Below, piece after piece: positions 1 through 64,000 of a DNA stretch of 64,000 bases. The stretch is from NCBI RefSeq assembly GCF_014269025.2, contig NZ_CP077094.1, positions 2,232,001 to 2,296,000 of the forward strand, read 5' to 3'. This stretch comes from Pseudomonas promysalinigenes (GTDB lineage Bacteria > Pseudomonadota > Gammaproteobacteria > Pseudomonadales > Pseudomonadaceae). Every line of letters starts with the position of its first letter. Positions within the stretch are counted from its first letter, which is position 1. The translations under genes were made by a program, and so were the position numbers. Below the pieces are notes generated by a model. The model was not told the DNA's origin and did not search any database. It saw only the letters and a list, made by a program, of their open reading frames with translations.

Positions 1-143
1 ATCGAATGAGAAAAATAAGCCATTAGCATAATCGCATAGGGAGTTGATGCCATACATCAAGCGCTATCTGATTGAAATGCATATTAGCATATTCCTAAAA
101 TCAATTTAGTTTATCTTGCGGTCTTCGTTAGAGTCCTCAGACC

Positions 144-162
144 GGGCGGCATGATGCCGCCC
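144..162. repeat. GC-rich inverted repeat upstream of the first binding-protein gene
   Basis: A 7-bp perfect stem (GGGCGGC, 144-150, with GCCGCCC, 156-162) and a 5-nt loop lie 22 nt before the start codon at 184. No T tract follows. The preceding 140 bases are AT-rich and hold no gene; they probably carry the promoter. The hairpin could be a 5' UTR structure or an operator. The sequence does not decide which. Confidence 0.4.
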
Positions 163-183
163 GCCCAGGCATCGAGGAACGCC

Positions 184-1150
184 ATGTCCATTCGAACCAA
201 ACTCTTGACCCTTGCCGCGGCCTTGTTGCTGATGGGCCAGGCCAGCGCCACGGAGCGCCTGACCCTGCGCATCGGTGACCAGAAGGGCAACATGCGTGCC
301 CAGCTGGAAGCGGCCGACGCCTTGCGCGATTTGCCCTACGACATCCATTGGGCCGAATTCCCGGCTGCCGCGCCGCTAGCCGAGGCGCTCAATGCCGGGG
401 CAATCGATGCCGGCATCATTGGTGATGCGCCGCTGCTGTTCGTACTGGCGTCGGGAGCACCTGTCAAAGCCATCGCAGTAGACAAGTCCGATCCCTACGG
501 TACTGCGCTGTTGGTTCGGCCTGATGCCCCCCCTGCAAGGTGCAGCAGACCTCAAGGGCAAGCGGATTGCCACCGGGCGAGGTTCGATTGGTCATCACCT
601 AGCGCTCAAGGCCTTGGCCCAGGCCGGCCTTGACGAGAAGGACGTAGAGTTCCGTTTCCTCGGCCCAGTGGATGCCAAGATCGCCCTGGCCAATGGCTCG
701 GTGGATGCCTGGGCGACCTGGGAGCCTTACACGGCGTTGGCCGAGCTCAGTGGACAGGGCAGGGTGCTGGTCAATGGCCGAGGGCTGTCCAGCGGCAACA
801 GCTTTCTAGCTGCAACCGATAAGGCGCTGGACGACCCTGCTCGGCGTGCGGCGCTACAAGACTATCTCAACCGTCTTGCGCAGGCGCAGGTATGGGCTAA
901 CCAGCATCTGGATAGCTACTCCAACACCCTGGCCGCAATCATCGGCTTCCCCAAAGACGCCGCTCGTTTGCAGTTCGAGCGACGCCAGCTGCGCTGGCAA
1001 GTGATCGAGCCACAAACGGTAGCCGTACAGCAAGACACCGCTGATTTTTATCATGCCCACGGCCTGATGACCGAACGCCTGGACGTAGCACCGACCTTCG
1101 CCAATGGTTTCACCGTTCCTGATGCAACCAAACTGGCTGCGCATCCTTGA
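184..1150 (+). pseudogene. SsuA/TauA-like ABC substrate-binding protein, frameshifted at a C7 tract
   Basis: This would be a periplasmic solute-binding protein of the aliphatic sulfonate/taurine/nitrate family, delivering a sulfur or nitrogen compound to an ABC permease. The start ATG 184 has a GAGGA Shine-Dalgarno 5 nt upstream and is followed by a signal peptide ending near ASA-TERLTLRIG. The reading frame runs normally to a run of seven C at 527-533 and then shifts. The correct continuation (LQGAADLKGKRIATGRGS, then the family-typical DAWATWEPY) is in another frame up to the stop at 1150. Removing one C restores a full-length protein of about 321 residues, so this is either a one-base indel in the assembly or a real, possibly reversible, slippage mutation. 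The next gene is a paralogue. No SsuB or SsuC partner is adjacent. Confidence 0.85.
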
Positions 1151-1166
1151 CCCTGGAGATCGCTTC

Positions 1167-2123
1167 ATGCAATTGAAAACTCTACGCCAGCTTACTATCG
1201 CGCTGCTGACCAGCGCTCTGCTGCCAACAATGGCCAGCGCCGATCAGACGTTGCGCATCGGGTACCAGAAGTCTTCGACCCTGCTGACCCTGCTCAAAGC
1301 CCGTGGCAGCCTTGAGCACCGCCTGCAGGCCCAGGGTATTCGGATTAGCTGGCACGAATTCCCCAGCGGGCTACCGCTGTTGGAAGCACTGAACCTGGGC
1401 AACGTCGACCTATCGGCGGATGTGGCTGACACCGTGCCAGTGTTCACCCAGGCGGCAGGCGCCAAGCTGACCTATTTCGCCCGTGAGGCGCCATCGCCTA
1501 CAGCCCAGGCGATTCTGGTGCCGGCGGACTCGCCGCTCAAGACCCTTTCTGACCTAAAAGGCAAACGTGTTGCAGTGACCAAGGCGGCCGGCAGCCACTA
1601 CCTGCTGATCCAGGCTTTGGCCAAGGCCGGGTTGACTTTCAAGGACATCACACCAGCGTACCTGATTCCTGCTGACGGCAGAGCCGCGTTCGAGAATCAC
1701 AAGGTCGATGCCTGGGTGACCTGGGACCCGTACGTGGCCAGTGCCCAGCGCCAGCAGAACGCGCGCATCCTGGCAGATGGCAGCGATCTGGCCAGCTACC
1801 AGCGCTACTACCTGGCCGGTAGCGACTACGCCAAGGCCCATCCCGAGGTGCTGCAGCAGGTCTATCTTGCTTTGCGAGAGGTCGGGGCCTGGACCAAGGC
1901 CAATCCGGTGGAGGCGGCCCGTATCCTAGGCCCGTTGTGGGGCAACCTCGATAGCTCCACGGTCCAGCAAGCCAATGCACGGCGCAGTTATGACGTGCAG
2001 CCTGTGAAGGTGGAGAACCTGGCCGAACAGCAGCGCATTGCCGATGCATTCTATCGCGAGGGGCTGCTGCCAAAAGCAGTGGATGCCAGCTCGGTGAGCC
2101 TTTATGAACCGGCGCAGAACTAG
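1167..2123 (+). CDS. SsuA-like ABC transporter substrate-binding protein
   Basis: This is a 318-residue periplasmic binding protein of the sulfonate/taurine family. The start at ATG 1167 is supported by CTGGAG (1153-1158) and by a signal peptide whose cleavage falls after TMASA. The family core is visible: LRIGYQKSS at the mature N terminus, a domain resembling DLKGKRVAVTKAAGSHYLL near residue 125, and DAWVTWDPY near residue 185. It follows the broken paralogue by 16 nt, so the two probably share a transcript. No ATPase or permease of the SsuBC type is next to it, so it may be an orphan serving a distant transporter. The family assignment is firm. The substrate, likely an organosulfur compound given the neighbours, is inference. 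Confidence 0.9.
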   Translation: MQLKTLRQLTIALLTSALLPTMASADQTLRIGYQKSSTLLTLLKARGSLEHRLQAQGIRISWHEFPSGLPLLEALNLGNVDLSADVADTVPVFTQAAGAKLTYFAREAPSPTAQAILVPADSPLKTLSDLKGKRVAVTKAAGSHYLLIQALAKAGLTFKDITPAYLIPADGRAAFENHKVDAWVTWDPYVASAQRQQNARILADGSDLASYQRYYLAGSDYAKAHPEVLQQVYLALREVGAWTKANPVEAARILGPLWGNLDSSTVQQANARRSYDVQPVKVENLAEQQRIADAFYREGLLPKAVDASSVSLYEPAQN

Positions 2124-2578
2124 CTATACGAGCAAAGCGTTGGGGTGCTCGCAGTGCCCCAGCAAAGTCGTCTGTTCGCAGTAATTGGTTGTTGATGATG
2201 TCGAGGATAAGGGGCTCTGGGTAATCGTGCGTTGCTGCTCAAGCAGGCCGGAAGAAATCACATAGACGTTGTCGAGCTGCGGCTCTTCTTGCTCGGCGCC
2301 ATGGCCGCAGAGTTGCGGCAGCGACAGGCAGGCACTGATTGCTCACTAGGCAGCACGGTTTGCAGGGGTTTGCAGAGCTTAAGGTAATTCCAAAAAGGTA
2401 TTTGTTCACCCTTTTTAAGATCGATTAGCTTTATGCCTTGAGAGGCTGTCGCGCCAGGCGTGCAGCGTTTTTAGGCGCCAGGCTTACAGAATTTTGTTTC
2501 CAGCCTGCGCTCAGCCAATTTTTCTACTCTGGTGCGGGCAAGTTGTGCGCATGCCAGGGTTGCTCGCCCGGAGCTCCA
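2124..2578. other. Intergenic region; possible small gene remnant and promoter
   Basis: No credible gene is seen in these 455 bases. On the minus strand one frame stays open from about 2342 to 2123. It reads like the tail of a signal peptide followed by EEPQLDNVYVISSG, which recalls the N terminus of a TonB-dependent receptor, but it has no start codon and ends within 50 further codons. It may be a decayed fragment or chance. The last 200 bases are AT-rich (for example around 2385-2435) and probably carry the promoter of the transporter gene that follows. Confidence 0.3.
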
Positions 2579-2587
2579 GTGACAGTC

Positions 2588-4675
2588 ATGCAAACTTCTT
2601 CGGCCACCTTATCGATCGACTCATCTCAGAGACTTGCGCAGTCCTTAAGCAATTATGCGAATAAAGGTGAGGTCGTGCTTGAACTGCGCAATTTGACCAA
2701 GGCCTATGACAGCAAAAATGCGTCGGCGCTGCCGGCGGTTAGCGACTTCAGCTTGAAAGTGCTGCGCGGCGAAGTCCTGTGCCTGATGGGAACATCGGGA
2801 AGCGGCAAGTCCACATTGTTGCGGCACGTCAACCGGCTGATCGAGCCTTCCAGTGGTGAAATCCTGATCGATGGTCAGGCCATTAGCGGCTTGGGCCCCA
2901 AAGCCTTACGTGATTTGAGATCGCGCCGCATCGGCATGGTATTTCAACATTTTGGGTTGTTGCCTCACCGCACCGTGCTGGATAACGTCGCGTTACCCCT
3001 TGAATTGCGTGGCGAGCCTGAGTCAAGTCGTCATGCAGCAGCTATGGTGCAGCTGCAGGCAGTCGGTCTGGAAGGTTGGGCAGAGCATTATCCACATGAG
3101 CTGTCAGGCGGTATGCAGCAACGGATCGGTTTCGCACGGGCGCTGGTAATTGACCCGGACATCCTTTTGATGGATGAGCCATTCAGTGCTTTGGATCCGA
3201 CCATCCGTCGCGATCTTCAGAACCATTTCCTGGCGCTTGCACGCGAGCGCGGTATCACCACTTTACTGGTCACCCACGACCCTGCTGAAGCCATTCGTCT
3301 TGCCGACCGGATTGCCGTGCTGCGCCGAGGCGAGTTGGTCCAATTGGGCACGCCTCACGACATGCTCGAGCATCCGGCTGATGCTGGGGTAGCGGATTTT
3401 TTCCAGGACTGCGCTACCAAGCCTGGACCTACGCGAAGTGTCGCAGATCTAGTCAACGAAACGCCCCAGAGCATGCCCTCAGTGCCGCATCAGCGCCCGG
3501 GGTTGCGCGCTTGGCAATCCTTGTTACTGGGCCCAGCCGCGCTGGCTGCGCACGGCCAAGGTGGGAGGTTCTGGCTAGGCTTTGCAACAGAGCTTGCGGC
3601 TATGGCGACACTGGTAAAAGGAATTGTCACGTCGTCATGGCTGGCGGCTTTGTTCGCAATCGTCATTTTGGGAAGCAGCCGCTTCATGGCGGTTTGGCTT
3701 GGCACCCAACCCAGGCGGCAACCAAAAGCGGGTTGGGGGCTGCCATTGGCGGTGCTCGTGGCTAGTCAGGCATTGGTGATTTTGCGCATGGTGACACCAG
3801 ATGCATCTGGCGTTTTGTTTGAGTTCCCTGCTGACCGCCAGATCTTGCTGCTAGTAGCCCAAAGCATCGATCAGTTCATCAGCTGGTCGCAACTGACATT
3901 TGAAGGCGCATTCGTCGGCATCATTTTTGCGGTGCGAACTGTCATCGAAGGCATTGAGAATGTCCTTTCTTGGTTACCATGGCCTGTTCCGGCTCTGGCT
4001 TTGATGCTTTTGGCGTGGCGTTCAGCCAGCTTGGGGTTGGTACTCACCAGTGGCGCGGCACTGCTCTACATTGGCGTGTTCGGGTTCTGGGAGCGAACCA
4101 TCGCCACGCTGGCACTGGTCGGATCATCGGTGCTGATCGCCCTGGTCTTAGGCGTCCCGATGGGCATCCTGCTGGCGAAGCGTCCTCTCGTAAGGCGGTT
4201 GGTCACGCCGCTGCTAGACGTTATGCAAACCCTGCCCACCTTTGTCTATTTGATCCCGGCCGTTGCGTTCTTCTCTGTGGGTAAGACACCCGCCGTGATT
4301 GCTACGGTGATATTTGCCTTGGCGCCTATGATTCGCCTGACGTCCCTGGGTATTCAGGAAGTCCCCAAAGATGCCGTCGAGGCTGCCCGAGCTCATGGCG
4401 CTAGCCCCTGGCAAACCCTGATCAAGGTGCAGTTGCCGCTGGCCCGTCGCTCATTGTTGTTGGGGATCAACCAAACACTGGTCATGAGCCTGTCGATGGT
4501 TGTCGTGGCGGCCCTGATCGGTGCAGGCGGGCTGGGTTACGACGTGATGACGGCTCTGCGCAATATCAAGGGGGGAGAAGGGGTGCTCGCCGGAGTGGCG
4601 ATTGTACTGTGCGCACTTGTCCCTGATCGAATCATTCAATCCAGCTTGAACAAGCAAGCTCATCTGCATACCTGA
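2588..4675 (+). CDS. Fused ATPase-permease of a glycine betaine/proline-type ABC transporter (ProV-ProW fusion)
   Basis: This 695-residue protein combines two subunits that are usually separate. Residues about 30-275 are a ProV-like ATPase: Walker A GTSGSGKST (68-76), signature LSGGMQQR (172-179), Walker B DILLMDEP (191-198) and the switch His at 230. The CBS domains often found after ProV are missing. Residues about 350-690 are a ProW-like permease with several membrane helices, the EAA loop (EAARAHGASPW, from 598) and a C-terminal DR motif. The start is ATG 2588, with GTG 2579 in frame and better spaced from GGAG (2570-2573). The binding-protein gene follows after 5 nt. The substrate is likely a quaternary amine or sulfonium such as glycine betaine, DMSP or S-methylmethionine; the methyltransferase downstream favours a methylated sulfonium. 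Confidence 0.88.
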   Translation: MQTSSATLSIDSSQRLAQSLSNYANKGEVVLELRNLTKAYDSKNASALPAVSDFSLKVLRGEVLCLMGTSGSGKSTLLRHVNRLIEPSSGEILIDGQAISGLGPKALRDLRSRRIGMVFQHFGLLPHRTVLDNVALPLELRGEPESSRHAAAMVQLQAVGLEGWAEHYPHELSGGMQQRIGFARALVIDPDILLMDEPFSALDPTIRRDLQNHFLALARERGITTLLVTHDPAEAIRLADRIAVLRRGELVQLGTPHDMLEHPADAGVADFFQDCATKPGPTRSVADLVNETPQSMPSVPHQRPGLRAWQSLLLGPAALAAHGQGGRFWLGFATELAAMATLVKGIVTSSWLAALFAIVILGSSRFMAVWLGTQPRRQPKAGWGLPLAVLVASQALVILRMVTPDASGVLFEFPADRQILLLVAQSIDQFISWSQLTFEGAFVGIIFAVRTVIEGIENVLSWLPWPVPALALMLLAWRSASLGLVLTSGAALLYIGVFGFWERTIATLALVGSSVLIALVLGVPMGILLAKRPLVRRLVTPLLDVMQTLPTFVYLIPAVAFFSVGKTPAVIATVIFALAPMIRLTSLGIQEVPKDAVEAARAHGASPWQTLIKVQLPLARRSLLLGINQTLVMSLSMVVVAALIGAGGLGYDVMTALRNIKGGEGVLAGVAIVLCALVPDRIIQSSLNKQAHLHT

Positions 4676-4680
4676 TAATA

Positions 4681-5742
4681 GTGAGATTTAAAGTGAAGAC
4701 ACACCTCTTGCGCAAACTAGTGCACGCGGTAACGGTGACCGCCCTGATCATTCCAGCAACCGTGCTTGCCAAAGAAAAAATTGTCATCGGCGAGCAGAAC
4801 TGGACAGGCGCCATCGCCATTCAACATATCCTTGGAAACATCATTCAAAATCGGCTCGATGGCGATGTGTCGTATTTGGCGGGTGATGTTCCGGTACTCT
4901 TTAGTGCCGCGGCGAAAGGTGATGGCACCGTTGATGTGCTGACCGACATCTGGCTGCCCAATCAGTCTGCCGCCTGGGCCAAGTATGTTACAGGGGGTAC
5001 CCGCTCACTGATACCGAACACTCACCCTTATGCTGGCGAGCAAGGGTTCTACATTCCTGGGTATTTGCAGGACAAATACGGAGTCAAATCAATCTACGAT
5101 CTCCAAAAACCGGAAGTGGCGAAGTTGTTCGAGCCACTGGGCGGTGGTAAGGCACAACTGCTGGTTGGACCGGCAGGTTGGGAATCGACCTACATTGGCC
5201 AGATCAAGGCTAAGGATTACGGCTTTGCCGACAAGTTTGAGTCTGTGTCGACCGAAGCATCGGTGACCTATGCAAAACTGGCCGCAGCTTATAAAGCGCA
5301 ACGTGGTGTGGTGTTTTATGCGTATACCCCGGACTGGATCTTCTCGGCGTTTGATCTGCGTCGTCTCGAAGAGCCGGCATTTGATGGCTACGCCCAGGAC
5401 AACAAGAAAGATGACCCGCTCTACAAGGCCGACGGCTGCTGGAAGTTCATAAGCCCAACCGTGGACCCGGATTGGCTCAACAAAAGTCAGATCACCTGCG
5501 CGTTCCCCGATGCCAAGGTCCATATTCTGGCGTCTTCAGCATTAGGCAAGCGTGCACCGAGAATCGCTGAGTTTCTGCGCAATGTTGCCATCGAGCCTGC
5601 GCAGCTCAATGAGCTGATCCTGAAAATAGAAAAGGAGAAAATACCGGCTGATGAGGCCGCTCAGGCTTGGATCAAAGCCAATGGCGCCACGGTTGATCAA
5701 TGGTTGGCAGCCTCGGCCCCCCTGGTGAGTAAAGCGCAATGA
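4681..5742 (+). CDS. ProX/OpuAC-family substrate-binding protein
   Basis: This is a periplasmic binding protein of about 353 residues for quaternary ammonium or sulfonium compounds. A signal peptide (VTVTALIIPATVLA) precedes the mature start KEKIVIGEQNW. Conserved tryptophans that could form the aromatic cage are visible (GEQNW, DIWLPNQSAAW, GPAGWES, PDWI). Two GTG codons, 4681 and 4693, can serve as start, and neither has a strong Shine-Dalgarno. The gene lies 5 nt after the ATPase-permease fusion and overlaps the next gene by ATGA (5739-5742), so it is translationally coupled to the methyltransferase. Base composition in this stretch looks lower in GC than the flanking DNA-repair genes, which hints at horizontal origin. 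Family firm, ligand unknown. Confidence 0.88.
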   Translation: MRFKVKTHLLRKLVHAVTVTALIIPATVLAKEKIVIGEQNWTGAIAIQHILGNIIQNRLDGDVSYLAGDVPVLFSAAAKGDGTVDVLTDIWLPNQSAAWAKYVTGGTRSLIPNTHPYAGEQGFYIPGYLQDKYGVKSIYDLQKPEVAKLFEPLGGGKAQLLVGPAGWESTYIGQIKAKDYGFADKFESVSTEASVTYAKLAAAYKAQRGVVFYAYTPDWIFSAFDLRRLEEPAFDGYAQDNKKDDPLYKADGCWKFISPTVDPDWLNKSQITCAFPDAKVHILASSALGKRAPRIAEFLRNVAIEPAQLNELILKIEKEKIPADEAAQAWIKANGATVDQWLAASAPLVSKAQ

Positions 5743-6656
5743 GTACCTCAATTTTGCGCTTGCTGGACGGCGGCATGGGTCGAGAGCTAAAGCGTATCGG
5801 AGCGCCATTCCGTCAGCCTGAGTGGTCTGCACTTGCCCTGATCGAAGCGCCCAGTTTCGTGTTAAAGGCACATAGCGCATTCATCGAGGCCGGTGCTCGC
5901 ATCATCACCACAAACAGCTATGCGGTTGTTCCCTTTCACATCGGTGATGAGCGCTTTGAGCGAGAGGGACGAACGCTGGCCGACCGTGCTGGGCAGTTGG
6001 CTCGACAAGCCGCTTCGAGCAGTAGTGAACACGTTACCGTAGCGGGTTCGCTCCCACCCGCGTTGGGGTCCTATCGGCCCGACCTGTTCGATCATCACCG
6101 ATCAATCGCCATCCATAGGGAGCTCATTGACGGATTGAGTGCGTATGTCGATGTCTGGCTTGCTGAAACCCAAAGCTCGATCGCCGAGCTACAGGCAGTC
6201 GCTCAGGCGCTCGTTGCAGACGCCAGACCTCTGTGGGTGTCGTTCACGCTCATCGACGAGGCTGGGGCGCCGCCAAGATTGCGCTCGCATGAACCCGTCA
6301 TTGATGCGGTCAGGGTGGCCGCCGAGCTAGGGGCTAAAGCGGTGCTGTTCAATTGCAGCCAGCCGGAAGTCATGGCGCAAGCGCTTGCTGAGGCTCGAAA
6401 GGCCATTGCGCAGTCTGGCCAGTGCATTGAGCTGGGGGTTTACGCAAACGCGTTTCCACCGGTTAGCGCAGAGGCCGAGGCCAACAGCACCTTGCTGGAG
6501 GTGCGTCGCGATCTGGGCCCGGAGTCCTATCTGGGGTGGGCCAGATCTTGGGTCGCTGCCGGCGCCAGCATCATTGGTGGTTGCTGCGGCATTGGCCCGG
6601 AGCACATCGAACATCTGCACCTGCACTTGATCGGTAACGAAGGGGTTGAGCCATGA
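5739..6656 (+). CDS. mmuM: Homocysteine S-methyltransferase (MmuM-like)
   Basis: This 305-residue cytosolic enzyme should transfer a methyl group from S-methylmethionine, or a similar sulfonium or betaine donor, to homocysteine, giving methionine. The TIM-barrel start LLDGGMGRELKR is visible. The zinc thiolates are Cys206 (NCSQPE) and Cys282-Cys283 (GGCCGIGPEHI). Length agrees with E. coli MmuM. It overlaps the binding-protein gene upstream and msrA downstream, each by ATGA, so transport and methyl transfer are coupled. In E. coli the same enzyme sits next to an S-methylmethionine permease; here an ABC importer takes that position. Donor identity is inferred from context. Confidence 0.88.
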   Translation: MSTSILRLLDGGMGRELKRIGAPFRQPEWSALALIEAPSFVLKAHSAFIEAGARIITTNSYAVVPFHIGDERFEREGRTLADRAGQLARQAASSSSEHVTVAGSLPPALGSYRPDLFDHHRSIAIHRELIDGLSAYVDVWLAETQSSIAELQAVAQALVADARPLWVSFTLIDEAGAPPRLRSHEPVIDAVRVAAELGAKAVLFNCSQPEVMAQALAEARKAIAQSGQCIELGVYANAFPPVSAEAEANSTLLEVRRDLGPESYLGWARSWVAAGASIIGGCCGIGPEHIEHLHLHLIGNEGVEP

Positions 6657-7120
6657 CAGATATCGAAGCTGGGTTAGAAATTGAGCAGGCCACTTTTGGT
6701 GCCGGTTGCTTCTGGGGCGCAGAAGCAGCCTTCAGGGCATTGCCAGGCGTGGTAGATAGTCGCGTGGGTTTTGTGCAACTAACCGCGGCCGAGACTGAGT
6801 CGATCGAAGTTGTCCAGGTAGACTTCAATACAACAGTCCTCTCCTATGATCAGCTGATCGAACATTTCTGGACACTTCACGATCCGACGTCCATTGACCG
6901 CCAAGGTGCAGATGTCGGGGTCAAATATCGTTCTGCAGTGTTTTATCACTCTATGCAGCAGGCTGCTGTGGCACGGGAGGCCAAACAGCAGGTGCAAGCC
7001 TCAGGCCACTTCGACAAACCGGTTGTGACCGTCATCCTTCCACTGGGTGACTTTCAGCTCGCGCATGATGATCAGCAGCAGTATCTGGAGAAACACGGCT
7101 CAAGCAGCTGTTCAATTTGA
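6653..7120 (+). CDS. msrA: Peptide methionine sulfoxide reductase MsrA
   Basis: This 155-residue enzyme reduces methionine-S-sulfoxide, free or in proteins, to methionine. The family signature GCFWG is present with catalytic Cys19, and a resolving cysteine candidate is at the C terminus (SSSCSI). It is shorter than housekeeping Pseudomonas MsrA proteins (about 210-220 residues). It overlaps the methyltransferase gene by ATGA, so it is the last gene of a four-gene unit of importer ATPase-permease, binding protein, methyltransferase and reductase. Its likely role is salvage of oxidised methionine or of a related sulfoxide in the same sulfur pathway. Confidence 0.9.
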   Translation: MTDIEAGLEIEQATFGAGCFWGAEAAFRALPGVVDSRVGFVQLTAAETESIEVVQVDFNTTVLSYDQLIEHFWTLHDPTSIDRQGADVGVKYRSAVFYHSMQQAAVAREAKQQVQASGHFDKPVVTVILPLGDFQLAHDDQQQYLEKHGSSSCSI

Positions 7121-7180
7121 ATGGCGCCACCGACTTGAGTGACTGAATCTTCTCACGGCTTCTTGCAGATGAACTTGCAG

Positions 7181-7201
7181 GTCATCTACTGCGTAGATGA
7201 C
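7181..7201. repeat. Perfect 9-bp inverted repeat between msrA and the monooxygenase gene
   Basis: The arms GTCATCTAC (7181-7189) and GTAGATGAC (7193-7201) are separated by three bases. No T tract follows. It sits 61 nt after the msrA stop and 120 nt before the monooxygenase start, so it may be a weak terminator or a regulator-binding palindrome. Confidence 0.5.
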
Positions 7202-7320
7202 TCGAGCTCGTCAAGCCGCAGCACTTAACAGTAAGCCGATGCTGATTTACCTCGGCAAGGATCCCGTCGCCTCTAGCATCGAGATGCTATGCATCGCCCT
7301 AAACATTTAAAGGAACAGTG

Positions 7321-8703
7321 ATGTCTGACCCTAAACCCCTTATGTTTGCGCTGTACGAACAGGCCAGTGTCGGTTGCGGTGGGGCGCCGAGTTTGTGGAC
7401 GCACCCGGCAGATGAACGCTTGGCTGCGAACACCTTCGAGTTTTGGGCTAACCAGGCACGCATTGCTGACCAGGCTAACCTCGATATGTTGTTCTTCGCA
7501 GACGTGTTGGGCTTCTATGACGTATTCGGCGCTAATGCGCAGGCAGCCGTGGAGTGGGCTGTCGAGGCGCCTGCAAATGACCCGCTGATGATCATCCCGG
7601 GCTTGGCAGCGATTACCAAGAACCTAGCGTTCGGCGCTACCGTGTCCACCACCTACGAGCATCCTTTTGCCCATGCCCGTCGTTTCAGCACGCTCGATCA
7701 CATGACTAACGGCCGGGTGGGTTGGAACATTGTCACCTCCTATCTTTCCAGTGCTGCGCGTAACTTCGGTCTGGAAGAAATGCTCAAGCATGCAGATCGA
7801 TACGAGCGCGCCGAGGAGTTCATGGATGTGGTGTACAAACTTTGGGAGGGCAGTTGGGCAGACGACGCAGTGGTCGCCGATAAAACCCGCCGTGTGTACG
7901 CGCAAGGCGGTCGGGTCAAACCGATCGACCATGCAGGAGAGCGCTACCGCGTGGCAGGGCCTCATTTGTCCGCTCCGTCGCCACAGCGAACGCCATTGCT
8001 GATTCAAGCGGGCTGGTCTGGAAGAGGGCGCGAGTTCGCCGCCAAACATGCCGAGCTGATCTTCATAGCCAAGTCCAATCCACATGAAATCCGCCAAGGC
8101 TTGGAAGAGATCTGGACGATGGCTGAGGCACGTGGCCGTGCTAGGGATGACGTGCAGTCGCTAACAGTGCTGCGCATCGTGACGGCGAAAACCGAGATTG
8201 AAGCCCAGCGCAAGTACGACGAGCTCCAGAGCAACTATCACTTGGAGGCACAACTGGTCAGCTATGCAGGTGACACAGGCATCGACCTGAGCCGCTATGC
8301 GGACAGCGATGCCTTGTCGACTCATACTGAAGGTCTTACGTCCTACATGATGCGACCCGATGGAAGCGGGAGGCCTTTAACCGCCGGTGACATCAAGAAG
8401 CGCTTCGCCAACGTTACACGGGGCACCGATCTTATCTTGGTGGGCACTGCGCAGCAGGTGGCGGACAGCATCGAGGAGCATGCACGGATCTCCGGTACCA
8501 GTGGTTACATGCTTAACCCCTTAACGAGCCCTGGCACATTGGAGGATTTTGTGGAATTGGTCGTGCCGGAGCTGCAAAAAAGAGGGCTTTATCGAACCAG
8601 CCCTCAGAGCGGGAGTTTGCGTTCGAGGCTCAGAGCTGATGGATCCAGTCGTCTACCAGAGTCCGCCTACGGAGCCTCTTACCGCTTCCCGGCCTCCAAC
8701 TGA
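7321..8703 (+). CDS. FMN-dependent monooxygenase of the NtaA/SnaA/DszA/DmoA family
   Basis: This 460-residue protein is a luciferase-like monooxygenase that uses reduced FMN from a separate reductase. Members include nitrilotriacetate monooxygenase NtaA, dibenzothiophene-sulfone monooxygenase DszA and dimethylsulfide monooxygenase DmoA. Family landmarks are SLWTHP near the N terminus, LDMLFFADVLGFYD, STTYEHPFAHARRFSTLDHMTNGRVGWNIVTS (split here only as a landmark around residues 100-130) and a final NPLTSPGTLEDF segment. ATG 7321 is preferred over the adjacent GTG 7318 because AAAGGA (7309-7314) is 6 nt away. No flavin reductase gene is next to it. With the upstream genes it suggests oxidative C-S bond cleavage, perhaps of a dimethylsulfide-like product. 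Substrate not decided. Confidence 0.88.
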   Translation: MSDPKPLMFALYEQASVGCGGAPSLWTHPADERLAANTFEFWANQARIADQANLDMLFFADVLGFYDVFGANAQAAVEWAVEAPANDPLMIIPGLAAITKNLAFGATVSTTYEHPFAHARRFSTLDHMTNGRVGWNIVTSYLSSAARNFGLEEMLKHADRYERAEEFMDVVYKLWEGSWADDAVVADKTRRVYAQGGRVKPIDHAGERYRVAGPHLSAPSPQRTPLLIQAGWSGRGREFAAKHAELIFIAKSNPHEIRQGLEEIWTMAEARGRARDDVQSLTVLRIVTAKTEIEAQRKYDELQSNYHLEAQLVSYAGDTGIDLSRYADSDALSTHTEGLTSYMMRPDGSGRPLTAGDIKKRFANVTRGTDLILVGTAQQVADSIEEHARISGTSGYMLNPLTSPGTLEDFVELVVPELQKRGLYRTSPQSGSLRSRLRADGSSRLPESAYGASYRFPASN

Positions 8704-8844
8704 TCTTGCGTTCGCCATGCCGACTCATCCGCATCGCTGTGGAGCATTCACCCTAAACGATGGTTCAGAAAGGTGCGGTGAGGGGGCATTTGTAGGGCTT
8801 TGAATCTTGATCTGTGTCGAGAAAGAATAAGGTGACGAAGAGGT

Positions 8845-8866
8845 CTTTTCAGCGTTCGCTGAAAAG
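8845..8866. repeat. Perfect 22-bp palindrome upstream of lexA2
   Basis: CTTTTCAGCG (8845-8854) and CGCTGAAAAG (8857-8866) flank two T bases, forming a perfect 10-bp stem. It ends one base before the LexA2 box. No T tract follows on either strand, so an operator or a promoter-region structure is more likely than a terminator. Confidence 0.6.
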
Positions 8867-8867
8867 A

Positions 8868-8879
8868 GTACAAATGTGC
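8868..8879 (+). promoter_or_regulatory. LexA2 operator (GTAC-N4-GTGC)
   Basis: The sequence GTACAAATGTGC matches the box described for the second LexA protein of Pseudomonas putida, GTAC-N4-GTGC, and differs from the usual CTGT-N8-ACAG SOS box. It lies 3 nt before ATG 8883 and covers an in-frame ATG at 8874, which favours 8883 as the start. Repression of the lexA2-imuA-imuB-dnaE2 operon by its own LexA2 is the expected function. Confidence 0.85.
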
Positions 8880-8882
8880 TCC

Positions 8883-9491
8883 ATGGACAATCTCACCCCA
8901 AAACGCCGTGCAATCCTCGAATACATCCGCGAGCGCATTGCCGACCACAGTCAACCACCAAGCCTGGCCGATATCGCCAGCCGCTTTGGTTTCGCCTCGC
9001 GCAGCGTGGCCCGCAAGCACATCACTGCGCTGTGCCAGGCCGGCTATATCGATGTCACGCCCAACCAGGCACGGGGCATTCGCCTGGCTGAGCCGCTTCG
9101 CCGGCCTGAACTCCTTGAGCTTCCAGTACTGGGTCAGGTGGCCGCTGGTGCGCCCATCGGCCCGGACCTGGGCATCCATGAGCAATTGCTTCTCGACCCC
9201 AGCCTGTTTCGTCGCACCCCAGACTACCTGCTCAAGGTGCGCGGCGATTCGATGATCGGCGATGGCATTTTCGATGGCGATTTGGTCGGCATCCTTCAGC
9301 AGAGTGAAGCACGTGATGGCCAGATCGTGGTCGCCCGTCTGGACGGCGAGGTCACCATCAAGCGGCTGCAGCGCCAACCCGGTGGTTATCGGCTGTTACC
9401 GCGCAACCCGGCGTACGCGCCGATTGACGTAGGCCCAGAGCGCGAATTCTTCATCGAAGGCGTGTTCTGTGGCCTGTTGAGGCGCGACTGA
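8883..9491 (+). CDS. lexA2: LexA2, SOS repressor of the imuA-imuB-dnaE2 cassette
   Basis: This 202-residue autocleaving repressor has an N-terminal winged-helix DNA-binding domain (LTPKRRAILEYIRER, then the recognition segment ASRSVARKHI) and a C-terminal S24 peptidase domain. The cleavage site is Ala88-Gly89 (VAAGAP), the nucleophile Ser123 (GDSM) and the base Lys160. The recognition helix differs from standard LexA (where SPNAAEEHLK is usual), consistent with the divergent operator just upstream. The start at ATG 8883 (MDNLTPK) is chosen over ATG 8874 because the latter lies inside the operator. It overlaps imuA by one base, so it heads the operon and is derepressed on RecA-stimulated cleavage after DNA damage. 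Confidence 0.93.
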   Translation: MDNLTPKRRAILEYIRERIADHSQPPSLADIASRFGFASRSVARKHITALCQAGYIDVTPNQARGIRLAEPLRRPELLELPVLGQVAAGAPIGPDLGIHEQLLLDPSLFRRTPDYLLKVRGDSMIGDGIFDGDLVGILQQSEARDGQIVVARLDGEVTIKRLQRQPGGYRLLPRNPAYAPIDVGPEREFFIEGVFCGLLRRD

Positions 9492-10111
9492 TGGGCGCGG
9501 TGGTCGATCTTGATCGGCTGCTCGATCAACGCCAGATCTGGCGGGGGCGCCAGGGCCAGGTACGCCCGGCAGGGCTGCAGCCTACCGGGCACGCAGCGCT
9601 CGACCAGCACTTGCCAGATGGCGGCTGGCCTGCGGCGGCCCTCAGTGAGCTGCTGCTGGCCAGCCCAGGGTGTGGCGAGTTGCAGCTGCTTTGGCCATCG
9701 CTGGCACGCCTGACCGCACAAGGCGGCCGGGTAGTGCTGATAGCTCCGCCGTTCATCCCCTATGCCCCCGCTTGGCAGGCCGCAGGTGTGGACCTGCGCT
9801 GGTTGATCCAGGTCCAAGCCCCCCAGGCCGATGTGCTTTGGGCAGCTGAACAATGCTTGCGCTCGGCCAGCTGCGCCGCTGTGCTGTGCTGGCCGGAGCG
9901 TGCCGATGACCGTGCCTTGCGGCGTTTGCAGGTGGCCGCCGAAACCGGGCAGGCGCTGGCCTTCGCCTGTCGCCCACAACAGGCTGCGAACAACCCGTCA
10001 CCGGCGGCGCTGCGTATAGCCGTTGATACGCGGCCGGCGCAATGGCGCGTACTCAAGTGCCGTGGCGGTATGCCGCCGGCCCTGCCAATCGCCTGTCCTG
10101 GGCGAGGCTGA
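9491..10111 (+). CDS. imuA: ImuA, translesion-synthesis accessory protein
   Basis: This 206-residue protein is the RecA/SulA-like partner of ImuB and DnaE2 in damage-induced mutagenesis. Its N terminus (LDQRQIWRGRQ) and the segment LDQHLPDGGWPAAALSELL match the ImuA pattern, in which the ATP-binding loop is degenerate. It overlaps the lexA2 stop codon by one base and ends 6 nt before imuB. Position and order identify it more strongly than any single motif. It would bind RecA or ImuB rather than carry enzymatic activity. Confidence 0.88.
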   Translation: MGAVVDLDRLLDQRQIWRGRQGQVRPAGLQPTGHAALDQHLPDGGWPAAALSELLLASPGCGELQLLWPSLARLTAQGGRVVLIAPPFIPYAPAWQAAGVDLRWLIQVQAPQADVLWAAEQCLRSASCAAVLCWPERADDRALRRLQVAAETGQALAFACRPQQAANNPSPAALRIAVDTRPAQWRVLKCRGGMPPALPIACPGRG

Positions 10112-10117
10112 TGTTGC

Positions 10118-11536
10118 ATGCTCTGGGCCTGTATCCTCTTGCCCCAGCTGGCGCTGGACTCGATCCTGCGCGAGCGTGACGATCCCGATACCCCACTGGT
10201 GCTAATCGGCGGCCCTGCCCAGCGTCGCGTGTTGCAAGCTGTGAACCCAGCAGCGGCGGCGCTTGGCTTGCGCGCGGGGCTGACACTGACGGCAGCACGG
10301 GCCTTGGCCGATGGTTTTCACTGCGTCGAGGCCGACCCGGCGCGTATCGATCACCTGCAGCAGTTGCTGGCAGCCTGGGCTTACCGGTTCAGTGCCCACG
10401 TCAGTCTTCACTATCCGCGCGCCTTGTTGCTTGAGGTCGGCTCCAGCCTGCAGTTGTTCGGCCCCTGGCCTGAATTCCAGGCCCGCCTGCGTGAAGAGCT
10501 CGCTGAATTGGGTTTGCGCCAGCGCATCGTCCTTGCTACCAACCCGGTCGCCGCACGCATGCTCGCCAACGGCCATGACGGCCTGGCCCTGACCTGCGCT
10601 GAGCAGACCCGAACGGCGCTTGCGCGAATGCCTGTCGAGCGGGTCGGGTTACCAGCAGACGCTGCCCAAGCCTTTGTTCGCATGGGCCTGCGCCAGTTGG
10701 GGCAGGTTCTGGAATTGCCCCGTGATGCGTTGGCCCGGCGTTTTTCTGCCCAGGTCCAGTTGCATCTTGACCAACTGCTTGGCCTGCGTACCTTCGGGCT
10801 GGATTTCTACCAGCCACCAGATCGCTTCGAGTCACGTCTAGAGCTCAACTTCGATGTCGAATCGCACCAGGCCCTGCTGTTCCCGTTACGGCGCATGTTG
10901 AATGACCTGGGGGTTTTTCTTGCTGGGCGCGATTGCGGTGTTCAGCGGTTCTATCTGTATCTGGAGCATGCCCAAGGCGCGGATACACAACTGCACGTGG
11001 GCTTGCTGGCCGCAGAGCGTGACCCTGCCATGCTCTTGGAACTGGCGCGCGGTCGTTTGGAAGCGCTGCGCATTCGCGCACCTGTACGCAACCTGCGCCT
11101 GGTCGCAGATGATCTGCCGGCCTTCGTGCCCCAGCACCAGGCGCTGTTCGACCCACGGGCCCAGCAGGCCCAGCCTTGGGAGCAACTGCGCGAACGCTTG
11201 CGTGCGCGGTTAGGGGACGACGCCGTCAAGGGGTTGCGTGCAGGGGCCGACCATCGCCCGGAATGTGCCTGGCAGTTGGCCGAACAAGGTGCTCAGGGAG
11301 GCCTGCCAGCCTTGCCCGGAAGCCGCCCCGGCTGGTTACTGCCCATACCCCAGGCGTTGGATGCGACACAACACACCGTGCTCGGGCAAGCAGAGCGCAT
11401 CGAGTCGGGCTGGTGGGATGGTGGTGATGTACGCCGCGACTATTACCGCATCGAAACCTGTGATGGCCTGCGTGGTTGGGCCTATCAAGACCTCGCTCAG
11501 CCTGGCCCGCTGTGGCTGCAGGGCTGGTTCGCATGA
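10118..11536 (+). CDS. imuB: ImuB, inactive Y-family polymerase-like protein
   Basis: This 472-residue member of the DinB/UmuC superfamily acts as a bridging protein for the DnaE2 polymerase. The Y-family fold can be followed from [14 protein letters not shown], but the metal-binding acidic residue expected near the N terminus is replaced (ILLPQLAL), as is usual for ImuB, so it should be catalytically inactive. No clear beta-clamp binding motif of the QLPLF type was found in it. The start is ATG 10118, 6 nt after the imuA stop, and the stop overlaps dnaE2 by ATGA. Expression follows LexA2. Confidence 0.92.
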
Positions 11537-14500
11537 ACACGTGCGGTTACGCCGAGCTGCATTGCCTGTCCAATTTCAGCTTTCAGCGCGGGGCATCCAG
11601 TGCCGAGGAGTTATTCGTCCGCGCCCGCGAGCAGGGCTACCAAGCCCTGGCGATCACTGACGAATGCACCTTGGCAGGTATCGTGCGTGCCTGGCAGGCT
11701 GCCAAGGCGCAGCAGCTGCGCTTGATCGTCGGTAGCGAAATGCGTTTGCAGGACGGCCCCAAACTGGTTTTGCTGGTGCAGGACCTGGCCGGCTATCAAA
11801 ACCTCTGCGCCCTGATCACGCGCGCTCGGCGGCGGGCCGAGAAGGGTGATTATCAACTGTTCGCCGATGACCTTCGGCAACATCACACAGGCTTGCTGGC
11901 GCTGTGGGTAGCCGACGATCCTGATGATCAGGCGACTGGCCACTGGCTACGCGAGCTGTTTGCCGAGCGCCTGTGGCTGGCTGTTCACTTGCATCGCGCC
12001 AGTGATGACGAGTTGCGCCTGGCCCGTTTGCGAGTTCTGGCAGCGCAGCTTGGCATTCGGGCGGTGGCCTGCGGTGACGTGCATATGCATGTGCGCGGCC
12101 GGCGTGCGCTTCAGGATTGCATGACCGCCATCGGCCAGCACTGCACCGTGGCCGAGGCGGGCCGCCATCTGTTCGCCAATGGTGAGCGCCACCTGCGGCC
12201 AATAGCGCAACTGGCAGCGCTTTACCCAGCAGATTTGCTGGCCGAGACCCTGCTCATTGCCGAGCGTTGCCAGTTCGACCTGGCGCAATTGCGCTATCAG
12301 TACCCGCGCGAACTGGTACCCGAGGGGCACACACCTGCCAGTTGGCTGCGCCAGCTGTGCGAGCGTGGCTTGCCACAGCGTTGGCCAACCGGGCCAAGCA
12401 GCAAGGTACGGGCGGTGCTGGACAAAGAGTTGGCGCTGATCCAGGAACTGGGCTACGAGAGCTATTTTCTCACCGTGCACGACATCGTCGCCTTTGCCCG
12501 CAGCCAGCACATCCTATGCCAAGGCCGGGGCTCTGCGGCCAATTCGGTGGTGTGTTTCGTGCTGGGCATCACTGAGCTGGACCCGATGGAGCATCGCTTG
12601 CTGTTCGAGCGTTTCCTGTCACGCGAGCGCAATGAACCGCCCGATATCGACGTGGACTTCGAGCACGACCGGCGCGAAGAGGTGATCCAATATGTGTTTC
12701 GCCGCTATGGCCGCCATCGCGCTGCACTCACCGCAGTGGTCAACACCTACCACGCAGCCGGTGCCGTGCGCGATGTCGCCAGGGTGTTGGGCCTGCCGGC
12801 CGATCAGGTCGATGCCTTGGCCAAATGCTGCGGTCGCTGGAGCGACCGTATTCCTGACTCGCAGCGTCTGGCCGAGGCCGGTTTCGAACCGGGCAGCCCT
12901 TCGCTGCGGCGCATTCTGGTTCTGGCCGGTGAGCTGATCGGTTTCCCTCGTCATTTGTCTCAGCACCCCGGGGGGTTCGTCATCTCCGAGCAGCCGCTGG
13001 ACCACTTGGTGCCGGTAGAAAACGCCGCCATGGCCGAGCGTACGGTGATCCAGTGGGATAAAGACGACCTGGACATGGTCGGCCTGCTGAAGGTCGATGT
13101 GTTGGCCCTGGGCATGCTTAGCGCTTTGCGCCGCTGCTTTGACCTGGTGCAACGCCATCGTGGTCGGCAACTGACCCTGGCGACGATCCCCAGCGAAGAC
13201 CCCGCAACCTACGCGATGATCAGCCGTGCCGAAACCATGGGTGTGTTCCAGATCGAATCACGGGCACAGATGGCCATGTTGCCCAGGCTCAAACCCAGCA
13301 CGTTCTATGACCTGGTGATCGAAGTCGCCATCGTGCGCCCCGGGCCGATCCAGGGTGATATGGTTCACCCTTACTTGCGCCGGCGTTTGAAGCAGGAGCC
13401 GGTGACCTACCCCTCGCAGAAGCTCAAGGAAGTATTCGCCCGTACTCTCGGCGTGCCGCTGTTTCAGGAGCAGGTCATGGAGCTGGCCATGGTCGCGGCC
13501 GACTATACCCCGGGTGAGGCCGACCAGCTGCGCCGCAGCATGGCAGCCTGGAAGCGCCATGGTGGGCTGGAGCCCCACCGTCAGCGGCTGGTCGAAGGCA
13601 TGCTGCGCAACGGTTACGACGTGGCATTCGCCGAACGTATATTCGAGCAGATCAAGGGGTTTGGCAGCTACGGTTTCCCCGAGTCCCACGCCGCCAGCTT
13701 TGCCTTGTTGTGCTACGCCAGCAGTTGGCTCAAATGCCATGAACCGGCGATCTTCACCTGCGCACTGATCAACAGCTGGCCCATGGGCTTCTACAGCCCG
13801 GACCAGTTGCTGCAGGAGGCTCGGCGGCAGGGTATCGAGGTGCGTCCAGTGGATGTGTTCCATAGCCAATGGGACTGCACCCTGGAGCCTGATGGCCAAG
13901 GCATCTTGGCCCTGCGCCTGGGCCTGCGCCAGGTGCGTGGCTTCAATGAAGTGGATGCTCGCCGCTTGGAGCAGGCGAGGGCGCAGCGCCCTTGGCGTGA
14001 TATCGAAGACCTGTGCCTGCGTGCAGGGCTGGACAGCCGTGCACGTGCCCGGCTTGCCGATGCCGGGGCTCTGCGTGCACTGGCGCGGGACCGGCACCAG
14101 GCGCGCTGGCAAGTCGCGGCAGTGCAGCCACAGTTGCCGCTGTTCGCCGAGGTTCAGGCGTTGCCGGAGGCCGAGGTGATGTTGCCAGCGCCTACTGTGG
14201 GTGAAGACCTGGTTGCCGACTACGACACCCTGGGCACAACCCTTGGCCCGCACCCGCTCAGGCTATTGCGTCCACGCTTGCGGGCGCTGGGCTGCCGCAG
14301 CTCTGCTGAACTCGCCGGGCTGGAACATGGCGATGCGATAGCCGTCACCGGCCTGGTTGTAGGGCGCCAACGGCCCCAGACTGCCAGTGGTGTGACCTTC
14401 GTGACACTCGAAGATGAGTTCGGCATGGTCAATGTGGTGGTGTGGCGGGACCTGGCCGAACGGCAGCGGCGGGCGTTGGTGGGGGCCCAGTTGCTTAAGG

Positions 14501-14613
14501 TCAGCGGGCGCCTCGAGCAGGAAAATGGCGTGCGCCATCTGATTGCCCGGCGCCTTGAAGACATCAGCCCTTTGCTAAAAGGGCTGGATGTGAAAAGCCG
14601 AGATTTTCACTGA
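11533..14613 (+). CDS. dnaE2: Error-prone DNA polymerase III alpha subunit DnaE2
   Basis: This 1026-residue C-family polymerase performs mutagenic translesion synthesis with ImuA and ImuB. The N-terminal PHP domain (residues about 1-230) begins [12 protein letters not shown]. The catalytic aspartates are in [14 protein letters not shown] near residue 370, with helix-hairpin-helix and OB-fold regions at the end ([18 protein letters not shown]). A canonical beta-clamp motif, QLPLF, is at residues 867-871. ATG 11533 overlaps the imuB stop. The length is about 100 residues shorter than replicative DnaE, as expected for DnaE2. It is the last gene of the LexA2 operon and converges with the next gene over 13 nt. 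Confidence 0.95.
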
Positions 14614-14626
14614 CCTCCCGAGCCTG

Positions 14627-15448
14627 TCAAACCATCGCCAAATGTTGCTTGCGCTGCGGCGCAGGGAATGCCCGGTCGATTGCCCGCAAGTCCTCTTGGG
14701 TGAGGGTCAACGCCCCGGCAGCCGCATTCAACCGCACATGCTCCGCTGACACCGCTTTAGGGATGGCAATCACATCATGTTTGCGGGTAACCCAGGCCAG
14801 GCTGACCTGGGCAGGGGTCGCGCCGTGGCGCTCACCGATTTCTCTCAACACTGGATGATCGAGCAACTGCCCAGCTTGTGCCAGCGGGCAGTAGGCCATG
14901 GTCGGCAAGCCTCGCTGGCGGCTCCACGGCAACAAGTCGAACTCGATGCCACGCTGCGCAGGGTTGTACAGCACTTGATTGGTCGCGCATCGAGGGTCGT
15001 GCAGCTCGCGCAGGTCGTCCACATCGAAGTTCGATACGCCCCAATGGCCGATTTTTCCCTGTTCGCGCAAGCGCTCGAAGGCCTCGACCGTCTCTTGCAG
15101 GGGATACTGACCACGCCAATGCAGCAGGTACAGGTCGATCATTTCAGTGCCCAGGCGCTTGAGGCTTCGCTCACAGGCCTGGGCAACGCCTTGGCGGCTG
15201 GCATTGTGCGGGTACACCTTACTGACGAGAAACACCTTATCGCGGCGCCCGGCAATGGCTTGGCCGACCACGGCCTCGGCACCGCCTTCGGCATACATCT
15301 CGGCACTGTCGATCAGGGCCATGCCATGTTCGATTCCTTGTTGCAGGGCCGCCACTTCAGCGGCCTTGCGAGCAGGATCCTCGCCCATGTACCAGGTGCC
15401 CTGGCCAATGGCCGGCACCTTGCAACCTGCCAGTTCTACGTAACGCAT
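14627..15448 (-). CDS. Aldo/keto reductase
   Basis: This 273-residue NADPH-dependent reductase of the AKR superfamily carries the whole catalytic tetrad: Asp and Tyr in LIDSAEMY, Lys in LVSKVYP and His in LLHWRG. The GIGHWGVSNF segment and the C-terminal nucleotide-binding patch (VIAIPKAVSAEHVR) are present. The start at 15448 has an excellent Shine-Dalgarno (GGAGGTGAC) that lies within the end of the LysR gene, and the two genes overlap by 13 bases. It is therefore expressed with the LysR regulator. The substrate is unknown; small aldehydes or ketones are likely. Confidence 0.92.
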   Translation of the reverse strand: MRYVELAGCKVPAIGQGTWYMGEDPARKAAEVAALQQGIEHGMALIDSAEMYAEGGAEAVVGQAIAGRRDKVFLVSKVYPHNASRQGVAQACERSLKRLGTEMIDLYLLHWRGQYPLQETVEAFERLREQGKIGHWGVSNFDVDDLRELHDPRCATNQVLYNPAQRGIEFDLLPWSRQRGLPTMAYCPLAQAGQLLDHPVLREIGERHGATPAQVSLAWVTRKHDVIAIPKAVSAEHVRLNAAAGALTLTQEDLRAIDRAFPAPQRKQHLAMV

Positions 15449-16341
15449 GTCACCTCCGGAGTGTGGGTGTGGGAAAGCACCACTTCGAGCAGCGCTTGGG
15501 CTGCCGTTGACAGTTTGTGGTCGGCCAGCGCGATCACGCCAATTCGCCGCTCAACGGCAGGCTCTATCAAGGTCACGCATCGCGCACCGAGCTCCTGCAT
15601 CTGGTTGATACATAGCGCCGGCACTGCGCTGACGCCAAGGCCGCTGGCGACCATGCGGCCAATGGTGGACAACTGATGGCTTTCGAACGCCACCGCCAGC
15701 CTGCCATGCTGGACAGCGATGTTCTGTTCAAGCAACAGCCGCACCGCCGATGGCCGTTGCAGGGCAATGAAGTCCTGGGCCAGCAGCTGTGCCCAAGTCA
15801 CCTGGGTGTGCAGCGCCAGCGGTGAATCGGCCGGCACCACCGCAACGAAACGGTCAAGGTACAGCGGGTGAAAGTGCAGGCCATCGGTGTTTTCCGGCTC
15901 GAAACCGATGCCCAGTTCGACGCGGCGGTGGCGCACCAGTTCCAGTACTTGTTCGTTGATCACGTCATGCACCGTAACGTTGACCTTGGGGTAACGCTGG
16001 CGGAACACTTTAAGCGAATGCGGCAGCAGGTTGCCGGCAAAGGCAGGCATGGCAGCCACCGAGACGCGGCCCAATTGCAGCGTGAAACGCTGGCGCAGCA
16101 TTTCTTCGGTGTCGTCCCAGTCGGCCAACAGGCGTCGGGCCAGCGGCAGCAACACCTCACCTTCGGCTGTGAGGCTGACGCTGCGGGTCGTGCGGGTGAG
16201 CAGTGCGCCGCCCAGGTTTTCCTCCAAGGCCTTGATGGTCAGGCTCAAGGCAGGTTGCGACACATGCAGGTGTTCGCCGGCCTGGGCGAAGCTCTGGTAT
16301 TTGGCTACGGCGGCGAAGGCACGTAGCTGCTTGACGTTCAT
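15436..16341 (-). CDS. LysR-family transcriptional regulator
   Basis: This 301-residue protein has an N-terminal winged HTH ([36 protein letters not shown] pattern over residues 1-36) and a C-terminal effector-binding domain. The start at 16341 is chosen for its GAGG Shine-Dalgarno; an upstream ATG at 16365 is also in frame. It is divergent from the CoA-transferase genes across 138 bp and overlaps the aldo/keto reductase downstream. The likely role is activation of scoA-scoB-atoE in response to a short-chain acid or keto acid. That is inferred from position. Confidence 0.93.
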
Positions 16342-16370
16342 GGTAGCCTCAGCGTTGTTTTGCAAAAGTT

Positions 16371-16383
16371 ATCAATCAATGAT
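16371..16383. promoter_or_regulatory. Candidate LysR-type operator in the divergent region
   Basis: ATCA-N5-TGAT (ATCAATCAATGAT) is a short dyad in the 138-bp gap between the divergent LysR gene and scoA. It has the inverted-repeat and spacing style of LysR-family sites. It is AT-rich and lies 30 bp from the LysR start. Only position and symmetry support it. Confidence 0.35.
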
Positions 16384-16479
16384 GAAAACAAAATTAACAA
16401 ATCAGTCGCCAGCGGTGAAGATGTCGTTACACGCTCACCGACAGCCTCGTCGGTTCAACAACTACAAAGGCGGATCAAC

Positions 16480-17178
16480 ATGGCCGGACTGGACAAGCGC
16501 GTTGCAACCTATGAAGAGGCCCTTGCAGGCCTGACCGACAACATGACGGTACTGGCAGGTGGTTTCGGCCTGTGTGGTATCCCTGAAAACCTCATCGCCG
16601 AGATCAAGCGCCGGGGCGTGAAGGGGCTGACCGTGGTTTCCAACAACTGCGGCGTCGATGGTTTCGGCCTGGGCGTGCTGCTTGAAGACCGGCAGATCCG
16701 CAAGATGATCGCCTCCTATGTGGGCGAGAACGCTGAATTCGAACGGCAGTTGCTCAGTGGTGAGCTGGACGTCGAGTTGACCCCGCAAGGTACGCTGGCC
16801 GAGAAAATGCGTGCCGGGGGCGCTGGTATTCCGGCGTTCTACACCGCCACCGGCTATGGCACCCCGGTTGCCGAGGGCAAGGAGGTGCGTGAGTTCAAAG
16901 GCCGCAAGTACATCCTCGAAGAAGCCATTACCGGTGACTTCGCCATCGTCAAGGGCTGGAAGGCCGACCACTACGGCAACGTGGTTTATCGCCACACCGC
17001 GCAGAACTTCAACCCGCTGGCCGCCACCGCCGGCAAGATCACCGTGGTCGAAGTGGAGGAGATCGTCGAGCCTGGGGTGCTGTTGCCCAGCGAGATCCAC
17101 ACCCCTGGTATCTATGTCGACAGAGTGATCCTCGGTACCTTCGAAAAACGTATCGAAAAGCGCACCGTCAAGGCCTGA
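16480..17178 (+). CDS. scoA: 3-oxoacid CoA-transferase subunit A
   Basis: This 232-residue subunit forms, with the next gene product, a heteromeric CoA-transferase that moves CoA from succinyl-CoA (or acetyl-CoA) to a 3-oxoacid such as acetoacetate. The family signature [13 protein letters not shown] is at residues 24-36 and matches succinyl-CoA:3-ketoacid transferase better than E. coli AtoD. Further landmarks are [14 protein letters not shown] and [11 protein letters not shown] 16480 has AAAGG 9 nt upstream. It is divergent from the LysR gene and 35 nt before scoB. Confidence 0.93.
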
Positions 17179-17213
17179 GCGCCGCCCATCAGAACAACAA
17201 AGAGATCCTGACC

Positions 17214-17870
17214 ATGGCACTGACCCGCGAACAGATGGCACAACGCGTCGCCCGTGAATTGAAGGACGGCTACTACGTCAACCTTGGCATCGGCATCCCG
17301 ACCTTGGTGGCCAACTATGTCCCGGCGGACATGGACGTCATGCTGCAGTCCGAGAACGGCCTGCTCGGCATGGGCGAATTCCCTACCGAAGCCAGCATCG
17401 ATGCCGACATGATCAACGCCGGCAAACAGACCGTGACCGCCCGGCGCGGCGCATCGATCTTCGACTCGGCGCAATCGTTCGCCATGATCCGTGGCGGTCA
17501 TGTCGACCTCACCGTGCTGGGAGCGTTCGAGGTTGACGTTGAGGGCAACATCGCTTCGTGGATGATCCCCGGCAAGCTGGTCAAAGGCATGGGCGGCGCG
17601 ATGGATTTGGTGGCCGGTGCAGAGAACATCATCGTCACCATGACCCACGCTTCGAAGGATGGCGAGTCCAAGTTGCTGCCGCGCTGCAGCTTGCCCCTGA
17701 CCGGCGCGGGTTGCATCCGCAAGGTGCTGACGGACCTGGCCTACCTTGAGATCGAGAATGGCGCGTTCATCCTGCGCGAAACCGCGCCCGGTGTAAGCAT
17801 CGACGAGATCGTCGAGAAAACCGCCGGCAAGTTGATCGTGCCGGACGATGTGAAAGAAATGACCTTCTGA
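17214..17870 (+). CDS. scoB: 3-oxoacid CoA-transferase subunit B
   Basis: This 218-residue subunit carries the catalytic glutamate that forms the glutamyl-CoA thioester, Glu47 in the SENGLLG motif. Other family landmarks are LGIGIPTLVANYVP and GGHVDLTVLGAFEVD. It is preceded by AAGAG and follows scoA closely, so the two are co-expressed. A REP-type inverted repeat separates it from atoE, which may stabilise the scoAB message or reduce read-through. Confidence 0.94.
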   Translation: MALTREQMAQRVARELKDGYYVNLGIGIPTLVANYVPADMDVMLQSENGLLGMGEFPTEASIDADMINAGKQTVTARRGASIFDSAQSFAMIRGGHVDLTVLGAFEVDVEGNIASWMIPGKLVKGMGGAMDLVAGAENIIVTMTHASKDGESKLLPRCSLPLTGAGCIRKVLTDLAYLEIENGAFILRETAPGVSIDEIVEKTAGKLIVPDDVKEMTF

Positions 17871-17884
17871 CGCTTCGTATTGCA

Positions 17885-17960
17885 CCTGTGGCAGTGGGTT
17901 TACCCGCCAAGGCTTCGGTTACTGCACCGTTGCTCTTGCGGGTGAACCCGCTGCCACAGG
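17885..17960. repeat. REP-type inverted repeat between scoB and atoE
   Basis: Two 23-bp arms (17885-17907 and 17938-17960) pair in 21 positions; both mismatches are G-T wobbles. The left arm begins CCTGTGGCAGTGGGTTTACC. The sequence has the CCTGTGGCAGCGGGTTCACCCGC character of the abundant REP elements of the P. putida group. It may act as an mRNA-end structure. Confidence 0.8.
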
Positions 17961-18010
17961 TTTTGTCGTTTTGCGTGAAAACTTCATAAAATCAATAAAA
18001 GGAAGTAACC

Positions 18011-19429
18011 GTGGCCGCTGAAATTCAAGACAGCCGCTCCGCCCGCTTTGCCCTGCGCTGTTCCAATTGGGCCGAACGCTGGTTCCCTGACTCCTGGGTG
18101 TTCGCTGCCCTTGCTGTGCTGCTGGTGTGCATTGCAGCCCTGGCCATGGGCGCCAAACCGACCGAGACCGCCAAGGCCTTTGGCGATGGCTTCTGGAGCC
18201 TGATCCCTTTCACCATGCAAATGGCATTTGTGGTCATCGGCGGTTATGTCGTGGCCAGCTCGCCTCCGGCCGCCCGCTTGATCGACCGTCTTGCGCGCAT
18301 TCCCAGCAATGGCCGCTCTGCAGTGTGTTGGGTAGCATTGATCTCGATGCTGGCTTCGCTGCTCAACTGGGGCCTGTCGCTGGTGTTCGGCGGCTTGCTG
18401 GTACGTGCCCTGGCTCGGCGCACTGAGCTTAAAATGGACTATCGCGCCGCCGGTGCGGCCGCCTATCTGGGCCTGGGCGCGGTGTGGGCGCTGGGCTTGT
18501 CATCCTCGGCCGCGCAGTTGCAAGCCAACCCGGCCAGCCTGCCGCCTTCGATTCTGTCGATCACCGGTGTGATCCCGTTCACCGAGACCATCTTCCTCTG
18601 GCAGTCGGGGGTCATGTTGGCGGCCCTGGTCATCGTCTCGCTGGTGATCGCCTATGCCACTGCACCCGGTCCAAACAGTGCGCGCAGCGCCGAAGATTGC
18701 GGCGTCGACCCCAGCTTCACCGCCCCGCCGGCGGCCAAGCGCACACGCCCAGGCGAGTGGTTGGAACATAGCCCGATTCTGATCATCATGCTGGTGGCCC
18801 TGGCTGGCGGCTGGCTGTATCAGGAGTTCGCCAGCAAACCTGCAATCACTGCCATTTCCGGGCTCAACACCTACAACTTGCTGTTCATCATGCTCGGTGC
18901 CTTGTTGCACTGGCGGCCGCGCAGTTTCCTCGACGCGGTGGCGCGGGCCGTGCCGACCACCACCGGTGTACTGATCCAGTTCCCCCTGTATGGCTCGATC
19001 GCCGCGATTCTCACCCAGGTCAAAGGCGTGGATGAACAGACGCTGGCTCACCACATTTCGTTGTTCTTCACCCAGATCGCCACCCATGATACTTATGCAC
19101 TGCTGATGGGGGTGTACTCGGCGGTGCTGGGCTTCTTCATCCCATCCGGCGGCGGCAAGTGGATCATCGAAGCGCCCTACGTGATGCTGGTGGCCAACGA
19201 CCTGCAGTACCATCTGGGTTGGGCGGTGCAGATTTACAACGCTGCCGAGGCGCTGCCGAACCTGATCAACCCGTTCTACATGTTGCCGCTGCTCGGTGTG
19301 TTGGGGCTCAAGGCGCGCGACTTGATCGGTTTCTCGTTCGTGCAGTTATTGGTGCATGTGCCCTTGGTGCTGTTGCTGCTATGGGCGCTGGGCACTACGT
19401 TGCAATACATGCCGCCCGTTATGCCTTGA
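18011..19429 (+). CDS. atoE: Short-chain fatty acid transporter AtoE
   Basis: This 472-residue integral membrane protein of the AtoE family imports short-chain fatty acids or acetoacetate. About twelve hydrophobic segments are visible, beginning SWVFAALAVLLVCIAAL. The conserved ALIWGLSLVFGGLL-like segment and the FFIPSGGGKWIIEAP motif near residue 377 are typical. The start is GTG 18011 with GGAAG 5 nt upstream; no better ATG exists nearby. It follows the CoA-transferase genes, giving a transport-plus-activation unit. Confidence 0.92.
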   Translation: MAAEIQDSRSARFALRCSNWAERWFPDSWVFAALAVLLVCIAALAMGAKPTETAKAFGDGFWSLIPFTMQMAFVVIGGYVVASSPPAARLIDRLARIPSNGRSAVCWVALISMLASLLNWGLSLVFGGLLVRALARRTELKMDYRAAGAAAYLGLGAVWALGLSSSAAQLQANPASLPPSILSITGVIPFTETIFLWQSGVMLAALVIVSLVIAYATAPGPNSARSAEDCGVDPSFTAPPAAKRTRPGEWLEHSPILIIMLVALAGGWLYQEFASKPAITAISGLNTYNLLFIMLGALLHWRPRSFLDAVARAVPTTTGVLIQFPLYGSIAAILTQVKGVDEQTLAHHISLFFTQIATHDTYALLMGVYSAVLGFFIPSGGGKWIIEAPYVMLVANDLQYHLGWAVQIYNAAEALPNLINPFYMLPLLGVLGLKARDLIGFSFVQLLVHVPLVLLLLWALGTTLQYMPPVMP

Positions 19430-19460
19430 GGGCAGTCCGGATGCAGCAAGGGGCAGGGTG

Positions 19461-20348
19461 ATGATCGAGGTTTCACGGTTCTGGCGCGATCCTGCATTGC
19501 CCTTCGTCGAAGCCAGGCGCGTGGGGGATGGGTGCAAGGTCTGCTATGCGCCCCATTCCCATGAAAGCTTCTCCATCGGTGTGATCACTGGAGGGCGCAG
19601 CACTTATCACAGCGGTGCGAGCCAGATAGAGGTTCAGGCAGGTACCACCGTGCTGATGAACCCTGGCGTAGTGCACAGCTGCAACCCGATCGCCGGGCAG
19701 CCTTGGTCTTACCTGATGCTATTCGTCGACATGCCGTGGTTGCAGCAGCATGGGTTTGTTCTGCCTGCGCAAACCTTCAGCACATCAGCGCGCCTTTACA
19801 GCCGGCTGCTGCAGCTGTTCGCCGATCTGTTCGATGCCCAAACTACCGACCGCCAAGCTCGGCTAGCCATTTTTTTCAAGGAGCTGCCCACTTACCTGCA
19901 CAGCCCGGTGCAAACGCTGCGCGCCGACCACCCACAACTGGATGCGGCGGCGGCTTTCATGCGCGCCCACCGCAGTGACCCTTTGACCCTGGCGGACGTA
20001 TGCGCTGCTTGCGGCCTGTCGCGGTCTTACCTGATCCGTGCATTCGAGCAGCGCTTTGGCCTGACACCTCATGGCTACCTGCTTGACCTGCGGATACAGC
20101 AGGCACGTGCGCAGTTGCGCCAGGGCCGAGCGATCGCCGAGGTGGCGGTGGAGGCTGGGTTTGCCGATCAGTCGCATTTGCAGCGTGCTTTCAAGCGACA
20201 TCTGGCGGCTACGCCTGGGCATTACCGCGATGCGCCGCCTCTACCCGCACCAGTGGCTTCTCTGAGTTGCGAAGAGGCCAGCACTGGCAGCTTCAAACCA
20301 GCAGGTACACAGCGCTGCCCACCAATAGCACTGCCAGGCCGCGATTGA
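19461..20348 (+). CDS. AraC-family transcriptional regulator
   Basis: This 295-residue protein has an N-terminal cupin sensor domain (PHSHESFSIGVITGG near residue 32) and a C-terminal double HTH (LADVCAACGLSRSYLIRAFEQ and IAEVAVEAGFADQSHLQRAFKRH, from about residue 175). ATG 19461 is chosen because it is the first start after the atoE stop. It begins 31 nt after atoE. Its 3' end overlaps the convergent LysE gene by 56 bases. It may regulate that exporter or the atoE operon; AraC proteins of this type next to LysE exporters are common. Confidence 0.92.
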   Translation: MIEVSRFWRDPALPFVEARRVGDGCKVCYAPHSHESFSIGVITGGRSTYHSGASQIEVQAGTTVLMNPGVVHSCNPIAGQPWSYLMLFVDMPWLQQHGFVLPAQTFSTSARLYSRLLQLFADLFDAQTTDRQARLAIFFKELPTYLHSPVQTLRADHPQLDAAAAFMRAHRSDPLTLADVCAACGLSRSYLIRAFEQRFGLTPHGYLLDLRIQQARAQLRQGRAIAEVAVEAGFADQSHLQRAFKRHLAATPGHYRDAPPLPAPVASLSCEEASTGSFKPAGTQRCPPIALPGRD

Positions 20349-20874
20349 ATAATTGCAGGTAACGGGGTTGGCGCAGGTACTGGCCGATCACACTCCCTGC
20401 CCAGGCCCAGCAGGCTACCGAGACGAAACAGATCGGCCCATAGATCCAGGTGAACAGCCACAACAATTGATGTTCGCCGCCGGTGTAGGCGCCCACTCCC
20501 GCGACTGCCGCCAGCCAGGCTTTGGGGTTGAGCCATTGCATCGCCGCACCCTGCCAGGCCGTTGGGGCGTCGTGCTGATCGGGGCTGCCCAGTTGCCCAT
20601 CGTCGCTGGCCAACTTCCATGCCATGTAAAGCAAGAACCCCACGCCCCCCAGGTGCAGCGCCTGGCCTAGTAGCGGCCAGCGCAACAGCAGTTCGTGCAA
20701 TCCGAGGCCAACCAGCAGCAACAACAGGCAAAAGCCCAGTGTTGCGCCGGTCACATGCCTGAGGCTGGCGCGCAGCCCATGGCGGGCACCGCTGCCGAGC
20801 GCGACGATGTTGACCGGCCCGGGCGAGATCGATGCTGCAAGGGCGAATGCGGCCATTGAAATGGACAGGGTCAT
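20293..20874 (-). CDS. LysE/RhtB-family amino acid exporter
   Basis: This 193-residue membrane protein has the family start SISPGPVNIVALGSGARHG and about six hydrophobic segments, with the NPKAWLAAVAG motif near residue 115. The start at 20874 is chosen for GGAG upstream and because hydrophobicity begins there; a longer in-frame start at 20922 adds a polar extension. It faces the AraC gene tail to tail with a 56-base overlap. Expected function is export of an amino acid or a related small molecule. Confidence 0.9.
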   Translation of the reverse strand: MTLSISMAAFALAASISPGPVNIVALGSGARHGLRASLRHVTGATLGFCLLLLLVGLGLHELLLRWPLLGQALHLGGVGFLLYMAWKLASDDGQLGSPDQHDAPTAWQGAAMQWLNPKAWLAAVAGVGAYTGGEHQLLWLFTWIYGPICFVSVACWAWAGSVIGQYLRQPRYLQLFNRGLAVLLVGSAVYLLV

Positions 20875-21132
20875 GGGGTGGCTCCGATTGATGGACAATT
20901 TAGCAATCCTGCGCCCCTTCAATGGCCAGGTATTGAAGAATAATCCCCTGTGAAAGCCGTTAAGGTTTTGAAATAGTTTCGCGCTATGCGAAAAAGCTAC
21001 CTCACTTGTAGGATCGTGTTCCCTATTCTGTTTTCAGGTCTATATGAGCACCTTCGCGGAGCCCCCCAGTTTTCGGCCTTCCTGGCCATCCTCCCCCCGT
21101 CCATGTGACGCCTTCAACGTGAGCACCCGCTA

Positions 21133-22704
21133 ATGGAATGGCTAGCCGATCCAACGGCCTGGCTAGGCCTGTTGACGCTTATCGTCCTCGAGCTGGTGCT
21201 AGGTATCGACAACCTGGTGTTCATCGCCATCCTTGCCGACAAACTGCCGCCGCATCAGCGTGACCGTGCGCGAGTGATCGGCCTGAGCCTGGCGCTGATC
21301 ATGCGTCTGGGCCTGCTGGCCAGTATCTCGTGGATGGTCACCCTTACCGCGCCGTTGTTCGAAGTCATGGGCAAGAGTTTCTCCGGCCGTGACCTGATCA
21401 TGCTGTTCGGCGGTGTGTTCCTGCTGTTCAAAGCCACTATGGAGCTGCATGAGAGGCTGGAAGGGCATGTGACACAGGCCAGTGGCGTGCTGCGCCATGC
21501 TGCGTTCTGGCCGATCGTGGCGCAGATCGTCGTGCTCGATGCGGTGTTTTCGCTGGACGCGGTAATTACCGCGGTGGGTATGGTCGAACACCTGTCGGTG
21601 ATGATGATCGCGGTCATCTTCTCGATCGGTATCATGATCGTGGCCAGTAAGCCGCTGACCCGCTTCGTCAATGCTCACCCGACGGTGATCATGCTGTGTC
21701 TGGGCTTCTTGATGATGATCGGCTTCAGCCTGACCGCCGAAGGCCTTGGGTTCCACATTCCCAAGGGCTACCTTTATGCGGCCATTGGTTTCTCGATCCT
21801 TATCGAGCTGTTCAATCAGTTGGCTCGCGCCCGTCGCAAACGCAGCCTGCAACAGCATCGTCCGCTGCGTGAGCGCACGGCTCACGCCGTTTTGCGCCTG
21901 CTGGGCGGGCGCCGGGTGGAAGCTGACGAGGTCGGTGAAGAAATTGCCGACCTGGTCGAAGGTGGCGGTGAGCAGGTGCTGTTCGACCGCCGTGAACGCG
22001 TGATGATCAGTGGTGTGTTGAACCTGGCCGAGCGACCGATCCGCACGGTGATGACCCCACGGGCGCAGGTCGATGTCATTGACCTTGCGCAACCTGCGCA
22101 GGCCATCAGCCAAGCGCTGGCCAACTCGCCCTATTCGCGTCTGCCGTTGATTCGAAATGGCCATATCGAAGAGCCGTTGGGCTTCGTACACAAGAAGGAA
22201 TTGCTCAAGGAAATGCTCGGCGGCAGCCAGCCCAACCTCGAACGCATGGCCCGAGCCCCGCTGAACCTGTTGGAGAGCTTCAGTATCTTCAATGCCCTGG
22301 AGCAGATGCGCAGCCAGTCGACCCATATCGCTTTCGTGATCAATGAGTTCGGGGATTTCACCGGGCTGTTGACCATGACCGACATCCTCGAGTCGGTCGC
22401 TGGCGAATTGCCTGATGCCAGCGAGGTCGAGGGCCCAGCGATCGTCGAGGAGGGTGATGGCTTCATCGTCAATGGCGCCATGAGCCTCAGCCAGGTCCAG
22501 GCCCGCACAGGCTTCAGCGCCCGTGCCACCGAGGACTACCAGACCCTTGCAGGCCTGGTCATGAGCCTGCTGGACCGTCTGCCAGTGGTAGGTGACCGGT
22601 TAGCCTACGGTGGCTGGAGCATGACGGTGGTGGCGGTCGAGGAGCGGCGGGTACGCCAGGTGCGCCTCACACAGAGCGCCGACGCTGACGCAGCAGGTGC
22701 TTGA
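21133..22704 (+). CDS. TerC-family membrane protein with CBS and CorC domains
   Basis: This 523-residue protein combines an N-terminal TerC-type membrane domain (residues about 1-235; motifs [16 protein letters not shown] and [16 protein letters not shown] with their membrane acidic residues), two CBS domains (about 300-425, [12 protein letters not shown] and [12 protein letters not shown]) and a CorC/HlyC C-terminal domain. E. coli YoaE and YegH have the same layout. TerC proteins are linked to metal ion export, for example manganese. The 210-bp region upstream is free of genes, and no yybP-ykoY riboswitch could be recognised. The 3' end overlaps the convergent permease gene by 38 bases. Confidence 0.92.
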
Positions 22705-23554
22705 AGCCTTCAAGCACCAGCACCAGTACAGCGGCCCAGATCGGTAGGTAAGTCAGCCACTGATCCGGGCCGATCGTCTCCCCGAGCAGCAGGGCGACGC
22801 CGACCAGCAAGACGGGTTCGACATAGCTCAGCAGGCCGAACAGGCTAAAGGGCAACAGGCGGCTTGCCAGCACATACGCGATCAGTGCGCAGGCGCTGAT
22901 CGCCCCCAGCAGCGGGATCAAGCCATAGAGGCCAGGGTGTTGCTGCATGTCTGTCGCCGACAGTGCACCTTGGGTGACGAAGTACAACGCCCAGGGCAGC
23001 AATAGGCACATGTCGCACCACAGGCCGCCTAGGTGATCGGTGCGACAGCGTCGCCTCAGCACGAAGTAGATCGGGTAGCCGATCATCACCACCAGGGTTT
23101 CCCAGGCGAAGCTGCCATGCTGGTAAAGCTCGTGCCCCACCCCCACAGCTGCGCAACAAACCGCCACAGCCTGCAGGCGTGACAGCCGCTCGCCATAGAC
23201 CAGCCGCCCGGTGAGCACCATCGCCAGCGGCAGCAGGAAGTACCCCATCGACACCTCCAGGCTGCGCCCGTGCAGGGGAGCCCAAAGAAATAGCCACAAC
23301 TGCACACCCATCAGCCAGGAAGTACCCACCATACCCAGCAGCAGCGCCGGCGTCTGCCGAACCCGAGCGAGCAGCTCGCCGACGCGCTTCCAGTCTTTGC
23401 TGGCCAGCATGAACAGCGTCAGGCAAGGTAAGGTCAGCAATGTACGCCAGCCAAAGATCTCCTCGCCATCGAGCGGCGAAAGCAGGGAGGAATAGAAATA
23501 CATCACGGCGAACAGACAGGACGCCATGACCGATGAAATAATGCCTTTTGACAC
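22667..23554 (-). CDS. rarD: EamA/RarD-type drug/metabolite permease
   Basis: This 295-residue protein has about ten hydrophobic helices arranged as two EamA halves, with RarD features: [30 protein letters not shown] at the N terminus, QLWLFLWAP, and [18 protein letters not shown] at the end. It lies 32 nt downstream of the EAL gene on the same strand and may be co-transcribed with it. Its substrate is unknown; RarD proteins are usually only named by homology to a chloramphenicol sensitivity locus. Confidence 0.88.
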
Positions 23555-23586
23555 GAATGCCTCGGATAGGAGAGTGGACCGGTGGA

Positions 23587-25173
23587 TCAGCCGGGCATGA
23601 TCTCAGGGGGCGCGTCCTGCGGCAACCTTGGGCCGCCCGGTCGCGCCGCGAGTGCCCGAAGAAAATCGGCTGCTGGCATTGGCCGAGCGAACAGGTAACC
23701 CTGCTGGAAGTCCACGCCGCTGCGCGCCAGGTAGTCCCGCTGAACCTCGGTTTCCACCCCTTCGGCAACGATGCCCAAGCTCAATTTGGCGCAAAGCTCG
23801 ATGATGCTGTCCAGGATATGTTGCGACAACGCATCGCCCCCGATCATGGCCACGAAGCTCTGGTCGATCTTCAGGTAATCGACCTTGAACTGGCGCAGGT
23901 AGTTGAGGCTTGATTGGCCGGTGCCAAAATCATCGAGGGCGATCATCACCCCCATCTCATGCAGTTTGGCGAACAATTCCAATGCGACCGGCGTGGCCTC
24001 GAGCAGTTTGCGCTCGGTCAGCTCCAGTGTCAGCCGTATCCGTCCTTCGGGAAAATGCTCAAGGAAGGTTCGGCAGTCGTCGAGCAGGCTCAAGTCTCGA
24101 CAGTGATCGGCTGTGATATTGATGCCGATATGAAAGCCGTCTTCCAACAACGCTGCGTAAGGGGCGAGGTTCTGCGCAGTGTGCAGCATCAGCGCCCGGG
24201 TCATCTCGACGATCTGGCCGCTGTGTTCGGCGTAGGGGATGAACAGGTCCGGGCGGACCAGGCCTTCGCGGGGATGGTTCCAGCGCATCAGCACTTCGGC
24301 CCCCGCCCAGCGGTAGTCCCCTCTGCGCACAACCGGTTGGAAATAGGGCAAGAACTCATCGGCTTGCAACGCCCGCTGCAGTTCCGCACGGGGGGAGCTG
24401 GCGCGGCGCAGTTGCCAGTGGCAGACACTGCCGGCGGCCACCCCGAGTATCAACAACAGGCTGAGCAGGGCAGGGTATTGACTGCGCAGCATCTGGGCAG
24501 GTTTGTCGGCCCCGTAGCCACCGTGCACGCTGAAAGGGTAGCGAGCCGAGCCTAGGGTTACATCGGCGGTGGCGGCAACCGGTGGAACGCCGCTATGCAC
24601 CACGCCGTCCTTGCCCATCCAGGCGTTGCCGACACGGATCTGTAGTGCCTCCTGCGAGCCGATCAAACGCAAAGCCGAGAGCAGATGGTCGCCGTCCAGC
24701 GTGGTGATCGCCCCGCGATCGCCATCGATGGCGCGATACACCAGCAGGGGGTGGCCAGGCGTTACCGAGTTGCCATTCATCAGCCAGAGCTGCCCGTCAG
24801 TGTAATCACTCGCGTGAACGGGCTCGTGGTAATCGCCAAACAGTGAGGTGCAATACAGGTTGTTCTGGCGAAACAGGTTGGTTGACCTGACAAAAGCATT
24901 GCGCGTGACCTGAGTGCGCAGCGCCAGCTCCACCTCGCTGCACGGGCTTCCTGCCAGCGGCAGCAGCGCCTGCGCGGCGTTGGCCAGGTTGTCTAGAATG
25001 TGATCGACATGCTCGACCACCTGCTGTGTAGTCGCCTGGCTGCTGGCACGCAATTCGCGCTCGATTTGCCAGTTCATCACCGCCAGGCCGCAGGCCAGCG
25101 GCAGCACGCCGACCGCCCACGGCAGCAGAGAGCGCCAACTGCACCGAGCGGGGCGTTTGGAGGTGAGAGGCAT
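23587..25173 (-). CDS. CSS-motif cyclic-di-GMP phosphodiesterase (EAL domain)
   Basis: This 528-residue inner-membrane protein has an N-terminal helix (about 16-34), a periplasmic CSS-type redox sensor with Cys78 and Cys108-Thr-Ser (the CSS position), a second helix (about 234-253) and a cytoplasmic EAL domain from about 262. The EAL signature itself reads EVL (293-295) in AEVLMRW. Other catalytic landmarks (NITADHC, ELTERKL, DDFGTGQSSL, KIDQSF, EGVET, QGY) are present. The family degrades c-di-GMP when the periplasmic cysteines are reduced (DsbA/DsbB control in E. coli). The start at 25173 precedes the first helix. Confidence 0.92.
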   Translation of the reverse strand: MPLTSKRPARCSWRSLLPWAVGVLPLACGLAVMNWQIERELRASSQATTQQVVEHVDHILDNLANAAQALLPLAGSPCSEVELALRTQVTRNAFVRSTNLFRQNNLYCTSLFGDYHEPVHASDYTDGQLWLMNGNSVTPGHPLLVYRAIDGDRGAITTLDGDHLLSALRLIGSQEALQIRVGNAWMGKDGVVHSGVPPVAATADVTLGSARYPFSVHGGYGADKPAQMLRSQYPALLSLLLILGVAAGSVCHWQLRRASSPRAELQRALQADEFLPYFQPVVRRGDYRWAGAEVLMRWNHPREGLVRPDLFIPYAEHSGQIVEMTRALMLHTAQNLAPYAALLEDGFHIGINITADHCRDLSLLDDCRTFLEHFPEGRIRLTLELTERKLLEATPVALELFAKLHEMGVMIALDDFGTGQSSLNYLRQFKVDYLKIDQSFVAMIGGDALSQHILDSIIELCAKLSLGIVAEGVETEVQRDYLARSGVDFQQGYLFARPMPAADFLRALAARPGGPRLPQDAPPEIMPG

Positions 25174-25474
25174 GCGCTGTCGATCTTCCTGAATGCTGAC
25201 AAGCTGAGGATAGCCTTTTGCTGGGTAGCGTGACTAACTAATGCGCGACAAAGCCATTTACGCCATGTAGAATTCATTTACGAATACAACAATAAGGTCC
25301 TTCCAGCGTGAAGGGTCAACCCCGCCGAGAATGGGTCCATATGACATACCATGGGTTCAAGCTGATCATTGGTGACTTCCTCGCGCGTAGCGTGCGCGGT
25401 ATCCCGTGCTCTCCGCCACTGTCGTTCCACATCCTACGCATTCTTTAATTTTCGCTGCAGATGAGGGTACGAAC
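25174..25474. other. Divergent intergenic region before hpd
   Basis: No gene is visible in these 301 bases. An AT-rich segment (25205-25300) probably holds divergent promoters for the EAL gene and hpd. It contains two copies of CATTTACG (25255-25262 and 25275-25282). TGTAGA (25266-25271) and TTTACG (25277-25282) lie 5 bases apart and recall TyrR/PhhR half-sites (TGTAAA-N6-TTTACA), but bases and spacing do not match fully. The segment 25380-25400 holds a CGCGC/GCGCG mini-stem. Confidence 0.35.
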
Positions 25475-26551
25475 ATGGCTGATATCTTTGACAATCCAAT
25501 GGGCCTGATGGGCTTCGAATTCATTGAGCTCGCCTCGCCGACGCCAGGGGTGCTGGAGCCGGTATTCCAGACACTGGGCTTCACCAAGGTGGCCACTCAC
25601 CGTTCCAAGGATGTGCACCTGTATCGCCAGGGCGGTATCAACCTTATTTTGAACAACGAACCCAAGAGCATTGCCTCGTATTTCGCGGCCGAGCATGGGC
25701 CGTCCGTGTGCGGCATGGCGTTCCGCGTGCGCAACGCGCATGAAGCCTATGCCCGGGCTCTGGAGCTGGGGGCTCAGCCGGTCGAGATAGAAACTGGCCC
25801 GATGGAGTTGCGCCTGCCCGCTATCAAAGGCATTGGTGGTGCTCCGCTCTACTTGATCGACCGTTTCGAAGAAGGCAGTTCGATCTATGACATCGACTTC
25901 AATTTCATCGAGGGTGTCGATCGCAACCCGGTTGGCGCGGGCCTGAAGATCATCGACCACCTGACCCACAACGTTTACCGCGGGCGCATGGCTTATTGGG
26001 CCGGGTTCTACGAAAAGCTGTTCAACTTCCGTGAAATCCGTTACTTCGACATCAAAGGCGAATATACCGGCCTCACGTCCAAGGCCATGACCGCACCTGA
26101 CGGCATGATCCGCATTCCGCTCAACGAAGAGTCGTCCAAGGGGGCGGGGCAGATCGAAGAGTTCCTCATGCAGTTCAACGGTGAAGGCATCCAGCATGTG
26201 GCCTTCTTGACCGATGACCTGCTCAAGACCTGGGATGCCCTCAAGGGCCTTGGTATGCGCTTCATGACCGCGCCGCCGCAAACCTACTACGAAATGCTCG
26301 AAGAACGCCTGCCTGGCCACGGCGAGCCAGTGGGCCAACTGCAAGCGCGCGGTATCCTGCTCGATGGCGCTTCCGAGTCAGGCGACAAACGCCTTCTGCT
26401 GCAGATTTTCTCGGAAACGCTACTTGGCCCGGTTTTCTTCGAGTTCATCCAGCGTAAAGGGGATGACGGGTTCGGTGAGGGCAATTTCAAGGCATTGTTC
26501 GAGTCCATCGAGCGCGATCAAGTGCGCCGTGGCGTGCTCAGTGCCGACTGA
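25475..26551 (+). CDS. hpd: 4-hydroxyphenylpyruvate dioxygenase
   Basis: This 358-residue Fe(II) enzyme converts 4-hydroxyphenylpyruvate to homogentisate in tyrosine degradation. The three iron ligands are visible: His162 (IDHLTHNV), His241 (GIQHVAF) and Glu323 (FFEFIQR). Counting the initiator Met, they match the H161/H240/E322 set known for the Pseudomonas fluorescens enzyme. ATG 25475 follows GAGGGTA. The homogentisate genes (hmgABC) are not in this window, so hpd is a single transcription unit here, ended by the strong stem at 26566-26591. Confidence 0.97.
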
Positions 26552-26565
26552 ATGCATACCGCGTT

Positions 26566-26591
26566 GCGCCGTCAGCCCTGGCTGACGGCGC
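26566..26591. terminator. Perfect 12-bp hairpin between hpd and the CSS gene
   Basis: GCGCCGTCAGCC (26566-26577) and GGCTGACGGCGC (26580-26591) pair fully with a 2-base loop. It lies 14 nt after the hpd stop and contains the stop codon of the convergent gene. There is no T tract on either side, so termination may be bidirectional and Rho-assisted, or the element may mainly protect 3' ends. Confidence 0.6.
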
Positions 26592-27378
26592 CCCTCACGC
26601 GGCGGCTACGCTGCCGGAACAAGCCCCAGTAGGCAATTGCGCCGGTGATGATGCCCACCAGCGCCAGGGATGGGAATAATTGTTTCATGGTCTGGCGAGT
26701 TTCCCGGGCCGAGTAGCCTGACGGGTACCCCGCTTTGACGGTGTACCCGTACTTTTTCGAAACACCCTCTTGGAAAAACTCGGCTTGTGAGGGCCTGGAC
26801 GCGTCGCGACTATCGCCGTCGCTCCAGATATACAGGTCTTCGAACTCCAGCAACAATGTCAGGCCAGTTTGAAAAGCGCGCAGTTCATTTTGAAGCAGGA
26901 TGCCATAAGACGTGGCGATGACTCCTCTGTTCTCTTGCGTGGTCTGATAGACCAAGAGCATGTCGTGAGGTGTTACAGGAGGGTCCAGCATCAAACGAAA
27001 CTGCGAGCTGACATCGGCGAAGCTTTGATCCGGTGCAGACGGCGCCTTCATGCTGTTGCAGTAGGGTCGCCCGTTGGAAGTCAAAGCTAGCGAGCGTAGG
27101 TGAGGTGCTTGGGTTACCAGGTCGATCAATTGTGGCTCGGCGTTCTCGCAGTGGGTTCCTGCCAGTGTCATTGCAGCAGTGGCCGATGCCTTGATGCGAT
27201 CCAGTGCCAAGTCCACCGAATAGATGGCTTCGCCAACCGAGATTCTTGCCGTCTCCTCGAGCTTCTTGTCTTGTTGATAGAACATGATCATCAGCCCAGT
27301 GCCCACCGGCAGCAAACTTATCGCCAATGTCAGTAAAAGTTCGATCAAACTCTGCCCTGCAGTTTTGATTCTTGACAT
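26572..27378 (-). CDS. Stand-alone CSS-motif periplasmic sensor protein without EAL domain
   Basis: This 268-residue protein has the same layout as the sensor half of the CSS-EAL phosphodiesterase: helix at about 12-32, Cys77 (AGTHCENAEP), Cys107-Asn-Ser at the CSS position, and a second helix at about 239-258. It ends shortly after that helix with a basic tail, exactly where an EAL domain would begin. No EAL remnant exists downstream because hpd follows immediately. The start at 27378 (MSRIKTAG) is chosen over an in-frame start at 27429. It could act as a redox sensor that pairs with or competes against other CSS proteins, or be a shortened duplicate. Confidence 0.82.
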   Translation of the reverse strand: MSRIKTAGQSLIELLLTLAISLLPVGTGLMIMFYQQDKKLEETARISVGEAIYSVDLALDRIKASATAAMTLAGTHCENAEPQLIDLVTQAPHLRSLALTSNGRPYCNSMKAPSAPDQSFADVSSQFRLMLDPPVTPHDMLLVYQTTQENRGVIATSYGILLQNELRAFQTGLTLLLEFEDLYIWSDGDSRDASRPSQAEFFQEGVSKKYGYTVKAGYPSGYSARETRQTMKQLFPSLALVGIITGAIAYWGLFRQRSRRVRGAVSQG

Positions 27379-27507
27379 GAATGTCCAGCCCCATTTCCCA
27401 GCAGCTCGAGATGAGCCGCCCAACGGCAAGCCTAAGAATCAATCGATGCATGGGATGTAGTCCAACGCCTTTGCCGCTTCGTGAACTACGCCGCTCGCCT
27501 GTAGGAC

Positions 27508-28194
27508 TCACTGCGCCTGCAGTGCAGTAATCACCTTTTGCGCCAGCAGCGCCGTCGAGGCAGGGTTCTGCCCGGTGAGTAACCTCCCGTCGCCAACCAC
27601 GAACGGTTGCCAGGGGTCATCGCCTTTGTGATAGAGGCCGCCGCGTGCGATCAACTCATTTTCAGTGAGAAAAGGCACGACTTTGTCCAACTCTGCCAAT
27701 TTCTCTTCTGTATTGGAAAAACCGGTTACCTGCCGGTCCTTGAGCAGCAGGCTGTTGTCGCTGAGCTTGATGTTCAGTAAGCCGACCACGCCGTGACAAA
27801 CTGCGGCAATGATGCCATTGCTTTCATAGACCTTGCGCGCCACGCCTTGAAGCGGTTGATTGTTGGGGAAATCGAACATCACCCCGTGACCCCCGGTGTA
27901 ATACATGGCGCAATAATCCTCAGCCTTGAGCTGGTCCGGGCTTGAGGTTGAGCCTAGAAGATTCAAGAACGACTTGTCTTCTAACCATTGCCAGTCCAGC
28001 TCCGGCGCCATCTGCAAGCTATGGGGGTCGATAGGCACATAACCGCCGCCAGGACTCACGTAATCAACTTGGTATCCAGCCTTGAGTACGGCATCGACAA
28101 AATGCACGGCCTCACCCAACCACAGGCCAGTAGCTCGTTTAATGACGGGATATTTAGGCGTGTTGGTCAGTACCACGAGAATTTTCTTGCTCAT
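27508..28194 (-). CDS. DJ-1/PfpI-superfamily protein (Hsp31/glyoxalase III-like)
   Basis: This 228-residue cytosolic protein of the type 1 glutamine amidotransferase-like fold has the nucleophile elbow AAVCHG with its catalytic cysteine near residue 136, followed by His. GGGYVPIDPHS and YYTGGHGVMFDF are further family landmarks, with an acidic residue near 75 as third member. Relatives detoxify methylglyoxal or act as chaperones. The start at 28194 (MSKKILVV) is preferred; GTG 28200 is in frame. It is divergent from the first hybrid kinase. The physiological substrate cannot be read. Confidence 0.9.
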   Translation of the reverse strand: MSKKILVVLTNTPKYPVIKRATGLWLGEAVHFVDAVLKAGYQVDYVSPGGGYVPIDPHSLQMAPELDWQWLEDKSFLNLLGSTSSPDQLKAEDYCAMYYTGGHGVMFDFPNNQPLQGVARKVYESNGIIAAVCHGVVGLLNIKLSDNSLLLKDRQVTGFSNTEEKLAELDKVVPFLTENELIARGGLYHKGDDPWQPFVVGDGRLLTGQNPASTALLAQKVITALQAQ

Positions 28195-28252
28195 CGCCAC
28201 GCTCTCTGATCATTCTTTCGAGGCTATGCGTTGCTTGGCGCGGGTAAACCTT

Positions 28253-28307
28253 TTGAGCATAGCTTGCGTTGTACCAAGCGCCATTGCGCAACGGCTTCTA
28301 TGCTCAA
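28253..28307. repeat. Nested inverted repeat in the divergent region
   Basis: TTGAGCATAG (28253-28262) pairs perfectly with CTATGCTCAA (28298-28307), and an inner CGTTG/CAACG stem lies within the 35-base interval. It sits between the divergent DJ-1 gene and the hybrid kinase gene and could be an operator or an RNA structure in the kinase leader. Confidence 0.5.
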
Positions 28308-28412
28308 GGCAGCACCTGCTGCATGCGCCACTCGCGCGCAGTGAATGCGCTGACGGATTTTCCAGCAGATGCGTAAAACGGACTTTCAACCAGCAGTGGT
28401 GGAATCACAGCG

Positions 28413-30479
28413 ATGTTCGCAAAAGACAGGCCGCACAAGGCGTCGGGGCAGGGCAGGGGGCAGGCCACTGGGGGGCAATCGCCATCGGGCATGGCTGCAC
28501 AGATTGCCCAATTCGACTGGCATAACACTCCACTTGGGGCGCTGCCGCACTGGCAGGCACCTTTGCGCACAGCCGTAGATATGATGCTGCTCTCGCCGTT
28601 TCCCAGCGCGGTGGTCTGGGGCGCCGAGATGACAGTGGTGCATAACGACCCTTACCTGGCATTGATCGAGGGTGATGGCCATGGGCTGGGCCAAGCCTTT
28701 GACACGCTCTGGGCCACAGCCTGGGAGAACATCGGGCCTTGGGTGTTCGAGGCATTCAATGGAGGGGCGAACTTTGTCGAGAATCAACCTGTGCGGCTCG
28801 TTCGCAAGCGCATGGGCGGCCAAGCCTGTTTCGTTTTTAGCTACACCCCGCTACGCGACGAAGACCATGAGGTGGCAGGTTTCATGCACACGGTCATCGA
28901 TACCAGCGCCGGTGTCGATGCACATGATAAATGGCGTGAACAAGCGCTGGCGTTCGAGCGCCAGATCGAGCGCGTTCTGGCCGACCGCGATCAGATCTGG
29001 CAGCTTTCCCGGGACGCCATGATCGTGGTGACCCGCGACCTGCTGTTGCAAGCGGTCAATCCAACTTGGCAGCGCGTTCTTGGCTGGGCCGAGGATGAAG
29101 TGCGGGGTACGGCGATATTGGAATTGGTCCATCCTGCCGACAGGGCCGAGGTTGAGGTGGCGGTGATGGAATTCGTTCATGACCGCGGGCTCGAGCAACT
29201 GGAAACACGTTTGCGCCACAAGGACGGGCACTACCGTATGTTCCGCTGGACCGCTACGTTCGACGGCACGTTGCTGACTGCCGTGGGCCGCGACGTGTCA
29301 CAGGATCAAGACGATGCCTTGCGTCAACTCGACAACCTGGTCAGGGCCAGTCAGCGTCTGGATGCCGTCAGCCACGTAGCAGGGGGCATGGCCCACGAGC
29401 TTAATAACCTGCTTTCGGGCATCAGTGGCAGCCTGGAATTGATGCAGCGACGGATGGAACAAGGCCGCCTAGAGCAGATCGATCGTTACGTGTCGATGGC
29501 CAACGATTCGGTGAGCAAGGCTATGTCGCTCACCCACCATTTGCTGGCATTTTCCCGCCATCAGCCGTTGTCACCCAAACCCTTGGACATCAATCGCGAA
29601 CTCAATGCGATGGAGCCGCTGCTACGCCAGGTGCTGGGCGCTGAAATGCGAGTGAACTGGGAACTGGATGTCTTACCATGGACCGTCTGCCTGGATGTCG
29701 CGCAGCTGGAGAATGCTCTGCTGAACCTCCTAGCCAATGCGCGCGAAGCTTGCCTGGGGCGAGGCCTGGTCACGTTACGCACGATCAACACGCGCGTGCA
29801 GGCGCCTTCTTCCGATGAGCGTGGCGTTGCCCCAGGTGACTATGTCGCACTCTACGTGTGCGACGATGGCCACGGTATGCCTGAGATTGACCTGGCGCGC
29901 GCGTTTGAACCCTTCTTCACCACCAAGCCAATGGGCCATGGAGCCGGATTGGGGCTGGCGATGGTCTATGGGTTCGTCGGCCAGTCAGGTGGCCATGTCT
30001 GGCTTGAGTCCGAGCCTGATCAGGGTATGAAAGTCTGTATGTTGTTCCCACGTTGCCTCGAACACATTCCCCAGCCCCCTCAGCAGCCTGTACCTAGCGT
30101 TTCAAGGGCCAATGGGCAGCGCGTGTTGCTGGTGGACGATGAAGAAAACCTGCGCCTGGTGATGAAGGAGTACCTTCAGGAGCGTGGCTTTGATGTCTGC
30201 GATGCGGACGATGCCAGGTCTGCGCTCGAGCGCTTCCGCCACCACGGCCCATTCGATCTGGTGATCACCGATATCGGCTTGCCCGGCGGTTTCAGCGGGC
30301 GGCAGGTGGCCCGGGCGATGCGCATGGCTAGGCCTGAGCAAAAGATCCTGTTGATTACCGGCTTCAATGACCAGCCACTGGAACCGCAATTGGCCAACGC
30401 ACCGGGTACCGCTTTACTGCTCAAGCCGTTCGCGTTGTCCAGCCTGATGAACCAAGCGCTGCTTATGTTGGGCGAATGA
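28413..30479 (+). CDS. PAS-containing hybrid histidine kinase with C-terminal receiver
   Basis: This 688-residue soluble protein has an N-terminal PAS/GAF-like region (about 30-170), a PAS domain (about 185-300), a HisKA domain with His328 (MAHELNNLLSG), an ATPase domain (N box NLLANAREA, G1 DDGHGMPE, F box FEPFFTTK, G2 GAGLGLAMVYG) and a receiver with Asp620 (VITDIGLPGG). No membrane helix is seen, so the signal is intracellular. The H-box HELNN variant is typical of this family in pseudomonads. It converges with a second hybrid kinase, leaving 6 nt between stops. No dedicated output regulator lies nearby. Confidence 0.92.
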   Translation: MFAKDRPHKASGQGRGQATGGQSPSGMAAQIAQFDWHNTPLGALPHWQAPLRTAVDMMLLSPFPSAVVWGAEMTVVHNDPYLALIEGDGHGLGQAFDTLWATAWENIGPWVFEAFNGGANFVENQPVRLVRKRMGGQACFVFSYTPLRDEDHEVAGFMHTVIDTSAGVDAHDKWREQALAFERQIERVLADRDQIWQLSRDAMIVVTRDLLLQAVNPTWQRVLGWAEDEVRGTAILELVHPADRAEVEVAVMEFVHDRGLEQLETRLRHKDGHYRMFRWTATFDGTLLTAVGRDVSQDQDDALRQLDNLVRASQRLDAVSHVAGGMAHELNNLLSGISGSLELMQRRMEQGRLEQIDRYVSMANDSVSKAMSLTHHLLAFSRHQPLSPKPLDINRELNAMEPLLRQVLGAEMRVNWELDVLPWTVCLDVAQLENALLNLLANAREACLGRGLVTLRTINTRVQAPSSDERGVAPGDYVALYVCDDGHGMPEIDLARAFEPFFTTKPMGHGAGLGLAMVYGFVGQSGGHVWLESEPDQGMKVCMLFPRCLEHIPQPPQQPVPSVSRANGQRVLLVDDEENLRLVMKEYLQERGFDVCDADDARSALERFRHHGPFDLVITDIGLPGGFSGRQVARAMRMARPEQKILLITGFNDQPLEPQLANAPGTALLLKPFALSSLMNQALLMLGE

Positions 30480-30485
30480 ACGCGC

Positions 30486-32159
30486 TCAGGGTTTGCCCAA
30501 TATATTTGCCACTCGAGCCTGCAACTGCTTGAGTTCGAAAGGTTTGCTCACTAATTGCATGCCGGGGGCGAGAAAACCTTCACGTGCCATGGCCGTCTCG
30601 GCATAGCCGGTGATGAACAGTATTGGCAGATGCGGGCGCAGGGTTCGCGCGATCTCTGCCAGTTGTCGCCCACTCATGCCGGGTAAACCGACGTCGCTTA
30701 ACAGCAGGTCGACCGCCTGGCCTGAACGCAGCAGTTGCAGGGCTTCGGTGGCGTTGCCCACACTCTGGCAAGGGAAGCCTTCATCTTCAAGTGCCTGGCA
30801 CAGCAGTTGGCGTACATGGGGGTCATCTTCGACCACCAGCACATGTCGACCTTCACGGGGCTGTGGTGAAGGTTCAGGTGTAGTGCAAGGTTGCTGCTGG
30901 TCGAGGTAGCGAGGTAGATAAAGATCGACCCGAGTACCATGGCCGATCTCACTCCACAGTTTGACTTGGCCATGGGACTGCTTGCTGAAGCCGTAGACCA
31001 TCGACAGGCCAAGGCCTATACCTCGGCCCACGGGCTTGGTACTGAAGAAAGGCTCGAAGGCGTGTTCCAATGTGCTTTGCGACATGCCGTAACCATCATC
31101 AATGATGCTCAGCCGAGTAAATTCGCCGGGTTCCAGGGCGATGATGGCAGCGCCATGGGCATCCATACGCTGGTTGCTGGCCTGGATCCTAACCGTGCCA
31201 CCATTGGGCATGGCTTCGCAGGCATTGACCAGAAGATTGGTGATTGCCTCCAGCAGTTGCTCACTATCGGCCTGAACCGGCCACAGATCTTGCGGCAATT
31301 CTACCTGCAGGCTTACGCCAGGATCGATACAGGCCTGAAGCCGCTGTGGTTCGAGCAGGGCATGCAGATCTATGTGCTGGCTTTGCAGCGACTGCCTGGA
31401 CGAAAACGCCAGCAACCGATGGGTGAGTGCTGCTGCGCGGGACACGGCTTCCTGGCCCATCTGCAGGATTGTTTGCAAGCCATCGCTGCGATGTTGCTTC
31501 AAGCGCCGTTCGATCAGCTCGAAACTACCCCCGATGCTGGTCAGTAGGTTATTGAAATCGTGCGCAACACCCCCAGCTAACTGGCCAATGGCTTCCATTT
31601 TGCGGGTCTGTTGCCGGGCCTGTTCGGCCGCCCGCTGCTCATCGCGGCGCGCATCAAGACACTGCTGTAGCTCATTGATATGGTCCCGGGCCAGGTACTG
31701 CCGGTTTCGGTTTCGCAAGGCTGTGCGGATCAGGTGAAGCAGGTGTTGTTCATCGTACGGCACGGCCAGCAGTATGAGGTTGCCAAGTGCTAGCACAGAG
31801 CTTGAGCGAGTTACCTCGGGCGTAGGGGTCAAAAGCACGATGGTCAGGTCCGACCAGAGCGGCTGCTGGTCGACAAAGCTTTTGAGGAGCAACGCTGCTT
31901 CGCTGTCCAGCGCCTGTTCGGCAATGATTGCCACGCCTGCACCCTCGAACAGGCAGCTGTGCAATTTGGCGACATCCTTTGCACACAAACATTGCACCCC
32001 AGCAGCGGCCAGCAATTTCGAAGCATTACTGGCAAGCCGCCGCGGAGCCAGGATCAGAGCACGTTCGTCCATCGACAGCGGACTGGCCAATGCGATTCTC
32101 CTGATGATGTCGACAAGGTCGATTGGGGACCTCGTCACCTTCAATGGTCCGATAATCAC
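30486..32159 (-). CDS. Hybrid histidine kinase with degenerate N-terminal receiver and C-terminal receiver
   Basis: This 557-residue soluble kinase begins with a receiver-like fold (about 31-150) in which the phosphoacceptor position seems lost (GVAIIAEQALD in place of a DLxxxDxxMP strand). A coiled-coil linker (about 155-187), HisKA with His200 (GGVAHDFNNLL), an ATPase domain (NLLVNACEA, DDGYGMS, FEPFFSTK, GIGLGLSMVYG) and a normal C-terminal receiver (LLLSDVGLPGMSG) follow. The start may be 32159 or an internal ATG at 32072 (MDERALIL). It converges on the other hybrid kinase. The HDFNN box indicates the same kinase group. Confidence 0.92.
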   Translation of the reverse strand: MIIGPLKVTRSPIDLVDIIRRIALASPLSMDERALILAPRRLASNASKLLAAAGVQCLCAKDVAKLHSCLFEGAGVAIIAEQALDSEAALLLKSFVDQQPLWSDLTIVLLTPTPEVTRSSSVLALGNLILLAVPYDEQHLLHLIRTALRNRNRQYLARDHINELQQCLDARRDEQRAAEQARQQTRKMEAIGQLAGGVAHDFNNLLTSIGGSFELIERRLKQHRSDGLQTILQMGQEAVSRAAALTHRLLAFSSRQSLQSQHIDLHALLEPQRLQACIDPGVSLQVELPQDLWPVQADSEQLLEAITNLLVNACEAMPNGGTVRIQASNQRMDAHGAAIIALEPGEFTRLSIIDDGYGMSQSTLEHAFEPFFSTKPVGRGIGLGLSMVYGFSKQSHGQVKLWSEIGHGTRVDLYLPRYLDQQQPCTTPEPSPQPREGRHVLVVEDDPHVRQLLCQALEDEGFPCQSVGNATEALQLLRSGQAVDLLLSDVGLPGMSGRQLAEIARTLRPHLPILFITGYAETAMAREGFLAPGMQLVSKPFELKQLQARVANILGKP

Positions 32160-32193
32160 TCGACCATGGCTATTCTCTGAGGGTTCAACGCAT

Positions 32194-33249
32194 CTACAGG
32201 CCTTTTTGCAGGAAGGGGTCGTCCGGGTTCTGGCGCTCCAGCTCAGCCAGTAAGACTTGAACGTTCTGTAACTGGCCGCTCTCCTTCCAGTACTGGATCA
32301 GCATCACCCGTGCTCGGCGATTGGCCGGTTGGCGGCTGAGCACGGTTTCCAGCTGCTTTTGCGCGGCGTCTGGTTGTTCCAGGTCGTGCAGGGTGACCGC
32401 CAGGGTGTAGCGGTAGTCGGTGTTTCCAGGCTCCAGTTCCACTGCCCGCGACAGCGCGAGCAGGGCGTACTCACGCTGATTATGGCGAATCAGCCACAGC
32501 CCGAGTTCATACTGCAGAAATGCTGAGTTCGGGCGCAGGGCCAAGGCTTTGGCAAGCACCTGGCGGGATTGGTCATGCAGGCCCTGGCGTTCGAGCAAAC
32601 GCACATTTGTGGCGAGGGCGTCGAGGTTCTCGGGGTCAACGGCAAGGCTGCGCTGCACGGCCGCGGCAGCCTGGTCGTAATCATTTTCGTGCAGATAAAG
32701 GCGTGCCAGGTGCACCTGGGCTTGCGCATCGTCGGGCTGGGTTTCCAGCACCTGCTGGTACTGCTCCAGTGCGCTCTGCAACGGCCCGAAATAAAGGCCA
32801 ATGGCGTCCGGGTCGAGGCCGAGCAAGGCGTCAACCGCCGCAAAGCGCACGCTCTGATCATCATCGTCCAGCAAAGGGCCTAGTACCAAGCTGCGTTGGG
32901 AAGGCTGCAAGAGCCTTCGAACACTGGCGATGGCAGCGCGGCGCACCAAGGGTTCATCGTTCTCCAAGCCAAGGCGGGCCAGCTGCAGGGCCTGGGGCGA
33001 GGGATAATTGGGCAACTCGGCGTAAAGCGCCGCGCGGCGGATCGGCGTCAGATCATCGCGTCGCAGCTGTTGATACAGCACTCGGGCTGCACCTGGCAGG
33101 CCATCATGTGCCTGGCGCAGCGCCTTGCTGTAGCTGTAAGGCGGTTGCGCTGGCGCAGAGGGCTCATCGCCCCGGCGCAGTAAAACGATGGCGATGAACA
33201 CCAGAATCAGCAGCAGGATGGCGATCAGGTAGCTGTGGCGTCTGGGCAT
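32194..33249 (-). CDS. Membrane-anchored HEAT/TPR-repeat protein
   Basis: This 351-residue protein starts with a positively charged stretch and one membrane helix (HSYLIAILLLILVFIAIVLL, residues about 5-24). A HEAT-like segment (about 100-165: LVRRAAIASVRRLL, SVRFAAVDALLGLD) and about five tetratricopeptide repeats (about 170-350: QVHLARLYLHENDYDQAAAAVQ, DALATNVRLLERQGLHDQSR, YTLAVTLHDLEQPDAAQKQLE) follow. It probably faces the periplasm and works as an interaction scaffold. It lies downstream of oprN beyond a strong terminator, so it has its own promoter. Function unknown. Confidence 0.87.
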   Translation of the reverse strand: MPRRHSYLIAILLLILVFIAIVLLRRGDEPSAPAQPPYSYSKALRQAHDGLPGAARVLYQQLRRDDLTPIRRAALYAELPNYPSPQALQLARLGLENDEPLVRRAAIASVRRLLQPSQRSLVLGPLLDDDDQSVRFAAVDALLGLDPDAIGLYFGPLQSALEQYQQVLETQPDDAQAQVHLARLYLHENDYDQAAAAVQRSLAVDPENLDALATNVRLLERQGLHDQSRQVLAKALALRPNSAFLQYELGLWLIRHNQREYALLALSRAVELEPGNTDYRYTLAVTLHDLEQPDAAQKQLETVLSRQPANRRARVMLIQYWKESGQLQNVQVLLAELERQNPDDPFLQKGL

Positions 33250-33334
33250 CGGGCACTGCGGTCCATGGCCGTGAAAACGCAAAGCTTGGGGCAGAATGCC
33301 TTGAGCTGCAAGTTGCAGGGTGGCTGGGCGAGAC

Positions 33335-33367
33335 AAAAAAAGCCCCGCTGACCTAAGCCGGCGGGGC
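33335..33367 (-). terminator. Rho-independent terminator of the mexE-mexF-oprN operon
   Basis: Read on the minus strand, GCCCCGC (33367-33361) pairs with GCGGGGC (33348-33342) and is followed by seven T residues (33341-33335). It lies 47 nt after the oprN stop codon. This is a textbook intrinsic terminator. Confidence 0.9.
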
Positions 33368-33413
33368 AAACGGTTGGGAAAACCAACCAAAGGAGTCGTT
33401 GAAGCTGCAGGGG

Positions 33414-34832
33414 TCAGCGCACGCTGGCAACCGTCTCTGGTTGCCAGCCGCCACCCAGGGCCTTGTAGATCGCGACGATGCCGCGGTACAGCTCTACTTC
33501 GCCCTGGGCCTGAGCATCTTCGGCGCTCAGGCGCTCGCGCTCGGCATCGAGCAATACCAGGTAGTCCACGGTGCCCTCGCGGTAACGCACCGACGCAAGG
33601 TCTGCGGCCTTGCGGCTAGCTTCGCTCTGGCGCATCAGCGACATCAGCCGCTGCTGGGTCTTGTCGTAGTCGCTGAAGGCGTTGGCCGACTCTTCCAAGG
33701 CCAGCAGTACCTGTTGCTCATAATTGGCCAGGGCGCCCTCGGCATCTGCCTTGGCGCCACGCAGACGGGCCCTTACGCTGCCCAAATCGAATGCCGCCCA
33801 GGTGATGCTTGGCCCTAACGCCCATGCATTGGCGGCCGAAGCGCCGATCTGCGAGCCACGGGCAGCGGTAAAGCCCAGGAAGCCGCTGAGGCTCACCCGA
33901 GGGAACAGGTCGGCGGTGGCTACACCCACGTTGGCAGTGGCCGCAGCCAGCTGGCGCTCGGCGCTGCGCACATCCGGGCGGCGGCGCAGCAGCTCGCCGG
34001 GGTCACCCACCGGCAGGGCCTTGGCGATAGCCGGCAAGGCTTTGGGCGACAGGTCAACGCTCAGCGCCTCGGGGCGCTGGCCCAGCAGGGTGGCGATACG
34101 GTGACGCGCCCTGGCCTGTTCGGCCTGCAACTGCGGAATCGTGGCTTGCACACCTGCCAGGCGCGCATCGGCACGCACCACATCAAGCTCGTTGCCAACC
34201 CCCGCGTCGCGCAGGGTCACGGTGATGGTCCGCGATTGCTGTTGAGTCTTGAGGTTGGCCTGGGCGATGTTTTCGCGCAGTTGCGCGCCCCGCAGTTGGC
34301 CGTAGGCATCGACCAGCTCGGCGATCAGGCTGACCTGCAGCTGCTGCAAGTCGGCCTGGGCCGCCGCTGCCTGGGCTTCGCTGGCTTCGATTCGGCGCTG
34401 AATGCGGCCGAACAAATCAAGCTCCCAGGCCATGTCCAAGCCTAGGTCGTAGCGCTCGCTATTGACCCGTTGATCGGTCTGGCCAGGAATCTGGCCTTTG
34501 CCGATTTCGCTGCTGGCGCGGCTTGTGACGACCGGAAGCTGATCGTTGGCAGCGTCATCGCGGATCGCTCGGGCCGACTTGAACCGCGCGAACGCCACAC
34601 GCAGGTCGCGGTTGCCCTGCAGCGATGCCTGCACCAACTGGTTCAGCACAGGGTCGTCGAACTGCTTCCACCACAGGCTTTCGAAGCGGCTGCGATCCAG
34701 GGCCGTGGCTTGCATGTTGCTGTTGTCCAAGCGCGCAGGCTCGGTGTCGGGGGTCTTGTAGTCCGGCCCGACCGCGCAGGCGGCCAGGGCCAGCGCCAGC
34801 AGGCTGGGCGTCAGGGGTTTGAGCAGGTTCAT
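33414..34832 (-). CDS. oprN: Outer-membrane efflux lipoprotein OprN
   Basis: This 472-residue TolC-family channel has a lipoprotein signal (LALALAACAVGPDY, acylated Cys19) and two repeated outer-membrane-factor halves (about 60-250 and 270-465). ERYDLGLDMAWELDLFGRIQRR and GPSITWAAFDLGSVRARLRGAKA are the matching repeat segments. It overlaps the mexF stop by ATGA and ends at a strong terminator. It completes the trans-envelope path for the MexEF pump, which exports chloramphenicol, fluoroquinolones and trimethoprim in Pseudomonas. Confidence 0.93.
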   Translation of the reverse strand: MNLLKPLTPSLLALALAACAVGPDYKTPDTEPARLDNSNMQATALDRSRFESLWWKQFDDPVLNQLVQASLQGNRDLRVAFARFKSARAIRDDAANDQLPVVTSRASSEIGKGQIPGQTDQRVNSERYDLGLDMAWELDLFGRIQRRIEASEAQAAAAQADLQQLQVSLIAELVDAYGQLRGAQLRENIAQANLKTQQQSRTITVTLRDAGVGNELDVVRADARLAGVQATIPQLQAEQARARHRIATLLGQRPEALSVDLSPKALPAIAKALPVGDPGELLRRRPDVRSAERQLAAATANVGVATADLFPRVSLSGFLGFTAARGSQIGASAANAWALGPSITWAAFDLGSVRARLRGAKADAEGALANYEQQVLLALEESANAFSDYDKTQQRLMSLMRQSEASRKAADLASVRYREGTVDYLVLLDAERERLSAEDAQAQGEVELYRGIVAIYKALGGGWQPETVASVR

Positions 34833-37800
34833 GCGTGGTTCTCCAGCACGTGCGCGTGCTCGGCCTTGCGGGCCTGGCGACGCTCGACGAAGCGGCGGAT
34901 CAGGAAGAAGAACACCGGTGTCAGGAACAGGCCGAATACGGTCACACCGATCATCCCCGAGAACACCGCCACACCCATGGCATGGCGCATCTCTGAGCCT
35001 GCACCGGAGCTGAACACCAACGGCACCACGCCCATGATGAAGGCGATCGAGGTCATCAGGATCGGCCGCAGGCGCAGGCGGCAGGCTTCCAGCACCGCAG
35101 CGAGGGGATCGAGGCCCTTGGCTTGTTCATCCTTGGCGAACTCGACGATCAGGATGGCGTTCTTGCACGCAAGCCCCACCAGCACGATCAGGCCGATCTG
35201 GGTGAAGATGTTGTTGTCCCCACCCGATACGATCACCCCGGTGATAGCCGACAGCAAGGTCATCGGCACGATCAGGATCACCGCCAGCGGCAGGCTCCAG
35301 CTTTCGTATTGGGCGGCCAGCACCAGGAAGGCCAGCAGCACGCACAGTGGGAATACGAACAGCGCCGTGTTGCCCGAGAGAATCTGCTGGTAGGTCAGGT
35401 CGGTCCACTCGAAGGTCATGCCGTTGGGCAGCTCTTGTTTGAGCAGCTTTTCCATCGCCGCTTCGGCTTGGCCTGAGCTATAGCCTGGTGCTGCAGCACC
35501 GTTGATCTCGGCGGTGATGAAGCCGTTATAGTGCATCACCCGGTCTGGGCCGGAGGTGTCACTGACCTTGAGGAAGGTCGCCAAGGGGATCATCTCGCCC
35601 AGGTTGTTGCGCACCTTGAGCTGGCCGATCTGCTCAGCGTCGAGGCGGAACTGCTGTTCGGCCTGAACGTTGACTTGGTAGGTGCGGCCGAACCGGTTGA
35701 AGTCGTTGGTGTACAGCGAGCCCAGATAGACCTGCAGGGTGTCGAAGATATCGGTGATCGCCACGCCGTGGGTCTTGGCCTTTTCCCGGTCGATGGCGGC
35801 ATCGACTTGGGGCACGTTGACCTGGTAGCTGGTGAACAGGCCCGCCAGTTCCGGCACCTCATGGCTCTTGGCGATGATGTTCTGGGTTTCTTTGTACAGC
35901 GCTTCGTAGCCCAGGTTGCCGCGGTCCTCGATCTGCAGGCGGAAGCCGCCGATGGTGCCCAGCCCTTGTACCGGTGGTGGCGGGAAAATCGCGATGTAGG
36001 CGTCCTGGATATCTGCGAACTTGGCGTTCAGTGCAGCGGCGATCGCAGCAGCCGATTGGCTCGGGTCTTTACGCTCGTCGAAGGGTTTGAGCGGAGTGAA
36101 CACGATGCCGCTGTTGGGGCTGTTGGTGAAACCGTTGATCGAAAGGCCAGGGAAGGCGACCGAATCGGCCACGCCCGGTTGCTCAAGGGCAATTTCGCTC
36201 ATGCGCTTGATGACCGCTTCGGTGCGGTCGAGGCTGGCGGCGTCAGGCAACTGAGCGAAGGCCACCAGGTACTGTTTGTCCTGGGCCGGCACAAAACCGG
36301 TTGGCGTGCTGGAGAACCCCAGGTAGGTCAGGCCCATGAGCCCTGCATATACGAACAATGCGATGCCGCTGGAACGGATGACCCGGCGTACGCCGCCCAC
36401 GTAGCGGTGGCTGGCGCGGTCGAAGAAGCGGTTGAACGGGGCGAACAGCCAGCTACCCAGCAGCCGCTCGAGCAAGCGCGAGAAACGATCCTTGGGCGCG
36501 TGATGGTCCTTGAGCAGCACCGCGGCCAGCGCAGGCGACAGGGTCAGCGAGTTGAACGCCGAGATCACGGTGGAAATCGCGATAGTCAGGGCAAACTGCT
36601 TGTAGAACTGCCCGGTAAGGCCGGAAATGAACGCCGCAGGCACGAACACAGCGCACAGTACCAGGGCGGTGGCGATGATCGGCCCGGTGACTTCACTCAT
36701 GGCCTTTTGCGTGGCTTCGAGGGGTTTGAGGCCCAGCCCGATGTTGCGCTCGACGTTCTCTACCACCACGATGGCGTCGTCCACCACGATGCCGATGGCC
36801 AACACCAGGCCGAACAACGACAAGGCGTTGAGTGAGAAGCCGAACAGGTGCATGACCGCGAAGGTGCCGATCAGCGAAACCGGTACTGCCATCAACGGGA
36901 TGATCGAGGCGCGCCAGGTCTGCAGGAACAGAATCACGACCAGCACCACCAGCACCAAGGCTTCGAACAGTGTGTGCACCACCGCTTCGATGGAGCCACG
37001 CACGAACACGGTTGGGTCATAGACGATGCTGTAGTCCATCCCTTCGGGGAAGTCTTTTTTCAGTTCGGCCATCTTCGCCCGCACTTCGTCGGAGATATCA
37101 ATGGCGTTGGAGCCGGGGCGCTGGAAGATTGGAATGGCCACAGCCGGCTGATTGTTCAGCAGCGAGCGCAAGGCGTACTGGCTGGAGCCCAACTCGACCC
37201 GGGCGATATCCTTCAGGCGAGTGATTTCGCCATCGGCGCCAGCGCGAACGATGATGTTTTCGAACTCTTCCTCGTTGACCAGGCGGCCTTGGGTGTTGAT
37301 CGACAGCTGAAAGCTGGTAGAGCCAGGGGCGGGCGGGGCACCAAGCTGGCCGGCAGCGACCTGACGGTTCTGCTCGCGGATGGCGGCGACCACATCGCTG
37401 GCGGTGAGGTTGCGCGAAGCGGTCTTGTTCGGGTCCAGCCATACGCGCAGCGAGTAGTCGCCCATACCGAACAGTTGCACGTCGCCGACCCCACCAAGGC
37501 GTGCCAGTTCGTCCTTGATGTTGAGAATGGCGTAGTTGGACAGGTACAGCATGTCGTAGCGGTTGTCCGGCGAGGTCAGGTGCACGACCATGGTCAGGTC
37601 GGGGGACGCCTTGTCCACGGTGATACCGATCCGTGTCACTTCCTCTGGCAGCTTGGGCTGGGTCCGGGTGACGCGGTTCTGCACCTGCACCTGGGCATTG
37701 TCCAGGTCAGTGCCAAGGGCGAAGGTAATGGTCAGGGTCAGCTTGCCGTCGGCAGTGGACTGCGAAGACATGTACAGCATGTTCTCGACGCCGGTAATGG

Positions 37801-38008
37801 CTTGCTCCAGTGGCGCGGCAACGGTCTCACCGATCACCTTGGGGTTGGCGCCGGGGAAGTTGGCGCGCACGACCACGGTTGGCGGCACCACTTCAGGGTA
37901 TTCACTGATCGGCAACTGGAACAACGAGATCGAGCCTGCGATCAACAGCACCAGCGATAGCACCGCGGCGAAGATAGGCCGGGTAATGAAGAATTTCGAA
38001 AAGTTCAT
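34829..38008 (-). CDS. mexF: RND multidrug efflux transporter MexF
   Basis: This 1059-residue proton-driven inner-membrane pump has twelve helices and two large periplasmic loops. MNFSKFFITRPIFAAVLSL at the start and the helix 4 motif GIVVDDAIVVVENVERN, with the Asp pair for proton relay, are clear. The second half begins around residue 540. Sequence style (YPEVVPPTVVVRANFPGANPKVIGE) fits MexF better than MexB or MexD. It lies 12 nt after mexE and overlaps oprN by 4 bases. Confidence 0.95.
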   Translation of the reverse strand: MNFSKFFITRPIFAAVLSLVLLIAGSISLFQLPISEYPEVVPPTVVVRANFPGANPKVIGETVAAPLEQAITGVENMLYMSSQSTADGKLTLTITFALGTDLDNAQVQVQNRVTRTQPKLPEEVTRIGITVDKASPDLTMVVHLTSPDNRYDMLYLSNYAILNIKDELARLGGVGDVQLFGMGDYSLRVWLDPNKTASRNLTASDVVAAIREQNRQVAAGQLGAPPAPGSTSFQLSINTQGRLVNEEEFENIIVRAGADGEITRLKDIARVELGSSQYALRSLLNNQPAVAIPIFQRPGSNAIDISDEVRAKMAELKKDFPEGMDYSIVYDPTVFVRGSIEAVVHTLFEALVLVVLVVILFLQTWRASIIPLMAVPVSLIGTFAVMHLFGFSLNALSLFGLVLAIGIVVDDAIVVVENVERNIGLGLKPLEATQKAMSEVTGPIIATALVLCAVFVPAAFISGLTGQFYKQFALTIAISTVISAFNSLTLSPALAAVLLKDHHAPKDRFSRLLERLLGSWLFAPFNRFFDRASHRYVGGVRRVIRSSGIALFVYAGLMGLTYLGFSSTPTGFVPAQDKQYLVAFAQLPDAASLDRTEAVIKRMSEIALEQPGVADSVAFPGLSINGFTNSPNSGIVFTPLKPFDERKDPSQSAAAIAAALNAKFADIQDAYIAIFPPPPVQGLGTIGGFRLQIEDRGNLGYEALYKETQNIIAKSHEVPELAGLFTSYQVNVPQVDAAIDREKAKTHGVAITDIFDTLQVYLGSLYTNDFNRFGRTYQVNVQAEQQFRLDAEQIGQLKVRNNLGEMIPLATFLKVSDTSGPDRVMHYNGFITAEINGAAAPGYSSGQAEAAMEKLLKQELPNGMTFEWTDLTYQQILSGNTALFVFPLCVLLAFLVLAAQYESWSLPLAVILIVPMTLLSAITGVIVSGGDNNIFTQIGLIVLVGLACKNAILIVEFAKDEQAKGLDPLAAVLEACRLRLRPILMTSIAFIMGVVPLVFSSGAGSEMRHAMGVAVFSGMIGVTVFGLFLTPVFFFLIRRFVERRQARKAEHAHVLENHA

Positions 38009-38020
38009 CGGTGTGGTCCT

Positions 38021-39262
38021 TTAACCGCGTGGCGCCTGGGCGCTGGCGACTTTATCGGTTGAGCCCGCTACCTTCTGCACCGGGTTACTGGCTTGCAGGG
38101 CCTGGCGCTGCTGGGCCAGAGCAGCCAGGGTCTGCTCACTGGCCATAGGCGTTTCTTCCGGGGTCACCGGCGAGCCAGGGCGCACCCGCTGCAGGCCCTT
38201 GACCACGATGCGGTCGTCCTTGGCCAGGCCGCTGCGCACGATGCGTAAACCCTCAAGCTTTGGCCCCAGCTCAACGGCGCGGTAGGCGGCCTTGTTGTCT
38301 TTGTCCATGACCAGCACGAACTTCTTGCCAAGGTCGGTGCCGACAGCTTCGTCGTTGATCAGCACGGCGTCATATTGGGCACTGCCCACCAGCTTCAGGC
38401 GGGCATACAAGCCGGGGGTGAACTGGCCGTCGCGGTTGTCGAACACAGCGCGACCACGGATGGTGCCTGTGCGCGGGTTGACTTGGTTGTCAACGAAGTT
38501 CATGTGGCCCAGGTGCGGGTTGCCGTTTTCGTTGGTCAGGCCCAAGTACACCGGGGTGCTCTGACCACGTTGGCCTTCACGCGCCAGCTGGGTGTACTTG
38601 AGGTACACGCGCTCGTCGGCGTCGAAGTAGGCGTACACCTTGTCGGTGGAAACCACGCTGGTCAGCGGCGTCACATCGGCGGTGACGATGTTGCCGGCAG
38701 TGAATTCAGCACGGCTGACCCGGCCGCTGATCGGCGCAGTGACACGGGTGAAACTGAGGTTCAGGCGTGCCAGGTCGAGCTGCGCCTGGATCGCATCGAC
38801 CCCAGCGCGTGCTTCGGCAGCGGCGCTGCTGCGCGATTCGGCCAGCTCGGCGGAAATGGCATTGCTGTCACGCAGGCGTTCGCCACGGCGGGCTTCGTTG
38901 GCGCTGCGCATGGCGGTCGCCTTGGCCTGTTGCAATTGCGCTTCGAGGCGGCGGACTTCGGCCTGGAACGGACGAGGGTCGATCTGGAACAACAGATCGC
39001 CTTTCTTCACCTGGGCACCTTCGGTGAAACCCACGGAGTCGATCTGGCCCGATACGCGTGGCCGCACTTCGACGGTTTCCGGGGCCTCCAGGCGGCCGGT
39101 GAATTCGTCCCACTCGTTGATCGGCTGCTCGATGACCTTGGCAACGCTGACCTTGGGCGCGGCGGGAGCCTGCACGGCGTCAGGGGTGCGGCCACAAGCG
39201 CTGATCACCACCACTGCCAGGGCAGCGAGGGGAAAGCGCAAGGGTTTGATTGAGTGATCCAT
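38021..39262 (-). CDS. mexE: RND efflux periplasmic adaptor MexE
   Basis: This 413-residue membrane-fusion lipoprotein (AALAVVVISACG signal) has the usual hairpin, lipoyl and beta-barrel domains: VRPRVSGQIDSVGFTEGAQVKKGDLLFQIDPRPF at about 70-105 and FTRVTAPISGRVSRAEFTAGN after the coiled coil. The start at 39262 places the lipobox 27 residues in; an upstream in-frame start at 39391 would add an implausible extension. It heads the operon. A MexT-box-like sequence lies 76 nt upstream, but no mexT gene is adjacent. Confidence 0.93.
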   Translation of the reverse strand: MDHSIKPLRFPLAALAVVVISACGRTPDAVQAPAAPKVSVAKVIEQPINEWDEFTGRLEAPETVEVRPRVSGQIDSVGFTEGAQVKKGDLLFQIDPRPFQAEVRRLEAQLQQAKATAMRSANEARRGERLRDSNAISAELAESRSSAAAEARAGVDAIQAQLDLARLNLSFTRVTAPISGRVSRAEFTAGNIVTADVTPLTSVVSTDKVYAYFDADERVYLKYTQLAREGQRGQSTPVYLGLTNENGNPHLGHMNFVDNQVNPRTGTIRGRAVFDNRDGQFTPGLYARLKLVGSAQYDAVLINDEAVGTDLGKKFVLVMDKDNKAAYRAVELGPKLEGLRIVRSGLAKDDRIVVKGLQRVRPGSPVTPEETPMASEQTLAALAQQRQALQASNPVQKVAGSTDKVASAQAPRG

Positions 39263-39337
39263 GGAGAACTCCGCCAATGTATTAGTAGTGGGCGGAGTGT
39301 GAGTGTCTTGCGCGCAACGCACGAATCGAACGCAGCG

Positions 39338-39361
39338 AAGGTCATTATCACGGGCAATGAT
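39338..39361 (-). promoter_or_regulatory. Possible MexT-binding site upstream of mexE
   Basis: On the minus strand the sequence reads ATCA-N5-CGTGAT-N4-ACCTT. It resembles the MexT consensus ATCA-N5-GTCGAT-N4-ACYAT: all four bases of the first block, GAT of the second and four of five in the last match. It lies 76 nt before the mexE start, the expected zone. The consensus is quoted from memory. Confidence 0.4.
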
Positions 39362-39471
39362 ATCTACACGACTACTATCGATGCCAGGCATGCGACCGTG
39401 CTTGCAGTTAAGCTCTGCAATGATATTGCCGCCGCACAGACCTTCGCACCCTCATTTGACATAGGCTTACC

Positions 39472-40656
39472 TTGCAGACTCATTCGCGTTTACCCGGCCC
39501 CTTTGGCATCGTTCTGCTCGGTATGCTGCAGATTCTGGTCTGGGGCGGCTCGTTCTTTCTCATGGCCGTGATGGCCGACCCGATCAGCCGCGATACTGGC
39601 TGGCCCAGCCAATGGGTCTACGGTGCGCTGTCCCTGAGCCTGATGGTTTCAGCGCTGGTCGCCCCTTGGTCCAGCCGGCTGATCGCCCGCTACGGCGGGC
39701 GCCCACAAATGGCGGCCAGCGGCGCGGTGGTGGCGTTGGGATTGTTGATCATGGGCGCCAGTCACGCCTTGGCGTGGTTTATGATGGCCTGGGCCGTAAT
39801 AGGCATTGGCATGGCCATGGGTTTGTACGAAGCACTGTTCGCCACCCTCGGTGGACTGTATGGCGAAGGCGCGGGCAAGGCCATCACTGGCATCACGCTG
39901 ATTGCCGGCTTCGCTTCGACGCTGTCGTGGCCAGCGGTGGCATTGGGCATCGAGCACATCGGCTGGCGAGCGACGTGCGTCTGCTATGCACTGCTGCTGC
40001 TCGTCGTGGTCGCGCCGCTGTATTGGCGGGTGCTACCAGAGGGAGGGAGGGTCGAACTGCCGGCCAGATCGCAAGCCCAGGCGAGCACAATGGGGGTGGA
40101 GCGCAGCCTGTATCTGATGCTGACGAGTATGTTCGCCATCGGCGCGATCATCATGACCGCTATCGCTGTACAACTGGTGGCGGTATTGCAGGGGTTGGGG
40201 CACTCTTTGCCGATGGCCATCGGCCTGGCGGCCATGCTCGGCCCCAGCCAGGTGGCATCGCGGGTATTGCAGATCCTGGCGGGCAAACGTCACCCGATAT
40301 GGACCGCGCTGGCCTGGGTCAGCCTGGTGCTGGCCGGGCTGCTGATCGTGGCATTCGTGCCTGCAGCCACGGCCGTGGGTTTGCTGATATTTGGCTGTGG
40401 CAATGGCCTGCGAGCGATCGTGCGGGGGCTGCTACCGCTGGCGTTGATGCCGCCAGACCAGTACGTGCTGCTGATGGGGCGGATGTCTCGGCCGGCGTTG
40501 ATCGGGCAGGCCGTGACACCAGTGGTAGGAGGCTTTCTGTTCGAGCATTACGGCGCCATCGGCGTGTTGTTGGCTCTCATCCTGCTGGCGCTGACCAATG
40601 TGCTGTTGGTGGTGATGGTGATGCGCCGTGTGAGACACCAGGCCAACGGAGTGTGA
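39472..40656 (+). CDS. MFS transporter
   Basis: This major facilitator permease of about 394 residues has twelve hydrophobic helices. The loop 2-3 motif is replaced by RLIARYGGRPQMAAS, a recognisable MFS A motif. The start is uncertain. TTG 39472 is used because ATG 39523 would cut into the first helix (FGIVLLGMLQILVWGGSFF). No clear Shine-Dalgarno is seen. It is divergent from mexE, across 209 bp. It ends 3 nt before the convergent GNAT gene. Substrate unknown. Confidence 0.85.
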   Translation: MQTHSRLPGPFGIVLLGMLQILVWGGSFFLMAVMADPISRDTGWPSQWVYGALSLSLMVSALVAPWSSRLIARYGGRPQMAASGAVVALGLLIMGASHALAWFMMAWAVIGIGMAMGLYEALFATLGGLYGEGAGKAITGITLIAGFASTLSWPAVALGIEHIGWRATCVCYALLLLVVVAPLYWRVLPEGGRVELPARSQAQASTMGVERSLYLMLTSMFAIGAIIMTAIAVQLVAVLQGLGHSLPMAIGLAAMLGPSQVASRVLQILAGKRHPIWTALAWVSLVLAGLLIVAFVPAATAVGLLIFGCGNGLRAIVRGLLPLALMPPDQYVLLMGRMSRPALIGQAVTPVVGGFLFEHYGAIGVLLALILLALTNVLLVVMVMRRVRHQANGV

Positions 40657-40659
40657 AGG

Positions 40660-41139
40660 TCACCCTTGTGCAAATGCCAACAGTTTGTCGCCGGCGAGCC
40701 GGTAGCGTACCCACTCGGCCTGGGGCTCGGCCCCCAGAGATTGATAAAACTCGAGCGCCGGGGTGTTCCAGTCCAGCACGCTCCACTCGAAACGCCCGCA
40801 TCCTTTGGCCACCGCTTCTCGGGCAATGTGCCGCAATACCTCACGACCAGCACCACCCCCCCGTTGCTGGGGCGTGATGTAAAGGTCTTCCAGGTAGATG
40901 CCATTACGACCTTGCCATGTCGAATAGCTGTAAAAGTACACGGCAAAACCGATTGCTTGACCGTCACGCTCACAAATAAGGCTGTGTACGTTGCTCCCCT
41001 CGTCGAACAGGGTTCTCTCGATGTCGGCCACAGTGGCGACCACCTCGTGACGCGCGCGTTCGTACTCGGCCAATTCGGTAATATACGCAAGGATCTGCGC
41101 GGCATCGTTACGAACGGCGGGGCGAATGCTCAAGCTCAT
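40660..41139 (-). CDS. GNAT-family N-acetyltransferase
   Basis: This 159-residue acetyl-CoA-dependent enzyme has the spermidine/spermine acetyltransferase-like pattern. LSIRPAVRNDAAQILAYITELAEYE opens the fold, the acetyl-CoA loop is ITPQQRGGGAGREVLRHI (about 88-105), and FEWSVLDWNTPALEFYQSLGAEP is the C-terminal landmark. Likely substrates are polyamines or thialysine-like amines by family analogy. It faces the MFS gene tail to tail and is divergent from the LysE gene. Confidence 0.92.
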   Translation of the reverse strand: MSLSIRPAVRNDAAQILAYITELAEYERARHEVVATVADIERTLFDEGSNVHSLICERDGQAIGFAVYFYSYSTWQGRNGIYLEDLYITPQQRGGGAGREVLRHIAREAVAKGCGRFEWSVLDWNTPALEFYQSLGAEPQAEWVRYRLAGDKLLAFAQG

Positions 41140-41267
41140 GAAAGGCTTCCTTGGCTTCGAATGGGTACAGTAAGGTGTGTCTACATAATTTTAGTTAACT
41201 GTATCGGTCGCCGATCAGGCAACTGCACTAGTGTGACAGCACTCGCCATCATTCTGGAATATCTGCA

Positions 41268-41888
41268 ATGTTTGCGTCTTTGGATCTACTCGGCGCCTTT
41301 ATGCTGTTCGCCTTCGTCTCTTCCATCACTCCTGGGCCCAATAACACCATGTTGTTGGCATCGGGGGTGAATTTCGGAGTGCGGCGTTCGATCCCCCATG
41401 CCATGGGGATCAGCGTGGGTTTCATGGTGATGGTACTGGCGGTTGGGCTAGGGCTGGGCGAGGTATTCAAGGCCTGGCCGCCGCTATACAGCGTATTGCG
41501 CTATACCGGGGCGGCGTACCTGCTGTATCTGGCCTGGAAAATCGCAACCTCAGGTCCGCTCGCAACCGACTCGCCCAGTGCCCGTAAACCCTTGAGCTTC
41601 TGGGGCGCGGCGGCGTTTCAGTGGGTCAACCCAAAGGCCTGGGTCATGGCGGTAGGGGCGATCACAACCTATACGCCGGCTCAGGGCTACGTCACGAACG
41701 TGCTGGTGATTGCTGCGCTGTTCGCCTTGGTCAACCTACCCAGCGTAGGCGTTTGGGTGATGTTCGGCAGCGCGCTGCGCACTCTGCTGCACAATCCTCG
41801 CTGGCTGATGCTATTTAATGTCCTGATGGCCGTGCTGCTGGTGATTTCGCTTTATCCCCTGCTGTTTGTAGAATCGGCCTTTTCATGA
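41268..41888 (+). CDS. LysE/RhtB-family exporter
   Basis: This 206-residue membrane protein has six hydrophobic segments and the family signature SSITPGPNNTMLLASGVNFG at residues 18-37, plus FQWVNPKAWVMAVGAI near 120. It exports amino acids or analogues. It is the second LysE-type exporter in the window and a different branch from the one at 20293. It is followed after 20 nt by an alpha/beta hydrolase gene and is probably co-transcribed with it. Confidence 0.92.
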   Translation: MFASLDLLGAFMLFAFVSSITPGPNNTMLLASGVNFGVRRSIPHAMGISVGFMVMVLAVGLGLGEVFKAWPPLYSVLRYTGAAYLLYLAWKIATSGPLATDSPSARKPLSFWGAAAFQWVNPKAWVMAVGAITTYTPAQGYVTNVLVIAALFALVNLPSVGVWVMFGSALRTLLHNPRWLMLFNVLMAVLLVISLYPLLFVESAFS

Positions 41889-41908
41889 ACCATCGGGTGC
41901 AGTAAACC

Positions 41909-42781
41909 ATGCAGTTGATCCCCTGGTCCTTCGAGGCCCGTGAAGGCTTTACCTTGCGTGGATGGCGTTCACCCGCCAGCGGCAAGCCGCTGCTGCACTT
42001 TCTGCACGGTAATGGCTTTTGTTGCCTGGCCTATCAGCCTTTGCTCATGACCCTGAGCGACCACTTCGATTTGTGGCTCAGTGATGTCCAGGGCCATGGT
42101 GACAGTGACCATGGTGGCGATTTTCTAGGCTGGAACCGCAGCGCAGCGTTGGCTATCGAGGCGTTCGAGGCTGGCCGCAGGGAGTATGGCGAAGTTGCTC
42201 GTTACGCCGTGGGGCATAGCTTTGGCGGGGTGTTGACCGGTTTGATGCTGGCCAGTGAACCGGGTCTGTTCGCGCGCGCGGTATTGCTCGACCCAGTGTT
42301 GTTCAGCCGGCGCATGCTGGGCGTGATGGGGGCGGCAGCGTGGGTTGGCCTGCACCGGCATCACGCCTTGGCTCGCAAGGCGGCCAGCCGACGCAGCCAT
42401 TGGCCGAACCGGGAGTCGGCACGCGTATCGCTACAGGGGCGGGGCATTTTCAAGGGGTGGAGCGACGCCGCACTTGAGGCCTATGTCGAGCATGCCATCG
42501 GCGATTGTGGCGAGGGCGTGGTACTGAAGTGTCGACCCAGCCGGGAGGTGGAAATCTTCAGCTCGTTCCCTTCACGCATGTGGGCGCAAATGGGTTCGAT
42601 CCAAGTGCCTACGCGGGTGCTCTATGGCGGGCAAACCTATCCGTTCGTGCCCCGCTCGGTGCAGCGCTTGGCAAGCCTCAACCCGCTGGTGAGCGCTCTT
42701 CAAGTTCCTGGCGGGCACTGCTTCATGCAGGAGGACCCAGCTATGGCCGGGCGAAAGGTGCTTGAGCATTTACTTGGCTAA
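41909..42781 (+). CDS. Alpha/beta hydrolase
   Basis: This 290-residue cytosolic hydrolase has an oxyanion loop FLHGNGFC and the nucleophile elbow GHSFGG with Ser104. The probable acid follows in the LLDPVLFS strand region, and the base is His near the C terminus (PGGHCF, about 271). The insertion between 130 and 190 is a cap domain. The substrate is unknown. A hairpin directly after the stop codon suggests the end of the LysE-hydrolase unit. Confidence 0.9.
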   Translation: MQLIPWSFEAREGFTLRGWRSPASGKPLLHFLHGNGFCCLAYQPLLMTLSDHFDLWLSDVQGHGDSDHGGDFLGWNRSAALAIEAFEAGRREYGEVARYAVGHSFGGVLTGLMLASEPGLFARAVLLDPVLFSRRMLGVMGAAAWVGLHRHHALARKAASRRSHWPNRESARVSLQGRGIFKGWSDAALEAYVEHAIGDCGEGVVLKCRPSREVEIFSSFPSRMWAQMGSIQVPTRVLYGGQTYPFVPRSVQRLASLNPLVSALQVPGGHCFMQEDPAMAGRKVLEHLLG

Positions 42782-42783
42782 AG

Positions 42784-42807
42784 GATTGTTCCACTGGTGG
42801 AACAATC
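42784..42807 (+). terminator. Hairpin after the alpha/beta hydrolase gene
   Basis: GATTGTTCCA (42784-42793) and TGGAACAATC (42798-42807) pair perfectly around a CTGG loop, 2 nt after the stop codon. A T tract is missing on the plus strand, so termination efficiency is uncertain. Confidence 0.6.
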
Positions 42808-42881
42808 AATGCCAATATGCCTGGCTACCGGTCGATTAGTAGCATTGCTAAGGTCTACCCAGTTTGAAGAGGAGGTTTCTC

Positions 42882-43769
42882 GTGAAAAAAATTCTGGGTA
42901 CATACCGCAGCCCCCACGCTCATTGGGTGGGCGATGGTTTCCCGGTGCGCAGCCTGTTCACCTACGACGACCTGGCGAGCAAGATCAGCCCATTCCTGTT
43001 GCTCGATTATGCTGGCCCTCATGACTTCACCTCCACTAATGACCGGCGAGGTGTAGGCCAACACCCGCATCGAGGTTTCGAAACCGTCACCATCGTCTAT
43101 CAGGGTGAACTGGAGCACCGCGATTCCACAGGAGCCGGTGGTTTGATCGGCCCCGGTGACGTGCAGTGGATGACGGCAGCCAACGGCATCATCCATGAGG
43201 AGTTTCACTCCCCGGCGTTCGCCCGCAGCGGCGGTACGCTGGAAATGGTCCAACTGTGGGTCAATCTGCCAGCACGGGACAAGCGCGCAGCCGCTGGCTA
43301 CCAGACGCTGTTGTCAGCCGATATTCCAGTGCTGCAACTGCCAGGCAATGTTGGGAGCTTGCGTGTGATCGCTGGCGCTTATCAAGGCCTTAGCGGCCCT
43401 GCGAAGACCTTCACTGCGATGGACGTTTGGGACATGCAGTTGAATGCCGGCAGCACGCTGCAATTACCCGTTGCGGCTGGGCGTAACGCCGCGTTGGTGG
43501 TGCTGCGGGGCACTGTGCGCGTCAACGGTGAGCGTGACGCAGGCCCGGCCAGCCTTGTGCTACTTGAGCGCGAGGGCGAGGACGTGGCCATTGAGGCGCT
43601 TGAGCGGGCCAGCTTGCTGTTGCTCAGTGGCGAACCCATCGATGAGCCGATTGTGGGGTATGGCCCCTTCGTGATGAACACCCAAGCAGAGATCGCGGAG
43701 TCTTTCGACGACTTTCACGCCGGACGCTTCGGGCATATGGCAGGGAATGCCGCTGATACTTCCCGTTGA
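42882..43769 (+). CDS. Pirin family protein
   Basis: This 295-residue bicupin protein has the N-terminal iron site residues of pirins: HPHRGFET, LEHRD and NGIIHEEFH. The pirin C-terminal cupin (about 180-280) follows. A strong Shine-Dalgarno (GAAGAGGAGG, ending at 42874) fixes the start at GTG 42882; a TTG at 42864 lies inside that ribosome-binding site. Pirins act as quercetinases or as redox-sensitive partners of transcription and metabolic enzymes. The role here is not indicated by neighbours. Confidence 0.92.
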   Translation: MKKILGTYRSPHAHWVGDGFPVRSLFTYDDLASKISPFLLLDYAGPHDFTSTNDRRGVGQHPHRGFETVTIVYQGELEHRDSTGAGGLIGPGDVQWMTAANGIIHEEFHSPAFARSGGTLEMVQLWVNLPARDKRAAAGYQTLLSADIPVLQLPGNVGSLRVIAGAYQGLSGPAKTFTAMDVWDMQLNAGSTLQLPVAAGRNAALVVLRGTVRVNGERDAGPASLVLLEREGEDVAIEALERASLLLLSGEPIDEPIVGYGPFVMNTQAEIAESFDDFHAGRFGHMAGNAADTSR

Positions 43770-44031
43770 TCGATGCCCTTGGGCGACGCCGCGCCAATAA
43801 GCTTTTGTCCCAAGTGCCCGCCCACGCTTACCGCCTGTCGCGAAGTGCCAGCATTCGATCGAACAGTCGAAGGCGCCGGGCGTTCTTCCACTAAGGTGCT
43901 TAAGGATTCTTAGGCATCACCATTGCCAAAGACCATGGAAGGCCGCTTTGGCATGCTCATTCTCAATTGGCATCCTGCCCCTATGAGGCGTAATCACACA
44001 ACAGGCCATCCACTCAAGAGAGGGTCGGACA

Positions 44032-44292
44032 ATGTCGTTAATTGGCGTTTCAATGCTGGAAATGCGGCAAATCATCGAACAGGCCTGCCTGCCTGACCGG
44101 TGCGAAATCAGCTGCCCTGATGGTACTACTTTGACTATTCGGTTGGGGCAGGGCCAGAGCCTGGAGCAAGCCGTGACCCTGTCGGGTATCTCATTACAGA
44201 GCCTGAACAACTGCCGCGACCTGGTAAACCTCGTCGGCCAACTTCACACGCTGCGCGGCAAGCAGCCTAAGGTGATCAAGGCCATTGCCTGA
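44032..44292 (+). CDS. DUF1652-family small protein
   Basis: This 86-residue protein matches the short DUF1652 family known from pseudomonads: a helix MLEMRQIIEQACLPDRCE, a strand ISCPDGTTLTIRL and a C-terminal helix with INxCRD-like SLNNCRDLVNLV. Its role is unknown. ATG 44032 follows GAGAGGG. It is a single-gene unit after a 262-bp gap, which contains an 8-bp inverted repeat (TGCCAAAG 43924-43931, CTTTGGCA 43946-43953). A GC-rich hairpin follows the gene. Confidence 0.85.
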   Translation: MSLIGVSMLEMRQIIEQACLPDRCEISCPDGTTLTIRLGQGQSLEQAVTLSGISLQSLNNCRDLVNLVGQLHTLRGKQPKVIKAIA

Positions 44293-44303
44293 TGGCGAGT
44301 GTG

Positions 44304-44327
44304 GGCCGGTCAGTCAGTTGGCCGGCC
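44304..44327 (+). terminator. GC-rich hairpin after the DUF1652 gene
   Basis: GGCCGG (44304-44309) and CCGGCC (44322-44327) pair around a 12-base loop, 11 nt after the stop codon, with only TTG following. It is a probable terminator with a poor T tract. Confidence 0.5.
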
Positions 44328-44380
44328 TTGGTCTAGGGGCGGCGATCGCGAGTTCGAATACTACGCTGGCTATCTACCGC

Positions 44381-44668
44381 TTATTGCAGCTCAAGCAGCA
44401 AATTCAAGCCGCCGTCACCGCATTTTCCGTGGTGACGCACAAGCCCGTGATAACTGCGGCCATCCCAGATGAAAGCCACGCTATGAGCCCGCTCGACTTT
44501 GTGCGGCAGAGGTGGACATATGTGCAGCCGCAGCGCAGGGCGACCTTGCAGCGTCAGTGCTGCCATCTGACACTGGCATTCCACGGTTTGAGCGACTGGC
44601 CCGAACAGGGTGTCACGGACGTAGTCCAGGTGCAGGTTGGAGTTGGGGGCGCGGCCTGGCATTTTCAT
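44381..44668 (-). CDS. Small hypothetical protein
   Basis: I do not recognise this 95-residue protein. It starts MKMPGRAPNSNLHLDYV at 44668 and contains two cysteines close together (VECQCQM) and a C-terminal HHGKCGDGGLNLLLELQ. Its composition looks like a real soluble protein, and it avoids the low-complexity style of shadow frames. An overlapping plus-strand frame (44285-44686) was judged less likely because it overlaps the hairpin and DUF1652 stop. Evidence for expression is only a weak AAGG upstream. Confidence 0.5.
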   Translation of the reverse strand: MKMPGRAPNSNLHLDYVRDTLFGPVAQTVECQCQMAALTLQGRPALRLHICPPLPHKVERAHSVAFIWDGRSYHGLVRHHGKCGDGGLNLLLELQ

Positions 44669-44877
44669 AGCTGCAGGCTGCCTTGAGCAGGGTAATTGAA
44701 CGTGCAAAGAGTAGGCATTCGCAGCTGGCTCCTGGCTAAACGATGGCATTTATCGTCTTTTTGAAGCTTAGCGGTGACGGATGTTCAATTAGTTTCGGGT
44801 TTTTTGCCAAGTGGCAGTCTTCAGGGAGTGTCAGTGGCTTGCAACTGTCACGTAGCTCATGGGTTACCTAGCCCCAA

Positions 44878-45522
44878 TCAACCGGCTTTGCGCAGGGTGA
44901 GGTTGATCCGCCGCTCGCCCATTCGCGAATGCAGCCCTGGCTTGATCGGTAGCACACCATGGAAGCGCAGCCTGTCTTCGCCGCCCCACACCAGCACATC
45001 ACCGTGACTCAGCGGTACCCGCGCAGTGCGATCCGAGCGCTGCAACCCACCGAGCAGGAAAACCGCAGGCAGCCCCAGCGAAATTGACACGATCGGTTGC
45101 TCGAAGTCCCTTTCGTTGCGGTCCTGATGCAAGCTCAGCCGAGTACCTGGCAGGTATTGATTGATCAGGCAGGCGTCCGGCACGAACCCTTCAAAGCCTG
45201 CTGCCAATGCTGCGCGGCCTGCCAGTTCAAGCAGCACCTGGGGTAGGGCAGGCCAGGCTTGGCCGCTGATTGGATCACTGGTTGTGTAGCGATAGCCCTT
45301 GGCATCACTAACCCAGCCCAGTGCCCCGCAGTTGGTCAATGCCACGGCCATGTTCAGCCCACCGGGTGTTTGCATGTGCCGCAACGGCGCGGCCCGCAGC
45401 ACCGGGCGTAGCGCATCGAGCAGCGGCTCAAGCACGCTCAGGGCGAAACCTGGCAATAGCACAGTCTGGCTGGCCAGGTGTTGCGGCTCAGGGCCGAACA
45501 AGTCGAGGTCGGACTGGATCAC
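44878..45522 (-). CDS. alkB: AlkB, DNA/RNA repair dioxygenase
   Basis: This 214-residue Fe(II)/2-oxoglutarate dioxygenase repairs 1-methyladenine and 3-methylcytosine by oxidative demethylation. The metal triad is His132 and Asp134 (SLHQDRNE) with His188 (RFHGV). The 2-oxoglutarate-binding arginines are in ERRINLTLRKA at the C terminus. NQYLPGTRLSLHQD is the family landmark. It stands alone without ada. About 200 bp without genes separate it from mobA; these hold no recognisable element. Confidence 0.94.
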   Translation of the reverse strand: MIQSDLDLFGPEPQHLASQTVLLPGFALSVLEPLLDALRPVLRAAPLRHMQTPGGLNMAVALTNCGALGWVSDAKGYRYTTSDPISGQAWPALPQVLLELAGRAALAAGFEGFVPDACLINQYLPGTRLSLHQDRNERDFEQPIVSISLGLPAVFLLGGLQRSDRTARVPLSHGDVLVWGGEDRLRFHGVLPIKPGLHSRMGERRINLTLRKAG

Positions 45523-45726
45523 GGAGCGTATGCCTGGTTTGGGTTTAAGACAGGAACGGCCTGTGGTTCACCCCTATGCAGACGAAATCAGTGAACTCGG
45601 CGGGCAGGCTGGACGTTCATACAGGCATACTATGCGGGATATGGGGCGGCACGTGAAGACATCTGCTCAGCGGTCAGGGGAGCAAGGCTCAGCTGAGTGC
45701 CCGTGCCACACCGGCGGCGCTCAGCG

Positions 45727-46302
45727 TCATCCCAGTAGCCAATCAGGGCTGTTGAAATTACTCAATCGCCGATCGTCACCCGCGCATTCCAGAGCTTGTA
45801 GTCGCTCGCGCAGCAAGGCCTTCTGCAAACTGCGCTCACCCTCTGCCCAAGCCTGTTCAAGTACCACCAGTACCCTGCGTGGCAGGACACAAAACATAGG
45901 CTGCCAGTACCCACCCTGGCGCACCATTGCGGCACCATCGCCTGCTGCCGCGATCTGCCGCAGGTCATCGAGCAGTGGCCGGTCAACCAATGGCGCATCA
46001 CAGGCCAGCAGTACCACCCAGTTATGCCTGGCTATCTTCAGCCCAGCTATCACCCCGGCCAGCGGCCCGGGAAAATCCGGGTCGCTATCGCTGACCAATT
46101 GGTCGGCATAAAGCCCGTATGCGTGCTGGTTGCGGTTGCAGGAAACCACCAGGTCATCGGTCAGTGGCCGAACCGTACGGTGTAGATGCGCGATCAAAGG
46201 CTCGCCGCGCCAGTCCAGCAAGCCTTTGTCACGCCCGCCCATGCGGTGACCGCGGCCACCAGCGAGGATCAGTACGGAGCAGGGGGGCAGTGCAGCAGCC
46301 AT
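45727..46302 (-). CDS. mobA: Molybdenum cofactor guanylyltransferase MobA
   Basis: This 191-residue enzyme links GMP to molybdopterin to make the MGD cofactor of the DMSO reductase family. The GTP-binding N terminus LAGGRGHRMGGRDKGLLDW and the metal site CDAPLV (residues about 98-103) are intact. The start at 46302 places the glycine-rich loop at residues 12-14; an in-frame start at 46347 would add a non-conserved leader. It lies 61 nt downstream of the RND pump gene on the same strand and could be read from that operon. Confidence 0.93.
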   Translation of the reverse strand: MAAALPPCSVLILAGGRGHRMGGRDKGLLDWRGEPLIAHLHRTVRPLTDDLVVSCNRNQHAYGLYADQLVSDSDPDFPGPLAGVIAGLKIARHNWVVLLACDAPLVDRPLLDDLRQIAAAGDGAAMVRQGGYWQPMFCVLPRRVLVVLEQAWAEGERSLQKALLRERLQALECAGDDRRLSNFNSPDWLLG

Positions 46303-46363
46303 GAAAAAAGGTCCCGGGCAGTCGATCCCCGGAACCCTCTCATTCAACGCCCGGCTTGTCCAG

Positions 46364-49300
46364 TCAGCCTTCGTCGGTCTGTACGCGTTCGGTTCTGGCA
46401 GGGGCGCGACCGGCCAACCTCATCACCACCACGAAGAACACCGGTACGAATACCACCGCCAGCGTAGCGCTGAGCATCCCACCAATCACCCCGGTGCCAA
46501 TGGCCTGTTGGCTCGCGGAGCTCGCGCCGGTAGCGATAGCCAGCGGTACCACACCGAGGATGAACGCCAGGGAGGTCATCACGATCGGCCGCAGCCGCAA
46601 CCGTGCAGCCTGTACCGCTGCTTGAGTAGCCTCCATGCCTTGATCGACCAGGTGCTTGGCGAACTCGATGATCAAGATCGCGTTTTTGGCCGATAGCCCG
46701 ATCAAGGTAATCAGGCCGACCTTGAAGAACACATCGTTGGGCATGCCGCGCAAGGTTACGGCCACTACCGCACCGAGCACCCCAAGCGGTACCACCAACA
46801 GTACCGCGGTAGGGATGGACCAGCTTTCATACAGGGCGGCGAGGCACAGAAACACCACCAACAGCGACAACCCCATCAGCAAAGGGGCCTGGCTGCCGGA
46901 CAGCCGCTCCTGCAGCGAAAGGCCAGTCCATTCCAGGCCCGTACCGGCCGGCAACTGCGCCACCAGCCGCTCGATTTCAGCCATGGCCTCACCCGAGCTG
47001 TAACCGGCTGCCGGCTCACCGGAAATCGCCACCGCGGGGTAACCGTTGTAACGGGTCAATTGAACTGGCCCGCTGACCCACTTGGCCTGAACGAAGGCAC
47101 TGAGCGGCACCATCTTGCCACTGCTATTGCGTACATGGATGCGCAACAGATCCTCGACTTGGCTACGTTGGTCACCCTCGGCCTGGACCACCACTCGCTG
47201 CATGCGGCCTTGGTTGGGGAAGTCGTTCACATAACTGGAACCCACCGCCACATCCAGCACCGAGCCGATATCGTCGAACGAGACCCCCAGGGCGTTGGCC
47301 TGGCGACGATCGATTTCCAGTTGTACCTGCGGGCTCTCGGCCAGCGCGGCCTCGCGAACATTGGCCAGAACCTTGCTTTTGTTTGCATTGGCCAGCAGCT
47401 CGTCGCGAGCGGCCATCAGCGCCTCATGGCCCATACCGCCGCGATCTTGCAGGCGCAGCTCGAAGCCGGTCGACTCCCCCAGCCCGTCGATGGGCGGTGG
47501 CAGCACGGAGTAGGCAATGGCGTCCTTGAGCTGGGTGAAAGCCTGCGTAGCTCGGTCGGCGATCGCCTGGGCACTGTCATCGGCGCCGCGTTCGGACCAG
47601 TCTTTCAGGGTAGTGAAGGCCAGGGCTGCATTCTGGCCGCTGCCTGAGAAGCTGAAGCCCAGAATCATGGTGGTGTTGCCCACGCCCGGCTCTTGGGCAT
47701 TGTGCGCTTCGATCTGGGCCGCCACCTGCTCGGTACGCATGCGACTGGCGCCGGGCGGCAGCTGGATGTCCGTGATGGTATAACCCTGGTCTTCGGTGGG
47801 CAGGAACGCCGTGGGCAACTGGCTGAAGCCGTAACCGAGCACCGCCAGCAGCACGCCGTACAGCAACAGATAACGGCCGCTGCGTTTGATCGCCTGGATG
47901 ACCCAGCCCTGGTAGCCGTCGCTGAGCTTTTCGAAGCGGCGGTTGAACCAGCCGAAGAAGCCTTTGCGTGCATGGTGCTCACCCTTGGCCAGCGGCTTGA
48001 GCAGGGTGGCGCACAGTGCCGGTGTCAGGCTCAGGGCAAGGAACGCCGAAAACAGGATCGACACGGCCATGGATACCGAGAACTGCTGGTAGATCACCCC
48101 CACCGAGCCTTTCATGAAGGCCATGGGCAGGAACACGGCGACCAGCACCAGGGTGATGCCGACGATGGCACCGCTGATCTGGCCCATGGCCTTGCGCGTG
48201 GCCTGTTTGGGCGTCAAGCCTTCTTCGGCCATGATCCGTTCAACGTTCTCCACCACCACAATGGCGTCGTCCACCAGAATGCCGATGGCCAAGACCATGC
48301 CGAACAAGGTCAGCACGTTGACCGAAAAGCCCAGCGCCAGCATCACGGTGAAGGTGCCCATCAGCGCCACCGGAACGACCAGCGTCGGGATCAGGGTGTA
48401 GCGCAGGTTCTGCAGGAACAGGAACATCACCGCGAACACCAGCAGCATGGCCTCGAACAGGGTAGTGATGACCTGCTGGATCGACACTTTGACGAACGGC
48501 GAAGTGTCGTAGGGGATGTCGTACTTCACCCCTTCAGGGAAATAGCGTGCAAGCTCCTGCATTTTCGCCCGGACCAAGGTGGCGGTTTCCATGGCGTTCG
48601 CCCCAGGCGCCAGCTGCACGCTGAAAGCGGTAGCGGGTTTACCGTTCAGGCGAGTGCCGTACTGGTAATCCTGGGCGCCGATCTGAACCCGTGCGACATC
48701 GCCAATGGTCACGCTGGAGCCGTCGGGCTTCGCCCGCAGGACGATGGCGGCGAATTCTTCAGGGCTGCTCAGTTGGCCTTTAACCACTACGTTGGCCGTG
48801 ATTTCCTGAGTAGGGCGGGCTGGAAGATCGCCGATGCTGCCAGGGGCGACCTGAGCATTCTGCGCGGCGATGGCTTGCACCACATCATTGGGCGTGAGAT
48901 CGAAACCGATCAGCTTACGGGGGTCGATCCAGATACGCATGGCGCGTTCGGAGCCATACAGCTGCGCCTTACCGACACCCTTGAGGCGGCGGATTTCGTT
49001 CATCACGTTGCGCGCCAGTAGGTCGGAAAGCGCAGTTTCATCCAGGCTGCCGTCCTCTGAGGTGAGGGTGCCGAGCAGCAGAAAACCGGTGGACACCTTC
49101 TCCACCTGCAGGCCTTGCTGGGTCACCTGACGCGGCAGGCGCGACTCGACCACCTTGAGGCGGTTCTGCACATCGACCTGGGCCAGGTCCGGGTGCGTGC
49201 CTGGCTCGAAGGTTGCAGTGATGGTGGCGCTGCCCAGGCTGCTTTGTGATGAGAAATACAGAAGGTTGTCGGCACCGTTGAGTTCCTGTTCGATCAAGCT

Positions 49301-49486
49301 CACCACGCTTTCATCCAGGGTCGCCGCCGAGGCGCCTGGGTAAACGGCATAAATCTCCACTTGCGGCGGTGCAACGTTGGGGTACTGCGCCACCGGCAAT
49401 TGAGGGATGGCCAGTGCGCCAGCGAGCAGGATGAACAGTGCGATTACCCAGGCAAAAATCGGGCGGTCGATGAAGAACTGCGGCAT
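46364..49486 (-). CDS. RND multidrug efflux transporter (HAE1 family, MexD-like)
   Basis: This 1040-residue proton-driven pump has the usual twelve-helix design. MPQFFIDRPIFAWVIALFILLAG opens the first helix, GILVDDAIVVVENVERIMAEEGLTP holds the proton-relay aspartates, and the second half begins near 530. VAQYPNVAPPQVEIYAVYPGA and NDFPNQGRMQRVVVQAEGDQR are closer to MexD/MexY than to MexF. The adaptor gene lies 11 nt upstream on the same strand. No outer-membrane channel gene follows, so it must borrow one, for instance OprM/TtgC or the OprN of this window. A divergent two-component system probably controls it. Confidence 0.94.
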   Translation of the reverse strand: MPQFFIDRPIFAWVIALFILLAGALAIPQLPVAQYPNVAPPQVEIYAVYPGASAATLDESVVSLIEQELNGADNLLYFSSQSSLGSATITATFEPGTHPDLAQVDVQNRLKVVESRLPRQVTQQGLQVEKVSTGFLLLGTLTSEDGSLDETALSDLLARNVMNEIRRLKGVGKAQLYGSERAMRIWIDPRKLIGFDLTPNDVVQAIAAQNAQVAPGSIGDLPARPTQEITANVVVKGQLSSPEEFAAIVLRAKPDGSSVTIGDVARVQIGAQDYQYGTRLNGKPATAFSVQLAPGANAMETATLVRAKMQELARYFPEGVKYDIPYDTSPFVKVSIQQVITTLFEAMLLVFAVMFLFLQNLRYTLIPTLVVPVALMGTFTVMLALGFSVNVLTLFGMVLAIGILVDDAIVVVENVERIMAEEGLTPKQATRKAMGQISGAIVGITLVLVAVFLPMAFMKGSVGVIYQQFSVSMAVSILFSAFLALSLTPALCATLLKPLAKGEHHARKGFFGWFNRRFEKLSDGYQGWVIQAIKRSGRYLLLYGVLLAVLGYGFSQLPTAFLPTEDQGYTITDIQLPPGASRMRTEQVAAQIEAHNAQEPGVGNTTMILGFSFSGSGQNAALAFTTLKDWSERGADDSAQAIADRATQAFTQLKDAIAYSVLPPPIDGLGESTGFELRLQDRGGMGHEALMAARDELLANANKSKVLANVREAALAESPQVQLEIDRRQANALGVSFDDIGSVLDVAVGSSYVNDFPNQGRMQRVVVQAEGDQRSQVEDLLRIHVRNSSGKMVPLSAFVQAKWVSGPVQLTRYNGYPAVAISGEPAAGYSSGEAMAEIERLVAQLPAGTGLEWTGLSLQERLSGSQAPLLMGLSLLVVFLCLAALYESWSIPTAVLLVVPLGVLGAVVAVTLRGMPNDVFFKVGLITLIGLSAKNAILIIEFAKHLVDQGMEATQAAVQAARLRLRPIVMTSLAFILGVVPLAIATGASSASQQAIGTGVIGGMLSATLAVVFVPVFFVVVMRLAGRAPARTERVQTDEG

Positions 49487-49497
49487 GGATCAGGCCC

Positions 49498-50667
49498 TCA
49501 CTGGCCGTTGTGCTGGACGATGGGTTGCGCGCTGGGGGCAAGCTGAACTTGATCGCCCGCCTTGATGTGCTGCAAGCCTTCGACCACCACCTGTTCACCG
49601 GGCGCCAGCCCCTCGCTGACTTGCCAGCGGTCGCCCTGAGCGCTGCCCAGTACCACCTGGCGTTCGCTCACCCGGGCCTGGGCGTCCACCACCAGCACCT
49701 TCGGCACCCCGGCACTGTCGCGCACGACAGCCCGCTGCGGCACACTCAAGCCTTTGGGCTGGACGGCCTGCTCCAGGCGCACGCGCACATAGCTGCCCGG
49801 CAGCAGGTCAAGGTTAGGGTTGGGGAATTCACTGCGCAGTGTGATCTGATTGGTGCTGGGATCAACGCTGATGTCGGAGAACAGCAGCTTGCCGGCGAAC
49901 GGGTAGGCACTGCCATCGTCCTGAATCAAGGTGGCACTGGCCTGGCCATCGCTGGCCTGCTGCAATTGACCGGCGCGCAGTGCACGGCGCAGCGCATTGA
50001 GTTCGCGGGTCGACTGCGTGACATCGGCATGAATCGGATCAAGCTGCTCGATGGTGGCAAGTGGGGTGGGTTCGTTCTGGCCGACCAGGGCACCCTCGGT
50101 CACCAGAGCACGGCCGATGCGCCCGGCGATCGGTGCAGTGACGGTGGCATACCCGAGGTTCAGCTTGGCGCGCTCCAGCGCTGCCTTGGCTTCGGCAACG
50201 GCGGCATCAGCCTGCAGAAACGCCGCCCGGGCATTGTCGTACTCCTGGCGGCTGACGGCCTTGTCATCGACCAGTTGACGGTAGCGTTGCTCTTGCAGAC
50301 GCGCCTGATACAGCGTGGCCTGGGCTCTGGCCAAGGCTGCACGGGCGCTATCATGGTCGGCTTTCAAGGGCGCCGGGTCGATGAGAAACAGCACATCGCC
50401 TTGTTTGACGTCGCTGCCTTCGCGGTACACCCGCTTGAGCACCACGCCAGCGACGCGTGCGCGCACCTGTGCCGTGCGCGGTGCGAGGATGCGCCCGCTA
50501 AGCTCGGTGGTAATTGCCTGCGGCTGCAATTGCAGGGTCTCGACGCGAACCTGGGCAAGGGGCTGTTGTTCGTCAGGCTGGGTTGCGTCGTCGCAACCGA
50601 CCAGCATCAGCGTGAGCAGGGCCGCCAGCGCCAACGGGCGCAGGAGGGGTGGGTAAGTGATAGGCAT
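49498..50667 (-). CDS. RND efflux periplasmic adaptor (MexC-like)
   Basis: This 389-residue membrane-fusion lipoprotein has the lipobox LMLVGCDD (Cys25). The lipoyl halves are VRARVAGVVLKRVYREGSDVKQGDVLFLIDPAPL (about 67-100) and YATVTAPIAGRIGRALVTEGALVGQ (about 172-197), separated by a coiled-coil hairpin. The beta-barrel and C-terminal domain follow (LSVPQRAVVRDSAGVPKVLVV). It precedes the pump gene in a two-gene operon. The divergent promoter region with a 14-bp palindrome is 53 bp from the start. Confidence 0.93.
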   Translation of the reverse strand: MPITYPPLLRPLALAALLTLMLVGCDDATQPDEQQPLAQVRVETLQLQPQAITTELSGRILAPRTAQVRARVAGVVLKRVYREGSDVKQGDVLFLIDPAPLKADHDSARAALARAQATLYQARLQEQRYRQLVDDKAVSRQEYDNARAAFLQADAAVAEAKAALERAKLNLGYATVTAPIAGRIGRALVTEGALVGQNEPTPLATIEQLDPIHADVTQSTRELNALRRALRAGQLQQASDGQASATLIQDDGSAYPFAGKLLFSDISVDPSTNQITLRSEFPNPNLDLLPGSYVRVRLEQAVQPKGLSVPQRAVVRDSAGVPKVLVVDAQARVSERQVVLGSAQGDRWQVSEGLAPGEQVVVEGLQHIKAGDQVQLAPSAQPIVQHNGQ

Positions 50668-50719
50668 GCGGGGCTTCCAATGATGAGCTCGCCTATCCTA
50701 AGGCAACAGCTGCTGGGGT

Positions 50720-50733
50720 AGCTGTTAACAGCT
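50720..50733. promoter_or_regulatory. Palindromic candidate operator between the pump operon and the two-component genes
   Basis: AGCTGTTAACAGCT is a perfect 14-bp palindrome. Part of it recurs as AACAGCTG at about 50705-50712 and TGTTAAGAAC at about 50754. The cluster of GTTAA/AACAG repeats in the 183-bp divergent gap fits binding by the neighbouring OmpR-type regulator. The RstA-type element GTTACA is only partly similar. Confidence 0.5.
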
Positions 50734-50850
50734 GTAGAGGCTGTGTGAAAAAGTGTTAAGAACAGCCCTGCCTGTGACCAGGTTTCTATATTCTGCACTG
50801 ACCTGCCCCGGCCTTGTTGCCGATCAACCCGTTCCCACAAGCTAACTTTC

Positions 50851-51552
50851 ATGCCCAACATTCTTCTGGTCGAAGACGACAGCGCGTTGTCCGAGCTGAT
50901 CGCAAGCTACCTGCAACGCAACGATTTCCACGTCCGGGTGATTGCCCGTGGCGACCATGTGCTGGAGGCTTTTCGGGAGGACAAGCCGGACCTGGTGATC
51001 CTCGACCTCATGCTGCCAGGCATCGATGGCTTGCAGTTGTGTCGCCTGTTGCGTCAGGAGTCGCTGAGCCTGCCGATCCTGATGCTGACCGCTCGCGACG
51101 ACAGCCATGATCAGGTGCTCGGCCTTGAGATGGGCGCCGACGATTATGTGACCAAGCCCTGCGAGCCACGGGTATTGCTGGCTCGCGTGCGCACCTTGCT
51201 GCGTCGCAGCAGCGTCAATGAACCACGGCTGGACAACCATCAGATCGTCATCGGCGGCTTGGTCATCGACCTGGCCGAGCGCTTGGTCAGCTGGCGTGGC
51301 GAGGAAGTCGAGCTGTCCAGCGGCGAATACAACCTGTTGGTGGTGCTGGCGCGCAACGCCGGTGTGGTGCTCAGCCGCGACCGCATCCTTCAGCAACTGC
51401 GCGGTATCGAATTCAACGGCACCGACCGCTCAGTGGACGTGGCCATTTCCAAGCTGCGCCGCAAGTTCGACGACAGTGCCGGCGAAGCGCGCAAGATCAA
51501 GACCGTGTGGGGCAAGGGGTATTTGTTCAGCCGCGTCGAGTGGGAGTGCTGA
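50851..51552 (+). CDS. OmpR/RstA-like response regulator
   Basis: This 233-residue regulator has a receiver domain with Asp52 (LVILDLMLPG), the acidic pair at 9-10, Thr80 and Lys102 (ADDYVTKPCEPRVLLARV), followed by a winged-helix DNA-binding domain (about 130-228; LSSGEYNLLVVLARNAGVVLSRDRI and the DNA-contacting VDVAISKLRRKF). The linker and C-terminal domain recall RstA. It is divergent from the RND pump genes and 6 nt before its sensor kinase. It probably regulates the pump. Confidence 0.94.
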   Translation: MPNILLVEDDSALSELIASYLQRNDFHVRVIARGDHVLEAFREDKPDLVILDLMLPGIDGLQLCRLLRQESLSLPILMLTARDDSHDQVLGLEMGADDYVTKPCEPRVLLARVRTLLRRSSVNEPRLDNHQIVIGGLVIDLAERLVSWRGEEVELSSGEYNLLVVLARNAGVVLSRDRILQQLRGIEFNGTDRSVDVAISKLRRKFDDSAGEARKIKTVWGKGYLFSRVEWEC

Positions 51553-51558
51553 GCGAGC

Positions 51559-52857
51559 ATGCTGAAGATTCTGGTGCGCCTTTATCTGTTGGTCATCGTA
51601 GCTTACGCCGGCGCACTGCTGTTGATACCGGACGCCATCGTCGGCCTGTTTCACGATCGTTTCATGGCCTACAATCTGGATCAGGCCAAAGGTGTGCAGT
51701 CGCTGATTGTCCGCCAGTTCCGTCAGGTGCCGCAGCAGCAGTGGCCGGCGGTGGAGCAAGACCTCGCCAAGTTGTTCGCGCCCTTGCAGGTCCAGCTGTT
51801 GCGCCGTGATCAGGCCGAGCTCAGCGCTGCCGAGCAAGCGCGTCTTGAGCATGGCCTGTATGCCGTGCGCATTGGTGACTGGGGCTACTACGAGACCGTG
51901 TTGGCGCCCTTGGACGGGACTTGGCTGGTGAGCCTGCATTCACCCCCCGACCCGCTGGATATCAACGTCCTGTCCTGGGGTGTGACGGTGCTGATCGGTG
52001 CGGCGATGCTCGGCTGCCTGCTGCTTTGGGTATGGCCGCACTGGCGCGACCTTGAGCGCATGAAGGAAACCGCACGGCGCCTGGGCCAGGGGCAGATGTC
52101 CGAGCGCACGCATATTTCGCCGCACTCCAACATCGGCGAGCTGGCCAGTGTTTTCGACACCATGGCCAGCGACCTCGAACGCCACGTCAACCAGCAGCGC
52201 GAGCTGCTCAATGCCGTCAGCCACGAGCTGCGAACCCCGCTGACCCGGCTGGATTTTGGCCTGGTGCTGCTGTTTGACGAAGTCCCTGCTGCCAGCCGCA
52301 AACGCCTGCTGGAATTGGTCGGGCATGTGCGTGAGCTGGATGAACTGGTGCTCGAACTGCTGTCTTACAGTCGCCTGTACAACGCCGATCAGGCTCGCGA
52401 GCGGGTCGAGGTATCGTTGCTGGAGCTGGTCGACAGTGTACTGGGCGGGTTTGCCGAAGAGCTCGATGCCCGGGGTATTCAATGGGAAGTGCAGGCCGAA
52501 GCCAGTCTGCCACGCTTTGTGCTCGACCCGCGCCTGACCGCCCGAGCGGTGCAGAACCTGGTGCGCAATGCCATGCGCTACTGCGACACGAGCATTTTGT
52601 TGCGCTTGCGCCTGGAACAAGACGGCGCCTGCCTGCTGACCGTGGAGGACGACGGCATAGGCATTCCGGTGCAGGAGCGTGAGCGGATATTCCAGCCCTT
52701 CTACCGGCTTGACCGCAGTCGTGACCGCAACACGGGCGGGTTTGGCCTGGGGTTGGCAATCAGTCGACGGGCGATCGAAGGGCAGGGTGGTCAGCTGAGC
52801 GTGACGCAATCGGCGTTGGGAGGCGCACAATTCACCATTCGCTTACCCGCAGGTTAG
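51559..52857 (+). CDS. Sensor histidine kinase, RstB-like
   Basis: This 432-residue inner-membrane kinase has an N-terminal helix (about 5-23), a short periplasmic sensor (about 30-135), a second helix (about 137-159), HAMP (about 160-212), HisKA with His222 (NAVSHELRTPLTRL) and an ATPase domain (N box VRNAMRYCD, G1 EDDGIGIPVQER, F box IFQPFYRLDRSRDR, G2 GFGLGLAISRR). It forms the pair with the response regulator directly upstream. The periplasmic part is small (about 110 residues), fitting RstB-type sensors. Signal unknown; envelope or drug stress is plausible given the pump. Confidence 0.94.
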   Translation: MLKILVRLYLLVIVAYAGALLLIPDAIVGLFHDRFMAYNLDQAKGVQSLIVRQFRQVPQQQWPAVEQDLAKLFAPLQVQLLRRDQAELSAAEQARLEHGLYAVRIGDWGYYETVLAPLDGTWLVSLHSPPDPLDINVLSWGVTVLIGAAMLGCLLLWVWPHWRDLERMKETARRLGQGQMSERTHISPHSNIGELASVFDTMASDLERHVNQQRELLNAVSHELRTPLTRLDFGLVLLFDEVPAASRKRLLELVGHVRELDELVLELLSYSRLYNADQARERVEVSLLELVDSVLGGFAEELDARGIQWEVQAEASLPRFVLDPRLTARAVQNLVRNAMRYCDTSILLRLRLEQDGACLLTVEDDGIGIPVQERERIFQPFYRLDRSRDRNTGGFGLGLAISRRAIEGQGGQLSVTQSALGGAQFTIRLPAG

Positions 52858-53008
52858 CCCCTGTGCTTTTGATCGCTCAGGCCTTGTGTGCAGTTGCACA
52901 GTGCGTTGGTTGAGGGCGCGGTCGAGCTTGCGCAGGCTTCAAATTGAGGCTTTCTATTGGCCCTTTCATCTTGTAGCTTGGTACGCCGATTCTTCAAGGA
53001 AGCTGAAC

Positions 53009-53440
53009 ATGCAAGGCAAGGCCCGCAAGATCGTCCAGGCCATTCTTTACGAAGCCATCGCCGTAGCCTGTGTGGCACCGGCGCTGGAGCTGGCGTTCGG
53101 TGCCGGTATGGCCCAGTCGGCGGTACTGTCGGTACTGATGTCGGGCATCGCCATGAGCTGGAACATGGCCTATAACTGGGCGTTCGAGCAGTGGGAGGCG
53201 CGACAGCAGCAACGCGATCGCACGTTCCTGCGGCGCCTGTTGCATGCGCTGGGCTTCGAGGGCGGACTGGTACTGATCCTGTTGCCGCTGGTAGCGTTCT
53301 GGTTGCAAGTAAGTCTGTGGGCTGCGCTGCTGACCAACCTTGCACTGTTCGTGTTCTTCTTCGTTTACGCCTTCGTCTTCCAATGGGGCTTTGACAAGGT
53401 CTTCGACGTGCCGCTGTCGGCTCAGCAAGGCAAATGTTGA
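53009..53440 (+). CDS. PACE-family efflux protein (chlorhexidine/biocide transporter)
   Basis: This 143-residue inner-membrane protein has four helices as two bacterial transmembrane pair domains. The conserved acidic residue of the first helix (LYEAIAV, Glu15) and the motif WNMAYNWAFE and the second-half FVFFFVYAFVFQWGFDKVFD are typical of the AceI-like PACE family. ATG 53009 has AAGGA 8 nt upstream. It is an independent unit between the kinase gene and the ilvA leader. Likely substrates are biocides such as chlorhexidine, or short-chain diamines. Confidence 0.9.
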   Translation: MQGKARKIVQAILYEAIAVACVAPALELAFGAGMAQSAVLSVLMSGIAMSWNMAYNWAFEQWEARQQQRDRTFLRRLLHALGFEGGLVLILLPLVAFWLQVSLWAALLTNLALFVFFFVYAFVFQWGFDKVFDVPLSAQQGKC

Positions 53441-53474
53441 CTTCGCGGGGGCCGGCAGGCTAACGTCCTTTGCC

Positions 53475-53537
53475 ATGAACACCTTCCAGCACGTGAACGC
53501 CATTATTATTACCGCCATCATCAGTTTGGCGGGCTAG
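53475..53537 (+). CDS. Isoleucine-rich leader peptide of ilvA
   Basis: The 20-codon frame encodes MNTFQHVNAIIITAIISLAG. It has five isoleucine codons at positions 10-12 and 15-16 and threonine at 3 and 13. Its stop codon at 53535-53537 overlaps the region that can form the antiterminator (GGCGGG at 53528-53533). The intrinsic terminator follows 15 nt later and ilvA starts at 53622. The design matches transcription attenuation by isoleucine availability. No strong Shine-Dalgarno is visible before it. It is too short to be found by normal gene calling. Confidence 0.85.
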   Translation: MNTFQHVNAIIITAIISLAG

Positions 53538-53552
53538 CGCTTACGTGCACCG

Positions 53553-53577
53553 AACCCGCCCTGGAGGCGGGTTTTTT
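53553..53577 (+). terminator. Attenuator terminator of ilvA
   Basis: AACCCGCC (53553-53560) and GGCGGGTT (53566-53573) form an 8-bp stem with a 5-base loop; six T residues (53572-53577) follow. The competing antiterminator pairs CCCGCC (53555-53560) with GGCGGG (53528-53533). The ribosome reaching the leader stop would cover the latter segment and allow termination. Stalling at the Ile codons would leave it free. Confidence 0.88.
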
Positions 53578-53621
53578 CTCTCTGACTCCTGGGCACCGAA
53601 CAAGCCAAGGAGTTGCCCTCG

Positions 53622-55184
53622 ATGACCAGCCTCAACCTAAACCCTCGTACGTCCTCTTCAGCGCAGCATTTGCTGTCGGAGCAGGTACGCCGCATCCTGT
53701 CTGCGCCGGTATACGACCTGGCAATCGAGACGCCTCTGCAAGCGGCGCCAGCGCTGTCCGAGCGCCTTGGCAATCACGTGCTGCTCAAGCGTGAAGACTT
53801 GCAGCCAACCTTCTCGTTCAAGATCCGCGGCGCCTACACCCGGCTGTCGCGCCTGACCCAGGCCCAGCGCGAACGTGGCGTCATCACGGCCTCTGCAGGT
53901 AACCATGCCCAGGGCGTTGCCCTGGCGGCGGCGCACCTTGGCATGAAAGCCACCATCGTCATGCCGACCACCACGCCCTCACTCAAAGTCGAAGGGGTAC
54001 GCTCGCGCGGCGGCCATGTGGTGCTGCATGGCGAGAGCTTTCCCCATGCGCTGGCTCACGCTTTGAAACTGGCCGACAGTGAACAAGCGACCTTCGTACC
54101 ACCGTTCGACGACCCAGATGTGATCGCTGGCCAAGGCACCGTGGGCATGGAGATCCTGCGCCAGCAGCCCGGCGCCCTGGACGCGATCTTCGTGCCGGTT
54201 GGCGGCGGCGGCTTGATTGCCGGCATCGCCGCCTACGTCAAATACCTGCGGCCTGAGGTCAAGGTCATTGGCGTCGAACCCGAAGACTCCAACTGCCTGC
54301 AGGCGGCCATGACGGCCGGCGAGCGAGTGATCCTGCCGCAGGTCGGTACCTTCGCCGACGGCGTAACGGTGGCGCAGGTGGGCGCTCACTGCTTCGAACT
54401 GTGTCGGCATTTCGTCGATGAAGTGATCACGGTCAGCAGCGATGAGTTATGCGCGGCCATCAAGGACATCTACGACGATACTCGCTCGATCACCGAGCCT
54501 TCCGGCGCCCTGGCGGTAGCCGGGATCAAGCGCTACGTGGCCCGTGGCGGTGTGCACGGCCAGACCCTGGTGGCCATCGATTCTGGTGCCAATGTCAACT
54601 TCGACCGCCTGCGGCACGTCGCTGAGCGGGCCGAGCTTGGCGAGCAGCGCGAAGCGATCATCGCCGTTACCATCCCTGAGCAGCCCGGCAGCTTCAGGGC
54701 CTTCTGCCAAGCGCTGGGCAAGCGGCAGATCACCGAGTTCAACTATCGCTTCTACCCCGGCAAGGAGGCTCGACTGTTCGTTGGCGTGCAGACCCACCCG
54801 CAACATGATCCGCGTGATCAACTGCTGGCCAGCCTGCAAGGGCAGGGGTACAGCGTGCTTGACCTGACCGATAACGAATTGGCCAAGTTACATGTGCGCC
54901 ACACCGTGGGTGGGCATGCAGCACCCGGGGCCGATGAGCGGGTGCTGCGGTTCGAATTCCCCGAGCGACCGGGAGCGCTACTGGGGTTCCTGGAGCGGCT
55001 GGGCAAGCGTTGGAACATCAGCTTGTTTCACTACCGTAACCACGGCGCAGCCGAGGCTCGGGTATTCGCGGCGCTTGAAGTACCCGCCCAAGAGCAAGCC
55101 GGCTTGCCCCAGGCGCTGGATGAGATGGGCTACCGCTACTGGGACGAAACCGCCAATCCGGCCTATCGGCTGTTCCTTGGCTAA
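53622..55184 (+). CDS. ilvA: Threonine dehydratase (biosynthetic, IlvA)
   Basis: This 520-residue PLP enzyme deaminates threonine to 2-oxobutanoate, the first step of isoleucine synthesis. PLP binds Lys67 (TFSFKIRGA). The phosphate loop GGGGL and ASAGNHAQG are present. Two C-terminal ACT-like regulatory domains (about 330-410 and 425-515) indicate feedback control by isoleucine and valine, so this is the biosynthetic and not the catabolic enzyme. ATG 53622 has AAGGAG 9 nt upstream. The leader peptide and attenuator lie directly before it. Pseudomonas genomes often hold a second ilvA elsewhere. Confidence 0.95.
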   Translation: MTSLNLNPRTSSSAQHLLSEQVRRILSAPVYDLAIETPLQAAPALSERLGNHVLLKREDLQPTFSFKIRGAYTRLSRLTQAQRERGVITASAGNHAQGVALAAAHLGMKATIVMPTTTPSLKVEGVRSRGGHVVLHGESFPHALAHALKLADSEQATFVPPFDDPDVIAGQGTVGMEILRQQPGALDAIFVPVGGGGLIAGIAAYVKYLRPEVKVIGVEPEDSNCLQAAMTAGERVILPQVGTFADGVTVAQVGAHCFELCRHFVDEVITVSSDELCAAIKDIYDDTRSITEPSGALAVAGIKRYVARGGVHGQTLVAIDSGANVNFDRLRHVAERAELGEQREAIIAVTIPEQPGSFRAFCQALGKRQITEFNYRFYPGKEARLFVGVQTHPQHDPRDQLLASLQGQGYSVLDLTDNELAKLHVRHTVGGHAAPGADERVLRFEFPERPGALLGFLERLGKRWNISLFHYRNHGAAEARVFAALEVPAQEQAGLPQALDEMGYRYWDETANPAYRLFLG

Positions 55185-55225
55185 CGTTGTCCTGGATCAA
55201 CACCGTGTTTAGTGATCAGGCGGAT

Positions 55226-55254
55226 CCTCCTGGGCAGACAGACCAGCCAGGAGG
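55226..55254 (+). promoter_or_regulatory. Hairpin masking the Shine-Dalgarno of the Fe-alcohol dehydrogenase gene
   Basis: CCTCCTGG (55226-55233) pairs fully with CCAGGAGG (55247-55254), and the flanking T55225-A55255 pair extends it to nine. AGGAGG (55249-55254) is the ribosome-binding site for ATG 55263. When the stem is closed the site is inaccessible, so translation may depend on unfolding by temperature, a ligand or coupled translation. Confidence 0.55.
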
Positions 55255-55262
55255 ACCCGGCC

Positions 55263-56411
55263 ATGAGCAGCACCTTTTTCATTCCGCCCGTCAACATCAT
55301 GGGCATCGATTGCCTTGAACAGGCCATGGTCGCGATCGCAGGCTACGGCCTGCGCAAGGCGCTGATCGTTACCGACCAGGGCTTGGCCAAGGCAGGCGTC
55401 GCCGCTCGCATCGGCCGCATGCTGGCCTTGCAGGACATCGATTCGGTGGTGTTCGACGGCGCCAAGCCCAACCCCAGCATTGCCAATGTCGAGGCCGGCC
55501 TTGCCCTGTTGCAGCGCGAGCGCTGCGACTGCGTAGTATCGCTGGGCGGTGGCTCGCCCCACGACTGCGCCAAAGGGATTGCCCTGTGCGCCACCAACGG
55601 TGGGCATATCAGCGACTATGAGGGTGTCGACCGCTCCAGCAAGCCTCAGCTGCCGCTGATTGCCATCAACACCACGGCGGGCACGGCCAGCGAAATGACC
55701 CGCTTCTGCATCATCACCGACGAGCAGCGCCATGTGAAAATGGCTATCGTCGACCGAAATGTGACGCCGATTCTGTCGGTCAACGACCCCGCACTGATGG
55801 TGGCCATGCCAAAAGGGCTGACCGCTGCCACTGGCATGGATGCCTTGACCCATGCCATCGAGGCCTACGTTTCCACCGCTGCCACGCCAATCACCGATGC
55901 CTGCGCGCTCAAGGCAATCAGCCTGATCAGCCAGAACCTGCGCCAGGCCGTGCACGATGGCAGCGATCTGGTGGCGCGGGAGAATATGGCCTACGCGCAG
56001 TTTTTGGCCGGCATGGCGTTCAACAATGCATCGCTGGGCTACGTGCATGCCATGGCACACCAATTGGGTGGCTATTACGATCTACCGCACGGGGTGTGCA
56101 ATGCCGTTCTGTTGCCGCATGTGCAGCGCTTCAACGCCACGGTCTGCGCCGCCCGCTTGCGCGATGTGGCCAAGGCCATGGACGTCAAAGTCTGTGCGCT
56201 GGACGAGAAGCAGGGCGCAGGCGCAGCGATTTCGGCCATCGAACACTTGGCCGCCGCGGTAGGTATCCCGGCAGGCTTGGCTGAATTGGGCGCCAAGTTC
56301 GAAGATGTGGGCATTCTGGCGCACAACGCCCTGAAGGATGCCTGTGGGCTGACCAACCCGCGCCCAGCTAGCCAGGATGAGATCGAGGGTATCTTCCGAG
56401 CGGCGTTCTGA
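55263..56411 (+). CDS. yiaY: Iron-containing alcohol dehydrogenase (YiaY-like)
   Basis: This 382-residue group III alcohol dehydrogenase uses NAD(P)H and a divalent metal. The metal ligands are Asp193 and His197 (MDALTHAIE) with His262 and His276 ([17 protein letters not shown]); their spacing agrees with FucO-type enzymes. The nucleotide site GGGSPHD is at 95-101. Length and sequence fit the YiaY/ErcA branch, so a short aliphatic or allylic alcohol or an aldehyde is a likely substrate. It is preceded by ilvA at 78 bp and by a hairpin that contains its Shine-Dalgarno. A REP-type repeat follows. Confidence 0.92.
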
Positions 56412-56432
56412 CAGAGTGGAAGATGTGGCGGA

Positions 56433-56465
56433 GCCGGCCGCTTCGCGGCTAAAGCCGCGCCTACG
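56433..56465. repeat. REP-like element after the Fe-alcohol dehydrogenase gene
   Basis: The sequence GCCGGCCGCTTCGCGGCTAA and following AGCCGCGCCTACG has a 7-bp CGCGGCT/AGCCGCG stem with a two-base loop and the CTTCGCGG core of Pseudomonas REP elements. It lies 21 nt after the stop codon and probably marks the 3' end of that transcript. Confidence 0.75.
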
Positions 56466-56537
56466 CTAATCGCGCCAGCTTCAAGATCGGCGCGTCGCTG
56501 TTGGCGCGGCGGTCGTGACGAAGCTGGCGGCTTGGGC

Positions 56538-57725
56538 TCAGCGCTCGCGCATGAAGAACCCGGCCACGTACTTGCGAAAGGTATCGAGGCTCTTGAAGTC
56601 GGCGTAGCGCTTGAAGTTTTCCGCATCGGGCTCTGGCCCGATCGGTTGCTCCAGCAACGACACCGACAACACCCGGTCCTGATCCGAGGTCAGCACCAGT
56701 TCATCCATCACCTGCCCGCCGATCACCGGCCGACGCATCTGGACCTTGACGCCTTTGCTGGCCATCCAGTCGATCAGCGACACCAGTGCCTTGAGCGGCT
56801 CTCGCTCCTCATCGCGGTAAACCGGAAACAGCTGGGCGCGCGAGAGCACGGGTACGCTGGCCACGTGAATCAGCTCGTAGAACTGGCTGCCCGCTGTGGC
56901 CGGCGAGTACAGTGCCAGGGCCAACAATGGGCCTGACGCCCGGCTGCCACCCCAGTACAGATGGTGCCCCTGAAAATCGAAGCCGTCCTCGCTGCGGTTA
57001 TTGAACAGCTTGCGCCCCCTGATCTGCTCCACACAGTCCAGCAACAGGCCATGGCGCCGGTGGCTGCCGAAGACCGTGGCTTCGCGCAGCCGCGCCTTGA
57101 GCATCATCATGTGCTTCATGTCCAGACGGGTTTCCAGGTAGTTGCTGGCCGGCACCCGTTCGAGCAGCGGGTAACGACTGGCGACACTGCGCAGTTCGGC
57201 AAACTGCCCGGTCAGGTCCTTTTTCAGGTGGGTAGCGTAAAGGTTAAGGCCGCTGGTCTCGATCCACGTCAGCAGCAACGACAAGAGGCGCTGCTGCTCT
57301 CGCCGCCCTGCGCCCTCAGCGCTGGATGCAGTGGGCTCGTTGCCCATGCGGTAATCACCGATCAGCCGTAGCGGTGTATCCGGTGCCAGCCAGGCGGCAG
57401 GGGCTAGGGGTTCATCCCCTCGGTCGTCGGCTTCGCGTTCGTCCTTGGTGAAGGGGCAGCCCGGCGCATGTTCGGCGGTGCCGGGGTTGTTCTTCAAGAA
57501 CAGCGTGCCGGTGCTGCCGTTGAGGGTGACATTGAGCACCGGCAGGGCGTCCTTGCGGCAATCGCAGGCCAGCCACTGATTGGCGCTACGCACCTTCATC
57601 AGCAACTGATTGGCTTGCAGCAGGCGTGGCCCGACGAGGTGGCCGGTGGCGAAAGCGACCAGCAGTTCCTCTTCAGCCGGGGTCAGGCTGCGCACCTGCG
57701 CGGCGGTTTTGTCGATGATTCGCAT
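56538..57725 (-). CDS. Hypothetical protein, possibly DUF1173-like
   Basis: This 395-residue protein is not assigned to a function. The N-terminal region has a possible metal site, CDC near residue 57, followed by PGTAEHAPGCPF (His-x3-Cys) about 35 residues later, a pattern I associate with DUF1173 proteins. The middle part (about 140-320) contains SHRRHGLLLDCVEQIRG and a tryptophan-rich strand HHLYWGGSRASG. The start at 57725 has GGAG 10 nt upstream. It is alone on the minus strand, between the REP element and a VOC gene. DUF1173 genes often occur on mobile elements, but no other mobility gene is near. Confidence 0.75.
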   Translation of the reverse strand: MRIIDKTAAQVRSLTPAEEELLVAFATGHLVGPRLLQANQLLMKVRSANQWLACDCRKDALPVLNVTLNGSTGTLFLKNNPGTAEHAPGCPFTKDEREADDRGDEPLAPAAWLAPDTPLRLIGDYRMGNEPTASSAEGAGRREQQRLLSLLLTWIETSGLNLYATHLKKDLTGQFAELRSVASRYPLLERVPASNYLETRLDMKHMMMLKARLREATVFGSHRRHGLLLDCVEQIRGRKLFNNRSEDGFDFQGHHLYWGGSRASGPLLALALYSPATAGSQFYELIHVASVPVLSRAQLFPVYRDEEREPLKALVSLIDWMASKGVKVQMRRPVIGGQVMDELVLTSDQDRVLSVSLLEQPIGPEPDAENFKRYADFKSLDTFRKYVAGFFMRER

Positions 57726-57788
57726 GAAGCAGCTCCAAGCTACGAGCCTCAAGCTTCAGGCAAACTCGCCGCGCTTTCAACTGATGGC

Positions 57789-58256
57789 TTAGTTATCGGC
57801 AAACATCTTTGCCGCGCGCGCACGGATCTCATCGGGGCTGAGGTCTTCCTTATGGGTGGCGACGAACCACTGGTGGCCGAATGGGTCTTTCAGTGAGCCG
57901 CTGCGATCCCCGTAGAACTGGTCCTGAACCGGATGCAGGGCAGTAGCACCAGCGGCAATGGCCTGGGCAAAGACACGGTCGCAGTCTTCGACATACAAGT
58001 GCAGGCCTACCCCAGCGCCGGCTAGTTTCTGGCTGGCAGTCAGGCCGTTTTCCATGTCGCAGGGGTCGGCCAGCATCAGCGAGGAGTCGCCGATGCGCAG
58101 TTCGGCGTGGCCGACACGGCCTTCAGGGCCTTCCAGGCGGAACATTTCGATGGCGCCAAAAGCTTGCTTGTAAAACGCGATAGCCTTGGCCGCGCCGTGG
58201 ATGCAAAGGTAGGGGGTGAGGCTGTGCTGGCCATCTGGGATGGGTTTGGCGGGCAT
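57789..58256 (-). CDS. VOC-superfamily (PhnB/glyoxalase-like) protein
   Basis: This 155-residue protein has the PhnB-like arrangement of the vicinal oxygen chelate fold: LTPYLCIHGAAKAIAFYKQAFGA, then GHAELRIGDSSLMLADP, LHLYVEDCDRVFAQAIAAGA and YGDRSGSLKDPFGHQWFVATHKED. Catalytic function is not predicted with certainty, since many relatives are annotated only as glyoxalase-like. The start at 58256 has AAGGAG 10 nt upstream. It lies downstream of the GapN-like gene, from which a hairpin separates it. Confidence 0.9.
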   Translation of the reverse strand: MPAKPIPDGQHSLTPYLCIHGAAKAIAFYKQAFGAIEMFRLEGPEGRVGHAELRIGDSSLMLADPCDMENGLTASQKLAGAGVGLHLYVEDCDRVFAQAIAAGATALHPVQDQFYGDRSGSLKDPFGHQWFVATHKEDLSPDEIRARAAKMFADN

Positions 58257-58321
58257 GGTGGACGCTCCTTGACGAAGGGGCGCCGGACGGCGCCCTGATG
58301 CTTAGAGTCGTCTGGAATGAG

Positions 58322-58354
58322 GGAAAATCGACCCTGACGCTAGATCGATTTTCC
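58322..58354 (-). terminator. Hairpin terminator after the GapN-like gene
   Basis: GGAAAATCGA (58354-58345 on the minus strand) pairs with TCGATTTTCC (58331-58322) around a 13-base loop, 13 nt after the gapN-like stop codon. The T run is within the stem. Confidence 0.65.
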
Positions 58355-58367
58355 ATAAGCGCAGCCG

Positions 58368-59987
58368 TTAGAAGATGTAATCGGTGGTCAGGAAGCTTGA
58401 CTGGCGGTTGCGAATGATCTCGCTGATCAGTTCTTTATTGGCCGCTTGGAAGCGCGTTGCGACCAACGTCCGAATGGAGAAAACCCGCAAGGCATCGTCC
58501 ACCGACAACGTGCCTTCGGCGCTGTTTTTGCGACCGTTGAACGGGTAAGTGTCAGGGCCCCGCTGGCACTGCGCATTGAGATTGATACGGCCAACCTGGT
58601 TGGCGAATATATCGACCAGGTTGCCGATGGTGGCCGGGTCATTGCCGAACAGGCTGAGCTGTTGGCCGTAGTCGGAGTCCAGCACGTAGTCGATCACCGT
58701 CTGCAGGTCACGATACGGGACTACGGGTACTACCGGGCCGAACTGCTCTTCGTGGTACACGCGCATGTCGCTATTTACCGGGTAGAGCAGGGCGGGGTAG
58801 AAGAACGAACCGCGGCTCTGCCCGCCAGCTTCGTTGAGGACCTGGGCGCCTTTGGCCTTGGCATCGGCCACCAATTGATCGAGGTAGTCGACTTTGCCTT
58901 GCTCCGGCAGCGGTGTCAGCGCAACGCCAGGCTCCCAGGGCATGCCGGGCTTTAGTGCGGCAAGCTTGCGCTTGAACTTGTCGAGGAACGCTTCGACCAC
59001 ATCTTCGTGCACGAACAGTATCTTTAGCGCCGTGCAACGTTGGCCATTGAATGAAAGCGCACCGGTCACGGCCTCTTCGACGGCATTGTCCAGGTCGACC
59101 TGGGGCAGGATGATGCCGGGGTTCTTCGCATCCAGGCCCAGGGCGGCCCGCAGACGGTGGGGCCGTGGGTGAAGTTTTTTCAGGTCGCTGGCAGCCTTGT
59201 GGGTGCCGATGAAGGCGAACACATCGACCTTGCCACTGGCCATCAGGGCACTGACCGTTTCCCGGCCACGGCCGTAAATCACATTGATCACCCCTGGCGG
59301 GAAACTGTCGCGGAACGCCTCCAGCAGAGGGCGGATCAGCAAAACGCCGAATTTCGCCGGTTTGAACACCACCGTGTTGCCCATTATCAGTGCAGGGATC
59401 AGCGTGGTGAAGGTTTCGTTGAGCGGGTAGTTGTAAGGGCCCATGCACAGTGCCACGCCCAGCGGTGCGCGACGGATCTGGCCCAACGTGCCTTGCTCGA
59501 GCTCGAAACGGCTGGAGCGCCGGTCGAGGTCCTTGAGCGCATTGATGGTATCGACGATGTAGTCACAGGTGCGGTCGAACTCCTTCTCGGAGTCCTTGAG
59601 GTTCTTGCCGATCTCCCACATCAGCAATTTGACCACTGCAGTGCGTTGCTCGCGCATGCGCGCCAGAAAGGTCTCGACGTGTGCAATACGCTCGGCAACC
59701 CGCATGTTCGGCCAGGCACCACGGCCCTTGTCGTAGGCGTTCACGGCGGCGTCCAGGGCAGTGAGGGCGGTGTCGGCATCGAGCAATGGCGCACTGCCGA
59801 GCACCACTTGGCGCTCGCCGTCGGCATGCTTGAGCCACACTGGGCTGCGCACGGTGGCCAAAGGCCCGCTCCAATGGCGCAACTCGCCATTGACCAGATA
59901 GTCGCGTTGCTCCAACGGCCCTTCCAGGCGCCAGTTTTCAGGGATGTCGCCGGCGGCAGGAAATAGCGAATCGAGCAGATGATCCAT
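58368..59987 (-). CDS. gapN: NADP-dependent glyceraldehyde-3-phosphate dehydrogenase-like aldehyde dehydrogenase
   Basis: This 539-residue member of the ALDH superfamily is likely to oxidise glyceraldehyde-3-phosphate to 3-phosphoglycerate without phosphate. The catalytic cysteine is Cys318 (NGQRCTALK), the Asn of the oxyanion hole is in GPYNYPLN (about 186), and Lys209 (VFKPAKFG) contacts the cofactor. At the position 34 residues before the cysteine, where ALDH enzymes have the general-base Glu in ELGGK, this protein has Gly284 in LGLDAK. The longer N terminus (about 60 residues) is also unusual. The start at 59987 is preferred over 60038. Its reaction is therefore less certain than the fold. 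Confidence 0.85.
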   Translation of the reverse strand: MDHLLDSLFPAAGDIPENWRLEGPLEQRDYLVNGELRHWSGPLATVRSPVWLKHADGERQVVLGSAPLLDADTALTALDAAVNAYDKGRGAWPNMRVAERIAHVETFLARMREQRTAVVKLLMWEIGKNLKDSEKEFDRTCDYIVDTINALKDLDRRSSRFELEQGTLGQIRRAPLGVALCMGPYNYPLNETFTTLIPALIMGNTVVFKPAKFGVLLIRPLLEAFRDSFPPGVINVIYGRGRETVSALMASGKVDVFAFIGTHKAASDLKKLHPRPHRLRAALGLDAKNPGIILPQVDLDNAVEEAVTGALSFNGQRCTALKILFVHEDVVEAFLDKFKRKLAALKPGMPWEPGVALTPLPEQGKVDYLDQLVADAKAKGAQVLNEAGGQSRGSFFYPALLYPVNSDMRVYHEEQFGPVVPVVPYRDLQTVIDYVLDSDYGQQLSLFGNDPATIGNLVDIFANQVGRINLNAQCQRGPDTYPFNGRKNSAEGTLSVDDALRVFSIRTLVATRFQAANKELISEIIRNRQSSFLTTDYIF

Positions 59988-60124
59988 GGTACTGCACCTC
60001 ACATGTCCGGTTAGGTGAAACGCTTCAGCTTCGAGCATGCACCTTGCTCAAGAAAAACTCCAGTGTGGCTCAATAACGCGACAGTGGCGCCGATACAGGG
60101 GCAATCGCTTACACCAACAGGCCT

Positions 60125-61726
60125 ATGACCTCGCACAATCGCTCAATCAAAAACCAACGAACATCCGCCGCCGGCTTGTTGCGTCATACGCTCAGTCCAC
60201 TGACGCCAATCGGCCTATTGCTGACCGGTATCGGCGTGTCCATGGTATTTGGCCATGCAGATATCCAGCGCCAGAGCAGCCCCCAGGCTACTAGTCTGTT
60301 CCACTCACCGCTGTTCTGGTTCGCCATGATCTGCAGTGGCCTGCTCAGCCTGTTCGTTGCCCGGATCAACCGCAGGCAGCGCCAGCTGCAACGGCGTAAT
60401 TGCCGACTGCAGCGCTCCCAGGCCCAGCTCGAACGCCTGGCGCACTACGACACCATCACCGGCTTGCCCAACCGGGTGCTGTTCCAGCGGCAATTGGCCC
60501 AGGCTACCGCTCAAGGCCATGGCCTGGCCGTGCTGCTACTGGATATAGACGGTTTCAAGCAGGTCAACGACAGCTTGGGGCATGCCATGGGCGATTTGCT
60601 CTTGCAGCAGGCCACCGCGCGTTTTGTGCAAGAGCTGGGCGGCGGCGACCGGGTTTGCCGTTTGGGTGGCGACGAATTCGTGTTCATGCTTCAAGGCACC
60701 CAGATACAGGTCAGCCAACAGCTACGCCAGCTGCTGCGGTGCCTGCAACGGCCATTCGACCTCAACGGCAATACCGCCCTGGTGACCGGCAGCATCGGCA
60801 TAGCATGGTGCCCGCAGCATGGCGAAGATGTAGACAGCCTGCTGCGCCATGCCGACACCGCCATGTATGCCGCCAAGGAGGGCGGGCGCAACGCCTGGCG
60901 CGCTTACCACCCTGACATGACAGCGCGGCTGCACCAGCGCCTGGAACTGGAACGCAACTTGCGCCGGGCGTTGCAGGAGAACGAGTTCGAATTGTGGTAC
61001 CAGCCCAAGATCGATCTTTTCAGTGGCCAGCTCGAAGGCGTCGAGGCCCTGCTGCGTTGGCGGGACCCAGAGCACGGGTTGATCCCGCCAGGGGAGTTCA
61101 TTCCGCTGGCCGAGCGCAGTGGCCTGATCATCCCGCTGGGCGAGCGCGTCCTGGACCTGGCCTGTGCGCAGTTGGCCCAGTGGTGTGCCGCCGACTGCCT
61201 GCCCGGGCCCTTGGCGGTCAACGTGGCAGCGCTGCAGATCGAGCGAAGCGACTATGTTTCGAGCCTCGCCATGGCGCTTGAGCGTTATGGCCTGGCGCCG
61301 CATCTGCTGGAAGTGGAGATCACCGAGAGCCTATTGATGGAAAGCCAACAGCAGGCCTGTGAGGCGTTGGCTCAGCTGCAGGCGATGGGCGTGGCCACGG
61401 CGGTGGACGACTTCGGTACGGGCTATTCGTCGTTGGCCTACCTGCGTTCCTTGCCTATCGATCACCTGAAGATAGACCGGGCATTCATCAAGGATTTGCC
61501 AGATGACGATGATGCAGTGGCCATTGCACGGGCTATCATCGATCTCGGCCATGCATTGGGATACCGCATCACCGCCGAAGGTATCGAGACTCAGCAGCAG
61601 TATGACTTCCTGCGCAATGCCGGATGTGATCAAGGCCAGGGCTATTTGCTGGGTCGGCCGATGCCGGCCGCGCAGTTGCAGAGGTGGATGGCAGACAATC
61701 CTCGAACGGCGCGTGCGCCAAGTTGA
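60125..61726 (+). CDS. GGDEF-EAL cyclic-di-GMP turnover protein
   Basis: This 533-residue protein has two N-terminal membrane helices (about 27-43 and 62-79), a short coiled linker, a diguanylate cyclase domain (about 100-260; RLGGDEF with the intact signature at 181-185) and a phosphodiesterase domain (about 275-525; EALLRW from 306, NVAALQ, EITESLL, DDFGTGYSSL, KIDRAF, EGIET, QGYLLGRPM). Both active-site signatures are intact, so it may be bifunctional. No RxxD inhibition site is seen before the GGDEF loop. The periplasmic part is only about 20 residues. It is a single-gene unit ended by a hairpin at its stop codon. Confidence 0.94.
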   Translation: MTSHNRSIKNQRTSAAGLLRHTLSPLTPIGLLLTGIGVSMVFGHADIQRQSSPQATSLFHSPLFWFAMICSGLLSLFVARINRRQRQLQRRNCRLQRSQAQLERLAHYDTITGLPNRVLFQRQLAQATAQGHGLAVLLLDIDGFKQVNDSLGHAMGDLLLQQATARFVQELGGGDRVCRLGGDEFVFMLQGTQIQVSQQLRQLLRCLQRPFDLNGNTALVTGSIGIAWCPQHGEDVDSLLRHADTAMYAAKEGGRNAWRAYHPDMTARLHQRLELERNLRRALQENEFELWYQPKIDLFSGQLEGVEALLRWRDPEHGLIPPGEFIPLAERSGLIIPLGERVLDLACAQLAQWCAADCLPGPLAVNVAALQIERSDYVSSLAMALERYGLAPHLLEVEITESLLMESQQQACEALAQLQAMGVATAVDDFGTGYSSLAYLRSLPIDHLKIDRAFIKDLPDDDDAVAIARAIIDLGHALGYRITAEGIETQQQYDFLRNAGCDQGQGYLLGRPMPAAQLQRWMADNPRTARAPS

Positions 61727-61750
61727 GCGGGCCTGTGGGGGGGCCGCTCA
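61724..61750 (+). terminator. Hairpin overlapping the stop of the GGDEF-EAL gene
   Basis: TGAGCGG (61724-61730) pairs with CCGCTCA (61744-61750); an inner CC/GG pair continues the stem across a bulge. The stop codon TGA forms the first three bases. TATAG follows, so the T tract is poor. Beyond it 61751-61992 is AT-rich and contains TCATATA/TATATGA dyads, probably the promoter of the next gene. Confidence 0.5.
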
Positions 61751-61992
61751 TATAGCAAAGTCGATGTCGGATAATCGAATGAGTGGGCTTTTTTGACGCC
61801 AAGAAATACCTTCAGATACTGTCAAAATGCCGCTTGCCAATACCTGATGGTGCACCTTAAATTGTTACTGGATGTAAGCTGACTAATCTTCATATAACAC
61901 CTGTATATCAATGTTTTATATGAATATCAGCAAGTTTTCATGCTCTGTCCCGCTCAGTTTCATTGGCATCAGCGAAGGACGTTGAAAAAGAC

Positions 61993-63135
61993 ATGAATGC
62001 AAAACTCAAAGCTATGGCACGAAGCTTCATCTCGCCATCGATGCGTTATGAGCTGCGCACTGTCTCAGACAAATTACGCGAAACGCTGGCCCGCGCCTGT
62101 TTCTGGAAGTGGGAAATCGCACGGTTCAGCCTACGCCAGCAGAGCCCCTACGACATTCTCTATGTAGGCCGCAAACAGCAACGGGAGATGGCTGCGCTGC
62201 TGATAGGAGGCAAGGACCCGTCGCCGGTAGAACGCATGGCCGGGGATGCAAAGCGCCCAGTGGTAGTGGTGAGTGAGCTGCCCACCGCAGGGGCATTGTC
62301 GGTTCCGCACTTTGTCAGTGCGGTGGTGCCCTTGGGGCGCCCGTTGGATGAGATCATCGCCCGCTACGACAGCGAACTGCGCCGCACTATCCGTAAGAAC
62401 CGCCCGCTGTATCAGATGCGCCCGGTGGCGTCGGACGAGGAAATCGCCATGGCCGACCGCGATCTGTTGCGCCCGTACGCCACTGCACGCCAAGGCAGCA
62501 GGGCGGCGCAGTTTCCCACCGAGGAGGTGTTCCGCCTGGCCAAGGAGTACGGGCGTCTGGATCTGATTACCCTGAACGGCGAAGTGGTAGCCTGCCACCT
62601 TGGCTGTGAGGTCATCCGCGGTGGCAAACGCTATTGGAGCACGTTGCGCTTCGGCTACTGCGAAAGTGTCTTCAGCGATGCCAAAAAACTGCGAGAAGTC
62701 AATTCCATGACCACGTTCATGACGCTGGAATGGGCACTGGCCAACGGTTTCGATTACCACGATATCGGCTTATGCGTTGCGCGCCCGGACGACGGCTTGC
62801 TCAAGTGGAAGCGCAGGCGTGGCGGCGATGTGGACACGCTGAACAATCACGCCTGCCTTTTCGTGCGCTTGCCCGCTACCGGTCAGGCGGATTTTCTGTG
62901 GGAAACCCCGCTGTTTGCCATGGAAGGCAACAAAGTCACCTTGCACTTGGGCCTGCCAGCTGAGGCCAGTGAGGAGGAAATTGCCAGCCGTTACCAGGAA
63001 ATGGTGTTCGGCGGCTTGCATAAAATCTACCTCTACAGCGCCCCCCAGGCAGGGGAGGCTTTTCTGCAGACCCTGCGCAACCGTTATGCTGGCTTCCCCA
63101 GTCCTCCGATTCTTCAGCAGGTGGCCTGTCGCTGA
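61993..63135 (+). CDS. GNAT-fold (FemAB/BioF2-like) acyltransferase candidate
   Basis: This 380-residue cytosolic protein has a C-terminal acyltransferase-like region with LDLITLNGEVVACHLGCEV, then RYWSTLRFGYCESVFSDAKKLREVNSM and EWALANGFDYHDIGLCVARPDDGLLKWKRRRGG (residues about 190-295), features of the FemAB/BioF2 branch of the GNAT fold. The N-terminal part is helical and not recognised. ATG 61993 is chosen; an in-frame TTG 61963 is less likely. It is followed by a GT61-type glycosyltransferase gene after 52 nt. By analogy it may acylate a polysaccharide precursor or a lipid-linked sugar. Confidence 0.7.
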   Translation: MNAKLKAMARSFISPSMRYELRTVSDKLRETLARACFWKWEIARFSLRQQSPYDILYVGRKQQREMAALLIGGKDPSPVERMAGDAKRPVVVVSELPTAGALSVPHFVSAVVPLGRPLDEIIARYDSELRRTIRKNRPLYQMRPVASDEEIAMADRDLLRPYATARQGSRAAQFPTEEVFRLAKEYGRLDLITLNGEVVACHLGCEVIRGGKRYWSTLRFGYCESVFSDAKKLREVNSMTTFMTLEWALANGFDYHDIGLCVARPDDGLLKWKRRRGGDVDTLNNHACLFVRLPATGQADFLWETPLFAMEGNKVTLHLGLPAEASEEEIASRYQEMVFGGLHKIYLYSAPQAGEAFLQTLRNRYAGFPSPPILQQVACR

Positions 63136-63187
63136 CCGGCGGCCTTACCTTCGCAAGTACTGACCTGGCCTTCAAAGGAGGGCGCAA

Positions 63188-64000
63188 ATGGGTACTGATA
63201 TTTCCAGGTTCGCTTCATCGAGCGCTCTGCGCCGGGATCGGTGGACGCTGGCGGCATACCGCGAGGTGCTGCGCAAGCGGCTGGGTCAGCAACCGGGCCT
63301 TGAACTCAAAAGCCTGGCCGAAAGAAGCTGGGATATCGCCCCTGGTGGCAGCACGGTTTCGCCTGCGGCCGTGTTCCTGCCCGGCCAGATGGAGCGTGTA
63401 ACAGGCTGGCAGGAAAAAGAGTTCTTCCCCTATGTACACCCAGGGCCGACCATGCAAGGCGGGCTCACAGTCACCCATGGCCCTACACGCGGCTACTTGC
63501 TCAAGGATGTATGGTTGATCGACGGGGCGCTTTACAAGGGCAAAGCCAGCCAGTGGTTGTCATTGCGGCAGGTCAGCGTCCCATCGGTCAGGGTCGAGCA
63601 CGAGGTCGAGCGCGCGGCCATTTATTGCACTCACAACGGTAACAGTTGGTTCGGCACCTGGCTGATGGAGGACTGCCCGACCTATGCCTTGGCTTGCAAT
63701 GAAGGTGTGCCGGTTACCATTGCACCGTCGGCGCGCTTTCCGCTGTTCACCCAGGCCCCTGCCTATGAGGCTTGGCTAGGGATGCAACCGCTGCGGCTGC
63801 GTACGGCGTTTTTCCGTGAGCTGGTGGTGTTTGACGACATGAGCAACAACTTCAGCCGCTACCAGCGCTTTCGCGACATGGGCCACAAATTGCTGGCTCA
63901 CGTGGCCCATGTGCCGCACCCGGGGGTCTTCATTCTGCGTGGGGGCGACGGCGAGCTACGCATGTTGCGCAACGAACTGGAATTGGCTGAGCATCTGCGT
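63188..64000 (+). CDS. GT61-family glycosyltransferase, partial (cut by window end)
   Basis: The frame is open from ATG 63188 to the last base, 271 codons, with no stop. A strong AAAGGAGGGCG (63175-63185) precedes it. Around residues 155-165 the protein reads NSWFGTWLMEDCPTYAL, which matches the GHWLxExLPR core of DUF563/GT61 proteins, and YQRFRDMGHKL and VFILRGGDGELR near 240-265 fit the later nucleotide-sugar segment (R-x-x-x-R type). Such enzymes add sugars to capsular or exopolysaccharides. It lies 52 nt after the acyltransferase-like gene. The C terminus lies beyond the window. Confidence 0.75.
   Translation, partial: MGTDISRFASSSALRRDRWTLAAYREVLRKRLGQQPGLELKSLAERSWDIAPGGSTVSPAAVFLPGQMERVTGWQEKEFFPYVHPGPTMQGGLTVTHGPTRGYLLKDVWLIDGALYKGKASQWLSLRQVSVPSVRVEHEVERAAIYCTHNGNSWFGTWLMEDCPTYALACNEGVPVTIAPSARFPLFTQAPAYEAWLGMQPLRLRTAFFRELVVFDDMSNNFSRYQRFRDMGHKLLAHVAHVPHPGVFILRGGDGELRMLRNELELAEHLR

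What the first reader, a model, noticed from the sequence alone, without database searches (positions are those of the whole stretch)
184..8703. Compact organosulfur/onium module: ABC importer plus homocysteine methyltransferase, MsrA and a C-S type monooxygenase
Seen: sulfonate-type binding proteins, a betaine-type importer, a homocysteine S-methyltransferase coupled by ATGA overlap to the importer binding protein, MsrA coupled to it, and a DszA/DmoA-like monooxygenase. Known: MmuM-type enzymes use S-methylmethionine, and in E. coli they sit beside an amino acid permease, not an ABC importer. Inference: this could be an ABC-driven route for methylated sulfonium compounds (S-methylmethionine, DMSP) into methionine, with oxidation of a leftover sulfide by the monooxygenase. 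This arrangement is not one I recall.
Basis: partly seen in the sequence, partly recalled or inferred. Interest (0 to 1): 0.7.

Follow-up and report, generated by a model that had tools for sequence, protein, structure and literature searches.

The report
Sulfur-starvation importer for methylated sulfur compounds
A Pseudomonas carries what looks like a sulfur-starvation operon that imports a methylated sulfur compound through an unusual one-chain pump and turns it into methionine; the same kind of pump sits beside other methyl-sulfur enzymes in unrelated bacteria, but its cargo has not been tested.

Summary
The genes are real, with corrections: the first SsuA-like gene is frameshifted, "ProV" and "ProW" are one fused ATPase-permease, and the monooxygenase is not part of the recurring module.

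The fused pump with its ProX-type binding protein is a rare, distinct clade (7 of 119 sampled Pseudomonas genomes; 36 named loci, 4 outside Pseudomonas). After ProX come a homocysteine methyltransferase in 23 of 36 loci and full-length MsrA in 24 of 36; in Pleomorphomonas, instead, methylthio-alkane reductase (marHDK). Twelve distant ProX loci show neither fusion nor these enzymes.

A promoter element upstream of the operon has one other match in the genome, before tauABCD. In nine other Pseudomonas genomes it gives 17 sites: 9 before tauA, 7 before this pump or its SsuA2 gene, 1 before another importer operon. This places the operon with sulfur scavenging rather than osmoprotection. ProX keeps the aromatic onium cage of the DMSP-binding DmpX but not its carboxylate contacts.

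Best reading: sulfur-starvation uptake of a methylated sulfonium or sulfoxide, S-methylmethionine being the leading, unproven ligand. New variant of a known kind.

The parts
151..1150 (+). SsuA1, SsuA-family binding protein gene, frameshifted (ORFs 151-633 and 524-1150)
   Evidence: (TIGR01728 matches split 1-94 and 96-288)
1164..2123 (+). SsuA2, SsuA-family binding protein (TIGR01728 201.4 bits, over cut-off 163.5); an orthologue lies directly upstream of the fused pump in 7 of 36 relatives
2384..2428 (+). 45-bp bipartite promoter element shared with tauABCD (tau element)
2579..4675 (+). Fused ProV-ProW: N-terminal ABC ATPase and C-terminal permease in one chain, 698 aa; start inferred as GTG 2579 (ATG 2588 possible)
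4681..5742 (+). ProX-type (OpuAC, PF04069) binding protein, 353 aa; model mean pLDDT 91.6; cage residues W41, W91, W167, Y215 and Y213
5739..6656 (+). Homocysteine S-methyltransferase (PF02574), 305 aa; Cys206, Cys282, Cys283 in the FNC and GGCC motifs (zinc-site role recalled for the family); ATGA overlap with ProX
6653..7120 (+). MsrA, 155 aa, GCFWG motif with Cys19; ATGA overlap with the methyltransferase
7318..8703 (+). NtaA/DmoA-family flavin monooxygenase; best PDB sequence matches alkane monooxygenase 3b9n (LadA) then dimethyl-sulfide monooxygenase 6ak1; accessory, not part of the recurring module

Best explanation
This is a sulfur-starvation operon. ProX captures a methylated, onium-like sulfur compound in the periplasm. 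A homodimer of the fused ATPase-permease pumps it in. Dedicated cytoplasmic enzymes then make it usable: the homocysteine methyltransferase moves a methyl from a sulfonium onto homocysteine to give methionine, and MsrA reduces a methylsulfinyl (sulfoxide) form. The leading ligand for the Pseudomonas version is S-methylmethionine, perhaps together with methionine sulfoxide, so that the operon salvages methylated and oxidised methionine. Shown here: gene content, fusion, operon structure, recurrence, the promoter element shared with tauABCD and the conserved aromatic cage. Inferred: transport, the homodimer, the ligand, catalysis, sulfate control and CysB as regulator. The confidence is for the compound class; for S-methylmethionine alone I would give about 0.35.
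For: Promoter: a 21-mer taken from the pump promoters of the window and its relatives hits the own genome twice at up to 3 mismatches, here and before tauABCD; the reversed control hits 0 times. TauA, TauB and TauD each pass an NCBIfam cut-off. A 45-mer, refined with the own tau site, gives 17 sites in 8 of 9 other Pseudomonas genomes: 9 before tauA (one a 57% TauA homologue), 6 before the fused-pump operon, 1 before SsuA2 alone, 1 before a 2OG-oxygenase and MetQ-like gene; controls 0.

Association: in 36 named loci, HMT 23, full-length MsrA 24, marHDK 1; 35 of 36 have at least one intact and the 36th (L121) an msrA relic. Control: 0 of 12 distant ProX loci.

Pleomorphomonas MarK scores 832.9 bits to 9d9u/9fmg, the latter given as the methylthio-alkane reductase structure in PMC12552129.

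Pocket: DmpX Trp35, Trp84, Trp152 and Tyr200 correspond to W41, W91, W167 and Y213, and Trp202 to Y215 (DmpX residues from passages of PMC10030565). In a corrected tree three HMTs beside the amino-acid importer (L073-L075) nest inside the ProX-linked HMT clade (support 0.895, sister to ProX-linked L112 at 0.875), which would suit a ligand that is both an amino acid and an onium.
Confidence: 0.65

Rival explanations
1. The pump is primarily a sulfoxide importer (methionine sulfoxide, DMSO or another methylsulfinyl compound), with MsrA as the core enzyme; the methyltransferase is a later Pseudomonas addition.
For: MsrA follows ProX in lineages outside Pseudomonas without HMT (L119, L120, relic in L121) and is full-length in 9 of 9 named Pseudomonas loci that lack HMT. 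MarHDK, which stands there in Pleomorphomonas, acts on methyl sulfides (passages of PMC12552129), the products of such a reduction.
Against: MsrA is absent or a relic in 10 of 23 loci that have HMT, so there it is dispensable. The aromatic cage fits a cationic onium at least as well.
Confidence: 0.2
2. The ligand is DMSP or a close relative (dimethylsulfonioacetate, DMSOP), the methyltransferase giving methionine plus methylthiopropionate.
Against: The DmpX carboxylate contacts Thr64 and Ala153 are replaced by D69 or V70 (alignment-dependent) and E168, acid or hydrophobic groups where a carboxylate should bind. No DMSP lyase or demethylase is among the genes I named, but I ran no search for them.
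Confidence: 0.12
3. An osmoprotectant (glycine betaine or choline) importer of the ordinary ProU kind, the methyltransferase working as a betaine-homocysteine methyltransferase.
For: Family names and fold are ProU/OpuA; betaine-type aromatic cage.
Against: Promoter element shared with tauABCD; MsrA and marHDK partners; BHMT model 71.4 bits against a 338 cut-off; no CBS domain reported by Pfam.
Confidence: 0.08
4. The first reader's full pathway, in which the DmoA-like monooxygenase oxidises the leftover sulfide.
For: The monooxygenase is of a fitting family and adjacent; it also follows the cluster in L087 and L116.
Against: It accompanies the cluster in only 2 of 36 relatives, starts 197 bp after MsrA, and its nearest PDB sequence match is the alkane monooxygenase 3b9n before the dimethyl-sulfide monooxygenase.
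Confidence: 0.1

Closest known systems
DmpXWV, DMSP importer of marine bacteria (PMC10030565; passages seen)
   Same: PF04069 binding protein with an aromatic cage and the sulfonium-contact Tyr; methyl-sulfur cargo (shown there, proposed here)
   Different: Fused ATPase-permease; carboxylate-binding residues not kept; promoter element shared with tauABCD; companion HMT/MsrA; 19% identity over the structural alignment
ProU/OpuA glycine betaine importers
   Same: Fold of ProX, ATPase and permease families
   Different: ProV and ProW fused, no CBS domain reported, tau-type promoter element, methyl-sulfur gene partners
E. coli mmuP-mmuM (S-methylmethionine permease and methyltransferase)
   Same: Importer plus homocysteine methyltransferase in adjacent genes
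   Different: Amino-acid-permease type (PMC3228920, passages) instead of ABC pump; HMT only 32% identical; no MsrA in the stretch fetched
MHT1/dppABCD clusters of enterobacteria (PMC3228920; passages seen)
   Same: Homocysteine methyltransferase beside an ABC importer
   Different: Dipeptide-type importer, MetJ regulation; no MsrA mentioned in the passages seen
tauABCD
   Same: Same promoter element in the same genome
   Different: Taurine importer and dioxygenase; unrelated cargo
marBHDK methylthio-alkane reductase (PMC12552129; passages seen)
   Same: marHDK lies directly downstream of the same fused pump and ProX in Pleomorphomonas
   Different: Not seen in or near the window; the passages seen mention no such importer

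Membership tests
ProU/OpuA-type onium ABC importer | PF04069 binding protein | tested here: met
   184.2 bits, cut-off 21.2
ProU/OpuA-type onium ABC importer | ATPase and permease of the ProV/ProW families | tested here: met
   PF00005 and PF00528 over cut-off; best NCBIfam rows are proV, ChoV-type and ChoW-type, all below their own cut-offs
ProU/OpuA-type onium ABC importer | Separate ATPase and permease chains, ATPase with CBS domains (recalled for E. coli ProV) | tested here: not met
   Single fused ORF in 35 of 36 relatives, the 36th contig starting at ProX; no CBS family reported by Pfam
DmpX (DMSP-binding protein) | Cage and sulfonium contacts Trp35, Trp84, Trp152, Tyr200 | tested here: met
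   W41, W91, W167, Y213; 28, 26, 28 and 28 of the 28 rows of at least 58% identity
DmpX (DMSP-binding protein) | Thr64 and Ala153 (carboxylate), Glu113 and Trp202 | tested here: not met
   D69 or V70 depending on the aligner; E168 (21 of 28); Q121 (28 of 28); Y215 (28 of 28)
MmuM S-methylmethionine:homocysteine methyltransferase | PF02574 match and the cysteine motifs | tested here: met
   203.2 bits; FNC206SQ and GGC282C283G
MmuM S-methylmethionine:homocysteine methyltransferase | NCBIfam equivalog NF007020 | tested here: not met
   118.3 bits, cut-off 215
MmuM S-methylmethionine:homocysteine methyltransferase | Uses S-methylmethionine | not testable with these tools
   needs an assay
Betaine-homocysteine methyltransferase | NCBIfam equivalog NF005718 | tested here: not met
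   71.4 bits, cut-off 338
MsrA | TIGR00401 and GCFWG motif | tested here: met
   140.1 over 108.1; Cys19
NtaA/DmoA-family monooxygenase | TIGR03860 | tested here: met
   479.9 over 279.7; substrate unknown
tau-type sulfur-starvation regulon | Shares the promoter element of tauABCD | tested here: met
tau-type sulfur-starvation regulon | Induced by sulfate limitation through CysB | not testable with these tools
   regulator not identified; needs expression data

The most novel reading that the evidence does not exclude
A distinct family of one-chain (ATPase fused to permease) importers has specialised in methylated sulfonium and sulfoxide compounds. It acts as a general front end that delivers non-volatile methyl-sulfur cargo to whatever enzyme the host owns: homocysteine methyltransferase in Pseudomonas, MsrA in other lineages, and the nitrogenase-like methylthio-alkane reductase in Pleomorphomonas. 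The Pseudomonas version would be an ABC importer for S-methylmethionine as a sulfur source.
Probability: 0.3. Interest if true: 0.75.

Novelty: new variant of a known kind. Interest (0 to 1): 0.58.

Why it matters
Plants and algae release methylated sulfur compounds (recalled), and how soil bacteria take them up for sulfur is, to my knowledge, poorly known. The promoter element shared with tauABCD and the recurring companion genes make the cargo directly testable with one binding protein. The link to methylthio-alkane reductase would suggest how cells could feed an enzyme that releases methane, ethane and ethylene (passages of PMC12552129). The fused ATPase-permease is, as far as I recall, an unusual architecture for this importer type and worth structural study.

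Tried and rejected
MetR sites (TGAAN5TTCA) and sigma-54 promoters: none in 450 bp upstream of the pump in 37 stretches (two of them, L072 and L106, are the same record, and where SsuA2 leads the operon this is not the operon's own promoter). Rfam over window 1-12000: nothing at gathering score. Plasmid collection: among the 20 records listed of at least 5000 the matches to the pump were separate ATPase and permease pieces; ProX at E 1e-40 matched 13 records, best 35% identity. The idea that the fusion is an assembly artefact was rejected: single ORF in 35 of 36 relatives, and 46 of 47 proteins found with the linker region carry both domains. The ergothioneine amidohydrolase gene near the L121 locus was considered as a ligand hint and set aside, because a separate ProW-like permease piece and, by eye, an ATPase piece lie beside it. 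Fold search could not separate betaine, choline, TMAO and DMSP binders. Ten literature searches in the held open library listed no title or abstract start describing this fused pump or operon; subscription papers and supplements were not searched. Row L086 in the tree was translated on the wrong strand; the tree was rebuilt with the right strand, and that one is used. HMT loci: 20 of 62 rows were fetched (5 ProX-linked, 15 others). The distant-ProX control covers 12 of the 47 distinct distant places listed. Of the 98 ProX relatives, 50 were aligned with the window's. My note says 14 of 14 for the amino-acid-importer HMT loci; the recount is 15 of 15.
Full report
WHAT IS THERE. The window lies in a one-contig genome of 5.05 Mb. 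Family searches confirm each named gene class. The first SsuA-like gene is split across two frames. The ATPase and permease are one chain of 698 residues if the GTG at 2579 is the start; the usual ATPase motifs are present and hydrophobic segments follow from residue 345 on. ProX and HMT, and HMT and MsrA, overlap by ATGA. The sulfur-related region continues upstream of the window.

RECURRENCE. In 119 Pseudomonas genomes, own included, the full-length fused pump was found in 7 (which scored nine candidates a genome); 5 of these have the HMT directly after ProX. A scan of named genomes with an alignment of seven ProX sequences gave 36 loci, 32 Pseudomonas and 4 others. A single fused ORF is present in 35 of 36; the 36th contig begins at ProX. 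A protein search with the linker region found 47 proteins, 46 with both domains. After ProX come HMT in 23 of 36, full-length MsrA in 24 of 36 and partial msrA remains in 4. MsrA is full-length in 9 of 9 Pseudomonas loci without HMT and in 13 of 23 with HMT. The monooxygenase recurs in 2 of 36. The clade is rare: among 398 genomes of the phylum the own genome scores 754 bits and the other five positive genomes at most 204; in 297 genomes of the Pleomorphomonas order Pleomorphomonas scores 528 and the next 331.

CONTROL. Twelve more distant ProX loci were mapped, 8 of them from the Pleomorphomonas order. Ten have separate ATPase and permease genes and two have no such pair nearby; none encodes HMT, MsrA or MarK in the stretch held. 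One stretch is only 7.4 kb, two come from one genus and two from one genome, and 35 further distant places listed were not fetched, so the control is modest.

A SECOND PARTNER ENZYME. In Pleomorphomonas carboxyditropha the order is fused pump, ProX, MarH, MarD, MarK on one strand. MarK scores 832.9 bits to the solved methylthio-alkane reductase, far above the next entry at 72.8. That enzyme makes methanethiol from methyl sulfides (passages of PMC12552129). A second mar copy lies elsewhere in that genome with no pump or ProX match in the 18 kb held.

REGULATION. Upstream DNA of the relatives shares a bipartite element: 28 of 32 named Pseudomonas loci have it at up to 6 mismatches per half (L103 only the second half); of the four misses one has no upstream DNA. 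None of the four non-Pseudomonas loci has it. A 21-mer taken from the pump promoters, not from tau, hits the own genome twice: here and before tauABCD (genes named). The 45-bp version, shaped by the pump promoters and the own tau site, again finds only these two, which is therefore no independent test. It was then run on nine other genomes: 17 sites in 8 genomes, 9 before tauA (one a 57% TauA homologue), 6 before the pump operon (one with SsuA2 leading it), 1 before SsuA2 alone, 1 before a 2OG-oxygenase gene and a MetQ-like gene; reversed-pattern controls were 0. The pump hits there are partly circular; that the remaining sites fall before sulfur-type uptake operons is not. The ninth genome has none. 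Taurine transport proteins rise in sulfur-starved P. aeruginosa (passages of PMC12581299). CysB as the regulator is an inference.

METHYLTRANSFERASE. It is 32% identical to E. coli MmuM and 62% to the second HMT of the same genome, which sits beside an amino-acid-type ABC importer. In the corrected tree of 28 sequences, three HMTs beside that importer type (L073 to L075) nest inside the ProX-linked clade (support 0.895; sister to L112 at 0.875), so the enzyme seems to have moved between importer types.

VERDICT. The specific ligand is open; the methyltransferase as constant partner and the monooxygenase step are not borne out.

Noticed in passing
L118:5908-13198 (Pleomorphomonas carboxyditropha, NZ_NQVN01000002.1): Fused pump and ProX directly upstream of marHDK, the nitrogenase-like methylthio-alkane reductase; a second mar copy elsewhere in the genome (L176) has no pump within the 18 kb held.
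   Followed up: partly
L087:1864-5482 and L196: The tau-type promoter element also precedes a 2OG-Fe(II) oxygenase gene followed by a MetQ-like gene (in L087 also importer ATPase and permease genes, named by eye), a further candidate sulfur-scavenging operon.
   Followed up: partly
L005:9989-12628 and L073-L086: The other Pseudomonas homocysteine methyltransferase type is divergent from an amino-acid-type ABC binding protein and permease, a second candidate ABC route for S-methylmethionine.
   Followed up: partly
window 151-1150: SsuA1 is split over two reading frames in this genome; real mutation or sequencing error not distinguished.
   Followed up: no
L121:14536-15954 (Pseudogemmobacter hezensis): Ergothioneine-utilisation amidohydrolase (ErtD model, 744.9 bits) lies about 5.5 kb from the ProX gene of the fused-pump locus.
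   Followed up: no
window 8814-14613: Downstream genes look like a LexA-like, ImuA, ImuB and DnaE2 mutagenesis cassette; named from sequence by eye, not searched.
   Followed up: no
L107, L109-L111, L113-L115: SsuA2 lies between the tau element and the fused pump, so one pump may serve two binding proteins.
   Followed up: no
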